Assembly (NCBI GenBank): GCA_016195805.1
Contig: JACPYT010000010.1
Coordinates: 1 to 64,000, forward strand
Source of the DNA: Hydrogenophilales bacterium
GTDB lineage: Bacteria > Pseudomonadota > Gammaproteobacteria > Burkholderiales > Thiobacillaceae
Length of the DNA: 64,000 nucleotides
Reading direction: 5' to 3'
Positions 1 through 64,000 of the stretch are shown here, one piece after another. Below the pieces are notes generated by a model, which did not search any database, had not been told where the DNA came from, and saw nothing but the letters and a program-made list of their open reading frames with translations. Every line of letters starts with the position of its first letter. Position 1 is the first letter of the stretch. Position numbers and translations under genes: made by a program.

Positions 1-1737
1 GGCACTGGTACTCAACGCCCGCCCGTTGACATCAATGGGCGCCGACAGGACTTCCAGAATCTTGCGCGCCACCACCGCGGCGTCCTGGGGGCTGTTCACG
101 TTGCCCAGCAATACGATGAATTCGTCCCCGCCCTGGCGACTCACCGTATCTTCCTCGCGCAGACACATGACGACCCGCGCGGCGACCGTCTGCAGCAACC
201 GGTCGCCGACATTGTGCCCGAGAGAATCGTTGATGTTCTTGAACTGATCGAGATCGATGAACAGGACCGCAAAATGGGAGGCGGCGCGCTGTGCCCGCGC
301 GACGGCCTGATGGATGCGGTCCTGTACCAGATTGCGATTGGGCAGGCCGGTCAGCGCATCGTGATTGGCCATATGCAGGATCTTGTCTTCCGTGGCCTTG
401 CGCTCGGTGATGTCGCGCATGACGCCGATCAGATGCCGGCGGCTGGCCTGGTAAAACTCCGAAACGCGTAAATCCATCGGGAAGACTTCGCCGTTCTTGC
501 GCAGCCCCATGACCTCGAGTCCCATGCCGATCATGTTGATTTTTCCCGTCCGCAGATAACGCTCGACGTTGGCAGCGTATTGGCTGCGATACGGCTCGGG
601 CATGAGCAGGGATACATTCCGGCCGACGGCCTCCTCGTGGCTCAGGCCGAACAGGCGCTCCGCGCCCGGATTGAACAGCTCGATCGTCCCGGTCTCGGAC
701 GTGGTGACGATGCCCTCGTCGACATTGTCCAGCACCGCATGGATGCGGCTTTCACTGTCGCTCAGACGGTTGCTGGTCTCGCGTGACTGTCGTTCCGAGT
801 GAACCAGCCGGGCGACCAGCGGCGCGAGCAGCCAGCGCAACAACAGGATTGCCCCGGCCAGCACGAAGACGAGGAAGGGCAGTAGATGACGCGCCTCGGC
901 CCAGACCGGCGCATACAGTTCCGCACTGTCCATTTTCAGCACCATGCCCAGCCCCAGCGAAGGGACAGGACTGTAGGCGGCCACCACTTTCTGGTGGCGG
1001 TAATCGTGGGCCACGATGAATCCGGTTTGCCCTTCCAGGGCATAACTCATGGGCAAGGCCTTGTCCTGCTGCCGCCGCGTCAGGCGCGGAATGACCACAG
1101 GATTGAGGGTGGTGGGAAAGCACTGCATGTCGGCCCCGAGGGGCGCGCACAAGGCCAGATCGCTGGTCTTGCCCAGGCTGGCATCCTGGAACAGGCTGCC
1201 TATCGTGGGCAAGGGCGCCTCCGCAATCACCTTGCCGACGCTGCGCCCCGCGTTCATGATATCCACGCGGGTGCGCAACAGAAAACCGCGCTTCCACAGG
1301 ATTTGCGTACGCCCCGCCGGATCGAGCGGCACAGTCAGGTCGGGGCGTTGCGCAAAGACGCCCGCACGAGCCAGTTCCTGCCCTTCCGGGCCATACAGCG
1401 CAATGGCAGAAAGTCCGCTGGACAGGAAGGATCGAGCGCCCCGTTCGAGCATGCGCAATGCCTCATCCCCGCCTTCGGGCCCGGACGCGCGCTGAACCTG
1501 ATCGATCAGGAAGGGGCGGGTGGCGACCGTGACCGCGGCAGCCCTGCGCTGGCGAATCTCGGATTCGACGGTCTTGACCTTGTCCTGCAGCGAGGACAGA
1601 AGATTCTTGCGCAGCAGGCCCTCGGCATGGCGCTCCATCAGGAAAAAAACGATGGATCCGGAGAAGATCGTGGCAAGCACCAGGATCAGCCCGGCAACGA
1701 AAACGATTCGCGGTTGGTCGTGTGTCTTTTGTCGCAT
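1..1737 (-). CDS. Membrane sensor diguanylate cyclase (PAS-GGDEF), C-terminus beyond window
   Basis: Probable inner-membrane cyclic-di-GMP signalling protein. Reading leftward from ATG 1735-1737 there is an N-terminal membrane segment (about residues 12-32), a periplasmic region of about 250 residues, a second membrane segment (about 286-305), a PAS domain (about 327-445, ending in the usual DITERK linker) and a GGDEF domain. The signature GGDEF is intact at about residues 536-540, so cyclase activity is plausible. The frame is still open at base 1; a C-terminal EAL domain is common in this architecture but cannot be seen. The periplasmic region resembles extracellular sensor domains, and its ligand is unknown. 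No strong ribosome-binding site precedes the start, so the exact start is moderately certain. Confidence 0.85.
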   Translation of the reverse strand, partial: MRQKTHDQPRIVFVAGLILVLATIFSGSIVFFLMERHAEGLLRKNLLSSLQDKVKTVESEIRQRRAAAVTVATRPFLIDQVQRASGPEGGDEALRMLERGARSFLSSGLSAIALYGPEGQELARAGVFAQRPDLTVPLDPAGRTQILWKRGFLLRTRVDIMNAGRSVGKVIAEAPLPTIGSLFQDASLGKTSDLALCAPLGADMQCFPTTLNPVVIPRLTRRQQDKALPMSYALEGQTGFIVAHDYRHQKVVAAYSPVPSLGLGMVLKMDSAELYAPVWAEARHLLPFLVFVLAGAILLLRWLLAPLVARLVHSERQSRETSNRLSDSESRIHAVLDNVDEGIVTTSETGTIELFNPGAERLFGLSHEEAVGRNVSLLMPEPYRSQYAANVERYLRTGKINMIGMGLEVMGLRKNGEVFPMDLRVSEFYQASRRHLIGVMRDITERKATEDKILHMANHDALTGLPNRNLVQDRIHQAVARAQRAASHFAVLFIDLDQFKNINDSLGHNVGDRLLQTVAARVVMCLREEDTVSRQGGDEFIVLLGNVNSPQDAAVVARKILEVLSAPIDVNGRALSTSA

Positions 1738-2107
1738 AGTTTTTCGGCAACACGGCTAGGTCGGGTCATTCGGGTTTCCGGGCAGTCGCTGTCAGCACGA
1801 CCGCTCGATAAACCGCTGCATCCATGCATTCGGCCAAGCTGCCTGATTTTCCCTGGTCGGACAACGGAGCATGGTACGGAAGTCCATATAGGCGGGCTGC
1901 CCTCGACCGAAGCTGAGGGTCGCGCCGCGCTGCATTCTTCTTTACGGTATCCGCGTCAAATCCTTGATGGGATATTTCCGGCGGGGCACTGCGCATGCTC
2001 GGATGGAAGGATATTTGTCAGCCCCTACTGCCCGGAAGGGCTATAACAATAAGCAAAGCGTGCGCTCGATCGCTGCCTCCCTCAATCCCGACATTGGGAA
2101 GATTTCC
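1738..2107. other. Divergent intergenic region, no gene seen
   Basis: This 370-bp spacer separates the divergent sensor gene (minus) and the FecR-like gene (plus), so it should carry both promoters. I see no convincing ORF, tRNA or long inverted repeat in it. Short open frames here lack coding character and ribosome-binding sites. Confidence 0.4.
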
Positions 2108-4096
2108 ATGAACGACCTGAAACGCATCTGGCTGATCCTTCTGTTGCTCCTGACTGGTTTGCCCGGCAGCGTCGCCTTGGCGGCAGACGATGACGGAGCG
2201 TGGGCGCCTACTCCGCCGCGGCTGAGCTACCTCGATGGCGAGGTGTCGTACTGGCGGCCCGGAGCTGACGAGTGGGTGCGTGCGCGGCCCAATCTGGCGC
2301 TGGCGGAAGGCGATGCGTTCTACACCGGCAACGCGGCCAACCTGGAGGTGCAATTCGGTAGCCGCAGTTTCGTGCGTGCCGACGAAAACAGCCAGCTGTC
2401 GCTGGTGGCGCAGGATGAGCATGCGATCCAGTTCAAGCTGGCCGGCGGCCGGGCGTCCTTCGACATGCGCAGGATGACGGTGGGCGACACAGTGGAGGTG
2501 AGTACGCCGTATGCGGTCTTCAGCATCGAGCATCCAGGCTATTACCGGGTGGAGGTGGGCGGCGGCGACACGCATTTCATCACCCGCCGCGGTGGCGAGG
2601 CCACGGTGACCACGGCGGACGGGCGATCGCTGAGTATCTATCCGTCCGAGGACATTGTGGTCAGTGCCGGCGATCCGGTGAGAGTGGCCACCTATGCGGC
2701 GCCGCCGCCCGATGACTGGGATCGCTGGAACGACGAGCGCAGCGATCGCATTGGCGAATCGATCAGTTCCCGCTATCTGTCGCCGGACGTCTATGGCTCT
2801 GAAGAGCTCGACCACTCCGGACACTGGCGGGTGGTGCCGACCTACGGCGCAGTGTGGATACCCTATGGCGTGAGTGCCGGCTGGGTGCCCTACAGCACGG
2901 GTTACTGGGTATGGGACCCCTATTACGAGTGGACCTGGGTCGACGATGCGCCGTGGGGCTGGGCACCCTTCCACTATGGCCGCTGGGTCTACATAGACGG
3001 TTTCTGGGCGTGGGCGCCGGGGCCGGTGGTGCGGCGCCCGCTGTATTCGCCCGCGCTGGTAGCCTTCATGGTCCGCGACCATGACGTATCGGTGCGCCTC
3101 AGCGTCGGCCTGCCGGGGCTCTGGTGGGTGGCGCTGGGCTGGGGCGAGCCGGTGCTGCCCTGGTGGGGGCTGCCCTACCGCCGCGGGCATCCCGACTGGG
3201 GCGGCTGGGGGGGGCCGCGCATCGTCAACAACGTGGTGATCAAACAAACGACCGTGATCAATGTGGGCGACATCCATTTTCACAATGCCAGTCTGCCGCA
3301 CGCCATCCTCACGCTGCCGGCCGACAAGTTCGGGCGCGAGCGGGTTCGCGCCACGGCGGAGAATCGTTATCGCTACACCGACTTCGCGCCGGTACGCGGG
3401 GAATTGCCGGTCAAGCCCTCGCGCGCCAGCCTGGTCGGCGGTGCGCCCAAGGGCATTGCGCCGCCGCGGGACATGCTTGCGCGTCCGGTGGTGTCGCCGC
3501 GCATGCCGCGTGAGCGTGCGCAGCCTTGGCAGGACACGCTGCCTCGCGCCCGCATCCAGGTCGGACCCGAGCCCCGCTACGTGATTCCGCCCGCGCGTCG
3601 CACGGAAGACAGGCAGCCGCTGCCGCGGCCGCCCTTCGGCGCCGACACCGGGCCGGAGCGGACACCGCCGCCGGAGCCGCCGCGCTATGGCGAGGTGAGG
3701 AAGCCGGTGACGCCGCCTGCGGTCACTCCGCGCGAGCAGGCCAGCGTGCGCGGCCAGACGAAGGCACGCGAGCAAGCCGCCCCGCCCCCGCAGGCGCCGG
3801 CCATCCTGCGTGAGCAATCCACGGGGCGCAGTCAACCCGTGACGCGCGAGCCAGGCAACGCGCGCCGGGAAGCGCCCGCGGCCCGCCCTGCCCCGCCTCC
3901 GGCGCCTGCGCCGCCAGCCGGCCGCCCGTCTGCGCCGAGCGCGCCGATCCCGCGCGTGCGGACCGAGGGGGCGCCGCAGCGAAGCGAAGTCCGGCAGGAT
4001 AAAAAAGAGCGGGCATTGCCGGGGCAGCCCGCCAACCAGACCTACCGCGGGCGCGACCGCGAAAACCGCGATGCGCGCCAACGAACGGGCGAGTGA
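2108..4096 (+). CDS. FecR-domain / DUF6600 secreted protein with Pro/Arg-rich tail
   Basis: A 662-residue exported protein of unknown exact role. A signal peptide (about 1-25, ending ALAADD) is followed by a FecR-like beta region (about 35-200; 'LSYLDGEVSYWRPG' and 'VSTPYAVFSIEHPGYYRVEV' resemble FecR-domain segments). Next comes an aromatic repeat region typical of DUF6600 (about 240-340; repeated Trp/Tyr/Pro phrases such as WVPYSTGYWVWDP and WGWAPFHYGRWVY). The last 250 residues are a low-complexity Pro/Arg/Ala tail. ATG 2108 was chosen over an upstream in-frame ATG because it follows GGGAAG and directly begins the signal peptide. DUF6600 proteins are probably cell-envelope proteins, but no biochemical function is established that I can name. 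It appears monocistronic. Confidence 0.8.
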   Translation: MNDLKRIWLILLLLLTGLPGSVALAADDDGAWAPTPPRLSYLDGEVSYWRPGADEWVRARPNLALAEGDAFYTGNAANLEVQFGSRSFVRADENSQLSLVAQDEHAIQFKLAGGRASFDMRRMTVGDTVEVSTPYAVFSIEHPGYYRVEVGGGDTHFITRRGGEATVTTADGRSLSIYPSEDIVVSAGDPVRVATYAAPPPDDWDRWNDERSDRIGESISSRYLSPDVYGSEELDHSGHWRVVPTYGAVWIPYGVSAGWVPYSTGYWVWDPYYEWTWVDDAPWGWAPFHYGRWVYIDGFWAWAPGPVVRRPLYSPALVAFMVRDHDVSVRLSVGLPGLWWVALGWGEPVLPWWGLPYRRGHPDWGGWGGPRIVNNVVIKQTTVINVGDIHFHNASLPHAILTLPADKFGRERVRATAENRYRYTDFAPVRGELPVKPSRASLVGGAPKGIAPPRDMLARPVVSPRMPRERAQPWQDTLPRARIQVGPEPRYVIPPARRTEDRQPLPRPPFGADTGPERTPPPEPPRYGEVRKPVTPPAVTPREQASVRGQTKAREQAAPPPQAPAILREQSTGRSQPVTREPGNARREAPAARPAPPPAPAPPAGRPSAPSAPIPRVRTEGAPQRSEVRQDKKERALPGQPANQTYRGRDRENRDARQRTGE

Positions 4097-4121
4097 TGGA
4101 TAAGGGGGCGGGAATGGCTGA

Positions 4122-4553
4122 TCAGCCCGTCCGGTGGTGGCGCAACAGCTTGTCCAGGGCGTCCTTCAACGGGCCGTCTTCTATTTCCGCGTTGAGATGC
4201 GCCAAGCCGTCCAGCGCAGCGGGCGGCACGCCGGTTTTCTCGACGGGGTGGACATAGCGCGCCAGCAGTTCGGGGTTGACGCTGACGCGCACGGCCGTCA
4301 CCGCGATCTCGCGTTTGCCGAGGCTGGCCATCAGCGCATCGGTCTGGTGGCGCAGGCGGCTGGCGACGGCGCCGCTGTCGCAGGCGAGGCTCAATACGCC
4401 GTTTTCCAGCTGCATCACGCGGACGTGCCCGGCCAGCGCGGCGGGCAGGGAACGATCGAGCGCCGCCTGAGTCTTGAGCAGGGCGCGGGCGCGCACCGCG
4501 AGACCGTTCGGCAACTGACTGGCGAGCAGGTCGGCCAGGCTGGAAGCGCTCAT
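4122..4553 (-). CDS. dciA: DciA-like DUF721 protein
   Basis: A 143-residue protein of the DUF721 family. Members of this family, called DciA, load or activate the replicative helicase DnaB in bacteria that lack DnaC or DnaI. The N-terminal part (LADLLASQLPNGLAVRARAL, then HVRVMQLENGVLSLACDSGAVASRL) matches the family's pattern of a short helix followed by a KH-like fold. It is transcribed divergently from secA, a position seen in several betaproteobacteria. The family call rests on sequence pattern and position; the helicase-loader role is inferred from family knowledge. Confidence 0.75.
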   Translation of the reverse strand: MSASSLADLLASQLPNGLAVRARALLKTQAALDRSLPAALAGHVRVMQLENGVLSLACDSGAVASRLRHQTDALMASLGKREIAVTAVRVSVNPELLARYVHPVEKTGVPPAALDGLAHLNAEIEDGPLKDALDKLLRHHRTG

Positions 4554-4642
4554 GCGGGTGACACGCGGACGTCACGGGAAGCCCGTTCCGCTATGTTAAG
4601 ATTCAAAGGTTTACCGCGTCCTGCGGGCATTTCGGATTCCTC

Positions 4643-7348
<2,706 letters not shown>

Positions 7349-7357
7349 GGAGCGATC

Positions 7358-7585
7358 ATGCCTTACTACGTGTTTCGTATGGGAATGTTCAAGGTGCTGG
7401 AGAAGCAGGGCGAGTGGGCGACCTTCAAGGAGGCCAAGGCCCAGACGAACGAACTGCGCAAGACGCTCGATCCCAAGAGCGGCGACAAGTACAAGATGAT
7501 CTTCGCCGACAACGAAATCGCCGCCCAGGAAACGCTGACGGCCGAGCGCGAACTGGAGAAGACCCTGTCCGGCGACGACTGGTAA
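7358..7585 (+). CDS. Small conserved-looking protein of unknown function downstream of secA
   Basis: A 75-residue, charged, soluble protein (MPYYVFRMGMFKVLEKQGEW...) with no signal peptide or membrane segment. The start follows AAGGAGCG, a good ribosome-binding site, only 9 bp after secA, so it is likely translated from the secA message. The C-terminal half is rich in Glu/Lys and probably helical. I do not recognise a characterised family. Its coding character (codon use, ribosome-binding site, tight spacing) is convincing. Its TAA stop abuts a 141-bp palindromic element. Confidence 0.7.
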   Translation: MPYYVFRMGMFKVLEKQGEWATFKEAKAQTNELRKTLDPKSGDKYKMIFADNEIAAQETLTAERELEKTLSGDDW

Positions 7586-7725
7586 AAGCTACTCATAAAC
7601 CTACTGCGCACCTGTGATTTGGGATCGTGGCTGCTCGCAATCCTCATGTGCTTCAGTACATTCCGGTTGCTGTGCTGCTGGCTCACCCAACTGACAGGTG
7701 CTCGCTACGGTTTCTGAGTAGCTTT
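7585..7725. repeat. 141-bp palindromic element (MITE-like or REP-like)
   Basis: Ends are a near-perfect inverted repeat: AAAGCTACTCATAAACC at the left (from 7585) and GGTTTCTGAGTAGCTTT at the right (to 7725), with one mismatch in 17. A second nested pair, GCACCTGT (about 7607) and ACAGGTGC (about 7694), lies inside. It has no coding content. It sits exactly between two genes, beginning at the last base of the upstream stop codon. It could be a non-autonomous mobile repeat or a long RNA hairpin; no clear target duplication is visible. Confidence 0.55.
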
Positions 7726-7737
7726 AAGGTAAGTGAT

Positions 7738-8181
7738 ATGGCCGAGTACAACGAAGACGCCTACAAGCTGGCCCGCAAGGCCTACATCGAATTCAGCTGC
7801 CCGTTCGAGCGGGCCCTGCTGTCGCGCTGCGTGGGCTGCGGCCGTTCGCGCAAGCTGAACCTTGCCGAGCGCGAAGCGATCGCCTGCGGCGATCCTGCGG
7901 TGCGCGAGCACTGCCTGACGTTTTATGAAGCGCTGCACGAGAACGCGCAGTTCGCGCTCAGGATCAACCCGGATGCGCCGTGGCCGTTCGGCAAGGAAAT
8001 CCGCGCCCAGTGCGGCGGCGTGCGCGGCCTGTCGACCGCGCTCGATGGCGCCGCCGACGAGGCGACCGACATCGCTGCGACCGTGCTGCAGGGCAGGGAG
8101 CGCTTCGGGGCCACCGCCGCGTTCCCTTACTCCGAAATCATGCGTGCGGTGGTGCATTACGAACCGCGGCGGCGCTCGTGA
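7738..8181 (+). CDS. Cysteine-containing protein of unknown function
   Basis: A 147-residue soluble protein. The N-terminal third has a cluster of cysteines (SCPFERALLSRCVGCGRSRK, then IACGDPAVREHC at about residues 45-60), a spacing that could bind a metal or iron-sulfur cluster; this is inference. The rest is acidic and helical. ATG 7738 was chosen because it begins the recognisable protein (MAEYNEDAYKLARKAY) after AAGG; the upstream in-frame extension lies inside the palindromic repeat and does not look coding. No characterised family was recognised. It may once have been contiguous with the 75-residue gene before the repeat arrived. Confidence 0.65.
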   Translation: MAEYNEDAYKLARKAYIEFSCPFERALLSRCVGCGRSRKLNLAEREAIACGDPAVREHCLTFYEALHENAQFALRINPDAPWPFGKEIRAQCGGVRGLSTALDGAADEATDIAATVLQGRERFGATAAFPYSEIMRAVVHYEPRRRS

Positions 8182-8261
8182 CCTGAACGGCCGTCCGGGG
8201 AACCTGGACGAGGGCGTCGCGGTCACTTGGGTTGCTCCCGCTTTTTGATTACACTTTCCGC

Positions 8262-8612
8262 GTGCCTGCCCGACTCCGCCGATTCCTGCTGATGGTGCTG
8301 ATGCTGACCCTGCCGGTGCAGGGGTTTGCCTATTCCGGCATGCAGGCCTGCCTGTTTTCGGATCAGGGGGCGGCGGATCCGGTGGCCATGGCCGACGAAG
8401 CCATGGCCGACTGCCATGCGCATGACCCGTCCACCCAGCACGAGTGCAAGTTCTGCGCCGCCTGCGCGCTGGCCTCGGCCTTGCCGATCGAGTTTGCCCG
8501 CAGCACCCCGGTTGTGCCGATCGCGCACAGCTTTGCGCCACAGCCTGCGGCCTCATTCAGCGGTTTCATTCCAGACGGTCCCGAACGGCCCCCTCGAGCC
8601 CCCCTCGCCTGA
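8262..8612 (+). CDS. Secreted Cys/His-rich small protein of metal-resistance locus
   Basis: A 116-residue exported protein. With the GTG start at 8262 it has a typical signal peptide (MPARLRRFLLMVLMLTLPVQGFA), then a short metal-ligand-rich mature region: CHAHDP, STQHECKFCAACALA, and scattered Met and His. Similar small proteins often head betaproteobacterial copper or heavy-metal efflux loci. A TTG start at 8232 would add ten residues and spoil the signal-peptide start. Metal binding is inferred from residues and context; no named family is claimed. Confidence 0.6.
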   Translation: MPARLRRFLLMVLMLTLPVQGFAYSGMQACLFSDQGAADPVAMADEAMADCHAHDPSTQHECKFCAACALASALPIEFARSTPVVPIAHSFAPQPAASFSGFIPDGPERPPRAPLA

Positions 8613-8688
8613 ATCCCGCGCTGGTGACAGCGCGTTGCCCCGATTTTGAGCGCGGCGATCCTGCCGCGTGCTTGCGAGGATTTTCATC

Positions 8689-10209
8689 TTGAATATTTAT
8701 TTGCGTCGTGCGGCGCCGTTGGCGCACGCATCCGTCTGCGCGAGTCGCAGCAGGCCGGCGATACCCCGGATCAACACGGGCAGTGAGGCGATCACCAGGA
8801 ATCCGGGCTCTTTTGCGCCGCGTACGCTTGCCCTCGCCGTGTTGGCGGCTGCCTTGCTGGGCGGCTGCGCGAGTTTCTCGGCGGACGGCGGCTTTGGCGC
8901 GATCCAGTCCGCCACCCAGTCACGCATCCAGAAGGATGTCGTGTGGTCGCGCGACGAGGCCAGCCGCAGCCAGACGCAGGTGCGCATCGACGCGCTGCTG
9001 GCGAAACCGCTTTCCGCAGACGACGCGGTGCAGATCGCGCTCCTCAACAATCCCGGTTTGCAGGCGGCGTTCAACACGCTCGGCATCGCCGAGGCCGATT
9101 GGGTGGCGGCGCAGCACCTGCCGAATCCGGGCTTTACCATCGGCCGTCTCACGCGGGGCAGCGAGGTGGAATGGGATCGCAGCCTGCAATTCAATCTGGC
9201 GAGGCTGCTGACGATGCCGATGCGCGCCGACATCGAGCAGCGCCTGTTCGAACAGACCCGGCGCGGCCTGGTTCTGGACGTGCTGCGACTGGCGGCGGAC
9301 ACCCGCAAGGCCTGGGTCGTCGCGGTGGCGGCGAATCAGTCTGCGCAATACCGGCAGCAGGCGATGGAAGCCGCCGATGCCGGTGCGGAACTGGCGCATC
9401 GCATGGAACAGGCGGGCAACTGGAGCACGCTGAAGCAGGCACGCGAGCAGGCGTTCTATGCGGACGCCTCGCTGGCCGTGGCGCGCGCCGAACAGGCGAA
9501 GCTGCAGGCGCGCGAGCATCTGGTCCGGCTGCTGGGCTTGCCCAATGGCGACACGCTGCAGCTGCCCGACCGTCTGCCCGATCTGCCCGCGGCCCTGCCC
9601 GCGCTGCCGGACGTCGAGCAGCGCGCCCTGGGTACGCGCATCGATCTGCAGATGACCCGGCTGCAGACCGATGCGCTGGCCAGGAATCTGGGCCTCACGC
9701 GCCGTACGCGCTTCATCAACGTGCTGGAGCTGGGCGCCATCAGCAACAGCTCGAACGAAGTGCCTTTGCAGCGCGGCTACGAAATCAGCTTTGAGCTGCC
9801 GCTGTTCGACTGGGGACAGACCCGGGTGGTTGGCGCTGAGTCACGCTATCGTCAGGCGCTGGAGCGTGCGCGCGAAACCGCGGTCAACGCGCGCTCCGAG
9901 GTGCGCGAGGCCTATGCCATGCAGCAGAGCCAGTACGCCATTGCACGACAGCTGCGCGATGAGGTGGTGCCGCTCAGGCAGCGCATCTCCGATGAAAACC
10001 TGCTGCGTTACAACGGCATGCTGATCGGCGTGTTCGAGCTCCTCGCCGACGCGCGTGCGCAGATCGCCGCGGTCAACGCCGCCATCGAGGCGCAACGCGA
10101 CTTCTGGCTCGCCGACGCCGATATGCAGATGGCGCTGGCCGGCAAGCCCGGCAAGACCGCGCTCACCTCCGTCTCGTCCGCACCCGCAGACAGTGCGGGC
10201 GGACACTGA
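8689..10209 (+). CDS. TolC-family outer-membrane efflux lipoprotein
   Basis: A 506-residue outer-membrane factor of the NodT/CusC/TolC superfamily, likely the outer-membrane channel of a tripartite exporter. A lipobox (LLGGCAS) follows a hydrophobic stretch at about residues 50-63. The body consists of long helical repeats of the OEP type (AVQIALLNNPGLQAAFNTLG, a characteristic first repeat). TTG 8689 is preceded by GAGGA at ideal spacing; a GTG at 8668 is the alternative. It lies 11 bp before the multicopper oxidase gene. No pump or adaptor gene lies in this small operon, so it must partner with components elsewhere, perhaps the RND set at 20-24 kb. Confidence 0.85.
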   Translation: MNIYLRRAAPLAHASVCASRSRPAIPRINTGSEAITRNPGSFAPRTLALAVLAAALLGGCASFSADGGFGAIQSATQSRIQKDVVWSRDEASRSQTQVRIDALLAKPLSADDAVQIALLNNPGLQAAFNTLGIAEADWVAAQHLPNPGFTIGRLTRGSEVEWDRSLQFNLARLLTMPMRADIEQRLFEQTRRGLVLDVLRLAADTRKAWVVAVAANQSAQYRQQAMEAADAGAELAHRMEQAGNWSTLKQAREQAFYADASLAVARAEQAKLQAREHLVRLLGLPNGDTLQLPDRLPDLPAALPALPDVEQRALGTRIDLQMTRLQTDALARNLGLTRRTRFINVLELGAISNSSNEVPLQRGYEISFELPLFDWGQTRVVGAESRYRQALERARETAVNARSEVREAYAMQQSQYAIARQLRDEVVPLRQRISDENLLRYNGMLIGVFELLADARAQIAAVNAAIEAQRDFWLADADMQMALAGKPGKTALTSVSSAPADSAGGH

Positions 10210-10220
10210 AAGGATCCCCC

Positions 10221-11624
10221 ATGACATCAAGACGTGATTTTTTCAAGTTCGGCGGTGCGGTGGCTGCTGCCGGCGTCAGCGCCACTTCAATCAATAGCGC
10301 GGCGATGGCGGCCTTGCCCGAGATCGTCAGCATGGACAAGCCCGACACCCAACCGCCATTGACGCCGCCGAGCGGACGCCCCTACAACCCGGTGGTGACG
10401 CTCAACGGCTGGACGCTGCCGTGGCGGATGAAGGACGGCGCGAAGGAATTCCACCTCGTCGCCGAGCCGGTGGTGCGCGAGATCGCGCCCGGCATGAAGG
10501 CGCATCTGTGGGGCTACAACGGCCAGAGCCCCGGCCCCACCATCGAAGTGGTGGAAGGGGATCGCGTGCGCCTGTATGTCACCAACCGCCTGCCCGAACA
10601 CACCACCATCCACTGGCACGGCCAGCGCCTGCCCAACGGCATGGACGGCGTCGGCGGGCTCACCCAGCCGCAGATCCAGCCGGGCAAGACCTTTGTCTAC
10701 GAGTTCGTTGCGCGGCGCCCCGGCACCTTCATGTACCACCCGCACGCCGACGAAATGACGCAGATGGCGATGGGCATGATGGGCTTCTGGGTGACGCATC
10801 CGAAAGGCAGACACCCGCTGATCGAAACGGTCGACCGCGATTTCTGCTTCCTGATCAACGCCTACGACATCGATCCGGGCAGCGCCACGCCATCGGTCAA
10901 CACCATGCTCGATTTCAACCTGTGGACCTGGAACAGTCGCGCGTTTCCCGGCATCGACACGCTCAACGTGCGACTGGGTGACCGGGTGCGCATCCGCATG
11001 GGCAACCTCACCATGACCAACCACCCGATGCACCTGCACGGCGTGGATTTCGCGGTGACCGGAACCGATGGCGGGCCGGTGCCGAAAACGTCGCGCTGGC
11101 CGGAAGTGACCACCGACATCGCGGTCGGCCAGATGCGCCAGATCGAGTTCGTCGCCGACGCGGAGGGCGACTGGGCCTTCCACTGCCACAAGAGCCATCA
11201 CACGATGAATGCGATGGGGCATGCGGTGCCGACCATGATCGGCGTCGATCAGGCCGGCTTGGCGAGCCGGATCAACAAGCTCATTCCAGACTACATGGCG
11301 ATGGGCGACCGCGGCATGGCCGACATGGCCGGGATGGAAATGCCGCTGCCCGACAACACCCTGCCGATGATGACCGGACAGGGCCCCTACGGCCCGGTGG
11401 AAATGGGCGGCATGTTCACCGTGATGAAAGTGCGGCGCGGCCAGAAGCGCGGCGATTATTCCGATCCCGGCTGGTACAGGCAGCCGCCCGGCACGCAGGC
11501 GCGCGAAGTCGACGGCGCGCCTGCCGAGCCGGTCGTGCGTGCACCGCAAGCCGCTTCGCCTCAGGGCACGGCAGGCGACGTGGAAGTGACCGTACGCAAG
11601 CCCACTGGCCATGCCGGCCATTGA
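10221..11624 (+). CDS. Tat-exported multicopper oxidase
   Basis: A 467-residue periplasmic multicopper oxidase, probably oxidising Cu(I) to Cu(II) in copper detoxification. It begins with a twin-arginine signal (TSRRDFFKFGGA). All copper ligands are present in order: HWHG (about 131), HPHADE (about 174), NHPMHLHG (about 267), and the type-1 site HCHKSHHTMNAM (about 320) with the spaced Met ligand. The C-terminal part carries a Met-rich stretch (MGDRGMADMAGMEMPLP) and ends in GHAGH, typical of copper-resistance oxidases. AAAGGA precedes the ATG. It sits between a TolC-like gene and a CusF-like gene. Confidence 0.92.
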   Translation: MTSRRDFFKFGGAVAAAGVSATSINSAAMAALPEIVSMDKPDTQPPLTPPSGRPYNPVVTLNGWTLPWRMKDGAKEFHLVAEPVVREIAPGMKAHLWGYNGQSPGPTIEVVEGDRVRLYVTNRLPEHTTIHWHGQRLPNGMDGVGGLTQPQIQPGKTFVYEFVARRPGTFMYHPHADEMTQMAMGMMGFWVTHPKGRHPLIETVDRDFCFLINAYDIDPGSATPSVNTMLDFNLWTWNSRAFPGIDTLNVRLGDRVRIRMGNLTMTNHPMHLHGVDFAVTGTDGGPVPKTSRWPEVTTDIAVGQMRQIEFVADAEGDWAFHCHKSHHTMNAMGHAVPTMIGVDQAGLASRINKLIPDYMAMGDRGMADMAGMEMPLPDNTLPMMTGQGPYGPVEMGGMFTVMKVRRGQKRGDYSDPGWYRQPPGTQAREVDGAPAEPVVRAPQAASPQGTAGDVEVTVRKPTGHAGH

Positions 11625-11645
11625 ATGACAACCAGGAACTGAACA

Positions 11646-11957
11646 ATGAAGACACTGATTTCCCTGCTGGCCGCATTGACGATCGTCACGCCGCTGCACG
11701 CCGAACCCGTGACGCCGCCCGCTGCCCAGGCCCGTGTGATGACCGATGGCGTCGTGCGCCGGATGGATCCAGCCAACGGCAAGCTCACCTTGCGTCACGG
11801 GCCCATCGTCAATCTCGACATGCCGGCCATGACCATGGTGTTCCGGGTGCAGCCGCCCGAACTGATGAACACGCTCAAAGTGGGCGACGCGGTGAAATTT
11901 CATGCCGAAAGCGTCGACGGCGTTCTCACCGTGACGGCGATTCAGCCTGTGCGCTAA
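11646..11957 (+). CDS. CusF-like periplasmic copper-binding protein
   Basis: A 103-residue exported protein with a signal peptide (MKTLISLLAALTIVTPLHA) and a small OB-fold domain like CusF and the C-terminal domain of some CusB proteins. The hallmark metal motif LDMPAMTMVF (about residues 58-67) supplies the paired Met ligands. In E. coli CusF carries Cu(I)/Ag(I) to the CusCBA pump; here the partner is uncertain. It starts 21 bp after the oxidase gene. Confidence 0.85.
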   Translation: MKTLISLLAALTIVTPLHAEPVTPPAAQARVMTDGVVRRMDPANGKLTLRHGPIVNLDMPAMTMVFRVQPPELMNTLKVGDAVKFHAESVDGVLTVTAIQPVR

Positions 11958-12050
11958 CCGGGCGGCTGCAGAACCGGTGAGCCGATGCGGGCCACTATGC
12001 GTAGGGCAGAGGTGGGATAGAGGAGCCTCTTGTCCTATATTGAAAACGGA

Positions 12051-12069
12051 CGCTGCCGCCAAGGCAGCG
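12051..12069 (+). terminator. Short stem-loop, possible weak terminator
   Basis: CGCTGCC and GGCAGCG form a 7-bp perfect stem with a 5-base loop between the CusF-like gene and the next gene, followed by a G/T-rich stretch rather than a clean U-run. It may end the copper operon or only attenuate it. Confidence 0.35.
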
Positions 12070-12112
12070 TGGGTTTGTGCAGGCGATTTTCACTTTCAAA
12101 AAGGAGACTACG

Positions 12113-12508
12113 ATGAAACACGTTTCGATGTGGGTGCTTGTCCTGGGGTTGGCGTCGAGTGCCTCGGTGCAGGCTGCGGATCAGGTGCGCGAACAGGACC
12201 AGTCACGCGATCAGACCCAGGCAACCCAGCAGATCCGAACGCAGGATCAGGATCGTATTTACGGTTCCGAACTGATGACGCGGCAGGAGCGTATCGAATA
12301 TCGCAACCGCATGCGTACGCTGAAAACCCAGCAGGAACGTGAAGCCTTCCGCCTGGAGCACCACAAGCAGATGCAGGAACGCGCCAGGGCCCAGGGCAAG
12401 ACCCTGCCCGACATGCCGCCTGCGGGGATGGGCCCCGGTTCAGGCATGGGTCCCGGGGGCGGCATGGGCCCAGGGGGTGGCATGGGCCCGGGCGGTTATC
12501 GCCGCTGA
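12113..12508 (+). CDS. Secreted Gln/Arg- and Met/Gly-rich small protein
   Basis: A 131-residue exported protein. A signal peptide (MKHVSMWVLVLGLASSASVQA) is followed by a charged Gln/Asp/Arg helical region. The tail is a run of MGPGG repeats (four repeats near residues 107-127). Met/Gly repeats suggest a soft-metal-binding or structural tail; this is inference. AAGGAG lies 9 bp before the ATG. It lies downstream of the copper genes and convergent with the sensor kinase gene, whose stop is only 10 bp away. Confidence 0.65.
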   Translation: MKHVSMWVLVLGLASSASVQAADQVREQDQSRDQTQATQQIRTQDQDRIYGSELMTRQERIEYRNRMRTLKTQQEREAFRLEHHKQMQERARAQGKTLPDMPPAGMGPGSGMGPGGGMGPGGGMGPGGYRR

Positions 12509-12518
12509 GACCGTATCG

Positions 12519-13877
12519 CTACGCTGCGTTGAAACGCAACGTGGCAGCGAATCCATGGCCGCCATCCGCGCGCGGCAGTCCTTCACCCAGTTCCAGCTGG
12601 GCATGCGACAGTGCCGCGATGCGGGCGACGATGGAAAGCCCCAGCCCGCAGCCTTCACCCTCCACCTCGCCGCGCACGAACCGTGCGCTGAGTTCCGATC
12701 TCAGGTTTGGCGCCACGCCCGGGCCATCGTCCGCAACGGCGATCGCACAGGCTGATCCGCTTCGCACGAGGCGTACCTCGATACGCGCACCTTCCCCAGC
12801 GTAGCGCACGGCGTTGTCCACCAGATTGCGAATTGCGATCTGCAGCCATGACGCACTTATTGCGATGCTGCAGCCTGGCATCGCATCGACCGTCAGGGAT
12901 TGCCCCTGGCGGTCGGCCTGCGGCAGCAGTTCCTCGCACACGGCGGCCATGACTCCGGACGGGTCCAGCGGCTGCGGCGCGTTGCCCTGGGTGGCCGGGT
13001 CGACGCGCGCCAGCGTCAGCAATTGCTCGACCAGATGCGTCATCCGGTCCACCCCCGCGATCACTTGGGCCAGCGCGTGCTGCCGGCTGTCGGCCGTCTG
13101 CGCGCGCAGCGCCACCTGCGCCTGCACTTTCAAGGCCGCCAGCGGGGTGCGCAGTTCGTGCGCGGCATCCGCGGTGAAGCGGCGCTCATTTTCAAACGCT
13201 TCGGTGACGCGCCGGATCAGCGCGTTGAGCGCGGTGCGCAGTGGCGCGATTTCGTCCGGCAGGGCGGGCGATTCGTCGAGCGGCACCAGGGCCTGCGCGT
13301 CGAGCGCGCCGACTTGCCGCGCCACGGCATCCACCGGCCGCAGGTTGCGGCCGACGCCCCACCAGACCGCCAGCGCCATCAGCGGCAGCGCCAGCGCGGC
13401 GGGAAGCAGCAGCGACAGGCCGATTTCGCGCGCCAGCCCTTCGCGCGCGGCATGCGTCTGGCCGACCACCACCTGGTATTCCTCATCGGCATCCTGCACC
13501 GCATAAAACCGCCAGAGTGCGCCCTGATAGCGGTGTTCGCTGAATCCCGGAACCACCCCGGACTCGAACCCGTCGTGACCCATGGAGCTGACCAGGCGCT
13601 GCATCTGCCCGTGCTTGTCGTGCCATACCTCGAAGGCGATCGGCACCGGATTGTGACGGCTTTGATCCTGCAGCTCTTCCACAAAACTCTGGATTTCGCC
13701 GGCCGCCACGATCGCCAGCAGGGTATCGGCCACCTGCGTCAGCTGGGCATCGAGCAGTTCATCGGCTTCGTGATGCGCGCGCTGATACACCACCAGCGCA
13801 GACAGCAGCCAGATCGTCGCCACCGAACCGGTCAGCAGCCAGACCAGCCGCCGGCGCAGGGAGTACGGGCGGCTCAT
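12519..13877 (-). CDS. Sensor histidine kinase, QseC/PmrB type
   Basis: A 452-residue membrane kinase. Two membrane segments (about 12-31 and 150-172) bracket a periplasmic sensor of about 120 residues. Then follow a HAMP-like linker, the dimerisation/phosphoacceptor helix with HELRTPL (His at about 239), and a catalytic ATPase domain with N-box (RNLVDNAVRYA), G1 (DDGPGV) and G2 (GCGLGLSI) motifs. All catalytic residues are intact. It overlaps the response regulator by 4 bp (ATGA), so the pair is translationally coupled. The signal is unknown; the genomic setting (cytochromes, metal efflux) suggests redox or metal stress. Confidence 0.92.
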   Translation of the reverse strand: MSRPYSLRRRLVWLLTGSVATIWLLSALVVYQRAHHEADELLDAQLTQVADTLLAIVAAGEIQSFVEELQDQSRHNPVPIAFEVWHDKHGQMQRLVSSMGHDGFESGVVPGFSEHRYQGALWRFYAVQDADEEYQVVVGQTHAAREGLAREIGLSLLLPAALALPLMALAVWWGVGRNLRPVDAVARQVGALDAQALVPLDESPALPDEIAPLRTALNALIRRVTEAFENERRFTADAAHELRTPLAALKVQAQVALRAQTADSRQHALAQVIAGVDRMTHLVEQLLTLARVDPATQGNAPQPLDPSGVMAAVCEELLPQADRQGQSLTVDAMPGCSIAISASWLQIAIRNLVDNAVRYAGEGARIEVRLVRSGSACAIAVADDGPGVAPNLRSELSARFVRGEVEGEGCGLGLSIVARIAALSHAQLELGEGLPRADGGHGFAATLRFNAA

Positions 13878-14545
13878 GGCGCCGGAGCACCGGTCGACAC
13901 CATGTAACCGACGCCGCGCACGGTGCGGATCAGCTCGTTGCCGAGCTTGCGTCGCAGATGATGGATGTGGACTTCGAGCGCGTTGCTGTCGACCTCATCG
14001 CTCCAGGTGTAGAGCTGTTCTTCCAGCGTGCGTCGGGTCAGCACGCGGTCGGTGTTTTCCAGCAGCAGGTGCAGCAGGTCGAATTCGCGCGGAGTCAGTT
14101 CGACGGCCCGGCCGGCACGCGTCACCGTGCGCGCGGCCGGATTGAGCGCGATCTCGCCCAGGCTGAGCACCGGCTCCGGGCGGCCGTGTGCACGCCGCAT
14201 CAGTGCGCGCAGGCGGGCGGCAATCTCGTCGAGGTCGAACGGCTTCAGTACATAGTCGTCGGCACCGAGGTCGAGCCCGCGCACCCTGTCTTCCAGCTGG
14301 TCGCGCGCGGTCAGGATCAGCACCGGCGTCGCGTCATGGCGCCCGCGCAGCCACTGCAGCACCGACAGGCCGTCGCGTTTCGGCAGCCCGAGGTCGAGCA
14401 CCACGGCCGCAAACGACTCGGTGGACAGGGCCGCCACTGCCGCCTCGCCATCGCGCAGCCAGTCGACGGCATAGCCGGCCTGGGTCAGGCCGGCCTGCAG
14501 GCCGTCGCCCAGCATGCGGTCGTCTTCCACCAACAATATGCGCAT
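13874..14545 (-). CDS. OmpR-family response regulator, QseB/PmrA type
   Basis: A 223-residue response regulator. It has a receiver domain with acidic pocket (EDD at 7-9), phosphoacceptor Asp at about 51 in VVLDLGLPKRDG and conserved Lys in YVLKPFD, followed by a winged-helix DNA-binding domain (ELTPREFDLLHLLLENTDRVL, ending in RTVRGVGYMV). Its closest well-known relatives bind tandem CTTAA(G)-type half sites, and such a box occurs ahead of this operon (16210) and ahead of the RND operon (19916). It is preceded by two cytochrome c genes and a cytochrome b gene on the same strand. Confidence 0.92.
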   Translation of the reverse strand: MRILLVEDDRMLGDGLQAGLTQAGYAVDWLRDGEAAVAALSTESFAAVVLDLGLPKRDGLSVLQWLRGRHDATPVLILTARDQLEDRVRGLDLGADDYVLKPFDLDEIAARLRALMRRAHGRPEPVLSLGEIALNPAARTVTRAGRAVELTPREFDLLHLLLENTDRVLTRRTLEEQLYTWSDEVDSNALEVHIHHLRRKLGNELIRTVRGVGYMVSTGAPAP

Positions 14546-14581
14546 CGCTGATCTTTATCCTTGGGGTTTCATCCCCGGGTT

Positions 14582-15109
14582 TTATTTCGGAATCCTGACC
14601 GTGTCCTCGTCGAACACGCCCTGGTCCGCCTGCCGGTGGCAGGCCGCGCAGTTGGCGGCGGAGCCGATCGACTTGCGGGACCATGTCGCGCGCGACACCT
14701 CGTCGTGCTTGCGCACGAACCAGCGGGTTTCGGTGATGCGCAGCGGAGCTTCGTTCGGATTCATGCCCTGCATCACCCGATTGCCCATCCGGCTGGTGCC
14801 GCTGTCGGCGGCGTTGGCCTCCAGGAATCTCAGGATATCAGCCTGCGTGGCCGGATCAAGGCTGGCGTTTTCGCCGAAGTGCTGGTCGAGGCCGCCCATC
14901 AGGCGCCGCCACGAGGCCTTCGGCAGCAAGGCAGGCGCATAGGCGATATGGCAGCTTGCGCATTCCTGCTGCCAGGCCTTGTTGGTCAGTCGCGGCAGGA
15001 CATTGCCGCCGCCGTCGCCGTGTGCCTCGCCCGAAGGCAGGGAAAACGCCAGCAGGCTGACCGCGCCGACCGTCGCGATGACCCCGATACCGCGCAATAG
15101 ATAATTCAT
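14582..15109 (-). CDS. Dihaem cytochrome c (DHC-like)
   Basis: A 175-residue exported cytochrome. An N-terminal hydrophobic signal/anchor precedes two haem c motifs, CASCH (about residue 50) and CAACH (about residue 154), near opposite ends of the protein, as in the dihaem cytochrome c family. It is probably a periplasmic electron carrier. It lies between the DUF1924 cytochrome gene (10-bp gap) and the response regulator on the same strand and belongs to that operon. Confidence 0.82.
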   Translation of the reverse strand: MNYLLRGIGVIATVGAVSLLAFSLPSGEAHGDGGGNVLPRLTNKAWQQECASCHIAYAPALLPKASWRRLMGGLDQHFGENASLDPATQADILRFLEANAADSGTSRMGNRVMQGMNPNEAPLRITETRWFVRKHDEVSRATWSRKSIGSAANCAACHRQADQGVFDEDTVRIPK

Positions 15110-15119
15110 GGTGTGCTCC

Positions 15120-15533
15120 TTATCGGGCCTGGCTCAGCCAGGCAATGAAATCGCCCTTTTCCTGCGCGCTGCATTCGCGTTGCAGGACATCCTGGCAGTT
15201 GCGTCGAAACCATTTCTCGACCTTGGCCGCATCGGTGAAGCGCTGCGGATTGGCCGCCGGCGCCAGCGGCTCGATGCGCTTGCCGACGCGGCTGCGCCCG
15301 GCCTGGGTCGGATTGGCCGTATGGCAGCCGGCGCAGCTCACGGCCTGGCCATCGCGGCCCGGGTGCTCGGTGCGATACAGCGCCGCGCCGCGCGGGGCGG
15401 ACAGGGCCGAGACCGGTACGCCGGCCTGCTTCGCGTACTGCGCCATCAGGCTGGCGGGGGTGTCGGCGGCAACCGCCACTGCGGAGGCCATGCCCAGGAT
15501 GGCCAGTGCGCTGAGAAACGAGCGCTTAATCAT
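15120..15533 (-). CDS. Monohaem cytochrome c, DUF1924 family
   Basis: A 137-residue exported protein with a signal peptide (MIKRSFLSALAILGMASAVAVA) and one haem motif CAGCH, followed by NPTQAGRSRVGKRIEPLAP and a C-terminal NCQDVLQRECSAQEKGDF segment. This pattern fits DUF1924 proteins, which commonly accompany a dihaem cytochrome c and a b-type cytochrome. The ATG at 15531-15533 lies inside the 3' end of the cytochrome b gene (8-bp overlap), indicating coupling. An upstream in-frame start would only add residues before the signal peptide. Confidence 0.78.
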   Translation of the reverse strand: MIKRSFLSALAILGMASAVAVAADTPASLMAQYAKQAGVPVSALSAPRGAALYRTEHPGRDGQAVSCAGCHTANPTQAGRSRVGKRIEPLAPAANPQRFTDAAKVEKWFRRNCQDVLQRECSAQEKGDFIAWLSQAR

Positions 15534-16164
15534 GCTGCACCCCGCTTTCCGCACCGAGGTATTGCTTGCCGGTGACCATGCTCTGTGCCACCCGTTCGCC
15601 GCGCCACTGGTGAAACACCAGCGCCGCCAGATGCAGGCCGATAAAGCCGAGCATCAGGCCGAACCCGAATTCGTGCGGCTCGCCCAGCACGTCTTCCAGC
15701 CACGGCATGTTGCCCAGCCAGCCGGCGAGCGGGCCGGTCTGGAACTCGCTGGCGGCCAGCCCCAGTCCGGTGACGACCATCAGCGCCATCACGCCGTAGG
15801 CGAACAGATAGGCCAGGCTGGCGATCGGGTCGTGCCCGGCGCGATGCTTCGCGGGCAGGCGCATGTTCTTGAGGCTGTCCTTCCACACCGCGGGATGCCA
15901 CAGGTCGCGCCAGCGCGCGGAGAGCGGGCCCACCAGGCCCCACAGCAGGCGCGTCAGCAGGCCTGCCGTCAGCGTGTAGCCGATGAGGATATGCAGATTC
16001 CACAAGGTTTTCTCATAGGGACCGTGTTCGAACCCGTCGGCCAACTGGCTGGTAACGATGAGCGCCACGATGGCCAGGGCAATGACCCAGTGCAACAGAC
16101 GCAGCAGGGGGTCAAACACGCGTTGCGGCCGCGTGGAGGAAGGTGACGTGGACGGATGGGGCAT
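15526..16164 (-). CDS. Cytochrome b561-family membrane protein
   Basis: A 212-residue four-helix integral membrane cytochrome b of the Ni,Fe-hydrogenase b-subunit/b561 type. Conserved histidines for two haems are visible: RLLHWVIA (helix 1), WNLHILIGYTLTAGLLTRLLWG (helix 2), and GFIGLHLAALVFHQW (helix 4). It probably passes quinol electrons to the two c-type cytochromes encoded next. It is the first gene of the cyt b / cyt c / cyt c / response regulator / kinase set, with a CTTA-type direct repeat 46 bp upstream. Confidence 0.85.
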   Translation of the reverse strand: MPHPSTSPSSTRPQRVFDPLLRLLHWVIALAIVALIVTSQLADGFEHGPYEKTLWNLHILIGYTLTAGLLTRLLWGLVGPLSARWRDLWHPAVWKDSLKNMRLPAKHRAGHDPIASLAYLFAYGVMALMVVTGLGLAASEFQTGPLAGWLGNMPWLEDVLGEPHEFGFGLMLGFIGLHLAALVFHQWRGERVAQSMVTGKQYLGAESGVQHD

Positions 16165-16209
16165 GGCAGTCTCCTGAGAACGGGTTGAGGCAGACTGTAT
16201 GCGCGTCAG

Positions 16210-16226
16210 CTTAGGGAAATCTTAAG
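16210..16226 (-). promoter_or_regulatory. Candidate QseB/PmrA-like box ahead of the cytochrome/two-component operon
   Basis: CTTAGG-GAAAT-CTTAAG: two half sites of the HTTAAK type spaced by 5 bp, 46 bp upstream of the cytochrome b start. One half site has a single deviation. The encoded regulator belongs to the family that binds such repeats, so autoregulation is inferred. Confidence 0.5.
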
Positions 16227-16294
16227 AGGCGGGATTCCTTCCCGATCAGGCAGCCGGCGCGGGTTCCGCAGGCAGGGCTGCGGCGGGCGCCAGG

Positions 16295-16338
16295 CAAAAA
16301 AACGCCGGCGCATGCTGTCGCAGCCATGCGCCGGCGTT
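16295..16338 (-). terminator. Rho-independent terminator (distal of a tandem pair)
   Basis: AACGCCGGCGCATG (16301-16314) and CATGCGCCGGCGTT (16325-16338) form a perfect 14-bp stem with a 10-base loop. On the minus strand the stem is followed by a run of T (A-run at 16296-16302 on plus), the classical arrangement for ending the metallophosphatase transcript. Confidence 0.8.
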
Positions 16339-16339
16339 C

Positions 16340-16380
16340 AAAAACCGGGGCAGCGCCTTTTCGTGAGGCGTCTGCCCCGG
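16340..16380 (-). terminator. Rho-independent terminator (proximal of a tandem pair)
   Basis: CCGGGGCAG...CTGCCCCGG pairs (16345-16380, with an inner CGCC/GGCG pair) just after the stop codon of the metallophosphatase gene, followed on the minus strand by TTTTT (16340-16344). It is immediately followed by a second terminator. Confidence 0.75.
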
Positions 16381-16385
16381 CAGTC

Positions 16386-17492
16386 TTACTTGCAGCTGGA
16401 CAAGGGGTCCTTGCAGTAGGGCACGTTTTCCCAGCTGAACACCTGCGGCGTGCGCGGATCGATGGTGAGACGCAGCCATTCGGCGGGGGCGTTGGTGGAA
16501 CCCTGAACGGTGATGCGGGTCAGGTTGGGCACGGCGACCGTGTTATGGATCTTGCCCGTCGCGCTGGCGGGGTCGGCCAGCGGCTGGTCAGCGCCATACA
16601 CGTGGGAGTCGCCGTTGAGCAGCAGGACCGGACCGCCGAAGTCCAGCGCCAGCTCGGCCAGCTTCTGCACGTAGGGCGTGTAGTTGTAGAGCTCATTGCT
16701 GGCCAGCGCTTCCGGATCCCACATGTCTGCCTGCTGACCGATGACGACAGCCCTGGCATGGGTCTTTTCCGCCATCTGGAAGGCAGATTGCAGCCAGCGT
16801 ACGTCGGCGTCGGTGCGTTCGGCCACTTCCTGGTCCTGGGCGGTCGGATTGGAGAAAGCACCGCTCCACGGCAAGGTGTCGTTATTGGAGCCGGGCATGT
16901 TCACCGTCACGAACAGCACCTTGCCGTCCATCCACATCGTGTTCTCGACGAACTGGGCGTCGGCGGGATAGGCCGGGTCGAAATGCTGCGCCTGGCTCCA
17001 GACCGGCTTCACGTCCATGCCGAGGGTGTGCCCGGGCCGGGCGAAGAACAGGCTGCGCACAGCGGCCAGCTCCTTGAGGGGCGCACCGCTGCTCTTTTCC
17101 TTGGACTTGTGGCAGTCGGTCCATTCATTGTCGCCCGGGGTATAAACGACCGGCTTGTCGAACTGCTGGAACTGGTAATAGACCTTCTGATTCCACCCCG
17201 GATTGGACGTCGCGATGGGTGGCAGGATGTCTGCACTGGTGCAAGCAGCGCTGCCGGAGTGAATGTCCCCCACATGCATCACCAGACTGACCTTCTTGTC
17301 CGCGTTGATGGAATCGATCAACAGCGGCGCATTGTCGAGCAGGTTCTGGTTATAGGGCCAGTCGCCGAACACTGCGATGGTGACGGGCGTTGCGCCATCG
17401 TCGTGGCCGCGGTCAATCTCGTGGGCCATAACGGAGGTCGCCATGACGAAGCCGGCAGCGGACAGAGCCGAGGTGAGGAGCAATTTCTTCAT
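16386..17492 (-). CDS. Secreted calcineurin-like metallophosphoesterase
   Basis: A 368-residue exported protein. The signal peptide ends VMA-HEI. The metallophosphoesterase pattern is visible: FGDWPYN (first Asp), VMHVGDIHSG (GD.H), YTPGDNEW (GDNE), and LLNGDSHVYG (GD.H). The two-metal site therefore appears intact. Two to three Cys pairs in the mature part suggest disulfides. The substrate is unknown; purple-acid-like or general phosphoesterases are possible. AGGAAG lies upstream of the ATG, and the transcript ends at two consecutive strong terminators. Confidence 0.82.
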   Translation of the reverse strand: MKKLLLTSALSAAGFVMATSVMAHEIDRGHDDGATPVTIAVFGDWPYNQNLLDNAPLLIDSINADKKVSLVMHVGDIHSGSAACTSADILPPIATSNPGWNQKVYYQFQQFDKPVVYTPGDNEWTDCHKSKEKSSGAPLKELAAVRSLFFARPGHTLGMDVKPVWSQAQHFDPAYPADAQFVENTMWMDGKVLFVTVNMPGSNNDTLPWSGAFSNPTAQDQEVAERTDADVRWLQSAFQMAEKTHARAVVIGQQADMWDPEALASNELYNYTPYVQKLAELALDFGGPVLLLNGDSHVYGADQPLADPASATGKIHNTVAVPNLTRITVQGSTNAPAEWLRLTIDPRTPQVFSWENVPYCKDPLSSCK

Positions 17493-18119
17493 ACGAGTCT
17501 TCCTTTGATAAAGATTATTGAGAAGCCGCGGCGCCGCCCCTGTCCCGGCTCCGGAATACGGCCTGGGTTAAGGCGCGGACGTCGCCCCCCATGCGGGCCG
17601 CCGAGACCCGTCCATTGCAGATGTGGCATGACCGCTGTCTGTCGAGCACCGGGATGGCTTGTGGAGAGCCCGTTCTGAAACGGGCGTTTCGATGGTAGGC
17701 AGGCTGGATTGCAGCTGTATGACGACACCCACCCGAATTTCCGGCCCAAACGGACGATTGGGGCGATCTACCTGGCAGTCCAGCGACACATGGCCATTCA
17801 CCAGAACTCGGTTAAGTTGTAGAAGTTCAGATCTGAATTTCCGTACATCGGGCAGCCGTTCGCCCCGATCGTTCGGCTGCCGCGAGATTTGAACTGCCTG
17901 CCGCCGCAACCAGAAATCTCGCCGTTTAGGGAATAAATCCCGCCCAATCGCTGTTTACTCCCATGACAAGAGTGTCCATCGGTGTGGCACATGGACGCAT
18001 CCGGTCATGATCGTTTCGCCTTTGGGACGCGTCGCTTCCATACGCCCAAGACCCAGTCACCCGGACTACTCTGTGCTACATGGCAGCGTCACCGACCTCT
18101 ACACGAGGACAACCCGGAC
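17493..18119. other. 627-bp intergenic region, no gene supported
   Basis: This region lies between two divergent genes. It contains a short perfect hairpin (GCCCGTT / AACGGGC, 17668-17685). Open frames on the minus strand around 17570-17910 lack a ribosome-binding site and recognisable protein character. The composition from 17800 to 17970 is less GC-rich than its surroundings, so an eroded gene is possible, but I cannot identify one. Confidence 0.4.
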
Positions 18120-18995
18120 ATGGCAAAGAGAATTTCAGCCTGGGTGCCATTGACAGCGGCTTTGGTTGCCTCGCTGGGGCATGGGGGCGCGGATGGCACT
18201 GCGGCGTATGCAGTGGGCGATTGCCAAAGAACATGCGATCTTTGGCGACCGCTGGCAGATCAAGGCGATGTCGGCGCGAAGTTCGACCCCGGGCTCTTGT
18301 ACGGGGCAGGGCGCGGCGTGGCCAGGGACGATGCGGCGGTTGTGTGGGACCGTCTTGCCGCCAACCAGGGCGGCAGCATCGCCGACGAGGTCACCGTGAG
18401 CACCGCACGTGCTGCCGACGGCAAGGCTATCCAGGTAGGGGTGACGCTGGCGCTGCCGATAAGGCATGAAGTGGTCTGGGAGGTATTGAACGATTACGAG
18501 AACATGCCCCGCTTCGTTCCAGACATCCTTGCCACCCGCCTGATCCGTGTCGGACCCGGGAGAAAGCGCGTGGAGATCGACGGTGTAGCGCGGCTCCTGT
18601 TCCTGGAATACCCCACCAGCACGACCCTGGATGTGGTGTATCCCGCCGATGGATCCATTGCCATCAATTCGGTGGCAGGCAACCTGGCCATCCACGGTGT
18701 CGTGCGGGTGCATGGTGACGGACCCTACACCCGGGTCGATTATCGGGTCCGGATTACACCAGATTTCTGGCTGCCGCCGCTGATCGGTGATTTCCTGATC
18801 AGCCGCCAGATCAGGCGTCAGTTCGAGGGAATGGTGGCGGAGATGCATAGACGGGCGGACAACCGTCAAACGGAGGGACGCTCCCTCGATGGATTGGGGC
18901 TCGACGGCATCCGGCCCGGTTGGCCGCCGCAGGATCGCCTGGTTACGGTGGCCTGGCGGGGCCTGCGCCCATCCCGGGAGCGCTTTTCACACTAG
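18120..18995 (+). CDS. Exported SRPBCC (polyketide-cyclase/START-like) protein with degenerate Sel1 repeat
   Basis: A 291-residue protein. An N-terminal hydrophobic segment (about 6-20) suggests export. A degenerate Sel1-like unit follows (about 35-75: LADQGDVGAKFDPGLLYGAGRGV). The C-terminal two thirds match the SRPBCC ligand-binding fold of cyclase/dehydrase proteins (VWEVLNDYENMPRFVPDI; VDYRVRITPDFWLPPLIGDF). ATG 18120 was chosen because GAGGA precedes it and it starts the signal-like segment. The ligand is unknown. The end of the protein is low-complexity and may not be functional. Confidence 0.65.
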   Translation: MAKRISAWVPLTAALVASLGHGGADGTAAYAVGDCQRTCDLWRPLADQGDVGAKFDPGLLYGAGRGVARDDAAVVWDRLAANQGGSIADEVTVSTARAADGKAIQVGVTLALPIRHEVVWEVLNDYENMPRFVPDILATRLIRVGPGRKRVEIDGVARLLFLEYPTSTTLDVVYPADGSIAINSVAGNLAIHGVVRVHGDGPYTRVDYRVRITPDFWLPPLIGDFLISRQIRRQFEGMVAEMHRRADNRQTEGRSLDGLGLDGIRPGWPPQDRLVTVAWRGLRPSRERFSH

Positions 18996-19067
18996 AATGA
19001 GCGCGTGAACTCGCCTGCGCGGGGTTTCGCGGAGGCCCCACGAGCTGCGGACCTTGAGGGAGCCAGC

Positions 19068-19811
19068 ATGCCTCTGAAGAAGATCCTGATTTTTCTTTTC
19101 AGTGCTGTTGCCGCTCTTGCGCTGTCGAGCTGCACTGTGACGCCGCCAGCTTCGCCAACGGGCGGGGGGACATCGTTCACTCGGAGCGACCGCCCGACTG
19201 AGCTGAAAGCTGAATACTCGGCATTGGCTAGGGCGGGTGGAGGAAGGGTCTTCACCCTCGATCCGGGGCGATCGACGGTTCGGATCTATGTGTTCCGTGG
19301 CGGTCGAGCCGCCGCGGCGGGACATAACCATGTCCTCTCCGCACCCCGGTTCATCGGGTTCTTTTACCTGCCGGCCACGGGAGCGGCAAACGGGCGGTTT
19401 GATCTGGCATTCCGTCTCGACCAACTGGAAATCGACGACCCGACGTACAGGTCGGCCCTCGGCAGCGCCTTCTCGTCCACCCTGTCCCCCGAGGCCATAA
19501 AAGGGGCGCGTGAGCACATGCTCGGCGGGAATAACCTGCAAGCCGACACATTTCCTCTTGTACGCGTGCATTCGCTTCAGATCACCGGGGAGTCCCCCAA
19601 ATTTGCCGCCAAGGTGCAGATCGAAATGCACGGCCAGAAACATGCGATGTGGATTCCTGTCAGCGTTGAAGGCTTGCCGGAACGCCTCGTGGTCGCAGGA
19701 TCGTTCGTACTGCGTCAAACCGATTTTGGCGTGCAGCCCTACTCGGTATTGGCGGGATTTCTCGCAGTGCGGGATGAGGTCGTAATCGAATTCAAATTGC
19801 TTGGCGACTGA
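19068..19811 (+). CDS. YceI-like lipoprotein
   Basis: A 247-residue protein with a lipoprotein signal (LIFLFSAVAALALSSC) and a YceI-type lipocalin-like beta barrel domain. It shows FTLDPGRSTVRIYVFRGG at the start and GHNHVLSAP, the family's typical position after strand 2. The final strands read FVLRQTDFGVQPYSVLAG. YceI proteins bind isoprenoid-type lipids; the ligand here is unknown. ATG 19068 follows GAGGGA; an upstream in-frame GTG would place the signal peptide 21 residues inside the protein. Confidence 0.75.
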   Translation: MPLKKILIFLFSAVAALALSSCTVTPPASPTGGGTSFTRSDRPTELKAEYSALARAGGGRVFTLDPGRSTVRIYVFRGGRAAAAGHNHVLSAPRFIGFFYLPATGAANGRFDLAFRLDQLEIDDPTYRSALGSAFSSTLSPEAIKGAREHMLGGNNLQADTFPLVRVHSLQITGESPKFAAKVQIEMHGQKHAMWIPVSVEGLPERLVVAGSFVLRQTDFGVQPYSVLAGFLAVRDEVVIEFKLLGD

Positions 19812-19915
19812 AGCCCGCTTCGGGGCGGTGCCGGCCTGTGTTCTCCCCTGAATCCGGGAAATTCCAAGCGGGGATCCATTCCCCGCCAGCCAGCCGGGCG
19901 GCCCGGCAGCCGTGA

Positions 19916-19932
19916 CTTAAGGCAATCTTAAG
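19916..19932 (+). promoter_or_regulatory. Perfect CTTAAG-N5-CTTAAG box ahead of the RND operon
   Basis: CTTAAG-GCAAT-CTTAAG, an exact tandem half-site pair of the PmrA/QseB class, about 100 bp upstream of the first gene of the metal-efflux operon. It is nearly the same as the box at 16210. Direct control by the two-component system at 12.5-14.5 kb is inferred. Confidence 0.55.
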
Positions 19933-20029
19933 AATCGATCGGCAGGATGCGTGCCGAACCTGCTGGGTTTGGCCGTTCCGATACTCATCCTGTCATCCGG
20001 AACGGTGCATCCTTTAACGTTTTGAACGC

Positions 20030-20431
20030 ATGCCTTATCCGACTATGCCGCATCGCCTTCACCGCTTGTTGATGCTCTGGTTTGTCATTGCCCTGCAGGC
20101 ATTGACGCCGTTCGTCCACGCCCACGCGGGGGCGGTGCCGCCGAACCACACGGGGTGGCGGCATGTGCCCCCGGGCGTGCACGGCGATGTGACCTATCAT
20201 GCGATTGAGAGCGGCGAGCAAGGTGAGGAGATCGAGGTGGCGCGAGGCATGCCGTTGCGGCATGGTGCGCTGGCTGCGGTGATCGCCGATGCGCCATCTC
20301 CGGTGCCTGCGGTTCGGCCACCGGCGGCAACAGCGGGCGGAGGGGATATGGCTTTGCCGGTCGCCCCGTCCTTGCAGCCTCCCCCGCCCGATCATGCCTT
20401 GCCCCACGCATCGGGGCCGCCGCGCCGCTGA
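20030..20431 (+). CDS. Small exported His/Pro-rich protein heading the efflux operon
   Basis: A 133-residue protein with an N-terminal signal/anchor (HRLLMLWFVIALQALTPFVHAHAG) and a mature part rich in His, Pro and Ala without a recognisable domain. An internal ATG at 20045 is an equally good start. It resembles in layout the small exported proteins that precede heavy-metal RND genes, such as the one at 8262. A role in metal binding is inference. Confidence 0.5.
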   Translation: MPYPTMPHRLHRLLMLWFVIALQALTPFVHAHAGAVPPNHTGWRHVPPGVHGDVTYHAIESGEQGEEIEVARGMPLRHGALAAVIADAPSPVPAVRPPAATAGGGDMALPVAPSLQPPPPDHALPHASGPPRR

Positions 20432-20495
20432 TTGTTCCGCGCGGCGCGCCCGTCGTTGCTGTCTGCCTGCTGTTTTTTGCTCATGGAGATCAAGT

Positions 20496-21536
20496 GTGAT
20501 CACTCGTATGCTCGTATTGGCGCTGCTCGGCGCCGCCCCTGCCTTCGCAGCCGATGTCCTGCCCCTGACCGCTGCCCAGAAGAAGAATCTCGGCATCGCC
20601 ACCGTGGCCACCGCCACGCAAACCGCCAGCCCGGCGCTGACTTATACGGCGCGGGTCACGCTGCCCCCCGCCAGCGTGCGCGTGATAGCCGCAGCCGGTG
20701 CGGGCCTCGTTACACACGTCCATGTACAGGCGGGCGACACGGTCAAGCGCGGCGCACCGCTGGTGACCTTGTCGATGGCCGGCCTTGCCGAGGCACAAAA
20801 TGCCTTGACGCAGGCACGGCTGAGATCGCAGCTGGCCGCCAGCAATGCGGCGCGCGATGAGAAGCTGTTCAGCGAAGGCCTGATCGCCGAATCGCGCCTG
20901 CGCGCCACCCGGTCCGAAGCCCAGTCGGCGCGTGCCAACCTGACGGCAGCCCAGGCCGCGTTGACGATGCTGGGAACAGGCAAGCTTGCCGGCAGCGCCA
21001 TCACGCTGACCGCGCCGATCGCCGGCGTGGTGACGGAAAGTGTGGCCGGGCCGGGTCAGCGTGTGGATGCAGGGATGGCGCTGGTGAAGGTGGCGGACCT
21101 GTCGAATCTGGCACTGGAGATCCCGCTGTCGACGGCGCAGGCGCGCCAGGTGGCGATCGGACAATCCGTCAAAGTGGCGGACAGCGAGGCGAGCGGCCGC
21201 GTGACCGCCTTGCTTCCGCAGCTCAGCGCATCGCAAAGCGTGCTGGCGCGCGCCAGTCTGCGCGACCCCCAAGGCCTGCTGCGTCCCGGCCAGTCGGTAC
21301 AGGTTGCCGTCGCCGGTGTGCAGTCGGCCCGGACAGTGGCCGTGCCCGCCGCCGCGCTGGTGTGGAAGATCAACGTCCCCTACGTGTTCGTCGAAACCCC
21401 GCAAGGTTTCGTCCCGACTCGGGTGCAGCTGGTCCGCCAGAATGCCAGCCAGGCCGAAGTGGACGGTCTTGCCGCAGGCAGCCGTGTCGCCGTGAAAGGC
21501 GTGTCGGCGCTCAAGGCCCAATGGCTGGGGGAATGA
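20496..21536 (+). CDS. RND efflux periplasmic adaptor (HlyD/CusB-CzcB type)
   Basis: A 346-residue membrane-fusion protein. A signal peptide (MLVLALLGAAPAFAA) is followed by the biotinyl-lipoyl half motif (VIAAAGAGLVTHVHVQAGDTVKRGAPL), a helical hairpin (about 100-150), the second lipoyl half (LTAPIAGVVTESVAGPGQRVDAG) and beta-barrel domains. GTG 20496 is preceded by GGAG at good spacing; the next ATG (20508) has no such site. Its stop lies one base before the pump gene. It joins the inner-membrane pump to an outer-membrane channel. Confidence 0.85.
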   Translation: MITRMLVLALLGAAPAFAADVLPLTAAQKKNLGIATVATATQTASPALTYTARVTLPPASVRVIAAAGAGLVTHVHVQAGDTVKRGAPLVTLSMAGLAEAQNALTQARLRSQLAASNAARDEKLFSEGLIAESRLRATRSEAQSARANLTAAQAALTMLGTGKLAGSAITLTAPIAGVVTESVAGPGQRVDAGMALVKVADLSNLALEIPLSTAQARQVAIGQSVKVADSEASGRVTALLPQLSASQSVLARASLRDPQGLLRPGQSVQVAVAGVQSARTVAVPAAALVWKINVPYVFVETPQGFVPTRVQLVRQNASQAEVDGLAAGSRVAVKGVSALKAQWLGE

Positions 21537-21537
21537 C

Positions 21538-24500
21538 ATGCTCAATATCCTGACCGAATTCGCGCTGGCGCGACGCTGGCTCGTGCTCGTGCTGGCGCTG
21601 GTGCTGGCAGGTCTGGGCGTGCGTGCGTTCCAGCTGATTCCGATCGACGCCTTCCCCGATGTCTCGACCACGCAGGTCAAGCTGATCCTGAAGGCGCCCG
21701 GCATGACCCCTGAGGAAGTCGAGGGGCGCATCACCCAGCCGGTCGAGACCGAGCTGCTCGGCATTCCGCACCAGACCATCCTGCGCAGCCAGTCGAAAAA
21801 TGCGCTGGTCGACATTACCGTCGACTTCGAGGAAGGTACCGACATCTACTGGGCGCGCCAGCAGGTGGCCGAGCGCTTCGCCAACGTGAAAGGCGACCTG
21901 CCCGCCAACGTGTCGGGCGGGCTGGCACCGATTTCCACGCCATTGTCCGAGCTGTTCATGTTCACCATCGAAGGCCCCTTGTCGCTGGCGGAGAAGCGCA
22001 CCCTGCTCGACTGGACGGTACGGCCGCAACTGCGGGCATTGCCCGGCGTCGCCGACGTCAACTCGCTCGGCGGCCGGGTCGCGACCTTCTCCGTGAGCCC
22101 CGACCCGGCAGCGCTGACCGCGCGCGGGGTGACGCTCGACGAATTGCGCGGGGCGCTGGAACGCAACACCCGCAACGACGGCGCCGGCCGCGTCAACGAA
22201 GGCGAAGAGACGTGGGTGGTGCGCGTCAACGGCGGGGTCGCCACGCTGGACGACCTGCGCCGCATCGGCGTCAAGAATGTGGGCGGCGTGGTCGTCACCG
22301 TCGGTGATGTGGCGCGGGTCGAAATGGACTCGATGACCCGCTACGGCGCGGTGACGCAAAACGGCCAGGGCGAGGCGGTGGAAGGGCTGGTGATCGGGCT
22401 GAAAGGCGTGAACGCGGGCGAGCTTATCAAGAACGTCAAGGCCAAGCTGGTCGAGATCCAGGCGACCCTGCCCAAGGGGGTGACGATTTCGCCTTTCTAC
22501 GATCGCTCGCAGCTGGTCGATCGCGCCGTCGGCACCGTCAGCAAGGCGCTGCTCGAAGCCGCGGTGCTGGTGGTGATCCTGTTGCTGCTGTTCCTCGGCA
22601 ACCTGCGCGCGGCGATCGTGGTGGCGTTGATCCTGCCGCTGTCGGTGCTGGCCACCTTCGTGCTGATGCGCCAGTTCGGCCTGTCGGCCAACCTGATGAG
22701 CCTGGGCGGCCTGGCCATCGCGATCGGCCTGCTGGTCGACGCGGCGGTGGTGGTGGTCGAAAACGTCGTCGCGCATCTGGCGCACGACCCCGAGAACACC
22801 AGCGAAACGCCGCTGCAACGCGTGCTGTGGGCGACCCAGGAAGTCGCCAGTCCGGTGACGTCGGGCATCGCCATCATTGCCATCGTGTTCCTGCCGCTGC
22901 TGACGCTGCAGGGACTGGAAGGCAAACTGTTCTCACCGGTCGCCCTGACCATCGTGTTCGCCCTGGCAGCGTCCCTGCTGCTGGCGCTCACCGTGATCCC
23001 GGTGCTGGCCTCGTTCCTGTTGAAGCAGGGCGCACATACCGATCCGTGGCTGTTGCGCAAGGCGCAGGGTCTCTACACGCCGCTGCTCGATCGCGCGCTG
23101 GCGCGGCCGAAATTCGTCTATGTCGCCGCAGGCGTGCTGATGCTGGCGGCGGTGGGCGTCTATCCCCTGATCGGCAAGACCTTCATGCCGGTGATGGACG
23201 AAGGTGACATCCTGCTGCAGCTGGAAAAGCTGCCGTCGATCAGCCTGGAGCAGTCGGTCGCGCAGGATACCCGGATGCAGCAGGCCCTGTTGAAGAACGT
23301 GCCGGAAATCCGCCGCATCGTCGGCCGTGTCGGCGCCGACGAGCTGGGGCTCGACCCGATGGGGCTCAACGACACCGATACCTTCCTCGTGCTGAAGCCG
23401 ATGGCCGAATGGCGCCGCCACGACAAGGAATGGCTGATCGGGGAAATCCGCAAGGTGGCCGAGGGCTTCCCGGGCATCGCCTACAACTTCACCCAGCCGA
23501 TCGACATGCGGGTCTCGGAAATGCTCACCGGTTCGCGCGGCGACGTGGCGATCAAGATCTACGGCCCCGACCTTCCCACGCTCAACCGGCTGGCCGGCGA
23601 GATTTTCGGCGTGGTCGAGAAAGTCCCCGGCGCGTCCGACGTGTATACCCAGCAGAACGCCGGCGTGCAGTATCTGCAGGCGGAGATCGACCGCGATGCT
23701 GCCGCCCGCTTCGGCCTGTCCGCCGACGAGATTGCGATGCTGCTGAGAACCCAACTCGAAGGCGAGATCATCGGCGTGGTCCAGCAGCAGGGGCGGCGTG
23801 TGCCTCTGCTGCTGCGCGGTCCGGCCGGCCTGCGCGAGTCGCCTGCCGCCCTGCAGGCGCTGCGCCTGACCCTGCCGGACGGCCGCGAGATCAGTCTCGA
23901 CCAGGTGGCGCATCTCAAGCGCACCAATGGCCCGGTGGCGGTCAAGCGCGAGAACGCGACGCGCTTCACCGTGGTGCAGAGCAATGTCGCCGGGCGCGAC
24001 CTGGTCAGCTTCGTCGAGGACGCGAAAGCGGCCGTTGCCGCCAAGGTCAAGCTGCCGCCCGGTTACCGCCTGGCCTGGGGTGGCCAGTTCGAGAACCAGC
24101 AGCGTGCCGCGCAGCGCCTGATGATCGTGGTGCCGGTGGCGCTGGTGCTGATCGGTTTCCTGCTCTATGTCACCTTCGGCGATGTGCGGCAGGCGGTGCT
24201 GGTGATGATGAACGTACCGCTGGCACTGATCGGCGGCATCTTCGCGCTGGCCATCTCGGGCGAGTATCTGTCGGTACCCGCCTCGGTCGGCTTCATTGCG
24301 TTGCTGGGCATCGCGGTGCTGAACGGTGTGGTGCTGGTCAGCTATTTCAACCAGCTGCGCAATCAGGGCCTGCGCGGCGATGCCGTGGTGCGCGACGGCG
24401 CGCTGCGGCGCCTGCGGCCGGTGCTGATGACCGCCAGCATCGCCGCCTTCGGCCTGGTGCCGCTGCTGTTCGCCACCGGCCCCGGATCCGAAATCCAGCG

Positions 24501-24609
24501 CCCGCTCGCCATCGTCGTGATCGGCGGCCTGGTCAGCGCCACCCTGCTGACGCTGGTGATGCTGCCGCTGTTGTATCGCCAATTCATCCTGAAAGGAGAG
24601 CGTGCATGA
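21538..24609 (+). CDS. Heavy-metal efflux RND pump (CusA/CzcA family)
   Basis: A 1023-residue, 12-helix RND transporter of the heavy-metal-efflux type. Family marks include IPIDAFPDVSTTQV near the N-terminus, PGVADVNSLGG, and the proton-relay helix GLAIAIGLLVDAAVVVVENV with Asp at about 400, which resembles the CusA rather than the CzcA version. Against that, the periplasmic segment corresponding to the CusA Met ligand (LLQLEKLPSISLEQ) has no methionine, so Cu(I)/Ag(I) specificity is doubtful and the substrate should be left open. It overlaps the downstream outer-membrane channel gene by 4 bp. Confidence 0.9.
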   Translation: MLNILTEFALARRWLVLVLALVLAGLGVRAFQLIPIDAFPDVSTTQVKLILKAPGMTPEEVEGRITQPVETELLGIPHQTILRSQSKNALVDITVDFEEGTDIYWARQQVAERFANVKGDLPANVSGGLAPISTPLSELFMFTIEGPLSLAEKRTLLDWTVRPQLRALPGVADVNSLGGRVATFSVSPDPAALTARGVTLDELRGALERNTRNDGAGRVNEGEETWVVRVNGGVATLDDLRRIGVKNVGGVVVTVGDVARVEMDSMTRYGAVTQNGQGEAVEGLVIGLKGVNAGELIKNVKAKLVEIQATLPKGVTISPFYDRSQLVDRAVGTVSKALLEAAVLVVILLLLFLGNLRAAIVVALILPLSVLATFVLMRQFGLSANLMSLGGLAIAIGLLVDAAVVVVENVVAHLAHDPENTSETPLQRVLWATQEVASPVTSGIAIIAIVFLPLLTLQGLEGKLFSPVALTIVFALAASLLLALTVIPVLASFLLKQGAHTDPWLLRKAQGLYTPLLDRALARPKFVYVAAGVLMLAAVGVYPLIGKTFMPVMDEGDILLQLEKLPSISLEQSVAQDTRMQQALLKNVPEIRRIVGRVGADELGLDPMGLNDTDTFLVLKPMAEWRRHDKEWLIGEIRKVAEGFPGIAYNFTQPIDMRVSEMLTGSRGDVAIKIYGPDLPTLNRLAGEIFGVVEKVPGASDVYTQQNAGVQYLQAEIDRDAAARFGLSADEIAMLLRTQLEGEIIGVVQQQGRRVPLLLRGPAGLRESPAALQALRLTLPDGREISLDQVAHLKRTNGPVAVKRENATRFTVVQSNVAGRDLVSFVEDAKAAVAAKVKLPPGYRLAWGGQFENQQRAAQRLMIVVPVALVLIGFLLYVTFGDVRQAVLVMMNVPLALIGGIFALAISGEYLSVPASVGFIALLGIAVLNGVVLVSYFNQLRNQGLRGDAVVRDGALRRLRPVLMTASIAAFGLVPLLFATGPGSEIQRPLAIVVIGGLVSATLLTLVMLPLLYRQFILKGERA

Positions 24610-25865
24610 ATGCCGTGCACAAACTGAGTCTGGCACTGGCGCTGACGTTTGCCGCGAACGGTCGTGCTGACTATTTACCCGATCCTGCCGCCGCCGAAGC
24701 TGCCCTGGTGGCCTCGCCCATGGTGGCGCAGGCGCGCGGCGAATTCGCCGCGCAATCGCTGAAGAGCGAGAGTTTGCGGAACGGGCGCGAAGAGTGGACG
24801 CTGAGCGCGGATGCCCTGCAACGCCGTATCGATGCGCCGCAGGATCGTTTTGCCGAGTGGGGCGTGGCGCTGTCGCGTCCGTTGCGGATGCCCGCGCGCG
24901 CCGCAGCCGATCGCGCTCTGGCCGGCGCGCTCACTGCCCATGCCGAAGCAAGCCTCGGCGAGGCGATGCACGAAAGCGGCCGGCAACTGCTCACGTTGTG
25001 GTTCGCCTGGCTGAGCGAGGCCAGTCAGACCAAGCTATGGCGGGCGCAAGTGGCCATTGCCGATCAGCAGCTCGCCACCGTGAATGCACGCATTCGCCTG
25101 GGTGAGGCGCCGCGCTCCGAACGCGTCAACGCCGAGGCCGCGCTGGCACAGACGCGTCTGCAGCAGCAGCAGGCGGCCACGCGCGAGCAGCAGGCGCGCA
25201 ACCGGCTGCTCGCGCAATACCCGGGCCTGCCGGTGACGGCGGACGACAGCCTGCCGCAGCCGGTGCAGCCGTCGGGCACGGCGGACGACTATGTCAGCAC
25301 AGTGCTCGCGCACGACCATGAACTGTTGCGTGCGCGCCGTCAGGCCGACATGCTGCAGGCCGCAGCGCGGCAATTCGCCAGCCGCCGCAGTGTCGATCCC
25401 AATGTCGGCGTGTTCTACAAGAACGAAATGGGCGGCAACGAACATCTGCTCGGGGTCAGCGTGGGGCTGACGCTGCCGGGCTCGGCGCGGCGCACTGACC
25501 AGGAGGCGGCCGAGAAGCTCAGCGCCACTGCGCAGGATGCGGCCATCCGGCTGGAACAGCGGTTGCGGCAGGAGGCGCGTGCGAATTTCGAGGCTGCCGG
25601 CGCCCAGGCAGCGAACTGGCAGCAGGCCGACCGCGCTGCCCAGGCATTGGCGGAGGCCGCGCAATTGTCAGCGCGCGCCTACAGTCTGGGCGAGGGCAGT
25701 CTGGATCAGGTGCTGGTCAATCGGCGGCTGGCGCTGGAAGGGCGGCTAATGGCGCAGCAGGCGCAACTGGATGCGCTGTCTGCCCAGGCCAGACTGAAGC
25801 TGGATGCACATCAGTTATGGCCGCTGGACGTGGAAGGTGAGGACGGCGCGCACGCACATCCGTAA
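24606..25865 (+). CDS. TolC-family outer-membrane channel of the RND system
   Basis: A 419-residue outer-membrane efflux protein (OEP repeats) with an N-terminal signal peptide (KLSLALALTFAANGRA). Long coiled-coil helices (about 100-210 and 290-390) and LGVSVGLTLPGSARR in the second repeat match CzcC-like channels. It starts within the stop of the pump gene (ATGA), completing an adaptor-pump-channel operon. It is shorter than the lipoprotein channel at 8.7 kb and has no lipobox. The tail ends in HAHP. Confidence 0.85.
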   Translation: MNAVHKLSLALALTFAANGRADYLPDPAAAEAALVASPMVAQARGEFAAQSLKSESLRNGREEWTLSADALQRRIDAPQDRFAEWGVALSRPLRMPARAAADRALAGALTAHAEASLGEAMHESGRQLLTLWFAWLSEASQTKLWRAQVAIADQQLATVNARIRLGEAPRSERVNAEAALAQTRLQQQQAATREQQARNRLLAQYPGLPVTADDSLPQPVQPSGTADDYVSTVLAHDHELLRARRQADMLQAAARQFASRRSVDPNVGVFYKNEMGGNEHLLGVSVGLTLPGSARRTDQEAAEKLSATAQDAAIRLEQRLRQEARANFEAAGAQAANWQQADRAAQALAEAAQLSARAYSLGEGSLDQVLVNRRLALEGRLMAQQAQLDALSAQARLKLDAHQLWPLDVEGEDGAHAHP

Positions 25866-25894
25866 TGCCGGAACAATCAACCCGCAGGCACGCT

Positions 25895-26674
25895 TCAGGG
25901 CGTAGCGGGGGCGCGTGTCGTCTGCGTCGTGGGCGAAGCGGCCTGTCCTGAGCCTGTCGTGGCAGGTGAGGACCCCGGGCTCATGCGCCGGGCTTCTTCC
26001 TGCATCGCGGTGATCTGCTCGGGTTTCAACTGCCAGACCAGGCTGTCGCGTGCCTTGGCGGCGGCCTCCACGCCCTGGGCGGCGGCGAGGTTGAACCACA
26101 TATAGGCGCGTGCCTTGTCGACCGCGGTACCGGTGCCGTAGCGATAGAGATCGCCCAGGCTGTACTGCGCCTTGGCGTAGCCGCGTTGCGCGGGTTTTTG
26201 GATCCAACTGAAGGCGGCGCGGTAATCCTGTACGACGCCGCGCCCTTGTAGCAACGCGAGACCGTACCGGTATTGCGCTTCGGCCTGTCCCTGCTGGGCG
26301 GCCAGGGCAAACCACTTGGCCGCTTCCTTGTCGTTCTGGATCACGCCATCGCCTTCGGCATAGCGCATGCCCAACTGCAATTGGGCCTCGGCATCCCCGT
26401 GCTCGGCCCGGGCGTGGGGCAGGCTGATCGGCTCCTGCGCGGCAGGCTGAGAGGAATCGTGCACATCGAGCGCGAACCAGGCGGTGACGCCGACCAGTGC
26501 GCCGACGACGGCCAGCAGCAGCAACGGTTTCAGGGGATTGGAGGTCCAGAAGCGATGACGGCAGTCACGGCAGCGTAGTGGGGTGTGCAGCAGCAGATGG
26601 CGTACGCCGTCATGTGCGTGCAGCGAGCCGCTACGAATCTTGTTGCTTCCGCATTGGGGGCAGACGCGTGGCAT
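25895..26674 (-). CDS. Zinc-ribbon, single-pass membrane protein with Sel1 repeats
   Basis: A 259-residue protein. The N-terminus carries a CPQCGS...CRDC zinc-ribbon pattern (about residues 4-40), then one membrane helix (LLLLAVVGALVGVTAWFAL). Next come three to four Sel1/TPR-like repeats (AQLQLGMRYAEGDGV; AQYRYGLALLQGRGV; AQYSLGDLYRYGTGT), followed by a Ser/Thr-rich tail. Sel1 repeats mediate protein contacts; the function is unknown. ATG 26674 was chosen as the start of the zinc ribbon; a longer reading adds a low-complexity stretch. It is convergent with the RND operon. Confidence 0.7.
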   Translation of the reverse strand: MPRVCPQCGSNKIRSGSLHAHDGVRHLLLHTPLRCRDCRHRFWTSNPLKPLLLLAVVGALVGVTAWFALDVHDSSQPAAQEPISLPHARAEHGDAEAQLQLGMRYAEGDGVIQNDKEAAKWFALAAQQGQAEAQYRYGLALLQGRGVVQDYRAAFSWIQKPAQRGYAKAQYSLGDLYRYGTGTAVDKARAYMWFNLAAAQGVEAAAKARDSLVWQLKPEQITAMQEEARRMSPGSSPATTGSGQAASPTTQTTRAPATP

Positions 26675-26898
26675 GGCCGGGTCAACGCGCTTGTGCGGCG
26701 GGAGCATCGACTGCCGGCCGGCAGTCGGCATCCGCCCGTGCGGACTCGTCACCCCTGCCCGGTATGGCATTGAGGGGGCCCGGGCCTACCCGCGACAGGG
26801 TTGGCGGCGTGGTCAGGAAAGTGACGTGTTTCATGGTCGCTGCCCCCTTGTCTGCCCAGTGCGCGTCCGGGTGCGATACCCGTTTGCGCACTCCCGGT

Positions 26899-27699
26899 TT
26901 ACAGCTTGCCGCCACCTTCGGTCATCAGGTAACCGACCGCGTTGGCGAGATCGGCTTCGGACAGCGCGGCATTGCCGCCTTTGGCGGGCATGGCGCGAAT
27001 GCCGTTCAGCGCGTGGCTGTATAGCGTCGCATAGCCCTGGCTTACGCGCGGGCCCCAGGCCGCCTTGTCGCCCAGCTTGGGCGCACCGGCGACGCCGGTT
27101 CCGTGGCAGGCCACGCAGACGGCCTCGAAGACCACCTTGCCCTTGGCCGGATCGGCCTTGGGGGCCGTACCCGCAGCCGCAGCGGGCGCGGCCGGGGCGG
27201 GGGCTTCCGGCGCCTTGAAGCTGGCGCCGCCTGCGTTGGCCATGTAAGCGACGGCGCGAGCCACCTCGGTGTCCGACAGGTCGCCGTCGCCACCGCGCGG
27301 GGGCATCTGACGGATGCCTTCGAGGGCATGTTTGATCAGCGTGTCATAGCCCTGCTTGATGCGCGGGCCCCAGTCGCCCTTGTTGCCAAACTTGGGTGCG
27401 CCCAGCGCGCCGGGCGTGTGGCAGGTGGTACACACGGCTTCGAAGACTTCCTGGCCGGACTTCTCGACCTTGGGCGCGTTGGCATCGAGCGCAACCAGCG
27501 TGGAGAACGGCTTGATGCGGTCGAGCGTCGCTTTCTGCGCGGCTTCGCTGGTGGTGTCGGGCTTGTGCTTGGCCTGAATGCTGAGCACCAGCATGACGAT
27601 CAGGAAAATCGCCAGCAGGGGCGCGAACAATCCGGCAAGAACGGAAATGATGATCTCCTGCGGGGTGGCTTGGGTCATCTTGGCGTGTGAATCGGCCAT
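26899..27699 (-). CDS. Membrane-anchored dihaem cytochrome c5-type protein
   Basis: A 266-residue protein with an N-terminal membrane anchor (about 20-42) and two homologous cytochrome c domains. Each has a haem motif, CTTCH and CVACH, a WGPR segment and a distal Met in QMPPRGG and AMPAKGG. An Ala/Pro linker joins them, so it looks like an internal duplication of cytochrome c5/c555. It probably transfers electrons toward a terminal oxidase. The start at 27699 follows AAGGA. Not obviously in an operon. Confidence 0.88.
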   Translation of the reverse strand: MADSHAKMTQATPQEIIISVLAGLFAPLLAIFLIVMLVLSIQAKHKPDTTSEAAQKATLDRIKPFSTLVALDANAPKVEKSGQEVFEAVCTTCHTPGALGAPKFGNKGDWGPRIKQGYDTLIKHALEGIRQMPPRGGDGDLSDTEVARAVAYMANAGGASFKAPEAPAPAAPAAAAGTAPKADPAKGKVVFEAVCVACHGTGVAGAPKLGDKAAWGPRVSQGYATLYSHALNGIRAMPAKGGNAALSEADLANAVGYLMTEGGGKL

Positions 27700-27823
27700 G
27701 AAATTATCCTTGGGGGGTGGCATCGAAAGCCGCGATTATAAGGAAAGCCACCCCGACAGGAAAGGGCGGCGCGCCCGGCGGATGGACGTCACGTGGCAAA
27801 ACGGCTATGCTTCGCGGCTCCTA

Positions 27824-27900
27824 GCGCCCGTAGCTCAGCTGGATAGAGTACTGCCCTCCGAAGGCAGGGGTCGTGCGTTCGAATCGCGCCGGGCGCGCCA
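27824..27900 (+). tRNA. tRNA-Arg (anticodon CCG)
   Basis: A complete 77-base cloverleaf. The acceptor stem GCGCCCG pairs with CGGGCGC, followed by discriminator G and an encoded CCA. The anticodon stem CTGCC/GGCAG holds loop CTCCGAA with anticodon CCG (27858-27860). The T-arm TTCGAAT is canonical. It decodes CGG arginine codons. Confidence 0.95.
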
Positions 27901-28002
27901 GTTTTCCGGTCACAATCGGCTTCAGCCCCTTGTTCCGCCAGGGTTTAATCTCTGCGCTGCGGGTTTACACTTGGGGCAAAGTTCATTCTGAGTGTTTCAA
28001 TC

Positions 28003-28401
28003 ATGGCCATCCCTACCCCTACCGACATCAAGCTGCACCAGGCTTCGCACAAGCTGGAAATCGCGTTTTCCGACGGTGCGCGTTTCGAGATGCCGTTCGA
28101 ATTCCTGCGCGTCTATTCGCCGTCCGCCGAGGTGCGCGGTCACGGCCCCGGCCAGGAAGTGCTGCAGGTCGGCAAGCGCGAAGTGCTGATCAATGCCGCC
28201 GAGCCGGTCGGCCTGTACGGCATCAACTTCTTCTTCTCCGACGGCCACGACACCGGCATCTATTCCTGGGAATACCTGCACGACCTCGGCGTCAACCAGG
28301 CCGCGCTGTGGGACGAGTATCTCAAGCGCATGGAAGCCGCCGGCGCCTCGCGCGACCCCGGCATCGCCAAGATGTTCGAGCAGCGTCCCAAAGCCAAATA
28401 A
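28003..28401 (+). CDS. DUF971 (gamma-butyrobetaine hydroxylase-like N-terminal) protein
   Basis: A 132-residue soluble protein made of a single DUF971 domain (IKLHQASHKLEIAFSDG; then EPVGLYGINFFFSDGHDTGIYSWEYL). The same domain is fused to the N-terminus of gamma-butyrobetaine hydroxylases. Stand-alone versions are widespread and are often linked to iron-sulfur cluster processes, but the function is not settled. It starts a run of plus-strand genes with 10 bp to the radical SAM gene. Confidence 0.8.
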   Translation: MAIPTPTDIKLHQASHKLEIAFSDGARFEMPFEFLRVYSPSAEVRGHGPGQEVLQVGKREVLINAAEPVGLYGINFFFSDGHDTGIYSWEYLHDLGVNQAALWDEYLKRMEAAGASRDPGIAKMFEQRPKAK

Positions 28402-28411
28402 GCGTCCTGCC

Positions 28412-29824
28412 ATGACGGCCTGCACGGCAAGAACATGCGCGCCCTCCGGGGCGCGTGTTGTTTTGGTGAGCCCGTACGAATTGGGCCGGCAGCCGTTCAA
28501 TCTGGCACAGCCGGCGGCGTGGTTTGCACGTGAGCATATCGCCGCCGCCTGCGTCGACCTGTCGCAGCAGAAACTCGACCCGGCCACCTTTGCGCACGCC
28601 GGATACGTGGCCATTTACCTGGGCATGCATACCGCCACGCGGATTGCCGCAGCGGCCCTGCCGAAAATCCGTACGCTCGCCCCCCGGGCACGCGTCGCCG
28701 CATTCGGCCTGTACGCCCCGGTCAATGCCGCGTGGCTGAAACGCCTAGGGGTGGAAGCGGTATTCGGCGGCGAATCCGAACCCGATCTGCTGGCCTGGGT
28801 ACAATCCGGCGTTGCCCCGGACAACACCGTGGTGCGGCGCGACAAGATCGAATTCCTGCTGCCCGATCGCCGCGGCCTGCCCGATCTGCAACGCTACGCC
28901 AAACTGATCCTAGCCGACGGCACGCAAACCATCACTGGCTTCGCCGAGGCGAGCCGCGGTTGCAAGCACCTGTGCCGCCACTGCCCGGTGGTGCCGGTGT
29001 ACGAGGGAAAATTCCGCATCGTGCCGGTGGAGACGGTGATCGCCGACATCGTGCAGCAGGTCGAAGTGGGTGCTGCGCACATCAGCTTTGGCGATCCCGA
29101 TTTTCTCAACGGTCCGGCGCATGCGCTGAAAGTGGCCGAGGCCCTGCACGCGCGATTCCCGGATCTGAGCTGGGATGCCACGATCAAGGTCGAACACCTG
29201 CTGAATCACGCCGACCTGCTGCCGCGCCTCAGGCAATGCGGCCTGCTGTTCGTCGTCACCGCAGTCGAGTCGGTCGACGACGCGATTCTGGACAAACTCG
29301 CCAAGGGTCACACCCGCGCGGATTTCGAGGCGGCACTGGCGCATTGCCGTGCACTCGGCATCGCGCTGGCCCCCACCTTCGTGCCGTTCACGCCGTGGAC
29401 CACGCTGGCCGGCTATCGCGAGCTGCTCGCCACCCTGCTGAGGCTGCATCTGGTCGAAGCCGTGCCGCCGGTGCAATTGGCGATCCGCCTGCTGGTGCCG
29501 CAGGGTTCGCACCTGCTGCAGCTGCCGGATTTTGCGGCGCGCGTCGGCGTCTTCGACGAGGCCATGCTGGGCTACCCGTGGCAGGCGGACGATGCGCGGG
29601 TCGATGCATTGCAACGCGACATCATGGCCTGGGTGATGGACGCTGAAAAAATCGCGCTGCCGCGCGCCGAGGTATTCGCCGGCATCTGGATGCGCACTCA
29701 CGCTGCGTTGGGCGAGACGGCGCCGGTGCTCGACCCCGCGCAATTCGGCGAGGCCATCCCGCATCATTCCGAGCCTTGGTATTGCTGCGCCGAACCGACC
29801 GAAACCCAGCTCGCCAGTTTCTAG
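28412..29824 (+). CDS. Radical SAM protein with C-terminal CCAEP motif
   Basis: A 470-residue protein with an N-terminal cobalamin-binding-like Rossmann region (about 15-125, no clear B12 histidine) and a radical SAM core with CxxxCxxC (CKHLCRHC, about 184-191). Near the C-terminus is WYCCAEPTE. The CCAEP tail marks a family that I recall being annotated as CUAEP/CCAEP-tail radical SAM (seleno)proteins, in which the first position can be selenocysteine; here it is cysteine. The reaction is unknown. It is two bases from the ATP-grasp gene. The start is uncertain: no strong ribosome-binding site precedes ATG 28412, and a downstream GTG is possible. Confidence 0.75.
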   Translation: MTACTARTCAPSGARVVLVSPYELGRQPFNLAQPAAWFAREHIAAACVDLSQQKLDPATFAHAGYVAIYLGMHTATRIAAAALPKIRTLAPRARVAAFGLYAPVNAAWLKRLGVEAVFGGESEPDLLAWVQSGVAPDNTVVRRDKIEFLLPDRRGLPDLQRYAKLILADGTQTITGFAEASRGCKHLCRHCPVVPVYEGKFRIVPVETVIADIVQQVEVGAAHISFGDPDFLNGPAHALKVAEALHARFPDLSWDATIKVEHLLNHADLLPRLRQCGLLFVVTAVESVDDAILDKLAKGHTRADFEAALAHCRALGIALAPTFVPFTPWTTLAGYRELLATLLRLHLVEAVPPVQLAIRLLVPQGSHLLQLPDFAARVGVFDEAMLGYPWQADDARVDALQRDIMAWVMDAEKIALPRAEVFAGIWMRTHAALGETAPVLDPAQFGEAIPHHSEPWYCCAEPTETQLASF

Positions 29825-29826
29825 CC

Positions 29827-31053
29827 ATGCCACGCCTCCTGCTGTTGCTTCCCGCCGCGGGTTATGCCAACCAGGACTTCGTCGCCGCCGCCGCGCGGCT
29901 GAACATCGAACTCGTCGCCTGCGCCGACTATTGTCACCGGCTCGCGCCAGGCTGGGGTCTGCCGCCGCTGATGAGTGTGCCGTTCGACCGGCCCGAGAGC
30001 GCCCTGCCCCAAGTCCTGCGTGCGCTGACGCAGCCGGTGGACGGTGTGCTGGCTGCGGATGACCATGGCCTCGCGCTGGCGGCACAGCTACGCATGGCGC
30101 TGAAGCTGCCGGGCAATTCACCCGAGGCGGTGGCGACGCTGACCGACAAACTGCGTTTTCGCCGGTTGCAGCAGGCGATCAGCTTGCCGCACCCCATGTT
30201 TGTGAGCATCCTGGGCGACGACGCGAATGCCGCCGCGTCCTTGGGCTTCCCGCTGGTGGTGAAGGCGCGCCGGTTGAATGCCAGTCGCGGTGTAATCCGC
30301 GCGGACGATGAGGCACAACTTGCACGCGCGTTGAAGCGAGCTCGGCTTATCCAGGCGCGCATCCAGCGCGATGCCGGCGAACTCGGTCTGCTGGTCGAGC
30401 AGTTCATCCCCGGCTTCGAGGTTGCGCTCGATGGGGTGTTGGTCAATGGCGACCTGCAGGGGCTCGCCCTGTTCGACAAGCCCGATCCACTCGACGGGCC
30501 GTTTTTCGAGGAAACGATTTTCGTCACCCCGTCGCGCCTGCCTGCCGCGACGCAGCACGAGCTGGCCGACGCGGTCACCCGGGCCTGCGTGGCGGCCGGA
30601 CTGACGGAGGGCATGATTCACGCGGAGGCACGCGTCAACGACGCCGGGGTATGGCTGCTCGAAATTGCGCCGCGTGGCATCGGGGGACTGTGCGGGCGGG
30701 TACTGGATGCAACGCTGGGCATGACGTCGGCAGAAATTGTGCTGCGCCACGCGGTCGGCCTGCCGTTGCCGGCACAGGCACAGGCCGTTGCCGCAGGCGT
30801 GATGATGGTCCCCATTTCGTTCAGCGGCATTCTGCAGGGGGTCGATGGCATCGACGCGGCGCGCAGCGTGCCGCATATCACGGGCATCGAAATCACGGCC
30901 CGCGCCGGCCAGCTGGTGGCGCCGCCCCCTGAGGGCGCGGGCTATCTGGGCTTTATCTTCAGCCGTGCCGCGACTCCGCAGGAAGCGGAGCATGCTTTGC
31001 GAACAGCCCACGCTGCGCTGGCGGTTCGCATCCAGCCGCTGGTTGAACCATGA
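29827..31053 (+). CDS. ATP-grasp ligase-like protein
   Basis: A 408-residue ATP-grasp enzyme, the family that joins a carboxylate to an amine or thiol through an acyl phosphate. It has a preATP-grasp Rossmann part (LLLLLPAAGYANQDFVAAAARL), the ATP-binding lysine segment FPLVVKARRLNASRGV, VEQFIPGFEVALDGVL, and a metal-binding end with MIHAEARV and LLEIAPRGIGGL. It resembles the carnosine-synthase/amino-acid-ligase branch. The substrate is unknown. It is flanked tightly by the radical SAM gene and a kinase-like gene (4-bp overlap), suggesting one pathway. Confidence 0.78.
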   Translation: MPRLLLLLPAAGYANQDFVAAAARLNIELVACADYCHRLAPGWGLPPLMSVPFDRPESALPQVLRALTQPVDGVLAADDHGLALAAQLRMALKLPGNSPEAVATLTDKLRFRRLQQAISLPHPMFVSILGDDANAAASLGFPLVVKARRLNASRGVIRADDEAQLARALKRARLIQARIQRDAGELGLLVEQFIPGFEVALDGVLVNGDLQGLALFDKPDPLDGPFFEETIFVTPSRLPAATQHELADAVTRACVAAGLTEGMIHAEARVNDAGVWLLEIAPRGIGGLCGRVLDATLGMTSAEIVLRHAVGLPLPAQAQAVAAGVMMVPISFSGILQGVDGIDAARSVPHITGIEITARAGQLVAPPPEGAGYLGFIFSRAATPQEAEHALRTAHAALAVRIQPLVEP

Positions 31054-31931
31054 ATGTTTTTCGTACCGAGCTAGCCGTCGCGATCGGTCGTGCCACGGGT
31101 ACACCGTTCGCAGTGCGCCGCACCCATGCCGCTCATGGCGGCGACATCAGTGAAGCGTTCACGCTCGGCGACGGCACGCGCACGTTTTTCGTCAAAACCC
31201 AACCGGCGCCAAGGCTGGCCATGTTCGAATCGGAAGCCGCCGGATTGGCGGAGCTGGAGGCGGCCCGTGCGGTGCGGGTGCCGCAGGTGGTGTGTCATGG
31301 CCTCGCCGCAGGCCGGGCGTATCTGGTGCTCGAGTACCTTCCCATCGAACCGCACGGCGACGCCGCGCGACTGGGGCATCAACTGGCGCAGCAACACCGC
31401 GTCAGCGCCGCGCGATTCGGCTGGTCGCGCGACAACTGGATCGGTGCCACGCCGCAACCGAACGCCTGGCACGATGACTGGGTCGACTTCTGGCGCACGC
31501 AGCGGCTCGGATTCCAGCTGGGGCTGGCAGCCGGAAATGGTTACGGCGGCACACTGCAGCAGGATGGTGAAATCCTGCTCGCCCACCTCGAGGCTTTTTT
31601 TGACGGGTACACGCCGGTTTCCTCGCTCCTGCACGGCGATCTGTGGGGCGGCAATCATGGATTTCTGGCCGCTGGGACGCCGGTTCTGTTCGACCCGGCG
31701 GTATATTTCGGTGACCGCGAATGCGACCTGGCGATGGGTGAACTGTTCGGTGGATTTGCGCCGGATTTTTTCGCGGCCTATCGCGAGGTGTGGCCGCTCG
31801 ACGCCGGCTATGCAGTGCGCAAAACGCTCTACAATCTTTACCACATCCTCAATCACGCCAATCTGTTCGGCGGTGGCTACGCTGCCCAGGCTGTGCGCAT
31901 GGCCGCACAGTTGCGGGCACAGATTCGATAG
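31050..31931 (+). CDS. Fructosamine-kinase-family protein
   Basis: A 293-residue kinase of the fructosamine-kinase/aminoglycoside-phosphotransferase fold. Visible marks are the nucleotide-binding Lys (FFVKTQP), hinge (YLVLEYLP), catalytic loop HGDLWGGNHG and metal-binding DPAVYFGDRECDLAM. All catalytic residues are present. Family members phosphorylate ketoamines (deglycation) or ribulosamines. The ATGA overlap with the ATP-grasp gene implies coupled translation. Whether it acts on a product of the two preceding enzymes is inference. Confidence 0.82.
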   Translation: MNVFRTELAVAIGRATGTPFAVRRTHAAHGGDISEAFTLGDGTRTFFVKTQPAPRLAMFESEAAGLAELEAARAVRVPQVVCHGLAAGRAYLVLEYLPIEPHGDAARLGHQLAQQHRVSAARFGWSRDNWIGATPQPNAWHDDWVDFWRTQRLGFQLGLAAGNGYGGTLQQDGEILLAHLEAFFDGYTPVSSLLHGDLWGGNHGFLAAGTPVLFDPAVYFGDRECDLAMGELFGGFAPDFFAAYREVWPLDAGYAVRKTLYNLYHILNHANLFGGGYAAQAVRMAAQLRAQIR

Positions 31932-31937
31932 GCTTTC

Positions 31938-32417
31938 ATGATCCAGCGTCTGTTCGCTTTATTACTCGTATTCAGTCTTGCCGCCTGTTCCGGCTTGCCG
32001 TTCAATGCCGTCGCACCCAAGGTGAGCGTGGCCGACGTTACGATCAAAAGCCTCGGTCTTTTCGAACAGCGTTTCGATGTGGGGCTGCGGGTGAGCAACC
32101 CGAACGATTTCGACCTGACGATCGAGGCGCTGGAATTCGATCTGGAGGTGAATGGGCACCCGTTTGCCACCGGCCTTTCGCAGGCCTCGACCCGGATCCT
32201 GGCGGCATCCAGTACGCTGCTGCGGATCGACGCCATCACGCAGTCGAAGGACCTGATCCGGCAGATCGAGGCGTTGTCGGGGGAATCGTTGAAGGCGGGC
32301 GTGCCTTATCGCATCCACGGGCGTCTCAAGACCGACCGCTCGCCCAACTGGGTGCCGTTCGACCACACGGGCGTGTATAGCCGTGACGAGAAAAAACCGG
32401 CGGGGCGTGCGGTCTGA
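31938..32417 (+). CDS. LEA type 2-like lipoprotein
   Basis: A 159-residue lipoprotein: signal LFALLLVFSLAAC, then a WHy/LEA_2 domain (about 30-140). The domain pattern is VTIKSLGLFEQRFDVGLRVSNPNDFDLTIEALEFDLEVNG, given here as scattered identities: alternating strands with NPN at about 54-56. Bacterial LEA2 proteins are envelope proteins of unclear function, possibly protecting against desiccation or stress. It lies 6 bp after the kinase gene. Confidence 0.75.
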   Translation: MIQRLFALLLVFSLAACSGLPFNAVAPKVSVADVTIKSLGLFEQRFDVGLRVSNPNDFDLTIEALEFDLEVNGHPFATGLSQASTRILAASSTLLRIDAITQSKDLIRQIEALSGESLKAGVPYRIHGRLKTDRSPNWVPFDHTGVYSRDEKKPAGRAV

Positions 32418-32449
32418 CCGGAGAGCCCGGGGCATTTCCCCGGATTTGA

Positions 32450-33259
32450 TCAGCCTGCCAGAGACCGCAGCGTGGGTACGGCGAGCCCGAATGCGTCGGC
32501 GTGCTGCAGTGCGCGCGCCAGCCGCGCCGGGGCCGAGCGCCCGGTGCAGCCGTGCTCGGGGTCGCCGTCGAAGGCCTCCAGCATGCCGGCAATCAGCGCA
32601 TCGCGATCGAATCGTGTGCCCGTGAGCGCATCCTGGATATCCATCACCTCGTTCGCCACCTGGCGTGCGAAGGCTTCGTGCTGCGCCCACAGTTGCGACA
32701 CCGTGCTTGTGCCCTTCAGGGTGCTTGTGCCCTTCAGGGTGCTTGTGCCCTTCAGGGTGCCGCCGGTCTTCAACCCGGCGATGTTGGTGGTGAGAATGTA
32801 GACGTTCTTGCGCACCAGTTCGAACAGCAATTCGTTGCCCAGGGCCACTTCGCGGCACGGCAGGTCGATGGCCGTGAGGGCGCGGCACAGCAGGCCGGCA
32901 CCCGGGCCGGCCGCAGGTGACGCGATCAGGGGCTTGGCGTCGATGCCCTTCTTCTTTTCGAACCACACCGAGATGACCGTGGGGTTGACGTAGCCGTGCG
33001 CTTGCCAGTCGCGCGGCAGCAACTCGTTCTGGATCAGGGCGACGTGCGGCTTCCAGCCTTCGGGCAGCGACGCCAGCACGCTGTGCAGATCATTCTCGGC
33101 GACTGCCACCAGCACCAGCTCCGGCCCGGAATGGACTTGTGCCAGCGCCGCCATGTCGTCGCCGCGGTTGACCGGAACGACGGTACGGCCCACGCGCAGC
33201 AGGCCGCCGGCGAACACGCGGCCGAGTTGTCCCAGGCCGATGACGACGACTTCGTTCAT
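32450..33259 (-). CDS. NAD(P)-binding dehydrogenase-like protein (ketopantoate-reductase fold)
   Basis: About 269 residues. An N-terminal Rossmann motif (VVVIGLGQLGRVFAGGLL) is followed by an all-helical half similar to 6-phosphogluconate/ketopantoate reductases. No substrate-defining motif was recognised. An unusual insert GTLKGTSTLKGTSTLKGTST (about residue 165-185) is encoded by three perfect copies of an 18-bp unit, so this protein probably differs from its orthologues by a small expansion. The start at the second ATG (33259) has AAGGA at better spacing than the ATG at 33265. It is 12 bp downstream of the ABC-F gene and probably in its operon. Confidence 0.65.
   Translation of the reverse strand: MNEVVVIGLGQLGRVFAGGLLRVGRTVVPVNRGDDMAALAQVHSGPELVLVAVAENDLHSVLASLPEGWKPHVALIQNELLPRDWQAHGYVNPTVISVWFEKKKGIDAKPLIASPAAGPGAGLLCRALTAIDLPCREVALGNELLFELVRKNVYILTTNIAGLKTGGTLKGTSTLKGTSTLKGTSTVSQLWAQHEAFARQVANEVMDIQDALTGTRFDRDALIAGMLEAFDGDPEHGCTGRSAPARLARALQHADAFGLAVPTLRSLAG
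32703..32756. repeat. Three perfect tandem copies of an 18-bp unit inside a gene
   Basis: The unit GTGCTTGTGCCCTTCAGG occurs three times without a mismatch, with a 4-base start of a fourth copy. On the coding (minus) strand each copy adds six residues (LKGTST-type) in frame. Perfect identity implies recent slippage or continued instability. Confidence 0.9.
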
Positions 33260-33271
33260 TGCCATGAATCC

Positions 33272-34864
33272 TTATTCCAGGCCCTTGGAATGCAGGTACT
33301 CGTCGTAGCCGCCCATGTAGAACTCGACGCCTTCCGGGGTGATTTCCAGGATGCGCGTGGCCAAACTGCTGACGAACTGGCGGTCGTGCGAGACGAAGAT
33401 CAGCGTGCCCTTGAACAGGTCGAGCGCAAGGTTGAGCGACTCGATCGATTCCATGTCCATGTGGTTGGTCGGCTCGTCCATCACCAGCACGTTGTGGCGG
33501 CCGAGCATCAGCTTGCCGTAGAGCATGCGGCCCTTTTCGCCGCCCGACAGCACGCGCACCGACTTCTTGACGTCGTCGCCGGAGAACAGGAGCCGCCCGA
33601 GGATGCCGCGCAGCACCTGCTCGTCGTCGCCCGGTTGGGTCCACTGGTGCATCCAGTCGGTGAGATTCAAATCCATGTCGAAGTCGGCGACGTGGTCCTG
33701 CGAGAAGTAGCCGACGTTGGCGTTCTCGCTCCAGCGCACCTCGCCGAATTGCGGCGCGAGTTCGCCCAGCAACAGCTTCATCAGCGTTGACTTGCCGACG
33801 CCGTTGCCGCCGATGACGGCCATTTTCTCGCCGGCTTCGAGCGAGAAACCGAGGCTGGAGAACAGTGGCGACCCGTCGTAGCCGAACTTCAGATTCTCGA
33901 CCTCGAGCGCGCGGCGATGCAATGCCTTCTCCGGCTCGAAGCGGATGTAGGGGTTCTGCCGCGAGCTGGGCTTGAAGTCCTCGATCTTGATCTTGTCGAT
34001 CATCTTCATGCGGCTGGTGGCCTGGCGCGCCTTCGACTTGTTGGCCGAGAAGCGGCGCACGAATTCCTGCAGCTCGGCGACCTTATCCTTGGCCTTGGCG
34101 TTGGCGGAGGCCTGGCGTTCCTTGGCCTGCGTCGAGGCCAGCATGTAGTCGTCGTAGTTGCCCGGGTAGACCTTGATGGTGCCGAAATCGAGGTCGGCCA
34201 TGTGGGTACAGACCTGGTTCAGGAAGTGGCGGTCGTGCGAGATGACGATGATGGTGGCGTTGCTCTCGTTGAGCACGTTTTCCAGCCAGCGGATGGTGTT
34301 GATGTCGAGGTTGTTGGTCGGTTCGTCGAGCAGCAGGATGTCGGGGTTGGAGAACAGCGCCTGCGTCAACAGCACGCGCAGCTTGAAGCCCGGTGCGATC
34401 TGGCCCATGGTGCCGGTGTGCTGCTCGGTGGGGATGCCGACGCCAAGCAATAATTCACCGGCCCGAGCCTCGGCATCGTAGCCGCCCATTTCGCCGAACC
34501 GGGCTTCCAGCTCGGCGGCGTGCAGGTAGTCCTCCTCGCTCGCCTCTGGGTTCATGTAGATGGCGTCCTTTTCCTGCATCACCCGCCACATCTCGGCGTG
34601 GCCCTGCAGCACGACGTCGAGAACGCGCTGGTCCTCGTAGCCGAACTGGTCCTGGCGTAGCCAGGCCATGCGCTCGCCGGGGTCGAGCGAGACGTTGCCG
34701 GCAGTCGGCTCCAGTTCGCCGGCAAGGATCTTCATGAAGGTCGATTTGCCGCAGCCGTTGGCGCCGATCAGGCCATAACGGTTGCCGTCGCCGAACTTGA
34801 CGTTGACGTTCTCGAACAGCGGCTTGGAGGCGAATTGCAGGGTAATGCTGGAAGCGGTGAGCAC
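33272..34864 (-). CDS. ybiT: ABC-F family ATPase YbiT
   Basis: A 530-residue cytosolic ABC-F protein with two nucleotide-binding domains and no membrane domain, the same length and alignment as E. coli YbiT. Both Walker A motifs ([18 protein letters not shown]), both signature regions (LSGGEKGRM in the second), both Walker B ([22 protein letters not shown]) and the linker between domains are present. ABC-F proteins act on ribosomes. The GTG start at 34864 aligns with the E. coli start and follows AGGA; an upstream in-frame start adds 15 residues. Confidence 0.92.
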
Positions 34865-34910
34865 GGCGGGATCCTGGGATGCAACGGGGAAAACGCCGCA
34901 TTTTAACATC

Positions 34911-34965
34911 CCGCCCCCGGCGGCCGGGGCGGGCCGGCCTTCCCGGCCGAATCCGGGATCCCGGG
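34911..34965 (-). terminator. GC-rich palindromic spacer, possible terminator of the GGDEF-EAL gene
   Basis: It contains CCGCCCCCGG/CCGGGGCGG and CCGGGATCCCGG self-complementary segments directly after the stop of the GGDEF-EAL gene, without a clear U-run. It probably ends or attenuates that transcript ahead of ybiT. Confidence 0.35.
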
Positions 34966-34966
34966 G

Positions 34967-37750
34967 CTAGACGGTGGCGGCGCAGTGCAATGCCGGATGG
35001 TCGGCAACCGGCCGGTCCAGGAAATACCCCTGTACCAGATCGACGCCGAACTGGCGCAGCAGCGCGAGCGTCGGGCCGTCCTCGACGTATTCCGCCACGA
35101 CGGATTTTCCGAGGCCGAGCGCGACGCTGACCATGGCCTGGACGAACACCTGGTTGTCGGGGTCGCTGGGCAGGTCACGGATGAAAATGCCGTCGATCTT
35201 GATGGTGTCGACATGCAGGTGCTTGAGATAGGCGAAGGAGGCAAAGCCGACGCCGAAATCGTCGAGGCAGACGCCGCAGCCGAGCTGGCGCAGTGCCTCG
35301 ATCATGCGCTGCGCGTCGTGCAGGTCGGAAACGGCTGCGGTTTCGGTGATTTCGACGATCAGACGGTTGGGATTGACGCCGGCCCGGCGCAACTCGTCGC
35401 CGATGTATTGCGGCAGGCCGGGTTCGGACAGCGAGCGTCCCGAGAGGTTGAGTGCGATCGACGGAATGGCCGGATTTTCGGCCAGCCGGCGCAGCGTCTC
35501 GTGGATTACCCAGCGGTCGATATCGAGGATGCGGCCACTTTTTTCGGCCAGCTGGATGAAGTGGGCCGGCATGATGAGCTGGTCGGGCTTGCGTTCGTCG
35601 GTCATGCGGATGAGCGCTTCCAGATGCGATAGCGTGCTGTCCTCCGCCCGGTATACGCCCTGGAAATGCAGCTGGAACAGACCCTTGTCGAGTGCGTTGC
35701 TGATGCGTTCGCCCCACGACAGGCGGCTCCTCATTTCGCTGTCGGCATCGGTGTCCGCGCGATAGACACGCCAAGTGTTCTTGCCCGCATCCTTGGCCTG
35801 ATACATCGCAATGTCGGCACGCGCGACCAGATCGTCGGCATCGGCGGCATGTGCGGGATAGTAGGCGATGCCGAGGCTGGTGGTGAGCCGCAGATTCTGC
35901 CCCTCGAAGCGGAAAGGGATCTGCGCGATCGCGCGCACCACGCGGTCGGCCAGCACTTCGGCTTCGTTGCCCTGGACCGCAGGCAGCAGGATGGCGAACT
36001 CGTCGCCGCCCAGCCGCGCCAGCACTTCGTTGCGCCGAACCAGCGTGCCGATTTCGCTGGCTACCCGGATCAGCAGCGCGTCGCCGGCACGGTGGCCGTA
36101 GCTGTCGTTGATGGTCTTGAATTCGTCGAGGTCGAAAAACATGACCGCGCACTGCATCTGATGGCGGTCGCAATCCAGCATGGTGCGCGCCAGCTCCTGC
36201 TGGAAGCGGTGGCGGTTGTAGAGGCCGGTCAGCGCGTCGCGTTCGGCCAGGTAGACCAGCTGTTCGGCGGTCTGGCGCTCGCGGGTGATGTCCTCGTAAA
36301 TCCACAGATGGCCGATGAATCGGCCTTCGCGGTCGCGCACCGGGTAATCGAGTTCGGTGATGACGCGGCCATCGGCCATCTGGATTTCATAACTGTCGGA
36401 CAGCTCGCGCGTTTCCAGCACCGACAGCAAATGCTTGGAGAAATGATCGGGGCGTGACAGCGTCGACGTCGACTTGGCCAGTACGTCGTGCACCGGCAGG
36501 CCGATCAGGCTGGTCTCCTCGTCGATCATCCACATGCGGGTGAAGGTGGGATTGTGGTAGATCACCCGGCCGTCGGCGGCAACGAACAGAATGCCCAAAT
36601 TCATCGCCGACAGCAGCGATACCAGACGGGCACGCTCCTGCTCGGTCTCTTCCAGGTAGCGGCTTTGCAGGCTTTCTGCCGCGCGCAGTTCGTTGATGGC
36701 CTGGCGCAGGTTGGCCTCGGTCGCCTTGAGGTCGTCGATGCTGTGGATGCTGGCGCGGATGCCCTGGTACACGCCGCTGTAATCGTGGATCGGCTGCCAG
36801 TTCACCACCGCCCAGAAATGGCCGCCGTCCTTGCGGCAGATCCTCAGTGTGTAACCTTGGCCGGAGGTGCCGCGCAAGGCTTGACGCAGCTGGAACTCGG
36901 CTGCCGTGCGGTCCTCCGGGTGAATGATGTCGGCCGGGAAATCCATCTGCCCCATGCATTCGCCGACGCTGTAGCCGAGCATGCGCTCGACCGAGGGGTT
37001 GACCCACAGCAGCTTGCCGTCAGGTGACAGCCAGAACTCGAGATCGTGGGTGTAATCGGCAATGGCGTGAAAACGCGCTTCGTTTTCGCGTGCGCGATCG
37101 ATATTGAAGCGCACCGATTCGGCCATGCGGTTGAACGTGTCGACCAACTGGCCGATTTCGTCTTCGCCGGCGCCGGTCAGCTTGACGTCCAGATCCCCCT
37201 GCGCCATGCGCTTGCTGGCGCGGGTGAGTGCATCGAAGCGGCGAATCACACCGCCAGTCGCCAAGGCCAGCAGAATGCCGGTCAGCAGCAAGGCGGCCGC
37301 GGCAATGAACAGGCTTTGCTGAAGATAGCGGCTGCGGGCTCGCTGGATGAAATCGCCCGACAGTACCAGGGCGATTTCGCCATAACGCTGGCCGGAGAAT
37401 TCGACCGGCTGGACCAGGCGGAAGTCGGCCTTGGTGCCGCCAGTTCCGGCCTGGTGCACGATGCGCTGGCTGCTGTCGCGCACCTCGATCATTTTCAGGC
37501 CGCCTTCGCGTTGCAGGGTTTCGACGATGTCGCGTACGCTGGCGTCGTCCTGCTGCGAGAGCGGGGACAGCAGGGCAGCGGCCAGGGTTTTCCCCATGTC
37601 CCGTGCACGATTCTCGGCCTGCTGCTGCAATTCCTCACCGGTGAGGCGAACGCCGTTGACGATCAGGAAGGCCAGCATCAGCGCTTCCACGCCGAGCGCG
37701 GCGAGGGTGAGCTTGTAGCGCAAGGAGAGGCGCCCGAGCCAGGCCCTCAT
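34967..37750 (-). CDS. HAMP-PAS-PAS-GGDEF-EAL cyclic-di-GMP enzyme
   Basis: A 927-residue inner-membrane protein. Two membrane helices (about 14-34, 150-172) bracket a periplasmic sensor, then HAMP (about 173-225), PAS (about 240-360), a second PAS (about 395-515), GGDEF (about 525-690) and EAL (about 700-920). The cyclase site GGDEF is intact. The phosphodiesterase site also looks intact: EALIR, the Asn in ALNLSGRSL, the Glu in IVEITET, DDFGVGFASF, the Lys in IKIDGIF, and the Gln in LVQGYFL. Both activities are therefore possible. ATG 37750 overlaps the stop of the PhnD-like gene (ATGA), tying this enzyme to that periplasmic binding protein. Confidence 0.92.
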   Translation of the reverse strand: MRAWLGRLSLRYKLTLAALGVEALMLAFLIVNGVRLTGEELQQQAENRARDMGKTLAAALLSPLSQQDDASVRDIVETLQREGGLKMIEVRDSSQRIVHQAGTGGTKADFRLVQPVEFSGQRYGEIALVLSGDFIQRARSRYLQQSLFIAAAALLLTGILLALATGGVIRRFDALTRASKRMAQGDLDVKLTGAGEDEIGQLVDTFNRMAESVRFNIDRARENEARFHAIADYTHDLEFWLSPDGKLLWVNPSVERMLGYSVGECMGQMDFPADIIHPEDRTAAEFQLRQALRGTSGQGYTLRICRKDGGHFWAVVNWQPIHDYSGVYQGIRASIHSIDDLKATEANLRQAINELRAAESLQSRYLEETEQERARLVSLLSAMNLGILFVAADGRVIYHNPTFTRMWMIDEETSLIGLPVHDVLAKSTSTLSRPDHFSKHLLSVLETRELSDSYEIQMADGRVITELDYPVRDREGRFIGHLWIYEDITRERQTAEQLVYLAERDALTGLYNRHRFQQELARTMLDCDRHQMQCAVMFFDLDEFKTINDSYGHRAGDALLIRVASEIGTLVRRNEVLARLGGDEFAILLPAVQGNEAEVLADRVVRAIAQIPFRFEGQNLRLTTSLGIAYYPAHAADADDLVARADIAMYQAKDAGKNTWRVYRADTDADSEMRSRLSWGERISNALDKGLFQLHFQGVYRAEDSTLSHLEALIRMTDERKPDQLIMPAHFIQLAEKSGRILDIDRWVIHETLRRLAENPAIPSIALNLSGRSLSEPGLPQYIGDELRRAGVNPNRLIVEITETAAVSDLHDAQRMIEALRQLGCGVCLDDFGVGFASFAYLKHLHVDTIKIDGIFIRDLPSDPDNQVFVQAMVSVALGLGKSVVAEYVEDGPTLALLRQFGVDLVQGYFLDRPVADHPALHCAATV

Positions 37751-38610
37751 TGTTTCGCCCGTATCATTTCTTCCGCCTGCAGGGCATAGGGGCGGAAAGC
37801 GCGCAATTCGCTGCCGTCCACGGCGACAAAGCCGCCATATCCCCCGTGTTGCATGAAGGACTTTCCTTCCGGCGTGGCGGCGAAATCGAGCAAGGCTCTG
37901 CGTATCGCGTTCGCTTCCCGATCGCGCAGGCGAGGGTGGGTCAGGTACATCAGGCTGGAAAGGGGCGCGGTTTCGATGAGGACGCGCAATTGCCGACGCA
38001 AGTCGGCAGGCAGCAGCATGAAAGGATGAAGCCCCATCATGGCTGCCGCCGTACGGCCATTGATGACCTGCATCACGGCATTGAGATGGGAGCCATAATC
38101 CGTCACCTGGTAATCGACGTTGCGCCGGAGTCCGTGTGCAGCCATGTCGGCCTGTACCGCCAGTGTCGCCACGGCGATGGAATCGGGGGTGGCGATGCTT
38201 TGACCGCGCAAATCCTCCGGCACCCGGTACGGCGAGGTGTTCTTGACGACCAGCAGGCCGCGTGTGGGCCGGGCATATTTCAACAGCGGCCGATAACCGG
38301 CATCCTGCCGGGCCAGCCACGCCAGGTGTGGCGCAGTGAGCAGAATGTCGTAGTCGCCCTGCCGCGTACGCTCGACAAAGGTCTTGAAGTCACGGGCGCT
38401 ATAGATGGCGACCCGCCGTTGCAGGCGTTTTTCCATCAGCCTGGCCAGCGGCTCGTAGATCTCGAGGGTTTGCTTGGCGGTCATATTGGGGAAGACGCCG
38501 AATATGAGGGGTGTGTCCGTCGGGGTTGCATTCGCATCGGCGATCAGCGACAGAACAAGTGTTCCGTACAGTGCAACAGAGATCAGCCGTGGCATCCAGG
38601 ACTGGAGCAT
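37747..38610 (-). CDS. PhnD-like periplasmic substrate-binding protein
   Basis: A 287-residue exported binding protein of the phosphate/phosphonate (PhnD) type. After a signal peptide (LISVALYGTLVLSLIADANA) come FGVFPNMTAKQTLEIYEPLARLM (given as scattered matches), YDILLTAPHLAWLARQDAGY and GLLVVKNTSPYRVPEDLRGQ, all typical. No ABC permease is nearby. Coupling to a membrane GGDEF-EAL sensor suggests it acts as a ligand sensor rather than in transport. The start is uncertain: ATG 38610 gives a normal signal peptide, while a TTG at 38739 has a better ribosome-binding site (AAGGA) and would add 43 residues. Confidence 0.75.
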   Translation of the reverse strand: MLQSWMPRLISVALYGTLVLSLIADANATPTDTPLIFGVFPNMTAKQTLEIYEPLARLMEKRLQRRVAIYSARDFKTFVERTRQGDYDILLTAPHLAWLARQDAGYRPLLKYARPTRGLLVVKNTSPYRVPEDLRGQSIATPDSIAVATLAVQADMAAHGLRRNVDYQVTDYGSHLNAVMQVINGRTAAAMMGLHPFMLLPADLRRQLRVLIETAPLSSLMYLTHPRLRDREANAIRRALLDFAATPEGKSFMQHGGYGGFVAVDGSELRAFRPYALQAEEMIRAKQ

Positions 38611-38754
38611 GACCCGTGCCGGGCGAAGGCGCGGCAAATCCAGCGTGATCCGGCCGAACAGGCGTCGGGCACCAGCGACATGCATAAGAACATGGTGGCG
38701 AAGGCCGGGCAGGCCCGGCCGCAGGACGAATCGATACAAGCGTGCTTTCCTTAT

Positions 38755-40089
38755 TTACAGTTGTTTTTGCAGGACCTTGGATCTCCGCTTGTAGTTGTAT
38801 AACGCCTGCTTGCTCCGGGGCAAATGATCGGGGCTGCTGTCGACGAAGCCGCGCTCCTCGAACCAGTGCTCGGTGCGAGTGGTCAGCACGAACAGTTTCT
38901 TGAAGCCTGCCTTTTTGCCCTGTTTCTCGGCTTCTGCCAGCAGCAGGTTGCCAAATCCGCGTCCGCGGAACTCGCTGGAGACGGCCAGGCAGGCGAGTTC
39001 GGCCGCCTGCTCTTCGGGGAAGGGATAGAGTGCGGCGCAACCGGCGATGACACCGTCGGATTCGAGCACCAGGAAGCGCTCGACCTCCATTTCCAGCAAC
39101 TCGCGCGAACGCCGCACCAGGATGCCCTCGCGCTCCAGCGGTTCGATCAGGCCGAGGATGCCGCCGACGTCGTCGATGGTGGCGGGACGCAGGGTTTCCA
39201 ACGGCGCCGGCGTGACGAGCGTGCCGACACCCTCGCGGGTGAAAAGCTCGGACAGCAGTGCGCCGTCGCGGTGGCGACTGATGAGGTGGGCGCGCTTGAC
39301 GCCTTGAGTGCAGGCGGCGATTGCGCACGGCAGGTAGTAGGTCACGTCCTCGGGCAATTTGCGCGCCTTGCCGTGTCCCGCTTTTTCGAGCACCTGACGC
39401 GCCTCGTTGACGGTGAGGGCGTTGTGGATCGTGCGGCCCTTGCCCGGCACGCCCTCGGTGTCCATCAGGAAGATCAGCTTGTCGGCCGCCAGTTCGACGG
39501 CAGCCTGGGTCGCCACGTCCTCCAGGCTCAGATTGAAAATCTCGCCGGTCGGCGAATAGCCAATGGGCGACAGCAGCACGATGTCGTGCTGGTCGAGGCG
39601 CCGCCGGATCGCCGCCGCGTCGATCTTGCGCACTTCGCCGGTATGCAGCAGGTCGATGCCGTCGCGTACGCCCAACGGCTGTGCGGTGACGAAATTGCCC
39701 GAGGCCACCCGGATGTCCGCCCCGGCCATCGGCGTGTTGGCGAGGCCCAACGACAACAGCGCCTCGATTTCCACCCGCACCGTGCCGGCCGCCTCCTTGA
39801 CGCAGGCCAGCGCGGCGTCGTCGGTGACGCGCAGCCCGTTCACATAGCGGATTGCGGTGCCGTTTTCGGTCAGCCGTGCTTCGACCTGCGGCCGCACGCC
39901 GTGCACCAGGACCAGCCGGACCCCCAGGCTGTTCAGCAGGTTGACGTCGTGGGCCAGTTGCACAAAGCCGCCATCTGCCACCAGTTCGCCACCAAAAGCG
40001 ATGACGAAGGTCTTGCCACGAAAACCGTGGATGTAGGGCGCGGCGGAGCGAAACCAGTGGACAAAATTGGTGGTGTCTTTCAATGGCAT
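38755..40089 (-). CDS. argA: N-acetylglutamate synthase
   Basis: A 444-residue enzyme for the first step of arginine synthesis (acetyl-CoA + glutamate). It has an N-terminal amino-acid-kinase-like domain (VIAFGGELVADG...; AGADIRVASGNFV) and a C-terminal GNAT domain (RPATIDDVGGILGLIEPLE; acetyl-CoA loop SSEFRGRGFGNLLL). This domain order and length are those of bacterial ArgA. The kinase domain acts as the arginine-binding regulatory part in the family. Confidence 0.93.
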   Translation of the reverse strand: MPLKDTTNFVHWFRSAAPYIHGFRGKTFVIAFGGELVADGGFVQLAHDVNLLNSLGVRLVLVHGVRPQVEARLTENGTAIRYVNGLRVTDDAALACVKEAAGTVRVEIEALLSLGLANTPMAGADIRVASGNFVTAQPLGVRDGIDLLHTGEVRKIDAAAIRRRLDQHDIVLLSPIGYSPTGEIFNLSLEDVATQAAVELAADKLIFLMDTEGVPGKGRTIHNALTVNEARQVLEKAGHGKARKLPEDVTYYLPCAIAACTQGVKRAHLISRHRDGALLSELFTREGVGTLVTPAPLETLRPATIDDVGGILGLIEPLEREGILVRRSRELLEMEVERFLVLESDGVIAGCAALYPFPEEQAAELACLAVSSEFRGRGFGNLLLAEAEKQGKKAGFKKLFVLTTRTEHWFEERGFVDSSPDHLPRSKQALYNYKRRSKVLQKQL

Positions 40090-40253
40090 GTCCTGGAATT
40101 GGATGTATTTAAGGCGAAGGATACAGAAAACGTCTGCGAAACGCCGGGCGCCTGTCCCGCATGCGCTGAAATAAATGGAATAAATCGGATAAGCTTTGCG
40201 TCATAACAAGGCACGACAATACTTTCCGTTTCGATCGTCCTTAAGGAGACAAA

Positions 40254-40694
40254 ATGAAGCAAATGAACAAGATAGTGGGTTCCCTGCTGGGCGGTGTTTT
40301 GATGCTGGGCGCGCTGGCCCTGCCGACCGCTGCTGCTGCAGAAAACGACAAGGCTCAGATGAAAGTCGTGATGCAGGTGAGCGACGCCAATCCGGCCACC
40401 TGGAATCTGGCACTGAATAACGCCAAGAACTTCCAGGCTGCCACGAAGGGCGAGGCCAAAATCGAAATCGTGGCCTATGGGCCTGGCATCGGCATGCTGA
40501 CGGCTGATTCCGAAGTGGCCGATCGCGTGAGTGAGGCGGCTGATTCCGGCGTGAAGGTGGCTGCGTGCGGCAACACCATGAAGGCGAAGAAGCTCACCAA
40601 GGCAGACATGAACTCCAAGGTCGACATTGTGCCCGCCGGCGTGGTGGAAATCGTGACACGCGAAATGGAGGGTTATAGCTACATTCGCCCGTGA
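40254..40694 (+). CDS. Exported DsrE/DsrF-like protein
   Basis: A 146-residue protein with a signal peptide (GSLLGGVLMLGALALPTAAAA) and a DsrE/F-like alpha-beta domain (KVVMQVSDANPATWNLALNNAKN; IVAYGPGIGMLT; VAACGNTMKAKK). The single Cys in VAACGNTM is at the position used for sulfur transfer in DsrE homologues; export makes a cytosolic Dsr role unlikely. AAGGAG precedes the ATG, and a strong terminator follows. Its occurrence fits a sulfur-oxidising host, but the function is not established. Confidence 0.78.
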   Translation: MKQMNKIVGSLLGGVLMLGALALPTAAAAENDKAQMKVVMQVSDANPATWNLALNNAKNFQAATKGEAKIEIVAYGPGIGMLTADSEVADRVSEAADSGVKVAACGNTMKAKKLTKADMNSKVDIVPAGVVEIVTREMEGYSYIRP

Positions 40695-40711
40695 TCGAAC
40701 GGGGCGATGGA

Positions 40712-40736
40712 AAACCGGGCTGTGCCCGGTTTTTTT
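40712..40736 (+). terminator. Rho-independent terminator after the DsrE-like gene
   Basis: ACCGGGC (40714-40720) and GCCCGGT (40724-40730) form a 7-bp stem with a 3-base loop, followed by seven T. Confidence 0.85.
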
Positions 40737-40748
40737 GTTTGCGTGTAC

Positions 40749-41480
40749 CTAGAAATCCCCCCACAGCGTCTGCATCACGGCCAATGCGGCCAGTGCGGCG
40801 GTTTCGGTGCGCAGCACGCGCGGGCCCAGGCGGACGGGTATGGCCCCCGCCGCATGCAGCGCGGCGATCTCATCGGCCTCGAAGCCGCCTTCGGGGCCGG
40901 CCACCAGGCAATCCTCCGTTGCAGTTGGGCCAGGCAGGTCAGCCAGCCGCGCTTCGGCCAAAGGCGATAAATACAGCAGCCGGCCCCCCGCGTATTGGCC
41001 CAGCCAGCCGGCCAGCGTCAGCGGTGCTGCTACAGTGGGCACCTGATTGCGGCCACATTGTTCGCAGGCGCTCGCCACCACGCCCTGCCAGTGCGCGATC
41101 CGCTTGTCGACGCGCTCGCCCGTCAACTTGACCACGCTGCGTTTGGCCGCGATCGGCTGGATCGCCGCCACCCCCAGTTCGACCGCCTTCTGCAGCGTGT
41201 AGTCCATGCGCTCGCCGCTCGAAATCCCCTGGGCCAGCATCACCCGCAGGCGCGACTCGCGCTCGATCTCGGCAAAGCCGGTGATTGCAACCGCGACCTC
41301 GTCCTTGTGGATGCGTTCGATACGTGCGACGTATTCGCCGCCGCGGCCGTTGAACAGGGTGATCGCATCGTCCACCGCCAGCCGCAGCGCGCGCGCGGCA
41401 TGGCGCGCCGGGCCCGCCGGCAGGCTGAAGCGGGCGCCGGGCGCAAGCGGCTGGTCGAGATAAAAGCGCGGTGCAGACAT
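40749..41480 (-). CDS. rsmE: 16S rRNA (uracil-1498-N3)-methyltransferase RsmE
   Basis: A 243-residue SPOUT methyltransferase. It has an N-terminal PUA-like part (RFYLDQPLAPGARFSLPAGPA) and the knotted C-terminal domain with the conserved VAGPEGGFEADEI and RLGPRVLRTETAALAAL motifs. It methylates U1498 in the decoding region of 16S rRNA. It diverges from the thioredoxin-fold gene, separated by 45 bp. Confidence 0.92.
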   Translation of the reverse strand: MSAPRFYLDQPLAPGARFSLPAGPARHAARALRLAVDDAITLFNGRGGEYVARIERIHKDEVAVAITGFAEIERESRLRVMLAQGISSGERMDYTLQKAVELGVAAIQPIAAKRSVVKLTGERVDKRIAHWQGVVASACEQCGRNQVPTVAAPLTLAGWLGQYAGGRLLYLSPLAEARLADLPGPTATEDCLVAGPEGGFEADEIAALHAAGAIPVRLGPRVLRTETAALAALAVMQTLWGDF

Positions 41481-41525
41481 CTTGGTATTATGCAGGGGTT
41501 GTCGAGAATTTCTGCGGAGCGTGTC

Positions 41526-42086
41526 ATGGTTTCCCTCACCACCCCGGTATGCGATTTTGGCTGGAAGGCCCCCGATTTCAGTCTGCGCGGCGTCGACGGC
41601 AGGGTGTGGACGCTGCGTGACGCGATGGGCCCGAACGGCCTGCTGGTGATGTTCATCTGCAACCATTGCCCGTATGTGAAGGCGATCCGCCCGCGTCTGG
41701 TGCGCGATCTCGCCGAGCTCAGGCGTGACCACGGCATCCACGCCATCGCCATCATGTCGAACGACCCGACCGACTATGCCGAGGATTCGTTCGACAATAT
41801 GAAGCAGGTGGCGGCGGAGTTCGGCTTCCCCTTCCCTTACGTGATCGACGAGACGCAGGATGTGGCGAAAGCCTATGGTGCCGTGTGCACACCGGATTTC
41901 TTCGGTTTCAACCGCAATTTCGAGTTGCAGTACCGCGGCCGCTTCGACGCGTCGCGCAAGGAAACCGCGCCGGAAGGCGTGCGCCGCGACCTGTTCGAGG
42001 CCATGAAGGGAATCGCCGCCACCCAGCACGGCCCCGCCGAACAGATTCCCAGCATGGGCTGCTCGATCAAGTGGAAAGGGGAATGA
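41526..42086 (+). CDS. Thioredoxin-fold (AhpC/TSA-like) protein
   Basis: A 186-residue cytosolic protein of the peroxiredoxin/redoxin superfamily: APDFSLRGVDGRVWTLRDAMG, then the CxxC motif FICNHCPYVKAIRP, then VIDETQDVAKAYGAVCTPDFFGF. This CNHCPY version is widespread and annotated as thioredoxin family protein. Its physiological electron donor is unknown. GGAG lies before the ATG. It is 1 bp from the following methyltransferase gene. Confidence 0.85.
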   Translation: MVSLTTPVCDFGWKAPDFSLRGVDGRVWTLRDAMGPNGLLVMFICNHCPYVKAIRPRLVRDLAELRRDHGIHAIAIMSNDPTDYAEDSFDNMKQVAAEFGFPFPYVIDETQDVAKAYGAVCTPDFFGFNRNFELQYRGRFDASRKETAPEGVRRDLFEAMKGIAATQHGPAEQIPSMGCSIKWKGE

Positions 42087-42087
42087 C

Positions 42088-42702
42088 ATGGTTGACCGCC
42101 GGCAACATTGGGAAACCGTTTACCGCAACAAGGCGGCTGACCAGGTCGGCTGGTTCCAGCCGCATGCCGTGTCGTCGCTGCGCCTGATCGAGGGCTGTGC
42201 CGACAGGAACGCGCACATCATCGACGTCGGCGGTGGCGCCTCGGTACTGGTCGATGACCTGCTCGACGCCGGCTACCGCAACCTGACCGTGCTCGACCTT
42301 GCCGAATCCGCGCTCGCGGCCAGCCGTGCGCGGCTCGGCGCGCGGGCGCAGGCGGTGCAGTGGATCGCAGCCGATGTCACGCGGGCCGAGTTGCCGGAGG
42401 CGCACTACGATGTCTGGCACGACCGTGCGGTTTTTCATTTCCTTACCGATCCTGCCGACCGTGCGCGTTACGTCGCGCAGGTATTGAAGAGCGTGAAGCC
42501 TGGCGGCCACGTCATCGTTGCCGCCTTCGGCCCCGGCGGGCCGCTGCAATGCTCGGGGCTGGACGTGGTGCGCTATGCGCCTGACGCGCTGCACGCCGAG
42601 TTTGGCGCGCCTTTCCGCCTGCTCGGGCACGAAACCGAAATCCACCGCACGCCAACGGGCGGGGAGCAGGAATTTGTCTACTGTTATTGCGTGCGGATCT
42701 GA
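42088..42702 (+). CDS. Class I SAM-dependent methyltransferase
   Basis: A 204-residue methyltransferase: HWETVYRNKAADQVGWFQPH at the N-terminus and the SAM-binding motif IIDVGGGASVLVDDLL, with the acidic TVLDLAESAL, DVWHDRAVFHFL and post-motif LKPGGHVIVAAF-like stretch. The family includes thiopurine/tellurite-resistance-type and small-molecule methyltransferases. The substrate is unknown. It is probably co-transcribed with the genes on either side. Confidence 0.83.
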   Translation: MVDRRQHWETVYRNKAADQVGWFQPHAVSSLRLIEGCADRNAHIIDVGGGASVLVDDLLDAGYRNLTVLDLAESALAASRARLGARAQAVQWIAADVTRAELPEAHYDVWHDRAVFHFLTDPADRARYVAQVLKSVKPGGHVIVAAFGPGGPLQCSGLDVVRYAPDALHAEFGAPFRLLGHETEIHRTPTGGEQEFVYCYCVRI

Positions 42703-42704
42703 AC

Positions 42705-43487
42705 ATGCTTGAACACGTCAAGGCGCTGGTCCGGGAAGTCGCGCTGCGCGAAGTGACCCCGCGTTTCCTCAAGGTGGCGCACAGCCACAAGGTCGACGGC
42801 AGTCTGTTCACCGAGGCGGACGCGGCGACGCAGGCCGCGCTGGAGGTTGCGTTGCCGCAGATCAGGGACGTGCCCGTTCTGGGCGAGGAAATGACCGAGC
42901 AGCAGCAGCACGACGCCTGGGAGGCCGGGCGGGATGGGCTGTGGTGCGTCGATCCGATCGACGGCACCTCCAATTTCGTCGCCGGCGTGCCCTACTTCGC
43001 CGTGTCGGTGGCCTATCTCTACAAGGGCGAGCGCCAGCTCGGCGTGGTCTACGACCCCGTCGCCGACGAGATGTTCACAGCCGAGCGCGGAAAGGGGGCT
43101 CACCTGAACGGTACCCCGCTGCCGCTGCGCCAGCCGGTTCCCGAACTGCGGCGCGCGCTGGCCGGCGTCGAGATGAAGCGCATCGACCGCGAACTCGCCG
43201 GACGGCTGGCGTCGTGGCCGCCGTATGCCTCGCAGCGCAATTTCGGCGCCTCCACGCTGGACTGGTGCTACACCGCCGCCGGGCGCTTCGATATCTATGT
43301 CCACGGCGGACAGAAGCTGTGGGATTACGCCGCCGGTGCGCTGATCCTGGAAGAGGCGGGCGGGCGGCTGGCCAGCCTGTCGGGCAGCTTCGACATTGCC
43401 AATGTATGGGAGCGTTCCGTCGTCGCGTCGGTCAGCCCCGACCTGTTCGAGCTGTGGCGCGACTGGCTGAAGGCGGCGGGCGCATAA
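42705..43487 (+). CDS. Inositol-monophosphatase-family phosphatase
   Basis: A 260-residue Mg-dependent, lithium-sensitive-type phosphatase. Metal-site motifs are present: GEEMTE (Glu), DPIDGTSNF and WDYAAGALILEEAGG. The family acts on inositol phosphates, PAP, fructose-bisphosphate or histidinol phosphate; the substrate is not determined here. Its position before the Calvin-cycle genes is suggestive, but a 235-bp gap separates them. ATG 42705 was chosen over a TTG at 42687 that would overlap the previous gene. Confidence 0.83.
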   Translation: MLEHVKALVREVALREVTPRFLKVAHSHKVDGSLFTEADAATQAALEVALPQIRDVPVLGEEMTEQQQHDAWEAGRDGLWCVDPIDGTSNFVAGVPYFAVSVAYLYKGERQLGVVYDPVADEMFTAERGKGAHLNGTPLPLRQPVPELRRALAGVEMKRIDRELAGRLASWPPYASQRNFGASTLDWCYTAAGRFDIYVHGGQKLWDYAAGALILEEAGGRLASLSGSFDIANVWERSVVASVSPDLFELWRDWLKAAGA

Positions 43488-43721
43488 GCCGTCGCATCGG
43501 ACGAATAAAAAGATTTTAGTGTCTCAATTCTGAGTCGGCGCTTGAGCTTGTCGGTTTAAACCCTTGTCGCAGCGCCTCTTTTGGCGGCTTTGGGCGCGGC
43601 TTGCGGAAGCCTGCCCTGCTGACGGATAATCAAGGTTTTTGCATATTCTGCCCAAGCTGCCTCGACGCGGCTTTCCCGGGCGGGGATGCGCCCCGTTTTT
43701 TACTTAGCTGAAGGGAACGCA

Positions 43722-45707
43722 ATGCCAACCCGTAATGACCTGGCCAATGCCATCCGCGCGCTTGCGATGGATGCCGTCGAAAAAGCCAAATCCGGCCATC
43801 CCGGCGCCCCCATGGGCATGGCGGAAATCGCCGAAACGCTGTGGAATCACCACATGCGCCACAACCCGACCAACCCCAAGTGGGCGGATCGCGACCGCTT
43901 CGTGCTGTCGAACGGCCACGGCTCGATGCTGATTTATGCATTGCTGCACCTGACCGGCTACGAACTGTCGATGGACGACCTGAAACAGTTCCGCCAGTTG
44001 CATTCCAAGACCCCGGGCCACCCCGAGTACGGCTATGCGCCCGGCATCGAGACCACCACCGGCCCGCTCGGCCAGGGCATCACCAATGCCGTCGGCATGG
44101 CGATGGCGGAGAAGATCCTCGCCGCCGAATTCAACAAGCCCGGCCACAGCATCGTCGACCACCACACCTACGTGTTCATGGGCGACGGCTGCATGATGGA
44201 AGGTATCTCGCACGAAGCCTGCGCGCTGGCCGGCACCTGGAAGCTCAATAAGCTGATCGCCTTCTGGGACGACAACGGCATCTCGATCGACGGCCACATC
44301 GAGCACTGGTACACCGACGATACCGCCAAGCGCTTCGAAGCCTATGGCTGGAACGTGGTGGCCGGTGTCGACGGCCATGACGTGGTCGCCCTCGAGGCGG
44401 CGATCCAGAAGGCCAAGGCCAGCAGCGACAAACCCACCCTGATCTGCTGCAAGACTGTCATCGGCAAGGGCTCGCCCAACAAGGCCGGCACCCACGACGT
44501 GCACGGCGCCGCGCTGGGCCACGACGAAGTCGAGGCCACTCGCAAGAACATGGGCTGGAACCACCCGGCGTTCGAAGTGCCCGCCGACATTTACGCCGGC
44601 TGGGATGCCAAGACCAAGGGCCAGGGGCTGGAAACCCTGTGGAACAACAAGTTCGCCGAGTACAAGAAGGCTTTCCCCGCCGAGGCCGCCGAATTCGAGC
44701 GCCGCATGAAGGGCGAACTGCCCGCCAACTGGAAGGCGCACGTCGCCGACAAGCTGGCCGCGATCAACGCTAAGGGCGAGACCGTCGCCACCCGCAAGGC
44801 CAGCCAGATCGCGATCAACGCGCTGGCCTCCGCGCTGCCCGAGTTCCTCGGCGGCTCGGCCGACCTCACCGGCTCCAACCTGACCAACTGGGAAGGCTGC
44901 CATCCGGTGCGCCACGGCAACCCCGGCAACTACATCAGCTACGGCGTGCGCGAATTCGGCATGGCCGCGATCATGAACGGCATGGCGCTGCACGGCGGCC
45001 TGCTGCCGTTCGGCGGCACCTTCCTGATGTTCTCCGAATACTCGCGCAACGCCATCCGCATGGCCGCGCTGATGAAGCAGCGCGTGATCCACGTATTCAC
45101 GCACGACTCCATCGGCCTCGGCGAAGACGGCCCGACCCACCAGCCGGTGGAGCAGACCGCCACCCTGCGCATGATCCCCAACATCGACGTCTGGCGTCCG
45201 TGCGACACGGTGGAAACGCTGGCCGGCTGGGTGCATTCGGTCGAGCGCACCGACGGCCCGACCTGCCACATCCTCAGCCGCCAGAACCTGCCGTTCATGG
45301 CGCGTGACGCCGCGACCCTGGCCAACATCGCCAAGGGCGGCTACGTGCTGAAGGACGCCGCGGGCGCCAAGGCCGTCATCATCGCCACCGGCTCCGAAGT
45401 CGAACTGGCCGTGAAGGCCCAGGAAGCCCTGGCCGCTGAAGGCATCGCGGTGCGCGTGGTCTCCATGCCGTCGACCAACACCTTCGACAAGCAGGACGCC
45501 GCCTACAAGGCCAGCGTGCTGCCCAAGGGCCTGCCGCGCGTTGCAGTGGAAGCCGGCGTCACCGACTTCTGGCGCAAGTATGTGGGTCTGGAAGGCGCCG
45601 TCATCGGCATCGACCGCTTCGGCGAATCCGCCCCGGCTCCGGCACTGTTCAAGGAGTTCGGCATCACCGCCGAGGCCGTCGCGGCTGCAGTCAAGGGCGT
45701 GCTGTAA
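43722..45707 (+). CDS. cbbT: Transketolase
   Basis: A 661-residue thiamine-diphosphate enzyme transferring two-carbon units in the Calvin and pentose-phosphate cycles. It has [16 protein letters not shown], the ThDP/Mg motif [14 protein letters not shown]...[10 protein letters not shown], and the transketolase signature region in the pyrimidine domain ([33 protein letters not shown]). AAGGGA precedes the ATG. It heads the cluster gap-pgk-pyk-fba. The symbol cbbT is given for context; tktA is equivalent. Confidence 0.96.
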
Positions 45708-45718
45708 AAAACCTGTTT

Positions 45719-45756
45719 CCGCGTAGGCGCGAAGAAAAACTTCGCGACCTGCGCGG
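45719..45756 (+). other. Intercistronic stem-loop between transketolase and GAPDH
   Basis: CCGCGTAGG...CGCGAAG pairs with CTTCGCG...CCTGCGCGG (16 pairs with one bulge, loop AAAAA). It is followed by an A/T-rich run, not a U-tract, so it is more likely an mRNA-stability or attenuation structure than a simple terminator. Confidence 0.6.
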
Positions 45757-45780
45757 ATAAAAAATAATTTCTCAACCTAG

Positions 45781-46791
<1,011 letters not shown>

Positions 46792-46800
46792 GCGGTAAAC

Positions 46801-46835
46801 GGTGAGCCGCGAGCGGATTCCGCTTGCTGCTCACC
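46801..46835. repeat. Stem-loop repeat between gap and pgk
   Basis: GGTGAGCCGCGAGCGG and CCGCTTGCTGCTCACC form a 16-bp stem (two mismatches) with a 3-base loop, followed by more CTCACC repeats. It resembles in GTGAG content the repeat between pgk and pyk. Confidence 0.6.
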
Positions 46836-46920
46836 CCTCACAGCTCACCCAACTGAGTTGTAAGGCCTGGGCAGTATGCTGCCCAACTCTTACCGCTTAA
46901 TCTTTCTGGAGAAACAAACC

Positions 46921-48102
46921 ATGGCATTCATCCGCGTCACCGATCTCGATCTGGCAGGCAAGCGCGTCTTCATCCGCGCCGACATGAACGTCCCGGTCAA
47001 GGACGGCAAGGTCACCTCCGACGCCCGCATCACCGCGTCGATGCGCACCATCGAGCACTGCCTCAAGGCCGGCGCCAAGGTGATGGTCACCTCGCACCTC
47101 GGCCGTCCCACCGAAGGCGAGTTCAAGGAAGAGGATTCGCTCAAGCCCGTGGTCGACGTGATCGCGCAGAAACTCGGCAAGAACGTGCGCCTGATCCGCG
47201 AATGGACCGAGGGCGGCTTCGACGTCGCCGACGGCGAGCTGGTGGTGCTGGAAAACTGCCGCGTCAATAAGGGCGAGAAGAAGAACGTCGACGACACCGC
47301 GAAGAAGTACGCCGCGCTGTGCGACGTCTTCGTGATGGACGCGTTCGGCACCGCGCACCGCGCTGAAGCCTCGACCCACGGCATCGCCAAGTTCGCGCCG
47401 ACCGCTGCGGCCGGGATCCTGCTGACCGAAGAACTCGACGCGCTCGACAAGGCGCTGGCCAACCCGGCGCGCCCGATGGTCGCCATCGTCGGCGGCTCCA
47501 AGGTCTCGACCAAGCTGACCGTGCTCGAAGCGCTGGCCGAGAAATGCGAACAGCTGGTGGTCGGCGGCGGCATCGCCAACACCTTCCTCAAGGCCACCGG
47601 CCATAACGTCGGCAAGTCGCTGTGCGAGGACGACCTGGTGCCGACCGCGCAGGCGCTGATCGAGAAGATGACCGCGCGCGGGGCGACCATTCCCATCGCC
47701 GTCGACGTGGTGTGCGGCAAGAAATTCGACGCCAACGAACCCGCCGTGCTGAAGGACGCAGGCGACGTCGCCGACGACGACATGATTTTCGACATCGGCC
47801 CGAAGAGCGCGCAGCAGCTCGCCGACATCATCATGAAGGCCGGCACCGTGGTGTGGAACGGCCCGGTCGGCGTGTTCGAGTTCGACCAGTTCGGCGAAGG
47901 CACCAAGACCATCGCCATGGCGATCGCCAACACCAACGCCTTCACCCTGGCCGGCGGCGGCGACACCATCGCCGCGATCCAGAAGTACGACATCTACGAC
48001 AAGGTGAGCTACATCTCCACCGCCGGCGGCGCTTTCCTCGAATACCTCGAAGGCAAGGTGCTGCCCGCCGTGGCGATCCTGGAGGAACGCGCGAACGGCT
48101 GA
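46921..48102 (+). CDS. pgk: Phosphoglycerate kinase
   Basis: A 393-residue enzyme, reversible 3-phosphoglycerate phosphorylation: [15 protein letters not shown] near the N-terminus (canonical RVDxNVP region), [20 protein letters not shown] and the nucleotide-binding GGGDTIAAI and [13 protein letters not shown]. No defects are seen. GGAG precedes the ATG start at 46921; an upstream in-frame start at 46876 adds an implausible 15 residues. Confidence 0.97.
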
Positions 48103-48110
48103 CGCCGCTC

Positions 48111-48184
48111 GGTGAGGCGTGAGGGGTTAGGCGTAAGGCGTAACCCCTGGCCTCCCCCTCACTCCTTACTCCTAACGCCTCACC
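48111..48184. repeat. Imperfect inverted GTGAGGCGT-type repeat between pgk and pyk
   Basis: GGTGAGGCGTGAGGGGTTAG at the left and the complement of GGTGAGGCGTTAGGAGTAAG at the right form a long imperfect hairpin. Short tandem GTGAGG/GGCGTAAGG motifs recur within each arm, which fits a REP-like intergenic repeat. Confidence 0.55.
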
Positions 48185-48190
48185 CACACA

Positions 48191-49624
48191 ATGATTCGCA
48201 GAACCAAAATCGTCGCCACCCTCGGCCCCGCCTGTTCCGATCCCAAAACCCTGGATCGCATGATGGAAGCCGGCCTGGACGTGGTGCGCCTCAACTTTTC
48301 CCACGGCACGGCGCAGGACCACATCGACCGCGCCGAACTGGTGCGCTCGCTGGCGCGCACGCGCGGCCGCGCGGTCGGCGTGCTGGTTGACCTGCAGGGC
48401 CCGAAGATCCGCATCGGCAAGTTCAAGGACAACAAGATCACCCTGGCCAAGGGCGACACCTTCATCCTCGACGCCGCCTGCACGCTGGGCGACCAGACCC
48501 GCGTCGGCCTCGACTACAAGGAGCTGCCGAATGACGTGAAGCGGGGCGTGACGCTGCTGCTGGACGACGGCCGCATCGAATTCTGGGTCGAAGAGGTCAA
48601 GGGCGCGGAAATCATCTGCAAGGTGGTGCAGGGCGGCGTGCTGTCCAACAACAAGGGCATCAACCGCAAGGGCGGCGGCCTGTCGGCGTCGGCGCTGACC
48701 GAGAAGGACATCGAGGACATCAAGACCGCCGCGGCCCTGAAGGCGGACTACTTGGCGGTGTCGTTCCCGCGCTCCGGTGCCGACATGCGCCTGGCGCGCG
48801 AACTGCTGCGCGCGGCCGGCGGCAAGAGCCAGCTGGTCGCCAAGATCGAGCGCACCGAAGCGATCGAGCACTTGGAAGAAATCCTCGAAGCGTCCGACGC
48901 CATCATGGTGGCGCGCGGCGACCTCGGGGTGGAAGTCGGCGACGCGGCCGTGCCCGCACTGCAGAAGCGCATGATCCGCATGGCGATCGAGCGCAACAAG
49001 GTCGTCATCACGGCCACCCAGATGATGGAGTCGATGATCACCAGTCCGATCCCGACCCGCGCCGAGGTGTCCGACGTCGCCAACGCGGTGCTCGACGGCA
49101 CCGACGCGGTGATGCTGTCGGCCGAAACGGCGGCCGGGCAGTTCCCGGTCGAGGCGGTGCAGGCGATGGACCGCGTCTGTCTGGAAGCCGAAAAGGAAGC
49201 CGAACCAGTGTTCACCAAGGAGCGGCTCGACCACAGCTTCCTGCGCGCCGACGAGGCGATCGCCATGTCGGCGGTGTTCACCTCGGTCCACCTCAACATC
49301 AAGGCGATCGCCGCGCTCACCGAATCCGGCAACACCTGCCTGTGGATGAGCCGGCTGTCGACCCGGGTGCCGGTCTATGCCTTGACACCCCAGGTCGAAA
49401 CCCGTAGAAAAGTCACTCTTTTCCGCGGCGTCTACCCGATCAACCTGAAAACCGCCAGCAAGGAACGCGACGCGCTGCTGGCCGAAGCCGAGGAAGAGCT
49501 GCGGCGGCGTGGCGCAGTGCGCGACGGCGACCTGATCCTGTTGACCATCGGCGAGCCCATCGGGCAGTCGGGCGGCACCAACACCATGAAGATCGTCCGC
49601 GTCGGCGGCTCGAAAAAATCCTGA
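48191..49624 (+). CDS. pyk: Pyruvate kinase
   Basis: A 477-residue enzyme making pyruvate and ATP from phosphoenolpyruvate: RRTKIVATLGPAC, VRLNFSHG, LVDLQGPKIRIG, the active-site strand MVARGDLGVEVG, and ITATQMMESMI. The C-terminal effector domain is present. No Shine-Dalgarno sequence is obvious; the start lies right after the inverted repeat. Confidence 0.96.
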   Translation: MIRRTKIVATLGPACSDPKTLDRMMEAGLDVVRLNFSHGTAQDHIDRAELVRSLARTRGRAVGVLVDLQGPKIRIGKFKDNKITLAKGDTFILDAACTLGDQTRVGLDYKELPNDVKRGVTLLLDDGRIEFWVEEVKGAEIICKVVQGGVLSNNKGINRKGGGLSASALTEKDIEDIKTAAALKADYLAVSFPRSGADMRLARELLRAAGGKSQLVAKIERTEAIEHLEEILEASDAIMVARGDLGVEVGDAAVPALQKRMIRMAIERNKVVITATQMMESMITSPIPTRAEVSDVANAVLDGTDAVMLSAETAAGQFPVEAVQAMDRVCLEAEKEAEPVFTKERLDHSFLRADEAIAMSAVFTSVHLNIKAIAALTESGNTCLWMSRLSTRVPVYALTPQVETRRKVTLFRGVYPINLKTASKERDALLAEAEEELRRRGAVRDGDLILLTIGEPIGQSGGTNTMKIVRVGGSKKS

Positions 49625-49658
49625 TACTGAAGCAAATTTTTAACCTAGGAGAGTGTAA

Positions 49659-50726
49659 ATGGCCCTGATTTCCCTTCGTCAACTGCTCGATCATGCCGCC
49701 GAGAACGGCTATGGCCTGCCCGCGTTCAACGTCAACAACATGGAACAGGTGCATGCCATCATGCAGGCCGCCGCCGCCGTCGATTCGCCGGTGATCCTGC
49801 AAGGCTCCGCCGGCGCCCGCTCCTATGCCGGCGAACCCTTCCTGCGCCACCTGATCCTGGCCGCCATCGAAATGTATCCGCAGATTCCCGTCTGCATGCA
49901 CCAGGACCACGGGGCATCCCCCAGCATCTGCTTCCGCTCCATCCAGTCCGGCTTCAGCTCGGTGATGATGGACGGCTCGCTGAAGGAAGACGGCAAGACT
50001 CCCGCCAGCTACGAATACAACGTCGAGACCACCCGCAAGGTGTCCGAACTGGCCCACGCCTGCGGCGTGTCGGTCGAAGGCGAACTGGGTTGCCTCGGCT
50101 CGCTCGAGACCGGCAAGGCCGGCGAGGAAGACGGCCACGGTGCCGAAGGCACGCTGGACCACTCCATGCTGCTGACCGACCCCAACGAGGCCGCCGACTT
50201 CGTGACCAAGACCAAGGTCGACGCCCTGGCGATCGCCATCGGCACCTCGCATGGCGCCTACAAGTTCACCCAGAAGCCCACCGGCAAGGTGCTGCGCATC
50301 GACCGCGTGAAGGAAATCCATGCCCGCATCCCCAACGTCCACCTGGTGATGCACGGCTCCTCCTCGGTGCCGGAAGACTGGCTCGCCATCATCAACAGCT
50401 ACGGCGGCGACATGGGCCAGACCTACGGCGTGCCGGTCGAAGAGATCGTCGAAGGCATCAAGAACGGCGTGCGCAAGGTCAACATCGACACCGACCTGCG
50501 CATGGCCTCCACCGGCGCCATCCGCAAGCACCTGGCCGAGAACAAGTCCAACTTCGACCCGCGCAAATTCCTCAAGGAAGCCACCAAAGGCATGAGCGAC
50601 ATCTGCAAGGCCCGCTACGAAGCCTTCGGTGCCGCCGGCCAGGCCAGCAAGATCAAGAAGGTCTTCAACCTGGAAGAGATGCAGAAGCGTTACGACAAGG
50701 GCGAACTGGATCCCAAGGTCAACTGA
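49659..50726 (+). CDS. fba: Class II fructose-bisphosphate aldolase
   Basis: A 355-residue zinc-dependent aldolase of the Calvin-cycle subtype. Metal and active-site regions are visible: [11 protein letters not shown] (zinc His and Asp), [23 protein letters not shown], and [20 protein letters not shown] precedes the ATG. It is the last gene of the carbon cluster and is followed by a terminator. Confidence 0.96.
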
Positions 50727-50758
50727 TCGTCGGCTTGCCGAAATCGGATGCTGAAATC

Positions 50759-50787
50759 AAATGGGACGCTGCGGCGTCCCATTTTTT
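50759..50787 (+). terminator. Rho-independent terminator after fba
   Basis: ATGGGACGC and GCGTCCCAT form a 9-bp perfect stem with loop TGCG, followed by six T (50782-50787). Confidence 0.88.
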
Positions 50788-51007
50788 ATGTGTCCACGGG
50801 TGCCGAAGTTGAATGGTTTGATGGGCGCTTTCGGCCAAAAGGAGACATTGGCCTGGATAATTTACGTGTCCGCTAACCCTTCAAGAAGAGACGTTCAGCC
50901 TGTCCGCATAATTGCGGGCTTATGACTAAATATATAAGAAAAATAAAGTGACTAAGAATCAGGAGGACAGGTGGTCATGAGGGGCGCAGCCCGTTACGTT
51001 AAACATT

Positions 51008-51490
51008 ATGCGCTTGACTGAAACGCTCAATCTCGACGAGATGCCCGCCTACACGAAGGCCGAGATGGCGGCGCACCAGCTCGAACGCGCCTTGCGCCTA
51101 TTTCTCGACGAAACTGATTACGTTTGCGCAATCACTCTGGCCGGCGCTAGCGAGGAAATTCTTGGAAAGCTGTTGGAGAAGTCTGGCAAGGAGCACTCTC
51201 TTGGATCGCTTGTTAAGGCGTGCGTTGCTGTCGGAAGGAATGTTCATGGTGAGGAATGGTCACCGAAGCTCTTCGTAACGATGGCTAATGAATTTCGGGA
51301 CGGTTTGAAACATTACACAGACGGTCAGTCCATTACTGTGCCAAGGGAGGCGGCGGTGGAAATTCTGGATCGCGCGATCGAGAACTACTGGCTATTTACG
51401 GAACAGGAAACTCCCCTCATGCGTCGCTTCATGGAAGAAGTGCATGGTGCTAAGGGTAAGGTGCGAAGACCGGAGGCAGCGAATGAATAG
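51008..51490 (+). CDS. Cassette gene of unknown function (160 aa)
   Basis: A soluble, helical, acidic protein (MRLTETLNLDEMPAYTK...). I recognise no family. Its composition and codon use are more AT-rich than the flanking fba and rep genes. There is no clear ribosome-binding site within the few bases between the core site and ATG; GAGGGG lies about 20 bp upstream. It overlaps the following lipoprotein gene by 8 bp, so the two are probably translated together. Confidence 0.65.
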   Translation: MRLTETLNLDEMPAYTKAEMAAHQLERALRLFLDETDYVCAITLAGASEEILGKLLEKSGKEHSLGSLVKACVAVGRNVHGEEWSPKLFVTMANEFRDGLKHYTDGQSITVPREAAVEILDRAIENYWLFTEQETPLMRRFMEEVHGAKGKVRRPEAANE

Positions 51491-51758
51491 CAAGTCCGTT
51501 CTGATCGGATTACTAGCCATGGTTCTCGCTGCGTGTGGGAAGCAGTCTGCCGGCGAGCCTAGTCAGCTTGTAGTTCTCTACAAGAACGAAGTCGCACCAG
51601 GAAATAGCATAGTGTCATTTCTGAGCTACAACGACCCGACAGGGCAGTATGCGACGATGCATTGTGAAGTGCTTCGTGACGCATATTACGCAAAGGAAGG
51701 TACTCCATATGTCTGCTCTACGGTGGTATTCGCGGAATTCAAACCAACAATTAAGTAG
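51483..51758 (+). CDS. Small cassette-encoded lipoprotein (91 aa)
   Basis: A 91-residue protein with a lipoprotein signal (SVLIGLLAMVLAACGK; lipobox LAAC). The short mature domain has two Cys (MHCEVLRD and YVCSTVV) that could form a disulfide. It has no recognised family. GGAGG lies just upstream of the ATG, inside the 3' end of the preceding gene. It ends 6 bp before the attC-like site. Confidence 0.6.
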   Translation: MNSKSVLIGLLAMVLAACGKQSAGEPSQLVVLYKNEVAPGNSIVSFLSYNDPTGQYATMHCEVLRDAYYAKEGTPYVCSTVVFAEFKPTIK

Positions 51759-51764
51759 GCTAGC

Positions 51765-51826
51765 GCCCAACAATTCGCTGGCGCGACGGCCCTGGCGGGC
51801 CGGCGGCCTAAGCTCAACCGTTGAAT
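51765..51826 (+). other. attC-like recombination site
   Basis: R'' core GCCCAAC (RYYYAAC) at 51765-51771 and R' core GTTGAAT (GTTRRRY) at 51820-51826 flank an imperfect palindrome. Its tip is GGCCC-TGGC-GGGCC, and GCTGGC / GGCCTAAGC pair on the arms. The 62-bp length is within the usual attC range. The AACAATTCG phrase after R'' is typical of many known attC sites. Confidence 0.65.
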
Positions 51827-51950
51827 GTCAGTTTCCTGAACCCAGATCAGACAATGGGTTCTGGGCTCTGAGCTTCCGCTTCGGGTCGGAAACAGTCACT
51901 GAGCAACCTAGTTAACATTGGTGCGCTAACGCCGGTTGAGCCATCCGGGT

Positions 51951-53933
51951 TCAGCCCAGCATCGCCTTCAACGCCGCCAGCCGGTCGCTGCCGCTGGCCT
52001 TGGCATCGGCGCTGGAGGGCTTCTCCGGCTGGCGCACGTCGTCGCCGAGTTCGTCGATGAAGCGCGACGGGTCGCACGCCACCGATTCGCGGGCGCGCTT
52101 GCGGCGTGAACAATAGGACAGCGTCAGCGACTTCTTCGCACGGGTGACGCCGACGTACATCAGGCGGCGTTCCTCCTCGAGGCGCCCTTCGTCGACCGCG
52201 TCGCGGTGCGGCAGGATGTTCTCCTCGACGCCGACCAGGAACACGTGGCCGAATTCCAGCCCCTTGGCGGCGTGCAGGGTGGACAGGCGAACCGCGTCGG
52301 GCTCTTCCTCCTCGCGGCCTTCCAGTAGGGTGATCAGCGCGATGGTCTGCGTCAGCTGCAGCAGGTCCTTCTCGTCTTCCTCGCCCTTCTTGGCGATCCA
52401 GGTGGCGAATTCGAGCACGTTGTTCCACTTGGTCTGCGCCGCGCGCTGGTCGTCCTGATCGAACAGGTAGACCTCGTAGTCGATGGTTTTCAGCAGGTCG
52501 TTCAACAACTCGCCGGCCGGCTCGCGCGGTACGCGCTCCTCCATGCGGTTGATGAAGTTGCAGAACTCGACCAGCGGCGCCAGCTGGCGCTCGCCGATCT
52601 GTGATGCGGCCGCGGCGGAAAACACCGCTTCGAACAGGCTGACGTGCAGGGTGGCGGCGACCTGGCCGAGCTTCTCCAGCGTCGCCGCGCCGATGCCGCG
52701 CTTGGGCGTGGTGACCGCGCGGATGAAGGCAGGATCGTCGTCGCCGTTGGCGATCAGGCGCAGGTAGGCAATCACGTCCTTGATCTCGGCGCGGTCGAAG
52801 AACGACTGCCCGCCGGACAGCTGATACGGCACCTTCTCGTTCCTGAGCGCCTGCTCGAAGATGCGCGCCTGGTAGTTGCCGCGGTAGAGGATGGCGTAGT
52901 CGCGCCATTCGGTGCGGTGCTGGAACTTGTGCGACAGGAGGCGCATCACCACCGACTCGGCCTCGTGCTCGTCGTCCTTGGTGGGCATCACCTGGATGGC
53001 GTCGCCCAGGCCGAGGTCGCTCCACAGGCGCTTCTCGAACAGCTTGGGGTTGTTGGCAATGAGGCTGTTGGCGGCTTTCAGGATGCGCACGCTCGAGCGA
53101 TAGTTCTGCTCCAGCTTGACCACATGCAGGTGCGGGTAGTCCTCGTTCAGCTGGCGCAGGTTGTCGGCCGAGGCGCCGCGCCAGCCGTAGATCGCCTGGT
53201 CGTCGTCGCCGACCGCGGTGAAGGCCGCGCGCACGCCGGTGAGCTTCTGCAGCAGGCGGTACTGCGCCACGTTGGTGTCCTGGTATTCGTCGACCAGGAT
53301 GTGGCGCAGCCGGTTCTGCCATTTCTCGCGCAGTTCGGCGTGCGTGTCCAGCAGCTCGGCCGGCAGGCGGATGAGGTCGTCGAAATCGACCGCCTGGTAG
53401 GCGCGCAGGGTGGCGTCGTAGCGGTCATAGATCTTGGCGTAGGCGCGCGCGTTGTCGTCCTCGGCGGTAGCAAGCGCGGCGGCGGGCGACTTCAGCTCGT
53501 TCTTCCACAGCGAGATGCGCGACACCGCGCGGCGGATTTCCTGCTTGTCGGTGGTCTTGATGATTTCCGAGACGATGCCCGCGGCGTCGGCCGAATCGAG
53601 GATGGAAAACGCCGGCTTCAGTTCGGCGAATTTTGCGTCCTCGCGCAGCATGCGTAAGCCCATCGAGTGGAAGGTGGTGACGATCAGGCCTTTGGTGTTG
53701 ACGCCCTGGGTGAGCTTGGCGGCGCGTTCCTGCATTTCGTGCGCGGCCTTGTTGGTGAAGGTGATGGCGGCGATCGAGCCCGGCTTGTAGCCGCATTCGC
53801 CGATCAGGTAGGCGATCTTGTGGGTGATCACCCGCGTCTTGCCCGAGCCGGCGCCGGCCAGTACCAGCAAGGGGCCGTCGAGGTACTTCGCCGCCTCGCG
53901 CTGCGGCGGATTGAGCGCGGCGAGCAGGCTCAT
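51951..53933 (-). CDS. rep: ATP-dependent DNA helicase Rep (UvrD/Rep superfamily 1)
   Basis: A 660-residue SF1A helicase that clears obstacles ahead of replication forks and unwinds 3' to 5'. Motifs: Q motif ([10 protein letters not shown]), Walker [14 protein letters not shown], Ia [79 protein letters not shown]. The sequence after GKT ([15 protein letters not shown]) follows Rep rather than UvrD. The start MSLLAALN at 53933 overlaps the glutaredoxin-like gene by 4 bp. Confidence 0.9.
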
Positions 53934-54331
53934 GCCGCGGCTGTTTCGCCGAATTCGGAATTCAGGTAGGCGTTGATGGCGTCCGACTCGTACAGCCAGG
54001 TTTTCTGGCCGTTGGCGTCGGCGATCAGCAGGCACGGCACCTGTGCTTTGCCGCCGCCGGCGATCAGGGCTTCGCGGTGAGCCGGGTCATGCTGGGCATT
54101 GCGCAGCGCGATGTCGAGCGACAGGCGCTGCATCGTCCGCCGGGTCTTCAGGCAGAACGGGCAGGTGGGGTAGTGGTACAGCGCCAGGCTGCGCGTGCGC
54201 GCGTCGACGGCCTGCTGCGCGGCAGCGGGACGCGCGATGCCCTTCGGGCGCGTCAGCCAGTAGCCCAGCAGCATGAAGGGGGCGAGGATGAGACGCAGGG
54301 TACGGAAAAACAGGCGGATCAGGGGTTTCAT
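53930..54331 (-). CDS. Glutaredoxin/GST-N-domain protein with membrane anchor
   Basis: A 133-residue protein: an N-terminal hydrophobic helix (about 8-27) and a thioredoxin-fold domain with [17 protein letters not shown] (CPFC active site) and a cis-Pro segment (AQVPCLLI), ending [13 protein letters not shown] as in GST N-terminal domains. It is probably a membrane-tethered glutathione-linked redox protein. The ATGA overlap with rep indicates co-transcription, though no functional link is known. Confidence 0.8.
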
Positions 54332-54409
54332 GGCGCAGGCGTCACAAGAGGTTCAGGCGGGAGCGCTATGATGCGAATCAACACAGCACATAAAGAAACC
54401 GTATTTTAT

Positions 54410-55231
54410 ATGCCTACCTATGCCATTGGCGATCTTCAGGGATGTCACACGTCCCTGCTGCATTTGCTGGATGAAATCCGATTCGACCCGGCAGCCGACC
54501 GGCTGTGGCTCGTCGGCGATCTGGTCAACCGCGGACCGGATTCGCTGGCTGTGCTGCGGACCGTCAGAAACCTGGGGGACGCCGCCATCAGCGTGCTCGG
54601 CAACCACGATCTGCACCTGCTGGCGCTGGCCGAGGGCTTCGGACGTGCGCACAAGGGCGATACGCTCGACGCGGTCCTGAGTGCGCCCGACCGCGATGAA
54701 CTGCTGCACTGGCTGCGGCAGCAGAAACTGGCCTGGCGCGAAGGCGATTTCCTGATGGTGCATGCGGGCGTGCTGCCGGCCTGGACGGTCGACGACACCA
54801 TGCAGTGCGCAGCGGAAGCCGAGGCAGCGTTGCGAGGCGCGCATTACCGCGATTTTTTCGCGCAGATGTACGGCAACGCGCCGGTTGCCTGGGATGAGGG
54901 CCTGCAAGGCATCGAGCGTCTGCGGGTGATCGTCAACGCCTTCACCCGGCTGCGCTACTGCTCGCTGGAAGGCGAGATGGAGTTCCATCACAAGGGCGCG
55001 CCCGGCACCCAGCCGGCCGGTTGGCTGCCGTGGTTCGAGGTACCGGGGCGCAGGAGCGTCGAGGCGACGATCGTCATCGGCCATTGGTCGACGCTCGGAC
55101 TGATCAACCGCAAGGACCTGGTCGCGCTGGATACCGGCTGCCTGTGGGGCGGCAGGCTGACCGCGGTCAGCCTGGAGGACCGGCAGGTGTTTGCGGTGCA
55201 GTGCCCGCAGATGCAACGCCCAAAAGGCTAG
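54410..55231 (+). CDS. apaH: Symmetrical bis(5'-nucleosyl)-tetraphosphatase ApaH
   Basis: A 273-residue metallophosphatase that splits Ap4A into two ADP. Motifs: [10 protein letters not shown] (GD.xG), [14 protein letters not shown] (GDxVxRG), [13 protein letters not shown] (GNH), and [20 protein letters not shown] near the C-terminus. The length equals E. coli ApaH. The ATG at 54410 begins the conserved N-terminus. The 3' end overlaps the convergent acyltransferase gene by 65 bp. Confidence 0.95.
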
Positions 55232-55961
55232 CGGTGGCGGCTTCCGCCTGTGCCGCCAGATCCCGCCGGTGGCCGTTGGGCAGGATCGGATCGCCGAAAT
55301 GTAGTTCGGCGACGAGGCCCGGTTCGCTGACGATCTGCATCAGGCTCTGCCACATGCTGAGGTCGTCGATATAGGCGGGCGCGGCGCTGTATTCACCGCC
55401 CAGCGTGCGGTAGCGCAGGGCCGCCGGCACGATCGGGCAATTCAGTTCGACCGCCGGCTGCAGCAGCGACGGCATGAAGCGGCGCAGCCCCTTGCCGTCA
55501 CCGGTGGTGCCTTCGGGAAACACGGCGACCCAGGCGCCGGACTGCATCAGCGCGCGCATCTCGGTATTGATGCGAGCCGTATCGGCACGGCGGCCGCGTT
55601 CGATGAAGAGGGTGCCGGTCTTGTGCGCCAGCCAGCCCGCCACCGGCCAGTTGCGCACCTCGGCCTTGGAAACGAAGTGCACCCGCTGGGCCGCATAGAT
55701 CAGATAGATGTCCAGCCACGACACGTGATTGCATACCAGCAGTGCGCCACCGGGCAGGCGCGGCGCAGTATCAGCCTGCAACCGTACGCCGAGCACCCGC
55801 AGCAAGCGCCGCGCCCAGGCCATGATGCGGCGGTCGCGTCGCGCGGGGCTGAGCAGGGGGAAGATCAGTCCGGCCAGCACGACGCCCCACGCGAGGTGCA
55901 GCATCAGCTGGCCGATGCGGAGGGCGCGGCGCAGGGAAACGGGGAAATAGGCAAGAACCAT
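55167..55961 (-). CDS. olsA: 1-acyl-glycerol-3-phosphate / lyso-ornithine-lipid acyltransferase (PlsC family)
   Basis: A 264-residue membrane-associated acyltransferase with an N-terminal hydrophobic helix and the four PlsC blocks: NHVSWLD (catalytic His-Asp), [20 protein letters not shown] and CPIVPAAL. The gene lies 30-75 bp after an OlsB-like gene on the same strand, so OlsA function (the second acylation step of ornithine-lipid synthesis) is favoured over general phosphatidic acid synthesis; this is inference from pairing. The start is uncertain (55961 or about 56003). Confidence 0.78.
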
Positions 55962-56036
55962 CCAGCCATTGTACGACGCTACGCGTATCGACCCGAGGGG
56001 CATCAAGGGCAGACCATGCTTGAACGACCGTGCCGC

Positions 56037-56786
56037 TCAGCCGATGAGGCGGCGGGCATAACTGCGGTTGAGTTGCGCCATCGGCAACAGCATCAGGAGG
56101 TCGGCGGTGTTGAAGTCGGGGTCCCACGCCGGATCGCCGCATACCAGCGCACCCAGCCGGCTGTAACCCTTGATCAGCGGCGGCAGCGCAACGGTCTGGC
56201 CGTTGTCGAGCGATTCGACCGGCAGGCGGGTGCGCGGGGTGGCGCGCCACTCGATCGGCGCGAGATGGCGTACGGCCAGCTGGCGATGCACGCCGGCGGC
56301 GATGTGGCCGCCATCGGCCATGCCGATGCTGGCGCAGCCGACGATGTATTCGTAGCCATAGCGCGTCATGTATTCGGCCAGCCCCATCCACAGGCGGGCG
56401 ATGACGGCACCGCTGCGGTGGCCCGGGTGAACGCACGAGCGCCCCAGTTCGGCCATGCGCGGACGCAGGAAGTGCAGGCGGGTCAGATCGAATTCCTGCT
56501 CGGAGTAATAGCTGCCGACGCGCTTGGCAGCGTCGGGGGGCAGGATGCGATAGGTGCCGACGACTTCGCCCCGGTCGAGGTCGCGGACCAGCAGGTGGTC
56601 GCAGAAGGGATCGTACAGGTCGATGTCGTGTCCCGGCAGGATGGACGACAGGCGCGCGCCCATCTCCTCGGCGAATACCTTGTAGCGCAGGCGCTGCGCC
56701 TCGCGGATTTCACTGTCGTCCACCGCCAGCGACACGTGGTAGCGGCTGGCGGAGGCGGATTGCAGGTTGCTGCGAACGTCGAGCAT
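56037..56786 (-). CDS. olsB: OlsB-like GNAT acyltransferase
   Basis: A 249-residue N-acyltransferase of the hemolysin-like/OlsB type (Acetyltransf_5): REAQRLRYKVFAEEMGA, DIDLYDPFCDHLLVRD, VGTYRILPP, FLRPRMAELGRSCVHPGHR, and IKGYSRLGALVCGDPAWDPDF. OlsB attaches a 3-hydroxyacyl chain to ornithine to make lyso-ornithine lipid. GGGAG precedes the ATG. It is followed by the PlsC-family gene, the usual ols order. Specific substrate remains inferred. Confidence 0.8.
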   Translation of the reverse strand: MLDVRSNLQSASASRYHVSLAVDDSEIREAQRLRYKVFAEEMGARLSSILPGHDIDLYDPFCDHLLVRDLDRGEVVGTYRILPPDAAKRVGSYYSEQEFDLTRLHFLRPRMAELGRSCVHPGHRSGAVIARLWMGLAEYMTRYGYEYIVGCASIGMADGGHIAAGVHRQLAVRHLAPIEWRATPRTRLPVESLDNGQTVALPPLIKGYSRLGALVCGDPAWDPDFNTADLLMLLPMAQLNRSYARRLIG

Positions 56787-56867
56787 GGGGCACTCCCATT
56801 GATGGAATGCGCCCAGCTTAGAGACCGGGTGTTAACCCGGCATGACGTTCAGATTTCGGAATGATGA

Positions 56868-56904
56868 CCGGCACCCGCATCCGACCTCCGGATGCGGGTG
56901 CCGG
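56868..56904 (-). terminator. Perfect 16-bp stem-loop after the glycine-zipper gene
   Basis: CCGGCACCCGCATCCG (56868-56883) pairs perfectly with CGGATGCGGGTGCCGG (56889-56904) around a 5-base loop, 8 bp after the stop codon of the minus-strand lipoprotein gene. No U-run follows, so it may be a weak or bidirectional terminator. Confidence 0.6.
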
Positions 56905-56911
56905 CATCGCT

Positions 56912-57376
56912 TCAATGCGATACGCGCGTGGCGCCGCCGCCGGACAGGACTCGTACGCGATCGCCCACCCGGAATTCCTCATCCGCCGCCTGGGTGATGG
57001 CGAGCATCCGCCCCGAATCGAGCCTGACGGTGATTTCCACGCCTTTCTGGCGGGTCACCGCTTCTTCCGCCGCGGCGCCACCGAGGCCTCCCAGAACGGC
57101 ACCGACCGTTGCGCCGACGATGCTGCCGCGACCGCCGCCGACCGTGCTGCCGGCCACGCCGCCGACAACGGCGCCCGCACCCGCGCCGATCGGCGTCTTG
57201 GTGCCTTCGATGTTCACTTCACGCACCGATTCCACGACGCCCATCTGGACTTCCTGCACGGCCCGGGTCTGGTCGCGGCTGTAATCCTTGCCGCCGGTGC
57301 CGCTGGCGCAGCCGCCGAGCGCGGTCAAGGCCGCGGCAAGCAGGGTGACGGTGACGATTGCGGGGGATTTTTTCAT
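56912..57376 (-). CDS. Glycine-zipper 2TM lipoprotein (SlyB-like)
   Basis: A 154-residue outer-membrane-type lipoprotein: lipobox ALGGCAS, then a glycine-zipper double helix (PIGAGAGAVVGGVAGSTVGG; GSIVGATVGAVLGGLGGAAA), and a C-terminal small beta domain (EITVRLDSGRMLAITQ). SlyB-like proteins sit in the envelope and help under stress. It is a single gene ending in a strong stem-loop. Confidence 0.82.
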   Translation of the reverse strand: MKKSPAIVTVTLLAAALTALGGCASGTGGKDYSRDQTRAVQEVQMGVVESVREVNIEGTKTPIGAGAGAVVGGVAGSTVGGGRGSIVGATVGAVLGGLGGAAAEEAVTRQKGVEITVRLDSGRMLAITQAADEEFRVGDRVRVLSGGGATRVSH

Positions 57377-57441
57377 GATGCCTGTCCTCTGGTTGCACTT
57401 GTTTCACTATAAGCGATGAGACCGTCGAGCTTCGGCGTGGT

Positions 57442-58374
57442 TCAGAGCGTCTTGCCGAATGCGGCCTTGAGCCGTGCAGCAATCTCGTCGCGCGTGGGTT
57501 TGTGATTCTGCCCCCCGCGGTGCTCGATCTTGATCGCGCCCATCACGCTCGCCAGCTGGCCGGCGGTTTCCCAGTCGAGCCCGTGGACGATGCCATACAG
57601 GATGCCGCTGCGGTAGGCGTCGCCGCAACCGGTGGGGTCGAGGATGGCCGTCGGGCGCGCCGCAGCGATGTCGATCTGCCGGCCGGCCGTATGGATCACC
57701 GAACCTTCCGCGCCGCGCGTCACGATCAGCGCCTCGACATGGCGCGCCAGCGTGGCGAGGTTTTCCCCGGTACGGCTCTGCAGCAGTTCGGCTTCGTAGT
57801 CGTTGAGGATGACGTAGCGCGACTTGTGGACGCACTCCAGCAGTTCCTCGCCGGAAAATAGCGGCATGCCCTGGCCCGGGTCGAACACGCACGGCACGCC
57901 GGCTTCATGGAAGCCGCGCACGTGGCGCAGCATGCCGTCGCGGCCGTCCGGGGCGACGATGCCGAGCTTGACGTCCTGCACCTGGCGCACGTCGTTCTCG
58001 TGCGAGTAGTTCATCGCGCCGGGGTGGAAGGCGGTGATCTGGTTGTCGTCGAGGTCGGTGGTGATGAAGGCTTGCGCGGTGTAGGTGCCGGCGACATGGC
58101 GAATGTGGTCGCGCGGAATCGCCAGGGCGTCGAGGCGCTCGGCGTAGGCACCGAAATCGTCGCCCACGGTTGCCATGATCAGCGGCTCGCCGCCCAGCAG
58201 CTTCAGGTTGTAGGCGATGTTGCCGGCGCAGCCGCCGTACTCGCGGCGCATTTCCGGCACCAGGAACGACACGTTCAGCATGTGGATCTTGTCGGGCAGG
58301 ATGTGGTGCTTGAACTGGTCCTGGAACACCATGATGGAATCGAAGGCAAGGGAACCGCAGATGAGGGTGCGCAT
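57442..58374 (-). CDS. PfkB-family carbohydrate/nucleoside kinase
   Basis: A 310-residue ribokinase-fold kinase. The substrate-binding GGCAGNIAYNLKLLGG near residue 47 and the catalytic loop DPTGCGDAYRSGI (Asp near 258) are intact. The N-terminus (LICGSLAFDSIMVFQDQF) resembles the adenosine-kinase-like subgroup, so adenosine or another ribonucleoside is a reasonable guess. ATG 58374 begins the conserved first strand; longer readings have no support. Confidence 0.82.
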   Translation of the reverse strand: MRTLICGSLAFDSIMVFQDQFKHHILPDKIHMLNVSFLVPEMRREYGGCAGNIAYNLKLLGGEPLIMATVGDDFGAYAERLDALAIPRDHIRHVAGTYTAQAFITTDLDDNQITAFHPGAMNYSHENDVRQVQDVKLGIVAPDGRDGMLRHVRGFHEAGVPCVFDPGQGMPLFSGEELLECVHKSRYVILNDYEAELLQSRTGENLATLARHVEALIVTRGAEGSVIHTAGRQIDIAAARPTAILDPTGCGDAYRSGILYGIVHGLDWETAGQLASVMGAIKIEHRGGQNHKPTRDEIAARLKAAFGKTL

Positions 58375-58489
58375 GATGGCTATTGGTTGAAAACGACAGC
58401 CCGGATTATACGCAGCCGGCTGGCAGGGATTCACGGAAGATTCATGCGCCTGACAGCGCACGGTCATGCTGCGCGGCCATGCTGCGCGC

Positions 58490-59377
58490 ATGAAAGCTGC
58501 CATCACGATCCATTCGTATCGCACCGCCTGGTTGTGGTCGGTGCCCGCCTTGCTGTTTGCCGGCGATGCGCTGGCCTGGGGGCTGACGACCCATGTCTAT
58601 TTCGCGCAACTGCTCGTCTGGGCAGTGCCGCTGGCCGACCCCGCGTTGCGCCGCGCGGTGCGGCGCTTCCCGCAGCGCCTGACGGCCGGCGCCTGCCTGC
58701 CCGATCTGGCCTTGGTGGGCGCCACGGCGGGGACCCGGGCATTCGACGCCAGCCACCGCTGGGAGACCGCCCATGCCTTGCTGGAGGCAGCGCACGACGA
58801 CGAGGCGCGGGCCTGCGCGGTGGGCGCGATGAGCCATCTGTGGGTCGACATCATCGCGCACAATCACTTCGTTCCCGCGCATGAGCACTTGTGGTGGAAC
58901 GTGCCGATGCTCACGCACGCGGCGGCGGAATGGGCGATGGACCGCCATATCGTGCGGCATCTGTATAGGCCGTCCGCGCCCCTGCTGCAGGCCGACGACT
59001 GGCTGGTGGAGTATGTGGCGCGCAACTTCGATTGCTCGCCCGCCGCCAGCCGACGCGCAATCCGCCAGCTGTCGGGGGCCGAGCGCCTGTTGCGGCAGAG
59101 CCGCCTGCCCCATGCGCTGCATGGCGTGGGGCGCGTACTGGATCGCAAGCTTGCCGCGCGTTTCGATTACTACATTCAGGAAGTCGCCGCCCGGCTGCCG
59201 CAGATGAACCGGGTGCTGGCCGGCGAGGCGCCTGCCTGGCTGGCGGATTGTCCGCCGGTTGCGGTGGCGCGCGAACGCATCGCCGCCCACGCGCCGGAAC
59301 TGGTGGCATGCCGGCTGCCGCTGCCGGGGGATCTGTTCGAAGCGGAGACGCAGCCGCGTTTCCGCGACGCAGCCTGA
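58490..59377 (+). CDS. Zinc-dependent phospholipase-C-like protein
   Basis: A 295-residue protein. An N-terminal signal-like segment ends at DALAWG, and mature proteins of this family start with Trp as a zinc ligand, as seen here (AWGLTTHVYFAQ). Conserved His/Asp residues for the zinc site are present: THVYFAQ, AGACLPDLALVG, HRWETAH, MSHLWVDIIAHNHFV. The family (zinc-dependent phospholipase C/S1-P1-like) contains many members of unknown substrate. It is convergent with the PAP2 gene. Confidence 0.72.
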   Translation: MKAAITIHSYRTAWLWSVPALLFAGDALAWGLTTHVYFAQLLVWAVPLADPALRRAVRRFPQRLTAGACLPDLALVGATAGTRAFDASHRWETAHALLEAAHDDEARACAVGAMSHLWVDIIAHNHFVPAHEHLWWNVPMLTHAAAEWAMDRHIVRHLYRPSAPLLQADDWLVEYVARNFDCSPAASRRAIRQLSGAERLLRQSRLPHALHGVGRVLDRKLAARFDYYIQEVAARLPQMNRVLAGEAPAWLADCPPVAVARERIAAHAPELVACRLPLPGDLFEAETQPRFRDAA

Positions 59378-59403
59378 GGCTTTCTTTTTAAGTCGGGCGC
59401 CTT

Positions 59404-59949
59404 TTACAACGCCAGCGAGAGCGCGGCGATGGTGCCGCCGAGCAGCGCGCCCACCAGCACATCGCTTACATAGTGCAGGCCCAGCACCAGTCGCGACAGC
59501 GCGACCAGTGCGGTGAACGGCCATACCAGCCAGCCCAGCCCCGGGTAATAGGCGGTGGCGACCGCGCTGAATACCACTGCGTGCAGGGTATGGCCGGAAG
59601 GAAAGCTGAAACGGTCGAGCGGTGCGGTCAGGCAACAGATCGACGGGCAGGCCTGGTAGGGGCGCGGGCGCTCGGTGGCGCCTTTCAGCCATTTGTAGGC
59701 GAGGGTGCCGACGAGGCCTGCCGCGATCATGTGCAGCACGGCCGGCAGCGCTGCGCCGCCCTGCCAGGCGATCAGCACCAGCATCAAGGCATACCAGAAC
59801 ACGCCGTCGCCGAGGCGGCTGGCAAGCCGCAGCAGGCCGACCTCCCAGTCGGGCAGGCGCACGCCGTTGAGGCGTTCCAGCCAGGCATGTTCGCGTGCGG
59901 CCAGTCGATCGAGGCCGTGATGGGCAACCAGACTCAAACGGCGCTGCAT
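59404..59949 (-). CDS. PAP2-family membrane phosphatase
   Basis: A 181-residue integral membrane phosphatase with five or six helices and the three catalytic motifs: KGATERPRPY, FPSGHTLHA and SRLVLGLHYVSDV. It probably acts on lipid phosphates such as undecaprenyl or phosphatidyl phosphates. The SD sequence AGGAG (59955-59959) sits between the start codon and the first base of a MITE-like element at 59962, so its upstream region consists of that element. Confidence 0.9.
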   Translation of the reverse strand: MQRRLSLVAHHGLDRLAAREHAWLERLNGVRLPDWEVGLLRLASRLGDGVFWYALMLVLIAWQGGAALPAVLHMIAAGLVGTLAYKWLKGATERPRPYQACPSICCLTAPLDRFSFPSGHTLHAVVFSAVATAYYPGLGWLVWPFTALVALSRLVLGLHYVSDVLVGALLGGTIAALSLAL

Positions 59950-59961
59950 GGTGAGCTCCTG

Positions 59962-60230
59962 TAGGGCGTGTTAACACTAATTTCGCGTCCGCGTTGTCGA
60001 GAGAAAGCGATGGATGCAAGGCGCGTCGCGCAGGCAAGGGCCATCCCTTGCCAAGCGGCGCAACGCCGCAGGCACGCTTTCTCTCGACAACCCAAAGGGA
60101 CGGGCCAATTCGAGCGCATCCCTTTGTCGCGTGCCGCTTGCAGTGAATGACACTGCGGCGCGTCACGCTTCGCGGGCTGCATCCCGAATCGGCCTCGTCG
60201 CGGGCGTGAAATTAGTGTTAACACGCCCTA
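59962..60230. mobile_element. MITE-like element copy 1 (269 bp)
   Basis: Perfect 23-bp terminal inverted repeats begin TAGGGCGTGTTAACACTAAT at 59962 and end with its complement at 60230. TA stands at both outer edges, consistent with TA target duplication as in IS630/Tc1-mariner-type elements. Inside is a second palindrome, GTTGTCGAGAGAAAGCG (59993-60009) and its complement (60075-60091), and GGCAAGGG-CCAT-CCCTTGCC. There is no transposase. It is homologous to the element at 61526, in inverted orientation. Confidence 0.82.
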
Positions 60231-61472
60231 ACGTGTCGAAACGGCGGAAGACCAGTCCAGCTGGGGATCGGCCGCAGGCTCGGGATGGGCAAGCCGCAGC
60301 AGCACCCGCTCGAAGCTGTCGATGATGGCGTCCCACGACAACTGGGCGGCACGCGCGGCAGCGGCAGTGCCCAGGCGGCGTTGCCGCGCAGTGTCGGAGG
60401 CCAGCGACAGCGCCTGCGCGACGAACGTGGCCTCATCCTCGGGTGGTGCCTTGAGACCGTTTTCGCCGTGCCGGATGATCTCTTCGGCGGCCGCGCAGTC
60501 GTAGGCCACCACTGCCAGGCCGGAGGCCATCGCCTCGATCGTCACGTTGCCCCAGGTCTCGGTCAGGCTGGGAAACAGGAACACGTCTCCGGAGGCGTAA
60601 TGGGCGGCCAGGGCCTCGCCGATCTGGGTACCGCAGAATATCGCGTCCGGGCGCCTGGCTTGCCAGCTGGCGCGTTCCGGGCCGTCGCCTACCAGCACCA
60701 GGCGGGTGGCGGGATGCGCCTCGCGCATGGCATCGAAGGCGCGGAATACCAGCGCCAGGTTTTTTTCTGCCGCCAGGCGCCCCACATACAGCGCCGCAGT
60801 TTCGTTTTCGCCCACTCCCCAGTGCGTGCGCAGGGCTTGGTCGCGGCGGCCGGGATGGAACAGCTGGGTGTCCACGCCACGTCCGATGATCTCGATGTTC
60901 TCGTAGCCATGCGCCAGCAGTTCGCGGCGGATGCCCTCGGTCGGTACCAGCGTGACGGCAGCCTTGTTATGGAATTTGCGCAGATAGGCGACGATGGCCC
61001 GGCGCAGCAGGCCAAAACCGTAGTGGCTGCTGTAGCTGTGGAAATTGGTGTGGAAGTCGCTCGCCACCGGCAGGCGCAGTTTGTTGGCAGCCGCCAGTGC
61101 CGACCAGCCAAGCGGCCCTTCGGTGGCGATCTGTACCACGTCCGGGCGCTGCCGGGTCCATAACCGGGTCAGCGCGGCTTTCGCCGGCAGGCCCATCTTC
61201 AGGCCTTCATAACGCGGAAGTGCGATGCCGCGCTGCAGGTGTTCGCTGAGGGTGGCGGTGGGCTGCGGCTGGTCGTCGGAATGCTGGCGCGGACGGATCA
61301 GCTGCACCTGGTGATTGCGCACCTGCAGGCCGTCGACCAGTCGGCCCAGCGTCATGGCCACGCCGTTGACTTCGGGCGGATAGGTTTCGGTCACCACCGC
61401 GATGCGCAGCTGCGGGCGCATCGACGGCAAGGTCTGGCAGGTGAATTCGGCTGCATCCATGGGGCGCAGCAT
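60228..61472 (-). CDS. Glycosyltransferase family 1 (GT4-type)
   Basis: A 414-residue GT-B glycosyltransferase: RIAVVTETYPPEVNGVAMTL near the start, donor-site segments (ALYVGRLAAEKNLALVF; GDVFLFPSLTETWGNVTIEAMASGLAVVAYD). It resembles mannosyl/glucuronosyl transferases of glycolipid synthesis. The start is uncertain: ATG 61472, 61460 or 61421; the conserved domain begins near 61421. Its TAG stop is formed by TA plus the first G of the MITE-like copy 1, and another copy ends 53 bp upstream of its start, so the gene is bracketed by inverted repeats. Confidence 0.85.
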   Translation of the reverse strand: MLRPMDAAEFTCQTLPSMRPQLRIAVVTETYPPEVNGVAMTLGRLVDGLQVRNHQVQLIRPRQHSDDQPQPTATLSEHLQRGIALPRYEGLKMGLPAKAALTRLWTRQRPDVVQIATEGPLGWSALAAANKLRLPVASDFHTNFHSYSSHYGFGLLRRAIVAYLRKFHNKAAVTLVPTEGIRRELLAHGYENIEIIGRGVDTQLFHPGRRDQALRTHWGVGENETAALYVGRLAAEKNLALVFRAFDAMREAHPATRLVLVGDGPERASWQARRPDAIFCGTQIGEALAAHYASGDVFLFPSLTETWGNVTIEAMASGLAVVAYDCAAAEEIIRHGENGLKAPPEDEATFVAQALSLASDTARQRRLGTAAAARAAQLSWDAIIDSFERVLLRLAHPEPAADPQLDWSSAVSTR

Positions 61473-61525
61473 GCCCCCGCCGTGCGACAAACAGATGACG
61501 CCGAGGTGATGGTTTGGTGAAGGCG

Positions 61526-61846
61526 TAGGGCCTGCTAACGCTAATTTCACGCCTGCAACGGGTCCGCTTCGGATGCAGGCCGCGAAGCGGGATGCGCCGC
61601 AGTGCGGGCACTGCAAGCGGCTCGCGAAAACGCAGTTTCAGTGCAGGCTAACGTGAGCGAAGCGAACGTTATGCCGGAGCTACAAAGGCATGCGCCCGAA
61701 GCGAACCCGGCCCTTCGGGTTGCCGCGAGAAAGTGCGTCTGCGGCGTTGCGCCGCTTGGCAAGGGATGCCCCTTGCCAAGCGGCGCGCCTGCATCCATCG
61801 CTTTCTCGCGGCAACGCAGGTGCGAAATTAGCGTTAGCAGGCCCTA
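61526..61846. mobile_element. MITE-like element copy 2 (321 bp)
   Basis: Perfect 23-bp terminal inverted repeats begin TAGGGCCTGCTAACGCTAAT at 61526 and end with its complement at 61846, with TA at both edges. It shares ends and inner blocks with copy 1, inverted: the GGGATGC...GCCGCAGTG...CACTGCAAGCGGC block and the GGCAAGGG hairpin. An inner palindrome, GTTGCCGCGAGAAAG (61719) / CTTTCTCGCGGCAAC (61801), matches the layout of copy 1. It has no coding content. Confidence 0.82.
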
Positions 61847-63364
61847 GGCGGCGAGCGCCAGCGCGTCCTGCGCGATGTCGCGCAGCAGCAGGATATCGCG
61901 ATAGGCACCCGGTTCGAAGCCTATCCGCGTGCCGCCGCGATTGTCGTAAATCAGGTCGTGGAAGAAGGCGCCGACATCGGGCGTATTCCACACCTTCACC
62001 AATTGTTCCAGCAGGTGCGGATAGGCTTCCAGTCCCTGGCCGTTATCGTTGTCCTGGGAAACCGGATGGTCCGTGAGGTTGACGTTGAAATACCGGCGGC
62101 ATTCGGCGCTGGCGGCGGCATAGCCTGCAGTATCGCCTTCACGATGCAGCAAATCGAGCAGCAGCAGCCACGGCACCGGCGACTCGGTCGGCGCTTCGCG
62201 CAGGTGCTCCTGCAGCAAATGGATGGCCAGGTCGCCATGGCCAAAGGCCATGAACACCTCGGCCTGGTCGAGGATGTCTTCCTTGACCTCGGTGGCGTTG
62301 CTTGGCTCAGGCGGCGCGATTTCCGGCATGCGTTGGGAGACTGGCGACGGCTCGGCCGGCAAGTCGGAGCTGAGTTCGGACAGCGTTTTCTCCGGCATCT
62401 CCGTCTGTGTCCAGAGCGAGTTGGCGCCCAGCGGGGTCCGGGGCGTCCGGTTGCGGCGCAGCAGCCAGGCGGCTAGCGCGATCAGGGCGGCCATTCCTGC
62501 CGTCGCCAGCAGATAGAGGGGCCATTGCGCGGATTGCGGGGCCGCAGGAGGGGGGGTGATCGCCGTCGCGGCCGCATGACGGGCAGCCTCGAGTTCGTCA
62601 TTGCGTTTTTTCAGCGCGATCAGTTGGGCTTCCAGATTCGCCAGTTTGCGGCCCAGTGCCGTGTTTTCGTCCGACAGTTCGGTGGGCGTCAGGCCTTCGG
62701 GGCGCGGCAGAGTCAGGTCAGGCAGCCGGGTGTCGCGGCGCAACGCAACGGGCGCGCCGCTCAGCGGAGAAACGGCGTCTTTTCCGGACAGAACCAGGCG
62801 CGGCAGGGTTTCCTTCGGGGCCGGATGTGCGCGGGGCGCGGCCCGCTGCGACGCGGCAACAGTCGACGGACGCGCCTTGGATGCAGGGGCACGATGGGTA
62901 TGGAGGCGCCGGGAGTGCAGCGGAACGGGGCGTCGTGCCGGGGCTGCGACGGGCGCAGGCTTGCTTTGCACAGCGGGGGTGTCTTCATCGAGGGCGGATG
63001 TTGCCGCCGTGGGCGGGTCGAGCAACACGACATACTCGCGCTGCAAGCGCACTTCACAGTCCGAAATCAGGACAAACTGTACGACCGGGTCATTGACCGA
63101 TGCAGACGTGCGGATATGCAGGCGTGTCTGTTCTCCCGTTCGCTCGATGCTCAGCTTCGCGCGCAGCGGCGGCGCGATGCTGTCCGCGCTGGGGGCGATG
63201 CTGAAGCAATCCGCTGTCGTATCGGCCGTCGCATCGAGCAGGGTCACCGTCACGCGCAGGGGCTGCCCCAGCAGCGAGCGCACGTTGATATCGCCCATGC
63301 CCAAGGCCGCGGCGGAACCGGCTTGGCACAGAGTGAGAAGAAGGCAAGCGGTTTTGAGGTTCAC
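61844..63364 (-). CDS. FimV-like envelope protein
   Basis: A 506-residue protein: signal peptide ending SAAA-LGMGD, then the FimV N-terminal domain (INVRSLLGQPLRVTVTLLDA, binding-type beta domain), a long Ala/Pro/Arg-rich linker, a short coiled coil (LGRKLANLEAQLIALKKRNDELEA), one membrane helix (about 280-300) and a C-terminal helical region of FimV/TPR type. FimV organises polar machinery and type IV pili in relatives. The start codon is GTG. Its TAG stop is completed by the first G of MITE-like copy 2. Confidence 0.75.
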   Translation of the reverse strand: MNLKTACLLLTLCQAGSAAALGMGDINVRSLLGQPLRVTVTLLDATADTTADCFSIAPSADSIAPPLRAKLSIERTGEQTRLHIRTSASVNDPVVQFVLISDCEVRLQREYVVLLDPPTAATSALDEDTPAVQSKPAPVAAPARRPVPLHSRRLHTHRAPASKARPSTVAASQRAAPRAHPAPKETLPRLVLSGKDAVSPLSGAPVALRRDTRLPDLTLPRPEGLTPTELSDENTALGRKLANLEAQLIALKKRNDELEAARHAAATAITPPPAAPQSAQWPLYLLATAGMAALIALAAWLLRRNRTPRTPLGANSLWTQTEMPEKTLSELSSDLPAEPSPVSQRMPEIAPPEPSNATEVKEDILDQAEVFMAFGHGDLAIHLLQEHLREAPTESPVPWLLLLDLLHREGDTAGYAAASAECRRYFNVNLTDHPVSQDNDNGQGLEAYPHLLEQLVKVWNTPDVGAFFHDLIYDNRGGTRIGFEPGAYRDILLLRDIAQDALALAA

Positions 63365-63462
63365 ACGGTCTGGAAAAATTAAGGGGGTACCCCTCTATTC
63401 CGGCCAAGAACGCCGCAACTTTAGGGTGGCGGCGCCATATTGGCATGATTTTTGTTGTCAAC

Positions 63463-63840
63463 TCAACCCAATAGCACCAGCGCCCACACGACGACCACGT
63501 TGACGAGCGCGATCATCACCGCCGCGCTACCCATGTCCTTGGCGCGTTTGATGAGCTGGTGGTGCTCCAGCGATATCCGGTCCACCGCCGCTTCGAGCGC
63601 CGAATTCAGCAGTTCGACGATCAGCACCAGCAGCACCGCGGCTATCATCAGCGCGCGACTGATCCCCGTCTGCCCCAGATAAAACGCAAGCGGAATCAGC
63701 AGCAGCGCCAGAAACACTTCCTGGCGGAATGCATCCTCGTGCCGGAACGCGGCGGTGAGCCCCGCCCATGAATAGCCGGCCGCGTTCAGTACGCGCTGCA
63801 GGCCGGTCTTGCCCTTGAAGGGGCTAATGGGTTCGTTCAT
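63463..63840 (-). CDS. dgkA: Diacylglycerol kinase DgkA
   Basis: A 125-residue, three-helix membrane enzyme phosphorylating diacylglycerol for lipid recycling. The core motif LIVELLNSALEAAVDRIS (catalytic Glu/Asn) and the N-terminal amphipathic helix with EDAFRQEVFL are present. Length is as in E. coli. The ATGA overlap with the glycine dehydrogenase gene upstream suggests co-transcription. Confidence 0.93.
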   Translation of the reverse strand: MNEPISPFKGKTGLQRVLNAAGYSWAGLTAAFRHEDAFRQEVFLALLLIPLAFYLGQTGISRALMIAAVLLVLIVELLNSALEAAVDRISLEHHQLIKRAKDMGSAAVMIALVNVVVVWALVLLG

Positions 63841-64000
63841 ACCGCGGGTTTGTACGCCAGATCGAGTTCGCGTGCCGCCTTGACGTCGTCCAGCCGCCGC
63901 ACCGGCAGGCTGTAGGGCGCGCCCTTCACCAGGTCGGGGGTGGTTTCGGCCTCGTGCTTGATCGCCTTCATTGCCTCGACGAAGCCGTCGAGCGTCTCGC
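63837..64000 (-). CDS. gcvPB: Glycine dehydrogenase (decarboxylating) subunit 2, C-terminal end
   Basis: The last 54 residues of a longer protein whose start lies beyond the window. The end (VKGAPYSLPVRRLDDVKAAR, then ELDLAYKP) matches the C-terminus of the beta half of the two-subunit P-protein of the glycine cleavage system. The TGA overlaps the dgkA start (ATGA). The identification rests on a short tail. Confidence 0.72.
   Translation of the reverse strand, partial: ETLDGFVEAMKAIKHEAETTPDLVKGAPYSLPVRRLDDVKAARELDLAYKPAV

Follow-up and report, generated by a model that had tools for sequence, protein, structure and literature searches.

Bacterial MITEs are usually viewed as shrunken insertion sequences that are defined by their ends. 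Among other palindromic repeats of bacteria, REP/REPIN hairpins are mobilised by RAYT transposases and form inverted paired hairpins with conserved unpaired bases, and ERIC is an enterobacterial palindrome of about 127 bp. The bacterial type II MITEs named in excerpts of a review of prokaryotic MITEs are Correia, ERIC, Nezha, QMITE2 and Chunjie; in those excerpts families are described by host, stem-loops are mentioned with no shared core fold, and the Polaromonas JS666 genome paper is cited for a MITE (PMC10969869). In the part of a Paracoccus survey that concerns the IS427 group of insertion sequences (ISs), IS1248 and others are 832–865 bp long with 2-bp repeats (4 bp in one case) and, with one exception, two overlapping frames (PMC3281130). 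MITEPsy1 of Pseudomonas syringae, an element of 100 nt, is described in excerpts as inserting at CTAG or YTAA, as having IS5-family-like ends and as having been seen to transpose (PMC3189936).

Here we describe two repeats in the window, by which we mean the whole 64,000-nt stretch of Hydrogenophilales DNA that was analysed. Both are very probably independent insertions of one non-autonomous DNA transposon, a type II MITE that an IS5-type transposase would serve in trans. Like REP/REPIN they hold inverted paired hairpins with conserved unpaired bases; unlike REP/REPIN they have long terminal repeats, a TA duplication and IS5-type ends. From ERIC they differ in length. With the type II MITEs, as far as the review excerpts describe them, they share short length, absence of coding sequence, terminal repeats, target duplication, stem-loop potential, a mostly intergenic position and the confinement of IS-shared sequence to the ends (PMC10969869), whereas the core fold of about 220 nt, its conserved bulges, its spread over three classes of Pseudomonadota and its several kinds of ends set them apart. 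MITEPsy1 is like them in target, IS5-like ends and mobility and differs from them in its length. The open literature gave no description of the element, its end and core strings included; much of the MITE literature lies outside that scope.

The two elements of the window

Element 1 and element 2 represent one palindromic element in two copies that have diverged and lie inverted to each other. The features of the locus are as follows.

59404–59949, − strand: PAP2-family gene, downstream of element 1
59962–60230, + strand: element 1, very probably a 269-bp MITE, in canonical orientation with the central box CAACCCAAAGGG on the + strand
59962–59984, + strand: left terminal inverted repeat of element 1, starting with the target TA, 0 mismatches
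60208–60230, − strand: right terminal inverted repeat of element 1, its TAG being the glycosyltransferase stop codon (60228–60230)
60228–61484, − strand: GT4-type glycosyltransferase gene between the elements, ancestral at the locus and not cargo
61526–61846, − strand: element 2, a member of the same family in inverted orientation, 321 bp long, one arm being enlarged by an extra segment
61526–61548, + strand: terminal inverted repeat of element 2, 0 mismatches
61628–61682 (ends approximate), − strand: extra segment of element 2, holding an imperfect palindrome, placed from the unoriented alignment and the sequence
61824–61846, − strand: terminal inverted repeat of element 2, its TAG being the stop codon of the FimV-like gene (61844–61846)
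61844–63364, − strand: FimV N-terminal-domain gene, its stop codon formed by element 2

The original prediction of two non-coding elements of 269 and 321 bp in opposite orientations, with ends perfect within a copy and diverged between copies, was borne out: the 23-nt ends have 0 mismatches within each copy and differ between the two. Complementarity of the terminal repeats extends further, at 94% over 32 nt in element 1 and 91% over 34 nt in element 2. Four block pairs common to element 1 and inverted element 2 are 83–91% identical, and the greater length of element 2 comes from about 55 additional nt in one of its arms. Against dinucleotide shuffles the fold z-scores of the whole elements are −15.1 (element 1) and −14.9 (element 2). 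R2, a covariance model of the core alone without the termini, matches element 1 at 59985–60206 (227 bits) and element 2 at 61550–61823 (144 bits). No transposase frame was seen in either window element, the internal ORFs being short.

Copies, target and distribution of the family

With as many as 3 mismatches allowed, the 23-nt end pattern occurs 17 times in the own genome (reversed-pattern control, 0), and R2 finds nine full copies there. These counts support the earlier view of the pair as MITE-like members of a dispersed repeat family. Neither of the outcomes named beforehand as refuting it, a lack of further copies or both copies fixed at one place in distant genera, was observed. The search for the ends elsewhere that had been proposed brought up further copies in the relatives as well. 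At ≤2 mismatches the end occurs in 44 of 120 genomes, the own one included, with 0 control matches, and the exact 23-nt end is present in 82 DNA stretches of Beta-, Gamma- and Zetaproteobacteria in a scan of a contig collection described as covering 84,980 species.

Ninety collected copies were reduced to 74 by removal of repeats and to 69 independent sites. The length is 268–272 bp in 54 of the 74 distinct copies, and the interior scores ≥60 bits against the profile in 73; a copy of 262 bp whose interior matches weakly (L042, the same as L114) was excluded from the structure sets. Copies were oriented by the central box and an HMM, the unoriented first alignment (A1) having been poor, and 43 aligned copies were thinned to 23 under 90% identity.

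The target reads YTAR in 56 of 74 copies. TA stands at both ends in 55 of 74, which supports the outer TA dinucleotides noticed in the first reading, given that the search pattern for these copies itself begins with TA. The base after TA is C, not R, at both window sites, which departs from a clean YTAR. The family thus described is short, has terminal inverted repeats and a target duplication, lacks a transposase gene, and is present in several dispersed copies, with sites in relatives that are without them.

A Blast search gave no match to phage and a single short one to a plasmid, which led to an Azotobacter copy with other ends. Matches of other subfamilies lie on a named plasmid or chromid in Azotobacter, Halomonas, P. 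aeruginosa, Pseudoalteromonas, Catenovulum and Vibrio, and none of them overlaps a listed gene. A member designated L282 had no match in E. coli genomes.

One core with several kinds of ends

Three of the nine full copies that R2 finds in the own genome have two other kinds of ends, and the partial core matches in this genome are full elements with other ends. Of 56 genomes in the genus, 54 have an R2 match to the core (some a weak one), as do 55 of 200 Pseudomonadota genomes of a phylum sample, or 33 of 110 genera, the own genome being counted in each. The specificity of the model rests on the 145 of 200 genomes without a match and on the absence of any unseeded match in 109,253 bases around 75 seeded places, where all 150 matches are those places on both strands.

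Automatic clustering sorts the ends of 144 elements into 13 groups, and single linkage places 131 of the elements in one group. Automatic boundaries are wrong for some copies (offsets; L389, L396, L401, L403), so several automatic pairs of the type "different ends, same core" are artefacts. When the ends were trimmed by hand and compared with the main group, L280 and L292 reached 75–80%, L261, L274, L283 and L319 reached 70%, and L263, L275, L276, L323, L175 and L176/L177 stood at 50–65%. The main group and the last six make at least seven clearly different kinds of ends at a 65% line that is our own, uncalibrated choice; the ends of L395 (60%) and L148 (unscored) would add to these. Examples of different ends are TAGTGTCCCGTCTGGCTAATTC, AGAGCTCATTTCATAAATATTC and TAGAGCGGCGATCAATAGATGTG. 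Element length is mostly near 269 across the kinds of ends.

Within the genus, 39 of 47 copies were assigned by hand to five end classes. Median core identity is 0.85–0.90 within classes and 0.55–0.74 between them (maximum between classes 0.76), which indicates that particular ends mostly stay with particular core subfamilies in the genus, a point against the main reading. The clearest single example of similar cores with different ends is L252/L282, two elements of one genome whose cores are 87% identical and whose ends are about 60% identical.

In our opinion the part worth following is this folded middle, which is found in Beta-, Gamma- and Zetaproteobacteria in elements whose ends are quite unlike. 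The best reading of these data is a superfamily of hitchhiking MITEs in Pseudomonadota that has one module and several kinds of ends. Tentatively, and as something we hold to be possible rather than probable, the superfamily may be pan-proteobacterial and defined by its DNA fold, not by its ends. Its core of one or two bulged arms, which would be recognised in, or extruded into, a folded form of the DNA, would pair the ends into a duplex usable by different IS5-type transposases, and a change from one exploited transposase to another may have given the core its seven or more kinds of ends. The comparison also provides a common kind of intergenic repeat with a name and raises a question that can be tested, namely whether a folded core of DNA makes it easier for a gene-less element to use foreign transposases.

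The fold and its covariation

The conserved body of about 220 nt consists of two bulged arms and a central mini-hairpin, and the terminal repeats form the outer stem. In element 1 its parts are the following.

59993–60091, + strand: left arm; lower stem 59993–60022 with 60065–60091, apical stem 60033–60040 with 60045–60052
60092–60098, + strand: central mini-hairpin CC-AAA-GG at the junction, inside ACCCAAAGGGA
60099–60199, + strand: right arm, 60099–60145 paired with 60151–60199

In the consensus both arms are inverted versions of one plan, a CAAGGC..AACGC internal loop with a TGG..CCA apical stem. The two pairs of the mini-hairpin are invariant in 26 aligned sequences. Elsewhere the pairing is kept while the bases change: 75 of 86 pairs change on both sides among the 26 aligned cores, in a plain MAFFT alignment (A3) from which the structure was itself derived. 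Paired cells amount to 86.2% in these cores, compared with 64.3% in shuffles and 36–43% with slid partners, and the covariation score is 0.534 against 0.167 in shuffles. In 73 further copies, the folds of the two strands have 71 pairs in common, of which 64 occur in two or more Watson-Crick types and 52 in three or more. None of these copies is identical to a row used for model building, the closest being 88% alike over 150 nt; because R2 served both to find the set and to align it, the set leans towards the R2 structure, and columns with >50% gaps were removed. The element body is a palindromic module, not a shrunken transposase gene.

Copies at different distances differ in how the arms change. 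Close copies (93–99.9% identity) show 54 single changes and 1 double change in the arms, and pairs at 80–86% identity show 127 single and 95 double changes, where 22 double changes are expected. The pattern fits dead copies that decay by single changes and paired changes that arise in lineages still moving. It also bears on a different cause for the palindromes, namely that the fold is unselected, the arms being kept perfect by template switching between them during replication, and the family is passively inherited. The ends are well matched within copies, the strand symmetry described below is accounted for, and in the terminal stem paired changes are already present at 93–99.9% identity (8 double vs 15 single), all as such correction would have it. 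However, the closest arm comparisons, with 54 single changes to 1 double, are as expected for decay of dead copies, and arm correction does not explain the conserved unpaired bases (for example A35, A79, A80 and T144 of the 73-copy alignment). We regard template switching as an unlikely explanation of the family as a whole; it stays in contention, most of all for the terminal stem.

A structured RNA acting from one strand would be expected to tolerate G-U pairs more than A-C mismatches. On the pairs common to the folds of both strands, the ratio of G-T to A-C is 69:66 (23 sequences, arms), 99:138 (55 sequences, arms) and 144:155 (73 sequences); counted per copy in 55 copies, 12 have more G-T, 30 have more A-C and 13 are equal. 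Structures fitted to one strand give 108:71 (forward) and 119:71 (reverse), an excess of G-T that we read as fitting bias because the common pairs show none. Since G-T does not exceed A-C on the common pairs, the fold looks like the product of a DNA-level or both-strand cause rather than of a one-strand RNA, as judged from the mismatch counts. A structured non-coding RNA, or an RNA regulator that happens to be mobile, would account for the very stable, covarying fold and for its frequent placement at stop codons. We nevertheless consider it improbable, given the mismatch ratios, an orientation relative to the preceding gene that is near even (16:12), and the Rfam result for the window locus, where no family reached its gathering score and matches at relaxed E-values were weak. 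In 20 further stretches searched with Rfam at E ≤0.1, the gathering score was reached solely by a cobalamin riboswitch at the edge of one copy.

A possible source of the transposase

An 830-bp IS of Xenophilus has a 23-nt end identical to the window-type end, and its frames match DUF4096 and DDE_Tnp_1 (IS4/IS5 type). The original prediction had pointed to an IS630/Tc1-like partner; the transposon with the exact end carries an IS5-family transposase. ISs of 816–828 bp that have roughly the first 16–20 end bases in common with it were found in Polaromonas, Variovorax, P. aeruginosa, Caballeronia and one relative within the order. Altogether six ISs of this Xenophilus type (816–830 bp), which carry IS5-family (IS427-like) transposases, share about 16–23 end bases and TA flanks with the MITEs, and all of their positive-score matches to the MITE profile lie ≤68 bases from the IS ends. 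Similarity to the autonomous elements is therefore confined to the ends, and the internal IS sequence that a deletion derivative of an IS5/IS427-group element would retain was not found in the comparison with the six. By our own assignment from its sequence, the Xenophilus IS probably belongs to the IS5 family and is IS427-like, because its size, 2-bp duplication and split frame fit those tabulated for Paracoccus (PMC3281130). ISs of this group, with their window-class outer ends and TA flanks, are the presumed source of transposase; unlike them, the window elements have no transposase remnant.

The searches close at hand count against this source: in the own genome neither the Xenophilus transposase fragment nor PF13340 found a match, and the fragment has a distant match in 3 of 56 genomes of the genus. 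IS DNA was detected in 10 of 150 genomes of the order, the own genome included, several matches being end-sized or short. PF13340 transposases are encoded in 5 of 20 carrier genomes, the own genome having 0; the ends near them in the five carriers, compared with 14 chosen MITE end strings, gave no clear match, one standing at 2 mismatches. IS ends match each other at 17–20 of 24 positions and MITE ends at a median of 22 of 24, a value that is favoured because the MITEs were partly found by their ends.

We infer that a transposase acts on the element in trans. Most likely of the IS5 family and IS427-like, it would recognise the terminal repeats and insert the element at YTAR with duplication of TA. 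The palindromic module of about 220 nt, with its two similar inverted arms, conserved internal loops and CC/GG mini-hairpin, would be closed by the terminal repeats, and the fold, as an extruded cruciform or a single-strand hairpin, would bring both ends into one duplex, an arrangement that may be needed for movement.

Insertion into stop codons

Both window copies supply the TAG stop of the gene upstream. Among the 69 independent insertions, 28 end a predicted gene of ≥60 aa with the first TAG of the element, and 22 do so for genes of ≥150 aa; genes run into the element in the other two frames in 4 cases. The genes were called with a simple custom codon model, and a first pass had given 31 of 74. 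The background was taken from YTAR sites in the same loci, stop and non-coding sites together, where the fraction that are stop codons is 0.169 (≥60 aa) and 0.106 (≥150 aa), giving binomial P values of 3e-6 and 1e-6. An insertion into the TA of a stop codon (Y-TAR) would let the element's own G rebuild TAG, and since TA-G restores TAG, such insertions leave the protein end unchanged, a neat route into stop codons. The excess may reflect site preference or survival, which are indistinguishable here, and selection against other sites could explain it.

The same 22–28 of 69 insertions could suggest that the element is kept as a transcription terminator, or as an mRNA-stabilising hairpin, for the gene upstream. 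The near-even orientation, the strand-symmetric mismatches and the fact that the window copies are not conserved in place among relatives all speak against such a role, and we consider it very improbable.

The locus in related genomes

The genus includes a record labelled Thiobacillus denitrificans, which is the same contig as that of relative G045. A homologue of the glycosyltransferase (80–93% identity) was found in 30 of 55 other genomes of the genus that were searched, and 29 of these 30 came with surrounding locus. Where found, the FimV-like gene lies upstream of the glycosyltransferase (27 loci) and the PAP2 gene downstream (26 loci), always in the same direction. Because relatives keep this order and direction, the glycosyltransferase gene is ancestral at the site. 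The proposed comparison for presence or absence in relatives was informative: the gene is there and neither window copy is, no copy of the window kind being found at the element-2 site in 29 of 29 loci or at the element-1 site in 27 of 27 loci that reach it (two of the 29 stop short). One end-like match exists in these loci, that of L138, on the far side of PAP2 and at the edge of the stretch.

The original prediction had also offered the pair as a composite unit of about 1.9 kb or as an inversion switch for the glycosyltransferase gene, to which the inverted arrangement and the blocks of 83–91% identity would lend themselves; both ideas fall, with hardly any probability left to them, since relatives keep gene order and orientation (27 FimV, 26 PAP2) without these two copies, the copies are unlike at many bases and in their end variants, and a scan of seven genes, namely the glycosyltransferase gene and six around it, gave no recombinase match.

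The glycosyltransferase gene ends CGT-TAG at the edge of element 1 and likewise CGT-TAG in relative L153, and at the end of the FimV-like gene other relatives that were inspected have GCC-TGA. In the gap between FimV and the glycosyltransferase, relative L148 has a different member of 155 bp (1281–1435 of that locus) at the element-2 site, which the HMM and the core model found and which is invisible to a scan for window-type ends. Its ends, TAGTGTCGTGAATCAGAAATA, match at 22 of 24 positions, and it has a single arm with the same CAAGGCGCG..GAGCAACGCC motif (R2 23.7 bits, E 1e-4). The FimV-like gene ends at the same codon in both genomes (..ALPLAA stop in L148, ..ALALAA stop in the window). 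The TAG of the L148 member closes the gene at the position where that of element 2 does in the window, and two different members have thus entered one stop codon.

Core copies with other ends and reduced members

The stop codon of the FimV-like gene that element 2 supplies in the window is occupied in a relative (genome G032) by another family member, a one-armed copy of 155 bp at positions 1281–1435 of locus L148, with ends that differ from the window type (TAGTGTCGTGAATCAGAAATA). Three loci of the own genome (C13:153112–153327, C5:118653–118872 and C17:113689–113910) have the same core, the two-armed fold without termini, and their terminal repeats are quite different. Many weak core matches were found in three genomes of the genus, G010, G041 and G054 (13–20 rows each, best E values 3e-8 to 6e-12), and these are perhaps one-armed or more distant members.

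Length variants

In element 2, the additional stretch at approximately 61628–61682 of the window includes an imperfect palindrome (GGCTAACGTGAGCGAAGCGAACGTTATGCC). An insert in an arm is also present in another long copy of 306 bp (L079). A 392-bp copy (L169 3022–3413; C2:60521–60912 in the own genome) has about 120 extra bp towards one of its ends, beyond the part matched by the core. Both ends are kept in a 95-bp derivative (L172 3346–3440; C16:86345–86439), and solo ends were observed in the same genome at C2:30430–30452 and C16:170561–170583.

An insertion sequence and a riboswitch match

In the Xenophilus insertion sequence (L101 7166–7995), a small hairpin (GCAGTTTTCCAAGAAACTGC) continues on from the left end, and the transposase is split over two frames around an A-run. 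A cobalamin riboswitch match (Rfam RF00174; L281 238–400) extends to the edge of a core copy and shares about 25 bases with the end predicted for that copy.
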